From the NCBI GenBank assembly GCA_020059395.1, contig JAGVCC010000258.1:1-32858 (forward strand): a stretch of DNA of 32,858 nucleotides, read 5' to 3'. This DNA comes from Chitinophagales bacterium. Its GTDB lineage: Bacteria; Bacteroidota; Bacteroidia; Chitinophagales; Chitinophagaceae. The number at the start of each line of letters is the position of its first letter. The stretch's first letter is position 1. Below the pieces are notes generated by a model. It was not told where the DNA came from. It made no database searches and saw nothing but the letters and a program-made list of their open reading frames with translations. Both the position numbers and the translations under genes were made by a program. Below, one piece after another: positions 1 to 32,858 of this stretch.

Positions 1-456
1 TATATAATTACTTGCCGTATCAGCGGTTGCAGCAGTGTTTTGTACGGCATTAAAAACAGCTTCCGCATCGTCACTAAAAATTTCAACTGTATTATTCTTC
101 AATCTAAGTACAGTTTCCGGCACAAAAAAATGAGCATCAGCAAAACCAATTACATCTGTATTATTCGATTGCAGTTTTTCAATGCCATTTTTTAAATCGT
201 AGCCCAAATGCCCAAACAACCACTCCCCTTTTTGTATGGTGTAAAAAGTTTGCAGTTTTTCAAAAGCATTTTCGTGTGTTACCTCAAGGTTTACTTTGCT
301 GCCTGCTGCCAGCAAACATTCAAAGGCCGGCTGCTCAAAATTATACTGCTGGTTATCCAACAAACAAAAAATGCTGTACTGGTTTGCCCAGTGCAGCATT
401 TTATTTTTAAACTCTTTAATATTATTTACAGAAAAAAATTGTGGCGCTTTTGTCAC
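1..456 (-). CDS. pabB: Chorismate-binding protein, para-aminobenzoate/anthranilate synthase component I-like, N-terminal part (truncated at window edge)
   Basis: Minus-strand open frame running off position 1; reads VTKAPQFFSVNNIKEFKNKMLHWANQYSIFCLLDNQQY...GEWLFGHLGYDLKNGIEKL...ADAHFFVPETVLRLKNN, characteristic of the N-terminal domain. GTG start at 456 or ATG at 399. Not in the ORF track because it is partial. Confidence 0.7.
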   Translation of the reverse strand, partial: MTKAPQFFSVNNIKEFKNKMLHWANQYSIFCLLDNQQYNFEQPAFECLLAAGSKVNLEVTHENAFEKLQTFYTIQKGEWLFGHLGYDLKNGIEKLQSNNTDVIGFADAHFFVPETVLRLKNNTVEIFSDDAEAVFNAVQNTAATADTASNYI

Positions 457-489
457 ATTTCATTTTATTCTCCTTTCAAAAAAGAAGTA

Positions 490-927
490 TTAATAATCAT
501 CATCGTCATCAAAGCCTCCGCCACCACCGCCCATATCATCAAAGCCTAAGTCCTTAAAGTCATCATCTACTTTAAAGTCGTCTTCTTCGTCTTTCCCTTT
601 TTTACCAGGGCCAGCAGTTTTTTTACTTTTTGATTTTGGTACATCAAACTCATCAAAATCAGGATCCCACTCATCCTCTTCTTCTGGTTTTTCCCAGTCA
701 TCCTCAACTTCTACATCATCATCTTCTTCTTCATCGTCGTCTTTTGCCTTCTTTTTTGCAGCACCTTTACCCTTAGCAGGCTTTTCATCTTCCAATTCAT
801 CACCATCCTCCAAATCATCATCTTCATCTTCTTCAACTTTTTTCTTGGGTGCAGCTTTTTTAGCAGCTTTAACTTCTGTAACTGCAGTTTTTTTTGCAGC
901 GGTTATTTTTTCGGATTTTATTGCCAT
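490..927 (-). CDS. Acidic/lysine-rich low-complexity (intrinsically disordered) protein
   Basis: 145-aa ORF with alternating Lys/Ala-rich and Asp/Glu-rich blocks, WEKPEEEDEWDPDFDEFDVPKSK core and GGGGGGFDDDDDY tail. Confidence 0.75.
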   Translation of the reverse strand: MAIKSEKITAAKKTAVTEVKAAKKAAPKKKVEEDEDDDLEDGDELEDEKPAKGKGAAKKKAKDDDEEEDDDVEVEDDWEKPEEEDEWDPDFDEFDVPKSKSKKTAGPGKKGKDEEDDFKVDDDFKDLGFDDMGGGGGGFDDDDDY

Positions 928-1008
928 AAATCAAACAAGTTGTTACTGTAAAATTTCAACGGTATTTTTAAATTGCCAAAAAAAAATAGAGATATTTTTT
1001 TATTTTTT

Positions 1009-2271
1009 TCAGGCCTTAACTATTTGGTGACTGCCGGGGCCATTACTAATGTAATTTACCGGCACCCCCAAAAACTCATTCAGGTAACTAATATAGGTTT
1101 TCATCTGTTGCGGCATTGCTGCAAAATCAGTAATGGCAGATATATCCTTTTTCCAACCCTCAAATGATTTATAACCCGGTTCTATTTTTACCCTGTTCAT
1201 TTGAAAAGGCACCATACTGTGCTCTTCTCCATCCACTTTGTAGGCATTACAAACTTTCAGTTCCTCTAAGTTATCTAAAATATCCGCCTTGGTCATAATA
1301 ATTTGTGTAACACCATTTATCATGCAGGCAAACTGCAGTGCCACTAGGTCAATCCAGCCACAACGCCTTGGTCGGCCGGTAGTGCTTCCAAATTCGTTAC
1401 CGGTTTTACGCAGTGTTTCACCAGTTTCATCCAGCAGCTCCGTAGGAAAAGGCCCGCTGCCCACTCTGGTGCAATACGCTTTACTTACTCCAAACACCTC
1501 TTTAATTTTTTGTGGCGCAATACCTAAACCGGTACAGACACCAGCCGATATCGTATTGCTGCTTGTTACGAAAGGAAATGTACCAAAATCCACATCCAGC
1601 ATACTGCCTTGTGCACCTTCAGCTAAAACTTTGCAACCCTTTTGTATTTTATCGTTTAAAAAATATTCGCCATTAACAATTTTAAACTGGCGTAAAAAAT
1701 CTAAAGCTTCAAAAAACTCCTCTTCCCACGCACTAATATCTTCATGAAAATTTAGACTGTCCAGTATCTTCTGGTGCTTTAAACGCAATTTTATGTATTC
1801 TGTTGTAAAACTTTTATCTAATAAATTACCCACACGTAACCCATTGCGACCGGTTTTATCCATATAGGCGGGGCCAATCCCTTTCAATGTACTACCAATT
1901 TTTTCATTGCCTTTTGCAAGTTCGCTGGCTTTGTCAATGGCACGGTGCGTTGGTAAAATAAGGTGGGTACGTTCGCTTATAAACATGTTTTTTCGGTAGT
2001 CTACCCCAAAAGCTGCCACGTTTTCACATTCACGTTTTAGTGTAACAGCATCCAGCACCACACCACCGCCTATCAGGTTGGTTTTATCCTCATGAAAAAT
2101 ACCGCTGGGTATTTGGTGCAGTACAATTTTTTTGCCACCTACATACAATGTATGTCCGGCATTTGGGCCACCCTGAAAGCGGGCAATTACATCATACCCA
2201 GGTGCAAAGTAATCAACAATTTTACCTTTCCCTTCGTCGCCCCACTGAAGGCCTAATATTACGTCAACCAT
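1009..2271 (-). CDS. purA: Adenylosuccinate synthase
   Basis: 420-aa ORF starting MVDVILGLQWGDEGKGKIVDYFA..FQGGPNAGHTL; also GSTLKGIGPAYMDK, TRVGSGPFPTE, GRPRRCGWIDL. Confidence 0.97.
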   Translation of the reverse strand: MVDVILGLQWGDEGKGKIVDYFAPGYDVIARFQGGPNAGHTLYVGGKKIVLHQIPSGIFHEDKTNLIGGGVVLDAVTLKRECENVAAFGVDYRKNMFISERTHLILPTHRAIDKASELAKGNEKIGSTLKGIGPAYMDKTGRNGLRVGNLLDKSFTTEYIKLRLKHQKILDSLNFHEDISAWEEEFFEALDFLRQFKIVNGEYFLNDKIQKGCKVLAEGAQGSMLDVDFGTFPFVTSSNTISAGVCTGLGIAPQKIKEVFGVSKAYCTRVGSGPFPTELLDETGETLRKTGNEFGSTTGRPRRCGWIDLVALQFACMINGVTQIIMTKADILDNLEELKVCNAYKVDGEEHSMVPFQMNRVKIEPGYKSFEGWKKDISAITDFAAMPQQMKTYISYLNEFLGVPVNYISNGPGSHQIVKA

Positions 2272-2435
2272 TGCCGTTTTTTAATTTTTATATTTATGAT
2301 TTTAGATTTGGATACCAGCTTTAGTTTTTCATGGCATCATCGTTGCCACGCTCGGTTCAAAAACATACCATTGTTCAGCTTTTACCGCAGCGTAACAAAA
2401 CAACGGCGCAAAAGTAATTTGAAATAAACCAATCT

Positions 2436-2468
2436 CCTAAAATGATGGGATAATGTTTGAAAGTTGGG
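2436..2468 (+). repeat. Intergenic 33-bp repeat, copy 1
   Basis: CCTAAAATGATGGGATAATGTTTGAAAGTTGGG; 28/33 identical to copy at 3883-3915. Confidence 0.6.
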
Positions 2469-2614
2469 GAGAAAACAATTTTTAAACACTTAACATTTGT
2501 TGACGTAACCAATTTATAACTCATTGAAAATACTACCAAAAGCCCCTGTATTAAATTTATTGATGGCTGTAAACATATAAATTTGCACTTTATTTATTGC
2601 AGGAAAACAAATTT

Positions 2615-3863
2615 ATGAAGCATTCTGGCCTGTTACTGTTATTTATACTTATTGCAGCACCGGCTTTTTGCCAATTGCATACCGACAGCAGTGAAAAAAA
2701 ACCAGCAGATTCTGCAGTGTTGCGTATAAAAAATTTAAACCCTTATTTTACTGTACATGTAGACTCTATGCTGCGTTACCCGCTGGAAATTAACAAAGAT
2801 GTTTCGCAATATTACTGGTTTATAAAAAACTCACCGGTAGGCGTTAAAATTAATAAAGACAATGGCCTGCTTACTACAAAAGTTGACAAATCGTTTTTTT
2901 TTGTCGGGCAAACTAAAATACGATTATGAATATAAAGTTGCCTTAAGTGTTCAAAATTTAAATAATCCGGCAGATAAGGTTGATACTTTTTTTACCCTTC
3001 TTTTTTACAGCACAGAAATAATTACTTCCCGTATTAAACCAACAGTGACCAATAAAGTATTTATTGATGAAGGTGATACTTTGAGCTTTAAACTGCAATG
3101 CGACAATGGCAGTTTCCCCATTGAAGAAATAAGGTACGTAAGTAACTATGCCATAAAATCTGCCACCGCTGTGGGCCGCTGTGGCGATGATTTTACATGG
3201 AGCGCTCCTTACGATTTTATTAAATCTACTGATAAAGAAAAACAAAAAACCATACAGCTGTATTTTATAGGTGCTACAAAGTTTCATGTTACCGACACTG
3301 CCCTTATTGAAATAACTGTTAAAGAAAATATTAATTACCCGCAGCAAACCTTAGAATTTGAAACCCTGTATAATGAAGTAACAAAATACATCACACAGCT
3401 AAAAAGCAGTTTTAGAATTGTAGATAAGAAAATAAAAAAAGTAAAAAGCACCCGTACAACATTCGATTTAGCTTCTGCATCCACAGCATTGGGCGGCACC
3501 ATTTTTTCATCGTTACCAGAAACCAAGCAGCAGGCAACTGGTAAAATACTTCCCAGCGTTGGCGTTGCTTTAGTACCCGTTAAAGAAGCTACGGCGCCTA
3601 ACAGCAGTTATGAGCAAAACACTGCCCCATTAATACGCAGCAGTATTAAGCGTTTGGAGTATTTGTTAACTCAAACACGCCTTGCAGGCGACAGGGACCC
3701 CGAAATACTTACCAAAACAAATAAAATAAGGGAAGAGCTGAAGCAAACACAAATTCAGCTTATTGATATTCCTTTGGCAGAAGAAGCGCCTGATGAAAAA
3801 GAGCTGGATAAATACTTTAATAACCCTAAGGTTAATAAGAAATACCAGATGAAGAAGAAGTAA
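2615..3863 (+). pseudogene. Exported protein, interrupted by an apparent 1-nt frameshift at a T9 tract
   Basis: Signal peptide MKHSGLLLLFILIAAPAFCQ at ATG 2615; ORF 2597-2929 ends shortly after T9 (2894-2902), and the downstream frame (2862-3863) continues as ...KSFF-LSGKLKYDYEYKVALSVQNL if one T is removed. Confidence 0.7.
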
Positions 3864-3882
3864 GTGCTAAAAAAAGTAATTG

Positions 3883-3915
3883 CCTAAAGTGACGGCGTAG
3901 TGTTTGAAAGTTGGG
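3883..3915 (+). repeat. Intergenic 33-bp repeat, copy 2
   Basis: CCTAAAGTGACGGCGTAGTGTTTGAAAGTTGGG; 28/33 identical to copy at 2436-2468. Confidence 0.6.
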
Positions 3916-3963
3916 TAACAATGCAAAAATTGTTCTTTTCGTAAAAATTCCCCTTTTAGGGTA

Positions 3964-3996
3964 TTGCAAATGCCCCCCCCCCCCTCATTAACTTTG
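3964..3996 (+). promoter_or_regulatory. Putative Bacteroidota promoter (TTG / TAACTTTG) with a C12 tract in the spacer
   Basis: TTG at 3964-3966, C12 at 3973-3984, TAACTTTG (matches TAnnTTTG) at 3989-3996; 57 bp upstream of the ATG at 4053. Confidence 0.5.
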
Positions 3997-4052
3997 ACTA
4001 ATATATCTGAAAAGATAACAATTATTAGTTTCAAACAATTAAACTTCAAATT

Positions 4053-5297
4053 ATGAAAAAAATTATTTCAGGATTAATTTTATTGGCAATAATTGGCATC
4101 AGTTTTTATGCCTGCAAATCAAGCACTCCTAAATGTGAAGTGTGTGCCAGTACAAGCAATGTAAAAACCCAAGTTAAGTTTGAAAAAGAGTTCGGTATTG
4201 ACTCTGTATTAACTAATTTATGGTATGCTAATGATGTAAAGGAAAATTACGACTATGCAGATATAGCTGAACAAAAAGATTTTGATTTTGAAAAATTTAA
4301 ATTACACGTCGAAAAAAATCCGATGTTTAAAATTGAAGGAAATCCACAAATTATCGGATATGTATTGTACTTGAACAAGCAATTGCATTTAGACCCTATA
4401 GTAAAACCTTATAGTTTGCTTGCAATTGGAATTTATTCCTATCATGACAAAATCTTACAGCATAATTTCTTCAAAAAAAACGACTCTGCAAATACTTTTA
4501 TTGAGGTTTCCGAATTAAAAGCTTCAGTTAGCGGAATACAAATAAATGCTATTCATGCATTAATGAAAAAAGTTGTACACCCTAAAGATGGCTCTACTTC
4601 ATTTTTAATATCTAATGCTAAAGAAATTTCTGTATTAGGAAAAATAACTAAAACTTCTGATGATTTAATTCGTATAATAAATAATTATGAAAAAAGTATT
4701 TCAGAATTATCCCGAACGTCGAATCAAGAATTAAGAAATTTTGCTGATGAGGGGGAAGGGGGAGCCTTTTGCCTAACCCCCTGTGCTCCTACATCATCAT
4801 CTTGTTGGCAAAGCACTACCAGCCAATCATATGTTTGCCGTGGAAATATTATATGCCCTATGAGAGTAAGCTTCAATACTGTTGATGCAACTGACTTTTG
4901 GGCTAATACAGATTCTTTAGAAAAAACTGTTAAACCAACTACCGCCTATCAATTTCGAGACTCAATACTTTCTAAAAATGCTATGGGTCAAAAATATATT
5001 AGTGACTATTATTTTTTAGGCAGCACTTTTTCTAATTCCTACTCTTTTACGAATAGTCTAAAAATTTTAAGGATTATGCCTACTGTTTATTCAATAGTAG
5101 ACAAAATAAATTCTACAAACCAAACTCAAAATACATATGATACAGAAACAAGAGATAAAATCGTTAGCCTGATTAATTATTTTAAAACTTTAACTGATGA
5201 CGCAATTGCAATTGCCAAAATGAATGATATAATTGCTGATGTAAATTATTATTGCAATAAGCAAGTATCAAATTTAAAGAGTGCATTAACTAATTAA
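4053..5297 (+). CDS. Lipoprotein of unknown function; C-terminus resembles a degenerate CFI-box-CTERM-like region
   Basis: MKKIISGLILLAIIGISFYAC lipoprotein signal; Cys-rich CLTPCAPTSSSC..VCRGNIIC; C-terminal YQFRDSILSKNAMGQKYISDYYFLG. Confidence 0.8.
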   Translation: MKKIISGLILLAIIGISFYACKSSTPKCEVCASTSNVKTQVKFEKEFGIDSVLTNLWYANDVKENYDYADIAEQKDFDFEKFKLHVEKNPMFKIEGNPQIIGYVLYLNKQLHLDPIVKPYSLLAIGIYSYHDKILQHNFFKKNDSANTFIEVSELKASVSGIQINAIHALMKKVVHPKDGSTSFLISNAKEISVLGKITKTSDDLIRIINNYEKSISELSRTSNQELRNFADEGEGGAFCLTPCAPTSSSCWQSTTSQSYVCRGNIICPMRVSFNTVDATDFWANTDSLEKTVKPTTAYQFRDSILSKNAMGQKYISDYYFLGSTFSNSYSFTNSLKILRIMPTVYSIVDKINSTNQTQNTYDTETRDKIVSLINYFKTLTDDAIAIAKMNDIIADVNYYCNKQVSNLKSALTN

Positions 5298-5309
5298 GAT
5301 ATTACCTAA

Positions 5310-5345
5310 AAACTAAAGGCCGTAAAATTTTACGGCCTTTAGTTT
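5310..5345. terminator. Bidirectional intrinsic terminator between convergent genes
   Basis: Perfect 18-bp inverted repeat AAACTAAAGGCCGTAAAA/TTTTACGGCCTTTAGTTT. Confidence 0.85.
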
Positions 5346-5373
5346 AAATAAAAGATTATTATTTGAGTCCTTT

Positions 5374-6615
5374 TTACGCCACCTTCAACATACTCAATTT
5401 ACTGCTGCTGAATTTACGTTGTGCATATTCAAGTGTAACATCAAAGCTTTTAACTTTTTGGCTGGGCAGTTCATACATAGCATCGGTTAATATGCTTTCG
5501 CAAATGCTGCGCAGGCCACGGGCACCCAGTTTATATTCCATTGCTTTTTCCACCATAAAATCGTACACTTCCTGTTCAAACTTCAGTTCAATGCCTTCAA
5601 TTTCAAACAGGCGCACAAATTGTTTTACCAGTGCATTTTTAGGCTCTGTTAAAATACTGCGGAGTGTTATGGCATCCAGCGGCATTAAATAAGTAACCAC
5701 AGGTAAGCGGCCCAGCAATTCGGGTATTAAACCAAAGTGCTTTAAATCCACCGCATTTACAAAATGCAGCAGGTTATCATGCTGATAATCCTGCATCTCT
5801 TTATTTACATTAAAGCCAATAGCATTGGTATTAACACGGCGGGCAATTATTTTATCCATGCCATCAAAAGCACCACCGCAAATAAATAAAATGTTCTGTG
5901 TATTTACTTTTATCAGCTTTTGCTCCGGGTGTTTACGTCCGCCTTGCGGTGGCACCAGCACTTCCGTACCTTCTAAAAGTTTTAATAAGCCCTGCTGCAC
6001 ACCTTCGCCACTTACATCACGGGTTATACTGGGGTTATCGCTTTTGCGGGCAATTTTATCAATTTCATCAATAAAAACTATGCCTTTTTCTGCTGCAGCC
6101 ACGTCATAATTGCAAGCCTGCAATAAACGGCTCAGCATACTTTCCACATCTTCTCCCACATAACCGGCTTCTGTAAATACAGTAGCATCCACAATAGCAA
6201 AAGGCACATTCAACATACGGGCTATAGATTTTGCCAGCAATGTTTTACCGGTACCGGTTTCACCCACCATAATAATATTGCTCTTTTCAATCTCTACATC
6301 GTTCTCAATTTTTTGATTAAGCCGTTTGTAGTGGTTGTACACAGCAACAGACAGTATTTTTTTAGCATCGTCCTGCCCAATTACATACTCATCCAAAAAA
6401 TGCTTTATTTCAATTGGTTTTTTTACAGTTAGTTTATTAGCATGGGCATGCGGATGTTTAATTTCAGATTGGCTGCCCAGCTCCTGTTCAATTATTTCTT
6501 CTGCATGTTCTACGCAGTTTTCGCAAATGTGGCCATCTTGCCCGGCAATTAAAATTTTAACCTCATCTCTGCTGCGGCCGCAAAAAGAGCAATGTAATAT
6601 TTGTTGTTTTGCCAT
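5374..6615 (-). CDS. clpX: ATP-dependent Clp protease ATP-binding subunit ClpX
   Basis: N-terminal zinc finger CSFCGRS..CENC; Walker A GETGTGKT; Walker [19 protein letters not shown]-like and ClpX C-terminal motifs. Confidence 0.97.
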
Positions 6616-6865
6616 TATAATGGTTTTGCCGGGTGTAATTATTAATGCAAAGATAAAAAAGCCCTGCTCAAAAACGATAATATAGAGACAATATTATAGC
6701 CGTGATTGTTGCATTTACACAGGATTATACTGCAGTGATGATTAAAACATGAAGAAAGATGGGTTATATTGCCTGAAATTGACGGGGATTAATGGCTTAT
6801 GGCAGCAATATTCTACTACCTGCAATCAAGTAATATTTAATTTTTTGGGCTTTAAATTGCGCAGG

Positions 6866-7954
6866 CTATATTTTTTGTACCAGTTTTAAATGCTGCTGCA
6901 GCATTTGCTTAAGCTGCCGCTTTACAATAGCTCCCATGGTTTTACACCGGCTGAAATATGCGGTGTCAAAATGCAGATTCAATTCGTCCCGTAATATTTT
7001 TATTTTATAGCCCTCACTCAGCTCATCCTGCATCATTATATTGATCAATTCCATCAACTGCTTACGGCCTGCAAACACACGGTTTGCCATGGCTGTACGT
7101 TCTTCTTCCTGATATTGCTCAATTACGTCAGGGCTTAAATTTTTTAAAACTAAATCTACGTACTCAAAATTTTCTTTATAAAACTGTGGCAGGTAAAGAT
7201 TTTTGCGGCCTTCGTAGCATTGCTGGTCAAAATCTATTGCCCGCAGGCGGTATTGGTAATCTTCAATGTCTGGTGTAATATCCACCACAAAATTATAGCT
7301 CCGCATGTCGCCAAGCAGGCGTGCAAAACAGCGTTCGTTAAACTTTACAAACTCTTTTGCAATACGCACTTTATTAGTTTCTGGCTTTTGTAAATACTCC
7401 TGTAAAAAAATGTCGCCGGGTATACCGGGTATATGCTCTTCTACTAAGGTATTATTGTGGCAAAAAAAAATAATGCGGTTGGGAGACAGTAAATGCTCCA
7501 GCTCCAGCCCATAAATACGGGAAGCGTCTGCAACCTTAATATAAAAGTGATCGTAGTTATCGTTTACCTTGTTTTTTATGCGTATGCGAAAGGGTACACT
7601 ATTGCCAAATTCGCAAAAGTCAATCCGCTCCACATCAAGGTGTTTAATAAAACTCATATTGCCTTCTGTTTTAAGAATGGCATATGTTGTAACCAGGCCC
7701 TCACGCAGGTACTCCATTTCCTTTAAATCGTATACAGCAGTTTCCCAATGGGTAAATTTTCCATTTTTGTCTTTTAATGATGTGGCGTACCGGTAATTCA
7801 GCAGGTCTTTATACATTACGGGCAGTTTAATATCCCTGCCATAATTAGTAAGGTATTTACGCATGCCGTTGCTTAATGGAAAAATATCTTTTTTCATTAG
7901 CGGCCGGTCTATTTCTTTGCTTAACCTGGCATTTATTACTTCGTTAAACTGCAT
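6866..7954 (-). CDS. Conserved hypothetical protein with kinase-fold-like motifs
   Basis: ORF 6866-7993, likely start MQFNEV at 7954; contains FYIKVAD, LVEEHIPGIPG, LLGDMRSYNFVV and RAIDFDQ motifs in kinase order. Confidence 0.65.
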   Translation of the reverse strand: MQFNEVINARLSKEIDRPLMKKDIFPLSNGMRKYLTNYGRDIKLPVMYKDLLNYRYATSLKDKNGKFTHWETAVYDLKEMEYLREGLVTTYAILKTEGNMSFIKHLDVERIDFCEFGNSVPFRIRIKNKVNDNYDHFYIKVADASRIYGLELEHLLSPNRIIFFCHNNTLVEEHIPGIPGDIFLQEYLQKPETNKVRIAKEFVKFNERCFARLLGDMRSYNFVVDITPDIEDYQYRLRAIDFDQQCYEGRKNLYLPQFYKENFEYVDLVLKNLSPDVIEQYQEEERTAMANRVFAGRKQLMELINIMMQDELSEGYKIKILRDELNLHFDTAYFSRCKTMGAIVKRQLKQMLQQHLKLVQKI

Positions 7955-7982
7955 GTTGTAAAGGTACACTTGTAAATAAAAA

Positions 7983-8010
7983 AACTGCCTCAAAAAAAAT
8001 TGAGGCAGTT
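7983..8010 (-). terminator. Intrinsic terminator downstream of second clpP
   Basis: AACTGCCTCAA-N6-TTGAGGCAGTT inverted repeat just after the clpP stop. Confidence 0.75.
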
Positions 8011-8028
8011 CATTATTATTTTAAGAAA

Positions 8029-8649
8029 TTACAATTTCTCAACTATACCGTCCACAATACCATACGCAACAGACTCTTTGGCACCCATCCAGTAATCTCT
8101 GTCAAAATCTTTCATAACTTTTTCAAATGTCTGGCCACAGTTATCTGCTAATATTCTGGCCCCCATTTCTTTTATTTTTTTTATCTGCTCTGCCATAATT
8201 TCAAGGTCGGCACTAGTGCCTTGGCCACCACCGCTTGGCTGATGTATCATTACTTCGCCATGCGGAAAAATAAAGCGCCTGCCTTTGGTACCACCGCTTA
8301 ATAATATACTGCCCATACTGGCTGCCATACCCATACAAACAGTGCTTACGGGGCTGCTTATCATTTGCATTGTATCATAAATAACCATTCCACTGGTTAC
8401 TACGCCGCCGGGGCTATTAATATAAAAGGTAATTTCTTTGCCGGGGTCTATTGCCTCTAAATATAAAAGACGGGCTGTAATGTCTTTAGCACTTTTGTCA
8501 TCTACAACACCCCATAAAAAAATTTTACGCTGTTCAATAAATTTTTTGTCAAACTGCCAGCCGCTCATCATTTTCTCCATGGGGTTCTCCGGCAGGTCTT
8601 TAGGGTTTTCTTCGTCTTCGTTTCTTATTATTCTGTTATATAAATTCAT
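8029..8649 (-). CDS. clpP: ATP-dependent Clp protease proteolytic subunit (paralog 2)
   Basis: [11 protein letters not shown] (Ser), VMIHQPSGG (His), DFDRDYWM (Asp) catalytic motifs. Confidence 0.96.
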
Positions 8650-8735
8650 TTTTAAAAAATTTAGATGTGCAGCTGCTACGTTTTTTTAACAACGATTGGG
8701 GAAATCAAATTTCAATCATCAACAGGCAATTTTGA

Positions 8736-9431
8736 CTATTTGTCTTTTTTCTGTTTACGTGGGTTCATTACAAGTACTTCATCCACCATACCATACTCTT
8801 TGGCTTCGATGCTGGTCATCCAGTAATCTCTGTTGCTGTCTTCTGCCACTTTTTCAACTGACTGGCCAGTATGAAAAGCGGTTATTTCGTACAACTCTCT
8901 TTTTATTTTTTTAACCTCGTTTACGGTTATTTCAATATCAGTTGCCTGCCCGCCTGCGCCTGCACTTGGCTGGTGCATCATAATACGGCTGTGTTTTAAT
9001 GCAGTACGTTTTCCTTTAGCGCCTGCACATAGTAAAACCTGCCCCATGCTTGCTGCCATACCGGTACAAATGGTGGCAATATCCGGCGTAATAAACTGCA
9101 TAGTATCATACATTCCTAACCCAGCATACACACTGCCGCCCGGGCTGTTAATGTACATTTGAATATCCCGGGTGCGGTCGGTACTTTCTAAAAACAATAA
9201 CTGCGCTGTTACAATGTTTGCCACTTCGTCACTTATTGGATAGCCCAGAAAAATAATCCTGTCCATCATTAACCTGCTGTATACATCCATCACGGCAATG
9301 TTCATAGGCCTTTCTTCAATAATATTAGGGGTAAGATTTGTTACGTTGTGTTTTATATACCCATCAAGCATATTACTGCTGATGCCTTTATGCTTCACTG
9401 CATATTTTTCAAACTCTTTTCCAAAATTCAT
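8736..9431 (-). CDS. clpP: ATP-dependent Clp protease proteolytic subunit (paralog 1)
   Basis: GMAASMGQVLL (Ser), IMMHQPSAG (His), SNRDYWM (Asp) catalytic motifs. Confidence 0.96.
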   Translation of the reverse strand: MNFGKEFEKYAVKHKGISSNMLDGYIKHNVTNLTPNIIEERPMNIAVMDVYSRLMMDRIIFLGYPISDEVANIVTAQLLFLESTDRTRDIQMYINSPGGSVYAGLGMYDTMQFITPDIATICTGMAASMGQVLLCAGAKGKRTALKHSRIMMHQPSAGAGGQATDIEITVNEVKKIKRELYEITAFHTGQSVEKVAEDSNRDYWMTSIEAKEYGMVDEVLVMNPRKQKKDK

Positions 9432-9500
9432 AATTATAGATTGCCTGATTAAAAATTGATTTTACAAATATAACTGATAGTTGTATCGGTACATTTAAAA

Positions 9501-10226
9501 TTAGTCTTCTCTTGTTCTTGACTGATAAATTAAAATGTACTGCACCAGCATAGCGATTGATGCCAAAGCTGCAACTACGTAAGTAAGTGCTGCCCATTTT
9601 AACGCATCTTTTGCTTTTGTATGTTCGTTGGTGGTTGTAATATTGGCAGTGTCCAGCCATTTCAATGCTCTTGCAGAGGCATCAAACTCTACTGGCAACG
9701 TTACTACAGAGAAAAGTGTGGTTACTGCAAATAATATTATACCCACTAATAAAATTGTTGGGTTGCCGCCACCAAAACCATACATGCCAATACCTGCAAT
9801 AATTACCCATTGCGATAAAGTGCTGCTTATTTTTACTGCCGGCACCAGCTTGCTTCGCATTATTAACATGGAGTATGATGTTGCATGTTGCACCGCATGG
9901 CCGCACTCATGCGCTGCAACTGCAGCTGCAGATACGGTTCTGCCATTATATACATCGGGGCTAAGGTTAACCGTTTTATTTACCGGATTATAATGGTCTG
10001 ATAAAAAGCCCTGTGAGGAAATAACCTGCACATCATAAATACCATTTTCTTTAAGCATTTTTTCGGCAATTTCTTTACCGCTTAATCCACTGGATGTCGG
10101 CACCTGTGCATACGCTGTAAACTTACTTTTAAGCCTATATTGTACCAACATGCCAAGCAGCATAAATACAACCGATATAGCTAAAATTCCCATTGTCATT
10201 TTTATAAATTTTAAAAAGATGTTCAA
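9501..10226 (-). CDS. Membrane zinc metallopeptidase, YugP-like family
   Basis: AAHECGHAVQHA zinc motif, multiple TM segments, LPVEFDASARAL motif. A start at 10199 (MTMGILAI) is possible. Confidence 0.88.
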   Translation of the reverse strand: MNIFLKFIKMTMGILAISVVFMLLGMLVQYRLKSKFTAYAQVPTSSGLSGKEIAEKMLKENGIYDVQVISSQGFLSDHYNPVNKTVNLSPDVYNGRTVSAAAVAAHECGHAVQHATSYSMLIMRSKLVPAVKISSTLSQWVIIAGIGMYGFGGGNPTILLVGIILFAVTTLFSVVTLPVEFDASARALKWLDTANITTTNEHTKAKDALKWAALTYVVAALASIAMLVQYILIYQSRTRED

Positions 10227-10271
10227 AAACTATTCCTTTTAAAATAACTGCCAAAATAGCAAAATTAAAAA

Positions 10272-10297
10272 AAGGCCTCCGGTACACCGGAGGCCTT
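10272..10297. terminator. Intrinsic terminator hairpin
   Basis: AAGGCCTCCGGT-AC-ACCGGAGGCCTT inverted repeat preceded by an A-rich run on + (T-rich on -). Confidence 0.8.
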
Positions 10298-10321
10298 AAA
10301 ATTGTTATTGCAATTGAAATA

Positions 10322-13300
10322 TTATCTCAACACCTCGGCTCTGCCCACTGCAAGGCGTTCGCCATTCACATCAACCACTTCAATCCAGTAAACACCAGTT
10401 CCATGATTACTCAAATCTATATCCATACGCTGGTAAGAAGCACCTATTGCGTAACTATTAGTAAGTACACGTTTACCTCTTGCATCATAAACATTTATAC
10501 CTCTCGGCATACCAATGTTATTAACTGTACTGTAGTAACGCACTTGGAACCTTCCGTTATTAGGATTAGGGTAAATAAACACTTTGCCATTAACAGAATC
10601 CTTGACAGAAACTGTATTAGAAGTATTTACACATCCATTTACATCTGTTACTCTTAATGTGTAATCTCCCAATCCATCAACATCCACCACCAATGAGCTT
10701 CCTGTGCCACCTGCTACTGTACCACCGTTTCTTAACCATGTATAAGTAGCGGCTGCCGGTGTAACTGTAGATGATAAAGATGTTTTAAGACCTGGGAACA
10801 GGCGTGTGTACGGTGCTGCACTAATAACAATGGTTGGCAATGGATTAACAGTTAATAACGCATTGTTTGATGGTACTGAGCCGCAAGGAGCAGCACCAGT
10901 TACCATACAGCGGTATAAATATGTATTCATTGAAACCGGAGGCGCTGTTATTGTAAGCGTAGTTGTAGTTGCACCTGCATACACACCACCATTAGTAATA
11001 TTAGTAAATGTGTTACCGTTATTGGTACTTACCTGCCATTGATAGGTTGGTGCTGTACCAGTTGCTGCAACAGTAAAGCTTGTAACACCATTTGTACAAA
11101 CTGCCCTGTTAACAGGCTGAGCCGTAACGTTTACTGGTTGGTTAACCGTTACAGTTACTGTACGTGCAGGCGATGTACATGCGGCAACGCTGCCACCTGT
11201 AAACAATAACCTTCCAATAAATGCACGTGGAGTAAATGTTGGAGCAGCTGGAGCAATATCACCGGCAAAGCTTACACCTGTACCAGAAATAACGTCGCAA
11301 CCGGCGCCAGAGTTAACATAAGTGCCAGCAGCCACAGTACTGTAACGCAGGTTTGCAGCGCCGCCAGTTAACTGAGACTCGAATGCAATACCATATGTAG
11401 CACCTGGTGGAACTACCACACTTGCATTACTTAACATTAACTGCGGAGTGGTAGTTGTAGTATTAGCTACTGCCGTGTAAGTACCGGTTCCCGCTAGTGT
11501 CCAGCCATTTGCAGCTGTTATTGCGCCTGGTGCAGCACTAATAGGAGTTGTTCTATAATACAACCTTGCGGTTGAAGCACCCGATGCTGCAGCAATACTT
11601 TCTACACCTGTAATTGTTACTGCATACGAGTTATTATTTCTAAAGTTTGATGTTACTAAACCAAACTGATTGTTGTTGGCAAATGTTGTTGCGATTGCAG
11701 TTGCCGGTAAAGGCATGCTTTGCACGGTTGCCTGATAAGTGTAAACACCAGATGGCGTTGGACGTACCCATACACTATCCACTGCAGTACCTGCAACATA
11801 AGGTGTTGATGCCGCTGCATCGCTGAATAAGCCAGCAGCAGGAGACCATACTGCAGGAGTTGCAGGAACACCCAGCACATAAGTAAAGCATATTTGCCAG
11901 TTGGTTAAAGTACCCACGTCAGCAGGGCCACCATCATACATAGCCAAAGTCCAGTTTCCATTAACACCAGTTACCGGTGTATAAAGGTCTGCCCATTGTT
12001 GAGTTGTTGGCGTAAAGCCTGTAGGTCCTGATGCAGGAGCAGCAGTAGGAGCAGCTCTGTCGGCACGGAAAATACCATTGTATGGATTTGTTCCGGAACT
12101 TAAAGCGGCTGTACCCGTTGAACTTATTCTGGTGTTAGTGAAGCCTGTAGTAGCACCTGCACCGCCAGTTCCAGAAAGGTAATAGTCAAGATTTAATATT
12201 TGACCATTTGGAGCTCTTAAAGCAAACACCATGTCACCATCCCAAGTATGTGTCATATTTAAGGCAACCGTTACATCGGCAATAGTTGCAGATGCTGGTA
12301 TACCTGATACGGCAATACTGTTATTAACACCCGCAGGGTTATTGTCTGGTATTGCTAAAGTTAAAGCTCCAGATGTGAAACATGCGGTGTTTGATGTTGA
12401 AGAAGAACTCTTCAACTTAACCGCTAAGTCACCTAAACACATTGTAACAGGATTTGGTGTTACGTTTGGTGCAGGTGGTGTATAGTTAATTAAAGCTGTT
12501 GCTGTGTTACTGCAACCTGTAGTTGCGCTTGTGCCCCTAACAGTGTAAGCTGTAAATGCAGTAGGAGCGGCGTACACCGTTGCTGCGTTTGTACCTGCTA
12601 CATAAGCTGTTGTTGCATTTGTATTAGAATACAAACCAGCAATTGGAGACCATGTATAGGTATCAGCACCAGCTGCTGTTAAAGCAAGGCCATTAGTGCC
12701 AGCCACGCCACCGCAACCAGATGCTGGTGTTACGGTAACAACCGGTAAAGCAACTACTGTTAATATTGCAGCATTTGAGTTTGCTGCTGGAGGGCAAATA
12801 CCATTAATCACACAACGATAGCGATTGTTATTCATTGCTGAAGTTGTTGGGCTAACGGTTAATGCCGCAGTGTTAACACCTGCATAAGGAGCACCGTTAT
12901 TTAAAGATACCCATGTAGTACCACCATTAATACTTTCCTGCCACTGATAAGTAATACCAGTGCCGGTAGCAGTTACGTTAAAGGTTGCCGGAGCACCAGC
13001 ACATACTGAAGTATTAGCAGGATGAGCGGTTACCCTTGGGCGTTGATTAATTGTAATGGTTATAGAAGCATTGCTTGAACATGCACCATTAGTGGCATTT
13101 ACAGTATAAGTAGTAGTAACTGCCGGAGATGCTGCCACTGGATTAATGTTAGTTGCATTTAAACCAGCCGCAGGACTCCATGTGTAAGTTAAGCCTGGTA
13201 TTACACCTGTAGAAGCGAATGTTATAGAGAACCCGCCACTAATACTTCCTAGATCACCCCCTACATCATCTACTGCATACAAACTCCAGTTACCGTTTAA

Positions 13301-16300
13301 GTCACCGGTAAACATTGATAATGCTGGGTTGGCTTGTGTAATAGAACCAGGACCAGGTGCTACAAAATTATCTGGTGTTACAAAGTTTGTTGGTCTGTAT
13401 GTGCCAGAAGCATTCAATGCACCGTCAGACATTAAAGCAGCTGCTGCATCATCAAATGTATAAGTAGCATTTACTGCATCTGTTCCGCCACCAACATCAG
13501 ACATCAATATTACGTTTACGCCTGTTGGAGAACGTAAAACAATATCAACATCATCAGGGAAAGTATGATTGAATCCGGTCAAAGTAACCGATTTAACAGT
13601 TACCCCTGTTGTAGCTAAACCACTCACTGCAATTGTAGAAGGGTATGGATTTGCAATACCGCTGGTTCCTGTACCAGGTATTGTGATAGCTGCAGCTGAA
13701 GTAAACACATTTGTAGTAAGACCAACCGCAGTTAACAATGTTGGATCTCCCTGACAGAGCGTAGTACCATTATCCGCAGTAATTGTTAATGCACCCACAC
13801 CTGCAGCAATATATGTAATGGTTGATGTTGCAGAGTAAGAAGCGGTACAACCTGTGCTTTGCACCAATGCCCTGTATATTCTTGTTTGAGTAATATTTGT
13901 TGCTGTTAAAGTAGCAGTTGTATTTGCAACATTAGTCCAAGTAGTACCACCATCTGTTGAAAACTCCCAACGGATGATGTTGCCTACATTACCTGCTAAT
14001 GTTAATGTAGTTGAATTAACCGGGCTACATGCATTAGCAGCAGCAGGCGCTATACTTCCACCATTTGAGAATGTGGTAATTGTAAGAATAGCACCAGTAC
14101 TTGTAATTACACCGCACGTGCTGGTTGCTTTACAGCGGTAACGGTTACCATTGTCAGCCGCAGCAGCTGTAAATGTATATGTAGCGGCTGTTGCACTGGC
14201 AATATTCGTCCAAGTAACACCACCATCAGTACTAATTTCCCACTGATAGGTAAATGTTGGACTACCAGTTGCCACTACTGTAAATGATACAGAAGTACCG
14301 GCACAAGCCGTAGTACTTTGTGGTTGTTGAGAGAAGGTAGCACTTGTACCAACAAAGCTTGGAACCTGATCGGTAACACTGGTTGATAAACCCTGAGATG
14401 CCCCGTCACCCATACCCCTTCTTCTGAATGCTTCTTTGATAGCACAGATATGAGCACCACCATACAGGTTAATATCTGCCTGTATAATTGCGTCACGGCC
14501 AGTAATAAAGCCAGGGCTGCAAGGCTGCAGTTTCATACCTTCTGTAACCAGCTTCATGGCAATATTGTTGCCACCGCCGCCGGCAAGGTCATAAATATTG
14601 GGGTTAATGGTACCAACCTGCTGAATAATATTCCAGGTCATATCCCATAATGCAGCACACCAAATTTCACCTCTGTCGTGCGGAGAGGCAGGAATTGTTG
14701 CAGCATATACTTTATTATTAACAGTAAAATCTGTGCAATAGCGCTGAGAGCGAATACCAACACCAGTAACCGGTTGACCTAAAGCATAGGTACCAATACC
14801 TCTTGGACTATTAAAGCCTGTATTTAGCGTAGCTGCTGCCCAATCTTGTGTTAACATCAGACCATAATAATCGCTCCAGCCTTCACCCATTTGCTCAGCA
14901 TTGCCTAAACAAGAGCTGTTTGCGGGGCCACCAGTTAAACGATTACTGATACCATGTCCAAATTCGTGGAAAATAATGCCATTATCTACGTCACCATCTC
15001 TTTGAGGAGCGGTTAAAGTCCATAAGTACATTTGCATCCTACCATTACCCCCATCGGCAGGTGTTAAAAAGTTTGCATTGTTGGTACCGCCGCCGTCCTG
15101 TGCTTCGGCATTTACATGGTCGTTACCCAAACCTCCACGACCCAGATTATTAAACTGGAAGTTACCAGCAACTTCATCAAACCCGTAAGTATACATAATA
15201 TCATGTATCATGTTATTAGCATAAAACAGGTTGGTAATGTTAAACTGCTGGTTTGGCGGAGTAGTATTGATTGGTGGCTGTGTAAGATCAGGCACAAAAT
15301 CAAACGTTAAATTAGGCAGTGCTGTTGTTGAAGTGGCAGAACGTGAAGGGTCTCCTGAATTTTGACTGTTCCTGTCATGGTAAGCCCATACGTTATTACC
15401 TCTTGTATAATTGTAATCAGTACCAGTTGCATCGGTACTATGCCACTTAAGTGTTGCTGCATTAGGTGCGGCAGCTGTCCATGGGTTTGTAACTAGCTGT
15501 GGCGCACCTCCGGGAAAGGTGGGCGCCTCTGCTGGAAGCTTAACTACCCTGTAGGAGGCATTGTCCGCCAGTGTTGGACTGGTTGGTTGCTCTACAGGTA
15601 GCTGCGTAAGTTTATCAATATTAAAAGTTGGCTGTTGTTTGTTTTCCAGCAAGTGCATGTGTTTGTGGTTAGGATCATCCCAATTGCAATAAACAGTTAA
15701 GTTATCTGCACCAAGTGATTTACCATTGGCAGCGTCTATACGTACCAGCCAGTAGTCTGATGACGAAACAGGCACAATACGAACTTGCCATGCAAGTGCT
15801 ACTTCATTAGGGTTTGTTAAAGAGGGTACCCACATTAAGTGAGCCACTATATTCTCTTTTGAAACGCCCAAATTGCCAAACTCAACCTCACGGCCATTTT
15901 GCTTGCGGCTTATGGCTGTTGCAGATTGTGATGCAGACAATTTTCTGTCAGAAATAGCCGCTATTACAGCAGCTTCGGCAGATAACGAAGGTGAACCACC
16001 TGCTACAGTAACTTTTTGCTCAATGCTGCTTATTCTGCCACCGGCATTAGACAAAACTGCATTGTTTCTAAAAGTTACAACCTGCATTTGGTTATAAACT
16101 GGTATACCCTTGTAGGTTTGTTGCAGATATGCATAACGGATACCGGTAGTTTTGTCTACATAAGAGACAGAAACCATCAGATTGTTAGCATCGTCTGCAC
16201 TTAAACCCAGTGCGCTCTGGTTTGCTTTAACCAGCTGAAGGGCTGCACTTTTTTCAGCATCGAATGATTGTGCAAAAGAAATTTGCACAAAACATAATGC

Positions 16301-16327
16301 CACAATAAAGAATAAAATTTTCTTCAT
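10322..16327 (-). CDS. Secreted M36 (fungalysin-like) metallopeptidase with Ig-like modules, two proprotein-convertase P-like domains and a T9SS type A C-terminal sorting domain
   Basis: Signal peptide MKKILFFIVALCFVQISFAQ; FTP-like propeptide; HEFGHGISNRLTGGPANSSCLGNAEQMGEGWSDYYG; repeated YQWEISTDGG..W.. Ig-like modules; two NGNWSLYAVDD / NGNWTLAMYDG P-domain-type segments; C-terminal IYPNPNNGRFQV...YDARGKRV...GVYWIEV. Confidence 0.92.
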   Translation of the reverse strand: MKKILFFIVALCFVQISFAQSFDAEKSAALQLVKANQSALGLSADDANNLMVSVSYVDKTTGIRYAYLQQTYKGIPVYNQMQVVTFRNNAVLSNAGGRISSIEQKVTVAGGSPSLSAEAAVIAAISDRKLSASQSATAISRKQNGREVEFGNLGVSKENIVAHLMWVPSLTNPNEVALAWQVRIVPVSSSDYWLVRIDAANGKSLGADNLTVYCNWDDPNHKHMHLLENKQQPTFNIDKLTQLPVEQPTSPTLADNASYRVVKLPAEAPTFPGGAPQLVTNPWTAAAPNAATLKWHSTDATGTDYNYTRGNNVWAYHDRNSQNSGDPSRSATSTTALPNLTFDFVPDLTQPPINTTPPNQQFNITNLFYANNMIHDIMYTYGFDEVAGNFQFNNLGRGGLGNDHVNAEAQDGGGTNNANFLTPADGGNGRMQMYLWTLTAPQRDGDVDNGIIFHEFGHGISNRLTGGPANSSCLGNAEQMGEGWSDYYGLMLTQDWAAATLNTGFNSPRGIGTYALGQPVTGVGIRSQRYCTDFTVNNKVYAATIPASPHDRGEIWCAALWDMTWNIIQQVGTINPNIYDLAGGGGNNIAMKLVTEGMKLQPCSPGFITGRDAIIQADINLYGGAHICAIKEAFRRRGMGDGASQGLSTSVTDQVPSFVGTSATFSQQPQSTTACAGTSVSFTVVATGSPTFTYQWEISTDGGVTWTNIASATAATYTFTAAAADNGNRYRCKATSTCGVITSTGAILTITTFSNGGSIAPAAANACSPVNSTTLTLAGNVGNIIRWEFSTDGGTTWTNVANTTATLTATNITQTRIYRALVQSTGCTASYSATSTITYIAAGVGALTITADNGTTLCQGDPTLLTAVGLTTNVFTSAAAITIPGTGTSGIANPYPSTIAVSGLATTGVTVKSVTLTGFNHTFPDDVDIVLRSPTGVNVILMSDVGGGTDAVNATYTFDDAAAALMSDGALNASGTYRPTNFVTPDNFVAPGPGSITQANPALSMFTGDLNGNWSLYAVDDVGGDLGSISGGFSITFASTGVIPGLTYTWSPAAGLNATNINPVAASPAVTTTYTVNATNGACSSNASITITINQRPRVTAHPANTSVCAGAPATFNVTATGTGITYQWQESINGGTTWVSLNNGAPYAGVNTAALTVSPTTSAMNNNRYRCVINGICPPAANSNAAILTVVALPVVTVTPASGCGGVAGTNGLALTAAGADTYTWSPIAGLYSNTNATTAYVAGTNAATVYAAPTAFTAYTVRGTSATTGCSNTATALINYTPPAPNVTPNPVTMCLGDLAVKLKSSSSTSNTACFTSGALTLAIPDNNPAGVNNSIAVSGIPASATIADVTVALNMTHTWDGDMVFALRAPNGQILNLDYYLSGTGGAGATTGFTNTRISSTGTAALSSGTNPYNGIFRADRAAPTAAPASGPTGFTPTTQQWADLYTPVTGVNGNWTLAMYDGGPADVGTLTNWQICFTYVLGVPATPAVWSPAAGLFSDAAASTPYVAGTAVDSVWVRPTPSGVYTYQATVQSMPLPATAIATTFANNNQFGLVTSNFRNNNSYAVTITGVESIAAASGASTARLYYRTTPISAAPGAITAANGWTLAGTGTYTAVANTTTTTPQLMLSNASVVVPPGATYGIAFESQLTGGAANLRYSTVAAGTYVNSGAGCDVISGTGVSFAGDIAPAAPTFTPRAFIGRLLFTGGSVAACTSPARTVTVTVNQPVNVTAQPVNRAVCTNGVTSFTVAATGTAPTYQWQVSTNNGNTFTNITNGGVYAGATTTTLTITAPPVSMNTYLYRCMVTGAAPCGSVPSNNALLTVNPLPTIVISAAPYTRLFPGLKTSLSSTVTPAAATYTWLRNGGTVAGGTGSSLVVDVDGLGDYTLRVTDVNGCVNTSNTVSVKDSVNGKVFIYPNPNNGRFQVRYYSTVNNIGMPRGINVYDARGKRVLTNSYAIGASYQRMDIDLSNHGTGVYWIEVVDVNGERLAVGRAEVLR

Positions 16328-16578
16328 ACGTGTGTTGGTTTATTTATTAATTTACCCTAGAGAACTTTTTTCTAAAACAAAAAACGGCTAAGGCTGCATG
16401 ATGCAATAACAGGCCCATGAGAGCTTTGAGAAGGGCAGCGAACGCAGATATAAATCCAGCTTTTAGTTTTAGTACTGGCAAACTTAATGAAAATAACCTA
16501 TTGCCCGGTAAAATTTTCACATCTTTTTATGTGCCGCTTTTTTTTTCTTTCAACCTGCCCCTGTATAGCTTCATTTTT

Positions 16579-16610
16579 TTTGACATTCCAAAACGCAACC
16601 CCTACCTTTG
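16579..16610 (+). promoter_or_regulatory. Putative Bacteroidota-type promoter of atpA
   Basis: TTTG (16579-16582), 20-nt spacer, TACCTTTG (16603-16610) matching TTTG/TAnnTTTG. Confidence 0.65.
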
Positions 16611-16657
16611 CAGCCGGAAAAAAAAGCCTTTTTTATAATTTTTTTAGATACATTATT

Positions 16658-18235
16658 ATGGTAGAAATTAAACCAGATGAGATTTCTGCGATTCTTCGCC
16701 AGCAACTCAATAACTTCAATGCATCTGCAAGCCTTGAAGAAGTAGGAACTGTTTTACAGGTAGGTGATGGTATTGCCCGTATTTATGGATTGAACAACGT
16801 ACGCAGCGGTGAGCTGGTTGAATTTGACAATGGGGTTAAAGCAATTGCCCTTAACCTTGAAGAAGATAATGTAGGTGTAGTGTTAATGGGCGACAGCAGT
16901 GAAATTAAAGAAGGCGATAAAGTAAAACGTACCGGCCAGATTGCCTCTATTAAAGTAGGTGAAGGAATGAGCGGCCGTGTTATTAATACACTGGGCGAAC
17001 CTATAGATGGTAAAGGCCCTATTGCTGGTGAACTGTATGAAATGCCGCTGGAGCGTAAAGCACCGGGTGTAATTTTCAGGGAGCCTGTAAAAGAACCACT
17101 GCAAACAGGTATTAAGGCAATTGATGCCATGATTCCTATTGGCCGTGGACAAAGAGAACTGGTAATTGGTGACCGTCAAACTGGTAAAACTGCTATTTGT
17201 GTTGATACCATTATCAATCAAAAAGAATTTTATGCAGCGGGAAAACCGGTTTACTGTATATATGTGGCTATTGGGCAAAAAGCCAGTACCATTGCGGGTA
17301 TTATGAAAACGCTGGAAGAGCATGGCGCTATGGCTTATACAACTATTGTTGCGGCCTCTGCATCTGACCCTGCTCCTTTGCAGTTTTACGCTCCTTTTGC
17401 CGGTGCTGCCATTGGCGAATTTTTCCGTGATACCGGTCGTCCTGCTTTAATTATTTATGATGATCTTTCTAAACAGGCGGTAGCATACCGTGAGGTATCA
17501 TTATTATTGCGCCGTCCGCCGGGCCGTGAGGCCTATCCTGGTGATGTATTCTATCTGCACAGTCGTTTGTTAGAGAGAGCTGCTAAAGTTATCAGCCGTG
17601 ATGATATTGCAAAACAAATGAACGATTTGCCAGAATCAATTAAGCATTTAGTAAAAGGTGGTGGTTCGTTAACAGCATTGCCTGTTATTGAAACACAAGC
17701 TGGTGACGTTTCTGCCTATATTCCTACAAACGTAATTTCTATTACCGACGGACAAATATTTTTGGAAGGTAACCTGTTTAATGCTGGTATACGCCCTGCT
17801 ATTAACGTGGGTATCAGCGTAAGTCGTGTGGGTGGTAATGCGCAGATTAAATCAATGAAAAAAGTTTCTGGTACACTTAAACTTGATCAGGCGCTTTACC
17901 GTGAACTGGAAGCCTTTAGTAAATTTGGTGGCGACCTTGATGCTGCTACCAAAAACGTAATTGATAAAGGCGCTCGTAACGTGGAAATTTTAAAACAGGC
18001 CCAATACTCACCATTTTCAGTAGAAAAACAAGTAGCTATTATTTATTTGGGTACACAGGGTTTATTAAAAAATGTGGCTGTTAAAAATGTAAAAGCATTT
18101 GAGGAGCACTTTTTATTAGAGCTAGAAAATAAACACCCTGAGATTTTAGCTGAGTTTAAAAAAGGTGGTTTGCCAGAAGAAGGGTTGAAGAAAGTAACAG
18201 AATTGGCTGCCGGGTTAGCGGCGCAATACAAGTAA
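16658..18235 (+). CDS. atpA: F0F1 ATP synthase subunit alpha
   Basis: [17 protein letters not shown]...; Walker [33 protein letters not shown] signature. Likely start 16658, not the longer ORF start 16487. Confidence 0.97.
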
Positions 18236-18247
18236 ATCGATAATTAA

Positions 18248-18297
18248 TTTTAATAAAAAAAGGGTTCAGAAATTTCTGAACCCTTTTTTTATTAAAA
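18248..18297. terminator. Intrinsic terminator downstream of atpA
   Basis: Perfect 25-bp inverted repeat TTTTAATAAAAAAAGGGTTCAGAAA/TTTCTGAACCCTTTTTTTATTAAAA. Confidence 0.9.
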
Positions 18298-18375
18298 TAT
18301 TTTTACAAAAGTGAGGGATAATAATATTGTAGTAAATTTATGAGGTGACTTAAAAGCAGTTACATTATATGTCGC

Positions 18376-18924
18376 ATGGCAAAATTGAACTATAAAACAA
18401 CCGTGAGTTCTTTTTTATTTGCACTTTTCCTAACACCTTTAGGGTTATTTGGTCAGTTAGTGCCGGTAATTAAAAAGTCTTATGTATATTATAGCATTGC
18501 ACCAAAATATGTATCTCCAAAAGGTGGCGTTGCTGAAATTATTGAACTTGATTCGGGAAAAATAATTTCAATACCTGAAAAAGTAGCAGGAAAAGATACC
18601 AGCATTTTTATTTACATTGAAACCTCCACAAAAAAAATTAAGTGGATAGCTGCACAACAGGGTGATTTTCTTTTTTCAATTACCCCTGTTTTGATACAAA
18701 GCCCATTAGAACCAGGCTTTTTAAATGGCGGCGGCCCAATAATTATTTCTGCAAAAAAAGGATGTTATTTATTTGCTTTACAATTGGTAAAAAAAACACA
18801 ACAAGTAATTAAAGGAATATGGACGCTAACTAAACCTATTACTATAAAAGGGACTTACGCTAACAAAAACATTACATTAAAAACCGCCTCTCCAAAGCAG
18901 ATTTTTATTACCCCGCCTTCATAA
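18376..18924 (+). CDS. Small exported protein of unknown function
   Basis: 182-aa ORF with a hydrophobic signal-like N-terminus (SSFLFALFLTPLGLFGQ). Confidence 0.7.
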   Translation: MAKLNYKTTVSSFLFALFLTPLGLFGQLVPVIKKSYVYYSIAPKYVSPKGGVAEIIELDSGKIISIPEKVAGKDTSIFIYIETSTKKIKWIAAQQGDFLFSITPVLIQSPLEPGFLNGGGPIIISAKKGCYLFALQLVKKTQQVIKGIWTLTKPITIKGTYANKNITLKTASPKQIFITPPS

Positions 18925-19048
18925 TTCTAATATATATCTTCCAGCTATAAATAGGCTTTTACATTATCCTACCTATGTGCAGAATTTTTTTTAGCTATTC
19001 ACATTATATTTATTAATATTGATAAACCTTAAAATTAAAAACAAGTTT

Positions 19049-22000
19049 ATGTCCACCGCCGCCTTTTATCCGCCAAAATTTATCCAAGGAAATATTTTAC
19101 TACAAAGCAAATATTTTCTTTTAGCTACATTACTTGCGTCTATAACAATTAGTTTTGGTAATGCCCAGCAACTGCAAAAAAAAGTACAAGCGAAAAATCC
19201 TACTACTAAGCCTGCAAACAATTTTGCTTTTGCAACAAGGATACCAGAAAAAAAACCATCTATTTTAACCATTGATAAAGAAAAAAGGGTAAAAGAAAAA
19301 CAAGCGTCTGTAGGTGAAAGAGAATTATTTGAATTTGAAATGTTAAGAGACCCTGCTACTGGTAAAATCCCCCGCATGGCAAGGAAAAATGCATTTGATG
19401 CAGCTAAAATAACACCCACATACGAATCTGCCACCTTGGGCCCGCTTGGCGTACTTTCTGTAACACCAAAGGGACCCACCAATTTAGGCGGAAGAACACG
19501 GGCCCTTGGCATTGATGTTAGAAATGATAATGTTATGATTGCCGGCAGTGTAAGCTCCGGTGTATACCGTACAACCAATGGAGGTACATCATGGACAAGA
19601 GTAGTACCAGTTGGTCAGGTTCACAATATAGTGTCTATAGCGCAAGATCCCCGTCCGGGTTTTCAGGATATTTGGTATTTTGGCACAGGTGAATCAAGCG
19701 GAAATTCTACCAGCTTAGGCTCCACTTATTTTGGTTCTGGTATATGGAAATCTACAGATAATGGTGTTACATGGGCCCAATTAGCTAGCACAGCAAGTGC
19801 TATAGAATCATATACTGTTGCTTTTGATTTTGTGCATAAAATTGCAGTTGACCCCACTAACGGAAATGTTTATGCTGCCGCCAGTAATACCATCCAACGC
19901 TCTACAGATGGAGGAACATCATGGACTACTGTATTAGGAACTTTAGCTAACGCCGGATATACTGATGTAATAGTTACACCAGCCGGCAGGGTATACGCAG
20001 CTTTTACAGGTGGTGATGCAAGTAACGGCGTGTGGACTTCTGCAACAGGTGCTTCGGGTACATGGGGTACCCGTATTGCCGGCACAGGTGGTGTACCGAG
20101 CCATGCTAACTGGAATGCACAAAGTACATACGGAAGAGTAGTACTTGCTTATGCACCATCAAGCACCAATATTGTTTATGCACTTTATTGGAATAATTTA
20201 AGCTTCGGATGCCCAGGCGGACTGCCCGAAGCTGAACTTTATAGATGGGACCAGACCTTAAACACATGGACTGATTTATCTGCAAATTTACCAAATGAAG
20301 GAGTTTGCCATGTTGGTAACGACCCATTTGCTGCCCAAGGTGGTTATGATTTAGTGTTAACTGTGAAACCTGATAACGCAAATACAGTTTTTATAGGCGG
20401 TACAAATATTTACCGTTCTACCAACGGATTTACAAGTACTGCTGCCACTACACGAATTGGCGGATATAATGCAGCCGGCAGCTACGCACTTTACCCTAAT
20501 TCTCATCCTGATATTCATACTTTGGTTTTTGGTGCTGGCAGTAATAGTATTTTATATTCTGGTAACGATGGGGGTATACAAAAAGCAGATATAACAGCAG
20601 GTTCTGTAACATGGACACCACTAAATAATGACTATGTAACTTATCAATACTATCATGCAGATATTTTACCAGTAGGTGGCAGCGATATTTTTGTTGGTGG
20701 CGCTCAAGATAATGGCACTACTTTGAATACAGGTAGTACTACCGCAAGCTCAATACTCGGTGGCGATGGGGTAGCTACCGGCTTTATTTCTTACACAAAC
20801 CCTACTTCATTTAATATTATAGCGGGTACTCAAGATGGGAACCTTGTGAGGCTTACTGGACCAAGCTTAGGTTTTGGTGGTATCGTGCCGGCAGGCTCTT
20901 CAAGTATTTTTGTTACCTATTTTAACTTAGATCAGGATAACACAAACAATTTATTTTATGCAGGACTATCATCTCTTTACCGTACAAGAATTGCAAGTAC
21001 CATTTCCGCAGGTACTGTCACTGGTAATGCTGCCACAGGTTGGGAGTTAATGGCTAGTGCTGGCATATCAGGAAATATTAGAAGCCTGGCAACCTCAAGA
21101 AACAAAACATATGCAGATGCGCCGTACTCGGCATCCAATGTGAACAGGAAACTATACATAGGCACTTCTACCGGAAGAGTATACAGATTAAATGATCCTG
21201 CTTTTGTGTCATCAGCAACTGCTGCTGTTGATATTTCTCCCGTTGGATTTCCAGCTGCTATTGTTAGCTCAATTTCTATCAATCCATCTGACGACAACGA
21301 AATACTGATTACTTATTCTAACTATGGTGTAAATAGCGTTTACCACACTACTAATGCAAATGCAGCCACACCAACATGGACAGTTGTAGAAGGACCAGCA
21401 GGCTCTGCGGTACAACTTGCCTCTGCCCGTTCATCTGCCATTGTAAAAGTTTTGGGTGTTACAGAATATTTTGTTGGTACTTCTACCGGCCTATATACCA
21501 CTACTACTTTAAGTGGTGCTACCACCGCCTGGACCAAAGTTGGAACCTCGGAAATTAATTTTGCTGTGGTAAGCCAATTAAGATACCGTCCGGCAGATAA
21601 CAAAATACTGGCGGCTACACATGGTAATGGTTTCTTTTTAATAACACTCAGCGATCCTTTTGTGCTTGCCACTAAATTGCAGAGTTTTAATGCTGTTAAA
21701 CAAGGCGACAATGCTTTAATTAACTGGAGGGTAGGTTATTCCAGCACAGCTAAAACATTTGAAGTTTTAGAAAGTACAGACGGAAGAAATTTCGTCAAAC
21801 TAAAAACAATTGATGCGATAACTAATAATGCTGATTATAGTACAGTTGATACTGACTTATCACCTGGGGTTAATTATTATAAGCTTAAAATTACAGATGC
21901 AAATGGGTCTGTTAGCCATAGTAATACCGCTGTAGTGTTTAACAAGTACGGTGGTTTTGAAGTTATCAGCATGATTCCTACTTTAGTAAACAGCACTTCT

Positions 22001-22210
22001 GTAATAAGCATTGCAAGTCATAAAAAAGGAAAAGGCAGCCTAATTGTAATAGATGCTCAGGGTAAACAGATATACCATCAGGAAATTACCTTACTGGCAG
22101 GAAACAATAATTACAATTTGAATTTTGCAAATCTTTCTTCTGGTGCTTATTATATTTACGCCGAAAGCCAGGATGGCAAATCGAATATTACCCGTTTTGT
22201 AAAGGATTAA
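19049..22210 (+). CDS. Secreted BNR/sialidase-like beta-propeller protein with T9SS type A C-terminal sorting domain
   Basis: Repeated Asp-box-like motifs (TTNGGTSWTRV, STDNGVTWAQL, STDGGTSWTTV); C-terminal VIDAQGKQIYHQEITLL..LSSGAYYIYAESQDGKSNITRFVKD. Start at internal Met 19049 preferred over 19019. Confidence 0.88.
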   Translation: MSTAAFYPPKFIQGNILLQSKYFLLATLLASITISFGNAQQLQKKVQAKNPTTKPANNFAFATRIPEKKPSILTIDKEKRVKEKQASVGERELFEFEMLRDPATGKIPRMARKNAFDAAKITPTYESATLGPLGVLSVTPKGPTNLGGRTRALGIDVRNDNVMIAGSVSSGVYRTTNGGTSWTRVVPVGQVHNIVSIAQDPRPGFQDIWYFGTGESSGNSTSLGSTYFGSGIWKSTDNGVTWAQLASTASAIESYTVAFDFVHKIAVDPTNGNVYAAASNTIQRSTDGGTSWTTVLGTLANAGYTDVIVTPAGRVYAAFTGGDASNGVWTSATGASGTWGTRIAGTGGVPSHANWNAQSTYGRVVLAYAPSSTNIVYALYWNNLSFGCPGGLPEAELYRWDQTLNTWTDLSANLPNEGVCHVGNDPFAAQGGYDLVLTVKPDNANTVFIGGTNIYRSTNGFTSTAATTRIGGYNAAGSYALYPNSHPDIHTLVFGAGSNSILYSGNDGGIQKADITAGSVTWTPLNNDYVTYQYYHADILPVGGSDIFVGGAQDNGTTLNTGSTTASSILGGDGVATGFISYTNPTSFNIIAGTQDGNLVRLTGPSLGFGGIVPAGSSSIFVTYFNLDQDNTNNLFYAGLSSLYRTRIASTISAGTVTGNAATGWELMASAGISGNIRSLATSRNKTYADAPYSASNVNRKLYIGTSTGRVYRLNDPAFVSSATAAVDISPVGFPAAIVSSISINPSDDNEILITYSNYGVNSVYHTTNANAATPTWTVVEGPAGSAVQLASARSSAIVKVLGVTEYFVGTSTGLYTTTTLSGATTAWTKVGTSEINFAVVSQLRYRPADNKILAATHGNGFFLITLSDPFVLATKLQSFNAVKQGDNALINWRVGYSSTAKTFEVLESTDGRNFVKLKTIDAITNNADYSTVDTDLSPGVNYYKLKITDANGSVSHSNTAVVFNKYGGFEVISMIPTLVNSTSVISIASHKKGKGSLIVIDAQGKQIYHQEITLLAGNNNYNLNFANLSSGAYYIYAESQDGKSNITRFVKD

Positions 22211-22224
22211 AAACTTTAGTTAAC

Positions 22225-22267
22225 TATAAAAGCAAACGCCTGCAAATTGCAGGCGTTTGCTTTTATA
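22225..22267 (+). terminator. Intrinsic terminator downstream of the BNR/T9SS gene
   Basis: TATAAAAGCAAACGCCTGCAA-A-TTGCAGGCGTTTGCTTTTATA, perfect 21-bp stem. Confidence 0.88.
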
Positions 22268-22554
22268 AAGTGTTTAGAGTTAAAGTAGATTTTTGGCTTC
22301 TAGTTTAAATTTCGGCACTGTTAATTTCGCAACCCCTAATTCGTCGTTTTAAATCATTTATACTTATCGTGAATTACTTAGAACAGTATACATCCGAAGC
22401 CGTTGTATAGCCTGAAAAAAATTACTGTTGTAAACTAATCATCGATGAAAAAAAAGAGTTAAAAATGATTGTGTAGCATCAGCTATATAATAACCAGAAA
22501 GCTTAAAAACATAAGTAGAATAACACAATTATTTATGTAATATTAAATTTACAA

Positions 22555-22584
22555 AAAAGCCGCCAGTAAATACCGGCGGCTTTT
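22555..22584. terminator. Intrinsic terminator downstream of the lipoprotein gene 22608-24071
   Basis: AAAAGCCGCC-N10-GGCGGCTTTT hairpin. Confidence 0.8.
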
Positions 22585-22607
22585 CTTTATTCAATGATAA
22601 TATCCAA

Positions 22608-24071
22608 TCAATTAAACCTCGTCCATCCTTTCCACCAGCTTGCCAGTGCACCAGAGGGTGCAACAGCGCCTATAAAATTAGTTGGGGTAAAGAAAGGATC
22701 TGCAACTTTTGCATGAGCAAAACTTGCCCTTGGTGTTATAGTACCGGAAATAGTACCCACTATACTTGAAGCGTTACCAAAAGGAGTTGGGTCTGGTGCT
22801 TCATAATTAAAAGGCTGAATAAACAGATTGACTGGCAATGTTCCATTTAATATGGTGTTTGCCTGTGAGGCTCCTTTAAAATAAGTTACTAAATCTGCTG
22901 TTGTATACGCAGAACCTGATGGTGCAGAATATTTAATACTGTCAGTGTTACCGCCTAAAAATATATTGGCAAGTACCACACCTGTACCAACATTAGCGCC
23001 TGTAGGTGTACCAGTTGTACCATCCACATCAATACCTAGGGGCCAGCCAACAATTACAGAATTGAATAAAGACATTTCTGAGTTTCTTCTGATGTGTGCA
23101 CCAGCCCTGTACAATGAGCTGCCTACATTTGAAGCAGTAGCCCTTGGGCCAATAGCCGTCATGTTACTAAAAACTACCGAAGTTTTTGGTGTTACAGTGG
23201 TGCCGCCGGCATTGTTGTCGCTTTCAAAAGCTTCAGATCTTGAAGCATCTGCAATAACCGAATCTCTTATTGATAATCCAAACTGCACTTTACCGCTGTA
23301 GCCATTGTCCGTATCAAAATCATCATCCTGTGTTTTGTAAGCTACCAGATATTTACAGTTTACTGTACCACCAAACCATTCAAAAGCATCGTCTTTAGCA
23401 AGGTAAGTTTGTACATTTTCTATAACAGTTTTGTTGCCAACAGCAGCCATAGTTAAGCTGTTAATTTCTTTATCTGGCTGAAAGGCGTAACCTGCATATT
23501 CAATTCTTACATAGCGTAAAACACCTGAGCTGTCATTAGCAACAGCAGCAGGCACTGCAGCATCACCGCTGCCGGCAAGGCCATCGCCATTTGAATTATT
23601 TACACCACCTTCTACTTCAAATAAACCTGCAGTTCCGTTAAAGCTGGTGTTAATGGGTGCTTTACCACAAATAATTAAACCACCCCAGTCGCCACTTTGT
23701 GGGTTAGGGCTGGCAGATGTAAACACAATTGGATCAAGTGCTGTACCATTTGCTACAATTTTTGCACCACGGGTTATAATAAGTGCAGCAACATCGCTGC
23801 CACTAAAAGAACCTTTAATGGTGGTACCAGCCTCTATAGTTAATGTTTTATTATTAGCTATATAAACTAAGCCTTTTAATATGTAGGTGTTTGCTTTTTT
23901 AAATATAGTGTCTGATGTAATGCGTCCTTCTACAGTTATTGTTTGGCCTGTACTGCCGCCACCACCGGTGTTGATGGTAACTATCTGAATTTGCCCGTCT
24001 GTTTCAATCTTTCTGCAAGCAGTATTGCTTAAAGCAGCAATTGCAAACAGCATTAAAATGTACTTTTTCAT
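22608..24071 (-). CDS. Probable outer-membrane lipoprotein with parallel beta-helix-like repeats, partner of the adjacent TonB receptor
   Basis: MKKYILMLFAIAALSNTAC signal; GDWGGLIICGKAPIN..EVEGG..VLRYVRIEYAGYAFQPDKEINSLTM..DDAFEWFGGTVNCKYLVAYKTQDDDFDTDNGYSGKVQFG; 30 bp downstream of the TonB receptor stop, same strand. Confidence 0.75.
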   Translation of the reverse strand: MKKYILMLFAIAALSNTACRKIETDGQIQIVTINTGGGGSTGQTITVEGRITSDTIFKKANTYILKGLVYIANNKTLTIEAGTTIKGSFSGSDVAALIITRGAKIVANGTALDPIVFTSASPNPQSGDWGGLIICGKAPINTSFNGTAGLFEVEGGVNNSNGDGLAGSGDAAVPAAVANDSSGVLRYVRIEYAGYAFQPDKEINSLTMAAVGNKTVIENVQTYLAKDDAFEWFGGTVNCKYLVAYKTQDDDFDTDNGYSGKVQFGLSIRDSVIADASRSEAFESDNNAGGTTVTPKTSVVFSNMTAIGPRATASNVGSSLYRAGAHIRRNSEMSLFNSVIVGWPLGIDVDGTTGTPTGANVGTGVVLANIFLGGNTDSIKYSAPSGSAYTTADLVTYFKGASQANTILNGTLPVNLFIQPFNYEAPDPTPFGNASSIVGTISGTITPRASFAHAKVADPFFTPTNFIGAVAPSGALASWWKGWTRFN

Positions 24072-24101
24072 GTTTGTTTTTATGTTTTAAATAGTTATAA
24101 A

Positions 24102-26876
24102 TTATAGTGAGTAGTTAAAGGTTATATTAACAGTGGTGCCAAACTGCCTTGTAAAACGGTAGGCATCAATATTTTTTTGAAACCCATCTGAGTTGTTGGC
24201 ATTTTGATAGAAATACTGCACCCTGTTAATGATGTCGGAAATATTCATTTTAATTTCACCTTTACCTTTTACAATTTTCTTAGCTAACTGAAAATCTAAT
24301 AATGGACGGGGTGCTTCATATACATCCGGAGAAGATGCGCCTGCTGCCTTATCACCTACTAAAAATATTCTTTCGCCAATTAAATTAAATAATATGGTGG
24401 CGTTTAAACCATGCTTAGGAGCATCATACAACAGCCCAAGGTTTATAAGATAATTTGACTGGCCCTGCAAGCTTCTGTCTAAATTAAACCTGGCATCTGT
24501 AACCCTGCTTTTTATGATAGCTACATTGGACTGAAACATAAAGTTTTCCATTTGGGGAGCAATAAAATCAAGCTTTTTTCTAAACTCAAGCTCTAAGCCG
24601 GCAGAGTATGCTTCTTCTGCATTTTGAAAATTGAAAGTGCTGGCACCGCCTATACCTTCGTTAAATAACTGTTCAATAGGGTCTTTAAAATATTTATAAA
24701 ATACACCTGCGCTTAACACCTCTCCTGGTTTTTTGTAAAGCTCATATCTAAGATCCAGGTTGGTAACCTTTGTACGTTTTAAAGCAGGGTTACCATTTAC
24801 TGAGGCATTTAATTCAAAGTCGTAAAGATTTAGTGAACTTAATTCTCTAAGCTCTGGCCTTATTACTGTTTGCGATGCTGAAAAACGAAGATTAGTTGTT
24901 GTATTAATTTTGTAAGTAGCATTTAAGCCGGGTAAAAAGTCGGTAACTTTTGAGTAAGTATGGCGGGGATCCCATTTTTTTACACTGCCTACTAACTGGT
25001 CAAAATGTTCTACACGTAAGCCCCAAACCAACCGCAGTTTTTCAAACAGTTCATTGTCAAACTGCAGGTAGCCTGCGTTTAAAATGGTGTTAGCCAAATA
25101 CCGGAAAGTACTTCCTTTAATGGCATCAAAAGCAACTTTATTATCGGTACCTGTGCCAAAATTTTCTGGTGCAAATATTTTATCGGCAGGCAATAGTTTT
25201 AAAGCATCATTATCAACAGGCAGATAGTTTGCAAAAAGTTTTGCATCAAACAAACGGTCTCTTACCTGAAACATGTAACCGCCTTTAATGGTTTGTTTGT
25301 TTTTAAAAGTGTAGGTTAAATCTCCGCCGGTTGTATAAATATAATCGTTTAAAATTTGGTAAATACGGCTGCCGCTTGCCTGAGAAAGTGTGTTTGAAAT
25401 AATTGCCCTGTAAGGATTTGAACTGCCTTTGTCCTTTGAATATTGCAGCCTTCTCTGGTCAGGTGAGTAGCCATCTAAAATAGTAAAAGCACCATTCCAG
25501 TTTAATTTTAAACTTTTAGTAAGGCTGTGCTGTCCGGTAAGTTGTGTGGTGAAAAAAGTGTTTTGTTTAAACGAGTATTCGTAAGCTCTTATATCTTCTG
25601 TACGGGTATCATCAATGCCATTTCTTAATATAGTGCTGTTAGCAGTATTGGTGTTTATAATACTCTTTAAAGATATTTTATTAAGGTTGTTTAACTGCAG
25701 CGATAAACTTGCCAGTGCACCCACCGATGTGTTTTGCAAATACCTTGTATCATTAAAATCTATATCGGTATTTTTAAAAGTTCTTCCGTTTTCAAAATTG
25801 TTATGTCTGTTTACAATATCCTGTATGCTGTTATTTTTTCGGTAAGTAATGCCAAAAATACCACCCAGTGTTTTACCAAACACTTTTCCTTTAAAACCAC
25901 CGTTAACTTCAAAAGCCGCATTTAAGGGTGCAGTAATTTGTGTGGGCGCCCATGCATTACGCATACTTTTACCCATGGCAGTTTTATTGGCAAAACTTGC
26001 TGTATCAAAACCACTCTTTGTAGTATAGGCAGCAGGCAAATTTCTTGTGCCGTCGTCAATACCCAACCAGTCTGTTTTACCGCCTTTATCTTCATAAAAA
26101 TTTTTTCCAATTGTTTGTGTATTAAAGCCAGAGCCAATCTGTACGTTAAAAAAGTTTTTTGCAGGTATATCTTTTGTATTTACCTGTATTAGACCACCAG
26201 CCCACTCGCCTGGATACTCTGGCACAAATGCTTTATTAACAACAATATTATCCACCATGGTGCTGGGTATAATATCAAATGAAAAAGTTTTTCTGTCTGG
26301 CTCGGTACTGGTAAGTAAAATACCATTCAGCATAGCCTGATTGTATCTGTCTGCCAAGCCACGTACCACCAAAAATTTACCTTCCTGTATGCTGGTGCCG
26401 GGTAAACGTTTTAACACCTCACCTGTATTACGGTCGGGGCTTCTTCTGATTGCTTCGGCAGAAATAACCGACGCCACCGTGTTTGTAGTTTTTTGAAAAG
26501 TAAGTAATGCGTTTGTACTTTCACGGCGGGCCGTAGTAGAGCGCACTACAACAGTTTCACTTGTTTTTGCTTTGGGTAATAATGCAATATCTAAATGAGC
26601 AATACCATCACTGCCCGTTTCTACTTCTGTAATTTCTTTACTATCGAAATTGGTTGAAGTAATTGTAACAGTGTATTTTTTACCTGTTTCAATTACCAAA
26701 CTAAAGCGGCCTTCTAAATCTGTAGCAACACCTTTACCCGTTTCTTTTATAATTACCGATACACCTGAAACTGGAGTGCCGGTTTTTGAATCAGTAATTT
26801 TTCCTTCTATTTTTCCCTTTTGGGCAAACAGACTAAAACTGCTTAAGCAAACCAATACGGATAACAATAATCTCAT
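24102..26876 (-). CDS. TonB-dependent outer-membrane receptor with N-terminal carboxypeptidase-regulatory-like domain
   Basis: MRLLLSVLVCLSSFSLFAQ signal; GKITDSKTGTPVSGVSVIIKETGKGVATDLEGRFSL; plug motif VLKRLPGTSIQEGKFLVVRGLADRYNQAMLNG; C-terminal aromatic barrel strand TVNITFNYSL. Confidence 0.94.
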   Translation of the reverse strand: MRLLLSVLVCLSSFSLFAQKGKIEGKITDSKTGTPVSGVSVIIKETGKGVATDLEGRFSLVIETGKKYTVTITSTNFDSKEITEVETGSDGIAHLDIALLPKAKTSETVVVRSTTARRESTNALLTFQKTTNTVASVISAEAIRRSPDRNTGEVLKRLPGTSIQEGKFLVVRGLADRYNQAMLNGILLTSTEPDRKTFSFDIIPSTMVDNIVVNKAFVPEYPGEWAGGLIQVNTKDIPAKNFFNVQIGSGFNTQTIGKNFYEDKGGKTDWLGIDDGTRNLPAAYTTKSGFDTASFANKTAMGKSMRNAWAPTQITAPLNAAFEVNGGFKGKVFGKTLGGIFGITYRKNNSIQDIVNRHNNFENGRTFKNTDIDFNDTRYLQNTSVGALASLSLQLNNLNKISLKSIINTNTANSTILRNGIDDTRTEDIRAYEYSFKQNTFFTTQLTGQHSLTKSLKLNWNGAFTILDGYSPDQRRLQYSKDKGSSNPYRAIISNTLSQASGSRIYQILNDYIYTTGGDLTYTFKNKQTIKGGYMFQVRDRLFDAKLFANYLPVDNDALKLLPADKIFAPENFGTGTDNKVAFDAIKGSTFRYLANTILNAGYLQFDNELFEKLRLVWGLRVEHFDQLVGSVKKWDPRHTYSKVTDFLPGLNATYKINTTTNLRFSASQTVIRPELRELSSLNLYDFELNASVNGNPALKRTKVTNLDLRYELYKKPGEVLSAGVFYKYFKDPIEQLFNEGIGGASTFNFQNAEEAYSAGLELEFRKKLDFIAPQMENFMFQSNVAIIKSRVTDARFNLDRSLQGQSNYLINLGLLYDAPKHGLNATILFNLIGERIFLVGDKAAGASSPDVYEAPRPLLDFQLAKKIVKGKGEIKMNISDIINRVQYFYQNANNSDGFQKNIDAYRFTRQFGTTVNITFNYSL

Positions 26877-26909
26877 GCCGTTAAATTTTATGCAAAGAGA
26901 TTGTTCCAA

Positions 26910-26949
26910 TGTTAACATGCCGTTACTGCAATGTTAACTTAATATGAAC
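26910..26949 (-). promoter_or_regulatory. Putative Pho-box-like array A (11-bp period), oriented toward the TonB receptor
   Basis: On the - strand the 7-mers GTTCATA, GTTAACA, AGTAACG, GTTAACA are spaced exactly 11 bp apart, ending 9 bp upstream of a -7-like TCTCTTTG (26893-26900, -). Confidence 0.45.
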
Positions 26950-26968
26950 AGTGTATATTGTTTGATTT

Positions 26969-27019
26969 GGTAACAATTACATCAAGCTATGGTAACATTA
27001 AGTTTACGTTTTGATAACA
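26969..27019 (+). promoter_or_regulatory. Putative Pho-box-like array B (11-bp period), oriented toward the porin
   Basis: On the + strand GGTAACA (26969), CATCAAG (26980), GGTAACA (26991), GTTTACG (27002), GATAACA (27013), each 11 bp apart. Confidence 0.45.
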
Positions 27020-27087
27020 CAGTTGCCTCAATTTTACAAACTAAGTAATACGGACCTTTCCAGGCCTGTAATGTCTTTAAATTGCAA

Positions 27088-27116
27088 GCTCCGCCTTAAC
27101 TGGCGGGGCTATTTTT
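27088..27116 (+). terminator. Terminator-like hairpin in the 5' region of the porin gene
   Basis: GCTCCGCC-TTAACT-GGCGGGGC stem (one G-U pair) followed by TATTTTT, 86 bp upstream of the ATG at 27202. Confidence 0.5.
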
Positions 27117-27201
27117 GCATGCTTAACAATTTGGTAATATTGAATTGCAGTAAGTGTGTTTTTAAATGTTTTTTTTTGCAGCGCAATTTAAAAGACATTA
27201 T

Positions 27202-28404
27202 ATGAAACAAATAGCATTAACTGCGCTTGCAGTTACTACTGTTATTATTTTACATGCGCAGGCTCAGCCAGCCACAGCTGTAAAAGAAACTAAACGCTGG
27301 TATGAAACCTTTTCAATACGTGGTTACGTACAGGTACGCTACAACCGCCTGCTGGAAACAAATCCAAAACTTAAATGTGAGCAATGCGACCGCTCTGTTG
27401 GAGAAAACGGTGGTTTTATTATACGCCGGGGACGTATTATTCTTAGCGGCAACCTTACCAATAATATATACTTCTATATTCAGCCAGACTTTGGCAGCAG
27501 CACAGGCACCACACAAAATATTTTTCAGGTACGTGATGCATATATGGACATAAGCTTTGATAAAAAAAATGAGTTTCGCTTAAGAGTGGGGCAAAGCAAA
27601 GTGCCTTTTGGTTTTGAAAATATGCAAAGCAGCCAAAACCGTTTACCGCTCGACAGGAATGACGGACTGAATAGTGCTGTTTCTAATGAAAGAGATTTAG
27701 GGGCATTTTTTTACTGGGCGCCTAAAGACAGGCGTGAAATGTTTACTGCATTTGTAAGGGATAATTTTAAAGGCAGTGGCGATTATGGAGTTGCTGCATT
27801 TGGTTTATATAACGGACAAACAGCTAACCGGGCAGAACAAAACAAAAATCTGCACGCAGTTGCCCGTTTTAGTTATCCATTTAAAATTGGCAGCCAAATA
27901 ATAGAGCCTGGGGTACAGGCATATGCAGGCAAGTATGTATTACCGGCTGATTTAAGAAGTGCTGGTGTAAAAGCAGCCAATAATTTTGAGTTTGATGATA
28001 AACGGGTTGCAGCATCTTTCATTGTTTATCCTAAACCTTTGGGCATACAGGCTGAATACAACTGGGGTAAAGGCCCTCAATATAATCCTGTAAAAGATTC
28101 TATTGAGGTGCGTAATCTTGATGGAGGATATATAACAGTATCTTACAGAGCTGCTTTAAAAAACGGTATGTGTCTTTTTCCTTTTACCCGGGTGCAGCAA
28201 TACAATGGGGGTAAAAAACACGAACTGGATGCCCGTAAGTACAATGTAAAGGAAATGGAAACAGGTTTGGAGTGGCAGTTAAATAAAAATTTTGAATTTA
28301 CTGTATCTTACGTGCTGTCTCAGCGCCGATTTGAGGATAATAAAGCAAAAAATAACTTTCAAAAAGGCAATTATATGAGAATGCAGGCACAACTGAATTT
28401 TTAA
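27202..28404 (+). CDS. Phosphate-selective porin O/P family outer-membrane protein
   Basis: MKQIALTALAVTTVIILHAQA signal; GGFIIRRGRIILSGNLTNNIYFYIQPDFG, RLRVGQSKVPFGFENMQSSQNRLPLDR, typical of OprO/OprP-like Bacteroidota porins. Confidence 0.85.
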   Translation: MKQIALTALAVTTVIILHAQAQPATAVKETKRWYETFSIRGYVQVRYNRLLETNPKLKCEQCDRSVGENGGFIIRRGRIILSGNLTNNIYFYIQPDFGSSTGTTQNIFQVRDAYMDISFDKKNEFRLRVGQSKVPFGFENMQSSQNRLPLDRNDGLNSAVSNERDLGAFFYWAPKDRREMFTAFVRDNFKGSGDYGVAAFGLYNGQTANRAEQNKNLHAVARFSYPFKIGSQIIEPGVQAYAGKYVLPADLRSAGVKAANNFEFDDKRVAASFIVYPKPLGIQAEYNWGKGPQYNPVKDSIEVRNLDGGYITVSYRAALKNGMCLFPFTRVQQYNGGKKHELDARKYNVKEMETGLEWQLNKNFEFTVSYVLSQRRFEDNKAKNNFQKGNYMRMQAQLNF

Positions 28405-28457
28405 TGTTAATAAATTATTACCAATAAATAATTACACAGGCTTCTTAAATCACTTTA

Positions 28458-28465
28458 TACATTTG
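28458..28465 (+). promoter_or_regulatory. -7-like element upstream of the DUF47 gene
   Basis: TACATTTG matches TAnnTTTG, 15 nt upstream of ATG 28480; no clear -33 element. Confidence 0.35.
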
Positions 28466-28479
28466 CAAAAATTAATTTT

Positions 28480-29130
28480 ATGGCAGGATTAAACTCAATT
28501 TTAAAAATATTTTTACCTAAGGACAGGGTGTTTTTTCAACTGTTTGAAAACGTGGCAGATGAACTGGTGAAAATGGGTGAAAAATTAAAAGAGATAGTTA
28601 GTGAATCAGACTTTGATAAAAGGGCAGCACTGATAAAGGAAATTGAAGACATGGAGCATGTAAATGATGATTATACCCATCAGATATTTACAGAGCTTGG
28701 TAAAAACTTCATTACGCCTTTTGACAGAGAAGACATACACTACCTTGCCACGGCGCTGGATGATATAGCTGACTATATCTATGCATCAGCCAAAAAAATA
28801 AATTTTTACCACGTAAATCCTAACGATACTGGCATTCAAAAAATGGCCGATGTTATTGCACAGGGTTGTGTGGCTGTAAGTAAAGCCGTAAAAGAACTGC
28901 GTAACATGAAAAACATGCGGCAGATTACAGATGCGCTGGTACAAATAAACAGTATAGAAAACCAGGGTGATGATATTTTTGATATGAGCATTGAAAAACT
29001 GTTTGCAGAAGAAAACGATGCCAAAGAAGTAATTAAGAAAAGAGAAATTTATCAGGTAATGGAAATTGTTACTGATAAATGTGAAGATGCTGCGAATGTA
29101 ATTGAAAGCATAATTGTAAAGTACGCTTAG
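28480..29130 (+). CDS. DUF47 family protein (PhoU-like Pit accessory protein)
   Basis: 216-aa helical protein: FLPKDRVFFQLFENVADELVKMGEKL..DMEHVNDDYTHQIFTELGKNFITPFDREDIHYLATALDDIADYIYA; directly upstream of a Pit-type transporter. Confidence 0.92.
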   Translation: MAGLNSILKIFLPKDRVFFQLFENVADELVKMGEKLKEIVSESDFDKRAALIKEIEDMEHVNDDYTHQIFTELGKNFITPFDREDIHYLATALDDIADYIYASAKKINFYHVNPNDTGIQKMADVIAQGCVAVSKAVKELRNMKNMRQITDALVQINSIENQGDDIFDMSIEKLFAEENDAKEVIKKREIYQVMEIVTDKCEDAANVIESIIVKYA

Positions 29131-29221
29131 TTGTTCATGGTTCATTGGTAATGGTAATGGAGTACAGCGTATCGTGTACTTACTATGAACTATTTACTAT
29201 CAACTATCAACCAAAATATTT

Positions 29222-30931
29222 ATGACTCTTGTAATAGTAATTGTAGCCCTTGCGCTTATATTCGATTATATCAATGGCTTCCATGATGCAGCCAATTCTA
29301 TAGCTACAGTGGTATCCACTAAGGTACTTACTCCTTTTCAGGCGGTGGTTTGGGCAGCAATTTTTAATGTGGCTGCTTATTTTATTTTTAGCGATCATGC
29401 AGTTGCCAATACCATAAGCAAAACCGTTAATAAAGAATTTATTACCCTTCCCGTAATTCTTTCGGGCCTTATTGCAGCTATTTTCTGGAATCTGCTTACC
29501 TGGTGGTATGGCATTCCCTCTTCTTCTTCGCATACATTAATTGGCGGTTTTGCCGGTGCGGCAATTGCACACGCTATATCAATAAAAGGCGTAGGAATAA
29601 GCTGGGGTAAAATTGTAGAAGGCAGTATAATTTTAAAAACTGTGCTGTTCATCTTTTTAGCACCGCTTATTGGTATGGGTATATCCATCTTTATTACCAT
29701 TGTAACCATAATGCGTAACGTATGGGCCCGTATTGGCATTATAGCAGTGGCCACTTTTCTTACCGTTATACTCTTCGACAGGTTTGAAGAAAGCAAGATG
29801 GATGAAAACCTGCAAAAGTTTTTAAAGTACGATAAATATAAAACGGAAGTTACCACTGCAAACGCAAAACTAAAAGCTGACAAAAATAATGCAGCTGTTT
29901 TAATGGAGTACGAAACCGCCAAAGAAAAATTAGACAAAGCCACTCCCAACTATAAAAAATTAGCTGCCTTAGTAAATAATTTTGATAACCTGGGGGCTGC
30001 AAAAATAGCCGCTCAGGCTACAGAACAGGGGCTTTTAAAAGATATTGAAGCAAGCCGATTAAAGGATGATATACGCAATGCAAACGACTATTTAATTTTA
30101 GAGGCCGAAGCCACTGCAGATTCTTCAAAAAAAGCAGCATTTGCCGTTGCAAAAGTTGAAACAGAAAAATATAAAGAGCCGCTAAAAAAATATTTTAAAA
30201 AAGAAATTTTAATTGACAGTGCGCTTACCGCACTTAACAGCATTTACCCAATAAAAGAAGCCAACAGAAAAAAAATTAAGGATAAAATAGAAAAGTTTAA
30301 CATTGAAAAAGCGCTGGTAAAAGATATTGACAAAGCTGATAACAGCGGCATTGTATGGGGCATTATAGCATCTTCTTTATTATTCTGCCTGGTGTATTTG
30401 TATGTTGAAAAAATAAAAACACCAACCGCATATAAAGTTGCCACCATGTTTAAGCGCCTGCAGTTATTCAGTTCCGCAGCATTCAGCATTGGGCATGGCG
30501 GTAACGATGCACAAAAAGTAATGGGCATTATTGGTGCCGCACTTATAGCCAACGGCAATATTCAAAACTTTAGCGATTTACCGGCGTGGGTGCCCATAGC
30601 CTGTTATGTTGCTATTGGGCTGGGTACTATGAGTGGTGGCTGGAAAATTGTAAAAACAATGGGTACTAAAATTACCAAAGTAACCCCACTGGAAGGAGTT
30701 GCAGCTGAAACAGCCGGTGCCTTTACACTGTTTTTTACCGGGCAAATGGGAATCCCCGTATCCACTACACATACCATTACAGGCTCAATTATTGGGGTTG
30801 GGGCTACAAAACGTTTAAGTGCGGTACGCTGGGGTGTTACAGTAAATCTGCTGTGGGCATGGATACTAACTATACCAGTAAGTGGTTTGCTGGCAGCCCT
30901 TACTTACTATGTTGTTTCAATGTTCAGCTAA
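29222..30931 (+). CDS. Inorganic phosphate transporter, PiT family, with long central hydrophilic insertion
   Basis: N-half DYINGFHDAANSIATVVSTKVLTPFQAV and GIPSSSSHTLIGGFAGAAIA; C-half SIGHGGNDAQKVMGIIGAAL and GIPVSTTHTITGSIIGVGATKR; about 190 hydrophilic residues between. Confidence 0.95.
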   Translation: MTLVIVIVALALIFDYINGFHDAANSIATVVSTKVLTPFQAVVWAAIFNVAAYFIFSDHAVANTISKTVNKEFITLPVILSGLIAAIFWNLLTWWYGIPSSSSHTLIGGFAGAAIAHAISIKGVGISWGKIVEGSIILKTVLFIFLAPLIGMGISIFITIVTIMRNVWARIGIIAVATFLTVILFDRFEESKMDENLQKFLKYDKYKTEVTTANAKLKADKNNAAVLMEYETAKEKLDKATPNYKKLAALVNNFDNLGAAKIAAQATEQGLLKDIEASRLKDDIRNANDYLILEAEATADSSKKAAFAVAKVETEKYKEPLKKYFKKEILIDSALTALNSIYPIKEANRKKIKDKIEKFNIEKALVKDIDKADNSGIVWGIIASSLLFCLVYLYVEKIKTPTAYKVATMFKRLQLFSSAAFSIGHGGNDAQKVMGIIGAALIANGNIQNFSDLPAWVPIACYVAIGLGTMSGGWKIVKTMGTKITKVTPLEGVAAETAGAFTLFFTGQMGIPVSTTHTITGSIIGVGATKRLSAVRWGVTVNLLWAWILTIPVSGLLAALTYYVVSMFS

Positions 30932-30966
30932 ATATACCTGCATTAATAAAAAATATTCATTCATAC

Positions 30967-30996
30967 AACGCTCAAAGTAATTTGAGCGTTTTTTTT
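30967..30996 (+). terminator. Intrinsic terminator downstream of the phosphate transporter
   Basis: AACGCTCAAA-GTAA-TTTGAGCGTT followed by a T run. Confidence 0.88.
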
Positions 30997-31010
30997 ACTT
31001 TCTTTGCAAC

Positions 31011-32042
31011 ATGAAAAAAATTTTAGTTACCGGCGGCTGCGGCTTTATTGGCAGCCATACAATTGTAGACTTAGTTGAAAACAACTACGAAGTAATTTGT
31101 ATAGATAACAACAGCAGAAGTAACGCTGCAATGTTAAACGGGGTAGAAAAAATACTTAACCGAAAAGTAAAAAACTACAAAGTTGATTTATGCAATTTTG
31201 ATGATACACATGCTGTATTTCAGGAAAATCCGGGTATTACCGGCATTATACATTTTGCAGCATATAAAGCCGTTGGCGAATCTGTTGAAAAGCCACTGCT
31301 CTATTTTGAAAACAACTTAACATCGCTGGTAAATATTTTAAAATGTGCCGAGGAATTTAAAGTGCCGCATTTTGTATTCTCTTCTTCATGTACCGTATAT
31401 GGCAACCCCGATGCTATGATTGTTACAGAAGAAACGCCACAAAAACCTGCCGAATCACCTTACGGTGCTACCAAGCAAATGGGCGAGCGCATTGTTGAAG
31501 ATGCCGTAAAAGCATCTGGCTTAAAAGCTATTTTGCTGCGCTATTTTAATCCTGTTGGCGCTCATCCGTCAATAAATATTGGAGAGTTGCCCATTGGCCG
31601 TCCGGCTAATTTAGTGCCTGCAATTACACAAACTGCTATTGGTAAATTACCCATGATGCAGGTTTTTGGTACAGATTATGATACCCGTGACGGAAGCTGC
31701 ATTCGTGACTTTATACATGTTTGCGACATAGCCCACGCCCACACACTTGCACTTGATTTTTTAGTTGCAGAAAAAAACACCAACGCCTGCGAAATTTTTA
31801 ATTTAGGTACAGGCGATGGTTATACAGTGCTTGAAGCCATAAAAGCTTTTGAAGAAGTTAGTGGCGTAAAATTAAACTATAAACTGGGGCCACGCCGGGC
31901 AGGCGATGTTATAGCCATTTATGCAAACAATAATAAGGCTAAAAAAAGTTTGCTATGGAATCCTAAATATGGCATTAGAGATATGCTGGATACCGCCTGG
32001 AAATGGGAACTAAAACTGCAAAACGAAGGCTTTGGTTCTTAA
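31011..32042 (+). CDS. galE: UDP-glucose 4-epimerase
   Basis: MKKILVTGGCGFIGSHTIVDL Rossmann motif; SSSCTVYG, SPYGATKQMGE (YxxxK), RYFNPVGAHPS, LGPRRAGDV. Confidence 0.96.
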   Translation: MKKILVTGGCGFIGSHTIVDLVENNYEVICIDNNSRSNAAMLNGVEKILNRKVKNYKVDLCNFDDTHAVFQENPGITGIIHFAAYKAVGESVEKPLLYFENNLTSLVNILKCAEEFKVPHFVFSSSCTVYGNPDAMIVTEETPQKPAESPYGATKQMGERIVEDAVKASGLKAILLRYFNPVGAHPSINIGELPIGRPANLVPAITQTAIGKLPMMQVFGTDYDTRDGSCIRDFIHVCDIAHAHTLALDFLVAEKNTNACEIFNLGTGDGYTVLEAIKAFEEVSGVKLNYKLGPRRAGDVIAIYANNNKAKKSLLWNPKYGIRDMLDTAWKWELKLQNEGFGS

Positions 32043-32120
32043 TCAATATGCTTTCTTGGTTTTGCACAATCTTTAATTTTATTACTTTTTTTCATTTTAC
32101 TTTGCACAAAAATTTTATAA

Positions 32121-32858
32121 ATGTTAGCAGATATTCAGGTTACTGGCAATAAAGACACCCGCAGTGGTTTTGGTGATGGCATTTTAGAAGCCGCACGTAA
32201 AAACCCAAATATAATTGCACTTACAGCCGATCTTTTAGGCTCAATGAAGTTGAACGGTTTTATAAAAGAATTTCCGGAGCGTTTTATACAATGTGGCATT
32301 GCTGAAGCAAATATGATAGGTATTGCAGCCGGTTTAACGATTGGCGGCAAAATACCCTACACCACTACATTTGCAAACTTTAGTACTGGCCGTGTGTACG
32401 ATCAAATACGCCAAAGCGTGGCGTACAGTGGTAAAAATGTAAAAATTTGTGCATCTCATGCAGGACTTACTTTAGGTGAAGATGGTGCCACCCACCAAAT
32501 TTTAGAAGATATAGGCCTTATGAAAATGCTGCCGGGTATGACAGTAATTGTACCTGCAGATTATAACCAAACAAAAGCCGCCACCATGGCTATTGCGGAT
32601 TATGAAGGGCCGGTTTACCTGCGCTTTGGCCGCCCTGTTTGGCCCATATTTACAAAGCCTGAAGATTTTGTAATTGGCAAAGCGCAAATTTTTAACGAAG
32701 GTGCCGATGTAAGCATTTTTGCATGCGGCCACCTTGTTTGGAAAGCTATTGAAGCCGGTAAAATTTTAGCAGAAAAAGGCATTAGTGCCGAAATTATAAA
32801 CATACATACCATTAAACCACTAGATGAAGCGGCAGTACTTGCAAGTATTAAAAAAACA
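32121..32858 (+). CDS. Transketolase C-terminal subunit (split transketolase), truncated at window end
   Basis: MLADIQVTGNKDTRSGFGDGILEAARKNPNIIALTADL..FPERFIQCGIAEANMIGIAAGL..PYTTTFANF..ASHAGLTLGEDGATHQILEDIGLMKMLPGMTVIVPAD; open to the end of the window, so absent from the ORF track. Confidence 0.92.
   Translation, partial: MLADIQVTGNKDTRSGFGDGILEAARKNPNIIALTADLLGSMKLNGFIKEFPERFIQCGIAEANMIGIAAGLTIGGKIPYTTTFANFSTGRVYDQIRQSVAYSGKNVKICASHAGLTLGEDGATHQILEDIGLMKMLPGMTVIVPADYNQTKAATMAIADYEGPVYLRFGRPVWPIFTKPEDFVIGKAQIFNEGADVSIFACGHLVWKAIEAGKILAEKGISAEIINIHTIKPLDEAAVLASIKKT

Follow-up and report, generated by a model that had tools for sequence, protein, structure and literature searches.

The window analyzed here, a 32,858-nucleotide stretch of a Chitinophagales genome, carries genes for a TonB-dependent receptor and a lipoprotein on one strand and, diverging from them, genes for a porin, a DUF47 protein and a PiT-type phosphate transporter (Table 1). 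The question raised by this locus is whether the short repeats between the receptor and the porin constitute a Pho box, the operator of a phosphate-starvation regulon, and which of the flanking genes such an operator would serve. A sequence-only reading had described two arrays of 7-mers, one on each strand, and had placed the receptor, the lipoprotein and the porin in a single phosphate regulon. Phosphate-induced genes of Bacteroidota have been described in several open-access papers, but a defined Pho box for this phylum was not found in the literature searched.

Table 1. Features of the locus, in window coordinates
Feature	Position	Strand	Evidence
Lipoprotein gene, downstream of receptor	22608..24071	-	structure model
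TonB-dependent receptor gene, 924 aa, ATG at 26876	24102..26876	-	
-7-like element TCTCTTTG, receptor promoter	26893..26900	-	18-bp spacing shared with 27 orthologs
Array A, four 11-bp units, directed at receptor gene	26907..26950	-	best match of blind matrix and blind model
Array A unit GTTAACA	26910-26916	-	sequence
Array A unit AGTAACG	26921-26927	-	sequence
Array A unit GTTAACA	26932-26938	-	sequence
Array A unit GTTCATA	26943-26949	-	sequence
Array B, five 11-bp units, directed at porin	26968..27022	+	second-best window site, 14.7
Array B unit GGTAACA	26969-26975	+	sequence
Array B unit CATCAAG	26980-26986	+	sequence
Array B unit GGTAACA	26991-26997	+	sequence
Array B unit GTTTACG	27002-27008	+	sequence
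Array B unit GATAACA	27013-27019	+	sequence
Weak -7-like CAATTTTA behind array B, conserved phase	27029..27036	+	4/6 consensus positions
Terminator-like hairpin AGCTCCGCC-TTAACT-GGCGGGGCT + ATTTTTG, between array B and porin start	27087..27116	+	
Array C, short third pair CTTAACA/GGTAATA	27122..27139	+	12.5 bits, E 0.0039
Porin gene	27202..28404	+	Pfam Porin_O_P
Box D, reverse-oriented two-unit box TGGTAATAATTTATTAACATTA	28402..28423	-	56 bp ahead of DUF47-pit -7 element
-7 element TACATTTG, own promoter of DUF47-pit genes	28458..28465	+	
DUF47/PhoU_div gene (partner of PiT transporters)	28480..29130	+	
PiT-type phosphate transporter gene	29222..30931	+	PHO4

Repeat arrays in the divergent intergenic region

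All nine 7-mers named in the earlier reading are present at their positions on an exact 11-bp pitch, and shuffled sequences do not reproduce them. The region is 33% GC, a composition that could in principle favor chance repeats in AT-rich intergenic DNA. A scoring matrix trained solely on the promoters of receptor orthologs, the window itself being excluded, gave top four-unit scores of 27.5 on the minus strand and 17.9 on the plus strand of this region; among 3000 dinucleotide shuffles none attained 27.4, one attained 14.7 and none attained 14.7 on both strands. Independently of any matrix, the observed number of exact GKTAACA pairs on an 11-bp grid was matched in 0 of 20,000 shuffles, while setting the period to 9, 10, 12 or 13 bp lowered the score to between -2 and -21. 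The shuffles and the period test, together with the conservation of the arrays across dozens of genomes, refute a chance origin of array A, and the probability that the arrays are chance repeats is negligible.

Array A is the top site of the window by both the matrix and a promoter model, neither of which had seen the window, and it ranks first across the 3.68-Mb genome (E 6.3e-5) under the model of ortholog promoters with the window excluded. Array B ranks second in the window by the matrix.

Conservation of the receptor promoter

The 11-bp phasing is conserved among orthologs, as the earlier reading would require: in 27 receptor promoters, same-strand TAAC words lie 11, 22, 33 and 44 bp apart in 39, 32, 25 and 16 instances, respectively, and at most three times at any other distance, and no TAAC periodicity was found on the opposite strand of these promoters. 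The unit consensus is [CG]KTAAYAtTN, arranged head-to-tail every 11 bp, typically in at least four units, with seven conserved and four less conserved positions in each 11-nt unit, as expected of a Pho box.

The placement of the array is equally fixed. The core element at the receptor/lipoprotein promoter is the Bacteroidota -7 element, TAnnTTTG, and TCTCTTTG lies 9 bp past the final unit of array A, as had been claimed. In array A, 18 bp separate the T of the final TAAC from the TTTG of this element, and the same spacing between the last TAAY and TTTG (or a close variant) holds in 28 of 28 promoters, i.e. the window and 27 orthologs. The array thus stands directly upstream of the core promoter element in all 27 orthologs, which supports the prediction of a Pho box that substitutes for the upstream promoter element. 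Among further named loci, this architecture is seen in nearly all those of Chitinophagaceae (scores 23-52). Beyond the family, array conservation is weaker (Hymenobacter 25.2, Pontibacter 19.8, and others), with a CTGTAAC-type variant in Bacteroidales and TTAA-type units on an 11-bp pitch in Chryseobacterium.

Comparison with known systems

The PhoP box of Bacillus subtilis consists of TTAACA-like repeats on an 11-bp pitch and is nearly identical in core and pitch to the units described here, yet it belongs to another phylum, with another sigma factor and other target genes, whereas the present motif has a fixed TAnnTTTG spacing and a reversed two-unit variant at pit. In Escherichia coli the PhoB box sits just upstream of the -10 element, at the -35 place, and thus resembles the present arrays in position. 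It also resembles them in organization, being composed of CTGTCAT direct repeats (e.g. at pstS) in two or more head-to-tail 11-nt units with seven conserved and four less conserved positions (PMC4415409). The core differs, however: the E. coli-type CTGTCAT, with its TGTCA, was not found, the core here being [CG]KTAAYA (KTAAYA), usually in at least four units locked 18 bp from TAnnTTTG.

Closer relatives offer expression and binding data. The phoBR/PUSIV cluster of Flavobacterium johnsoniae comprises OprP, PhoR, PhoB, the TonB receptor Fjoh_0545 and the lipoprotein FII Fjoh_0546, of which the latter two, beside phoBR, rise by log2 8.0 and 9.9 upon phosphate depletion, while OprP shows no phosphate induction (PMC8115612). 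The likeness to the present locus lies in a receptor paired, in the same gene order, with a lipoprotein, which in the window is a candidate for the beta-helix type; the main text of PMC8115612 mentions no Pho box. The FI/FII/FIII type of lipoprotein is by definition a right-handed beta-helix (pectin-lyase fold) protein whose gene follows that of a phosphate-regulated TonB receptor. For the lipoprotein of the window, a confident all-beta structure was predicted (pLDDT 86), whose weak PDB matches are mostly beta-helix proteins of the pectate-lyase/polygalacturonase type, none at E <= 0.001; a Pfam search gave no match and a PDB sequence search no relatives. In Riemerella anatipestifer, PhoP is induced by phosphate starvation and yields a DAP-seq motif with TTTAACA at its center, and in EMSA the protein shifts the promoter of a TonB receptor (PMC9603813). 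This system shares with ours the phylum, a phosphate-responsive PhoP/PhoB, the core word and a bound TonB-receptor promoter, but many of its targets are not phosphorus genes, and in the text consulted no description of array length, 11-bp pitch or distance to the -7 element was found.

The predicted regulon and its candidate regulator

The promoter model, built from orthologous receptor promoters and blind to the window, was applied to the genome itself and to 15 genomes of relatives. In eight of the 15 it found promoters of PlcP-type phosphoesterases, and its further targets there were genes of the phosphodiesterase/alkaline-phosphatase superfamily, choice-of-anchor I proteins and other TonB receptors, so that in relatives the motif precedes several phosphate-starvation genes. 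The earlier reading had proposed such a scan with phoX, pstS and phoB-like genes in mind. In the genome itself few other confident sites accompany array A, and several weak matches lack a plausible target. The assembly, fragmentary and with a completeness of 85%, yielded no PstS or PhoX gene, and its best match to PlcP has 22% identity. Looser scans of this genome (TAACA pairs at any gap; a three-unit IUPAC pattern allowing one mismatch) found no more sites than a reversed-pattern control, and the trained model alone was therefore used. A match on contig C167 near a second PhoB-like regulator was dismissed because it lies inside a kinase reading frame, as were those on C89 and C156, which have no plausible target gene.

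The best PhoB-family match of the genome lies on contig C352, where it is cut by the contig end. A weak site precedes this gene, whose orthologs in four relatives are located at a distance of about 7-21 kb from the receptor and/or PlcP; a PhoB-family regulator is thus both encoded and, in these relatives, linked to the targets. Since 11-bp direct repeats are widespread in the OmpR family, and since five full-length PhoB-like regulators in the genome score alike, the arrays might instead bind another member of that family (ArcA-like or RprY-like) that answers to a signal other than phosphate; the R. anatipestifer PhoP motif is described as similar to that of E. coli ArcA, an OmpR-family protein (PMC9603813). 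Such an alternative is improbable, however, in view of the phosphorus genes (PlcP, phosphatase superfamily) retrieved by the blind model, the neighboring PhoB orthologs and the phosphate induction of the corresponding F. johnsoniae pair, and low-phosphate loci of that species are reported to be repressed under N and Fe limitation (PMC8115612).

For the receptor and lipoprotein, the Pho-box reading holds in the light of the conserved array and spacing, the model targets in relatives, the clustering with phoB and the published F. johnsoniae and Riemerella data. The repeats of array A are, as predicted by comparison of sequences, almost certainly landing sites for a phosphate-starvation regulator, and array A very probably represents a PhoB-type operator of Bacteroidota. 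The 7+4 Pho box foreseen in the earlier reading is thereby supported by comparative evidence and by published data on relatives.

The porin side

Array B presents a less uniform picture. It reaches merely 9.3 bits under the promoter-anchored model, its unit CATCAAG fits GKTAACA poorly (degenerate CATCAT/TTCAC units also occur within orthologous arrays), and a fixed promoter spacing is less clear than for array A. In the sole close porin ortholog (61% identity), a forward array was not found. The weak pair of array C, overlooked in the earlier reading, is in phase with TTTTTTTG at 27171-27178, adjoining the porin start.

These features invite a different division of labor, whereby array A alone serves a protein-coding gene, array B drives a short RNA ending at the hairpin, and the porin uses a separate promoter near its start. 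A strong terminator-like stem with a T tail, some 70 bases past the expected array B start, would suit this arrangement, as would the weak -7 behind array B, the phase of pair C and the ortholog lacking a forward array; on the other side, an Rfam search of the porin leader gave nothing above threshold, the leader region is single copy, which also rules out a mobile-element origin, and five in-phase units are improbable by chance. The short-RNA arrangement is rather unlikely.

The Pho-box reading is nevertheless weaker for the porin than for the receptor and lipoprotein, owing to the sole close ortholog without an array and the uninduced OprP of F. johnsoniae. The single regulon proposed earlier thus stands for the receptor and lipoprotein and is weaker for the porin. 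The anchor of the predicted Pho box is the receptor, not the porin, as array A is kept family-wide.

A reversed box at the DUF47-pit promoter

Box D, likewise overlooked in the earlier reading, lies ahead of the DUF47-pit genes' own promoter, and 25 of 29 relatives carry a reversed box whose start is 56-57 bp ahead of the DUF47 -7 element. In Sinorhizobium meliloti, the DUF47-pit pair (orfA-pit) is under PhoB repression. Box D, and perhaps array B too, could similarly make PhoB a repressor rather than an activator of the low-affinity PiT operon, and its reversed, fixed position, unlike the activating receptor layout, is consistent with this; yet many activators likewise bind upstream of the -33 position, and in this species porin-directed arrays sit upstream of the same DUF47-pit genes. 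The two signs of control are close to evenly poised, with repression slightly the less probable.

More tentatively still, a single Pho box may be used throughout Bacteroidota in two layouts, each locked in its spacing. In the first, a forward array, built of three to six 11-bp units, would end 18 bp before the TTTG of the -7 element and activate genes for outer-membrane receptors and for scavenging enzymes; in the second, a reversed two-unit box, fixed 56-57 bp before the DUF47-pit -7, would act with opposite sign. The porin-directed arrays would then be an addition in this species, where the porin lies upstream of that operon.

Proposed mechanism and implications

Under phosphate starvation, a phosphorylated PhoB-family regulator would bind in tandem, with each 11-bp unit holding one subunit on the same face of the helix, replacing the upstream (-33) promoter element and recruiting RNA polymerase. 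The receptor and the lipoprotein, putatively of the beta-helix type, would thereby be switched on to take up phosphorus compounds. For the porin-DUF47-pit genes, array B and pair C together probably play the same part, and box D may form a second, reverse-oriented class of site that lets this regulator adjust the DUF47-pit promoter, with either sign.

The motif provides a testable Pho box for Bacteroidota. Phosphate limitation shapes soil and marine members of this phylum, in which many receptors and lipoproteins induced by starvation lack an assigned function. With a quantitative motif of fixed promoter spacing, phosphate regulons would become directly readable in genomes and metagenomes of Bacteroidota, and orphan TonB receptors and beta-helix lipoproteins would be placed in phosphorus scavenging.

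Phased repeats at the receptor promoter

The nine 7-mers proposed by the sequence-only reading, in the 325-bp stretch between the TonB-dependent receptor gene and the Porin_O_P gene, are all present at an exact 11-bp pitch. The phasing is kept in related genomes: in 27 regions upstream of receptor orthologs from the family, with the window left out, TAAC-TAAC distances of 11, 22, 33 and 44 bp occur 39, 32, 25 and 16 times on the receptor-facing strand and any other distance at most three times, and the opposite strand of these regions shows no such periodicity. A four-unit matrix trained on the same regions yields the consensus [CG]-K-T-A-A-Y-A-t-T and, over all window positions and both strands, ranks array A first (27.4) and array B second (14.7), with the next unrelated site at -6.9. 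Shuffling of the intergenic region does not reproduce the arrays, as none of 3000 shuffles scored at least 27.4, none scored at least 14.7 on both strands, and a matrix-free count gave 0 of 20,000. In models built with a period of 9, 10, 12 or 13 bp the signal is wholly gone.

The -7 element of Bacteroidota, TAnnTTTG, served as the anchor for promoter geometry. Since TTTG (or TTTC/TTTA) follows the T of the last TAAY by 18 bp, in array A as in each of the 27 orthologs, array A is one instance of a promoter layout shared across the family, with the repeats in the place of the upstream -33 element; its position thus fits the earlier suggestion of such a replacement. Among named genomes, whose loci were retrieved by alignment of the lipoprotein encoded after the receptor, the array occurs in almost all Chitinophagaceae, is weaker in Hymenobacter and Pontibacter, and takes variant forms in Bacteroidales and Chryseobacterium.

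One unit is often degenerate (CATCAT/TTCAC) in receptor promoters such as those of fetched loci L004 and L012, dividing the array into two unit groups, and CATCAAG of array B resembles these units.

Features of the divergent region and the adjoining DUF47-pit promoter
Feature	Position	Strand	Remark
TonB-dependent receptor gene	24102-26876	minus	start ATG at 26876
Array A	26907-26950	minus	four units
Array B	26968-27022	plus	five units
Terminator-like hairpin	27087-27116		between array B and porin
Array C (CTTAACA, GGTAATA)	27122-27139		in phase with TTTTTTTG
TTTTTTTG	27171-27178		adjoins porin start
Porin_O_P gene	27202-28404	plus
Box D, TGGTAATAATTTATTAACATTA	28402-28423	minus	overlaps end of porin gene
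DUF47-pit -7 element, TACATTTG	28458-28465		box D 56 bp ahead

The porin and DUF47-pit promoters

Array B has the right phase and a poor -7 element (CAATTTTA). The porin's only close ortholog (genome G198, 61% identity) has neither a forward array nor a DUF47 gene nearby; the porin half of the regulon reading draws solely on the sequence of the window. The porin leader (27060-27202), single-copy in the genome, folds very strongly (z -6) around the hairpin, and a long-range helix (27069-27081 with 27188-27200) masks the ribosome-binding site; an attenuator or small RNA is possible.

The porin gene is followed by a DUF47/PhoU_div gene and one for a PiT phosphate transporter. In relatives, the promoter of the DUF47-pit genes contains a two-unit box in reverse orientation, starting 56-57 bp ahead of the -7 element in 25 of 29 (among them L007, L013, L097, L191, L200 and L213). 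The best reversed score is at least 12 in 23 of 30 regions, window counted (shuffle probability 0.0013), and the forward score in none; these loci share descent, and the counts therefore show conservation, not independent events. Because the window too carries this box, the DUF47-pit genes appear to be served by a promoter of their own, with a candidate box of the same regulator, acting by either activation or repression.

Genome-wide sites and a probable phosphate regulon

When the 3.68-Mb genome was scanned with a model built from the 27 orthologous promoters, without the window, array A was the best match (E-values are rough, as the tool itself states). The genome, which is fragmentary, yields few other sites; two array-like sites (5713-5743, 6400-6448) in its locus L095 on contig C66, a possible phosphate utilisation locus, surround a small lipoprotein gene together with a SusCD-like pair. 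Across 15 genomes of the family, matches precede PlcP-like phosphoesterases in eight (about 130 bp from the gene in G129 and G089), phosphodiesterase/alkaline-phosphatase-superfamily genes in two, choice-of-anchor I proteins in two, and additional TonB receptors. Two genera have arrays ahead of genes for choice-of-anchor I family proteins (L164 801-851, L166 4549-4586), and these proteins are candidate new members of the phosphate regulon. In two related species a four-unit array precedes dnaB, the gene for the replicative helicase, by ~140 bp (L148 868-914, L150 789-831); binding of R. anatipestifer PhoP to the dnaG promoter has been reported, and a phosphate-replication link is conceivable.

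The best PhoB-family regulator gene of the window's own genome, interrupted by the end of contig C352, has a weak site upstream; in four relatives its orthologs are found close to the receptor gene, PlcP or both. Neither a PstS-type binding protein nor PhoX was found in the 85% complete assembly, and phosphate uptake may rest on PiT.

In F. johnsoniae, phosphate starvation strongly induces a TonB receptor and lipoprotein FII beside phoBR, with no such induction of OprP, which belongs to that cluster (PMC8115612); PlcP counts among the phosphate-starvation genes both there (PMC8115612) and in marine bacteria (PMC4796936). A R. anatipestifer report (PMC9603813) describes PhoP as induced by phosphate starvation, TTTAACA as the most conserved letters of its DAP-seq motif, and a shift of a TonB-receptor promoter; a B. 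fragilis study (PMC3547664) describes PhoB binding to the pstC promoter, with no box sequence in the text examined. No defined Pho box for Bacteroidota was found in the open-access papers searched.

The lipoprotein's predicted structure is confidently all-beta, with weak PDB matches, mostly to beta-helices. From sequence, PhoB-phosphate would probably bind the array units in tandem and recruit RNA polymerase to the receptor promoter, whereupon the receptor and its lipoprotein would act at the outer membrane in phosphorus scavenging.
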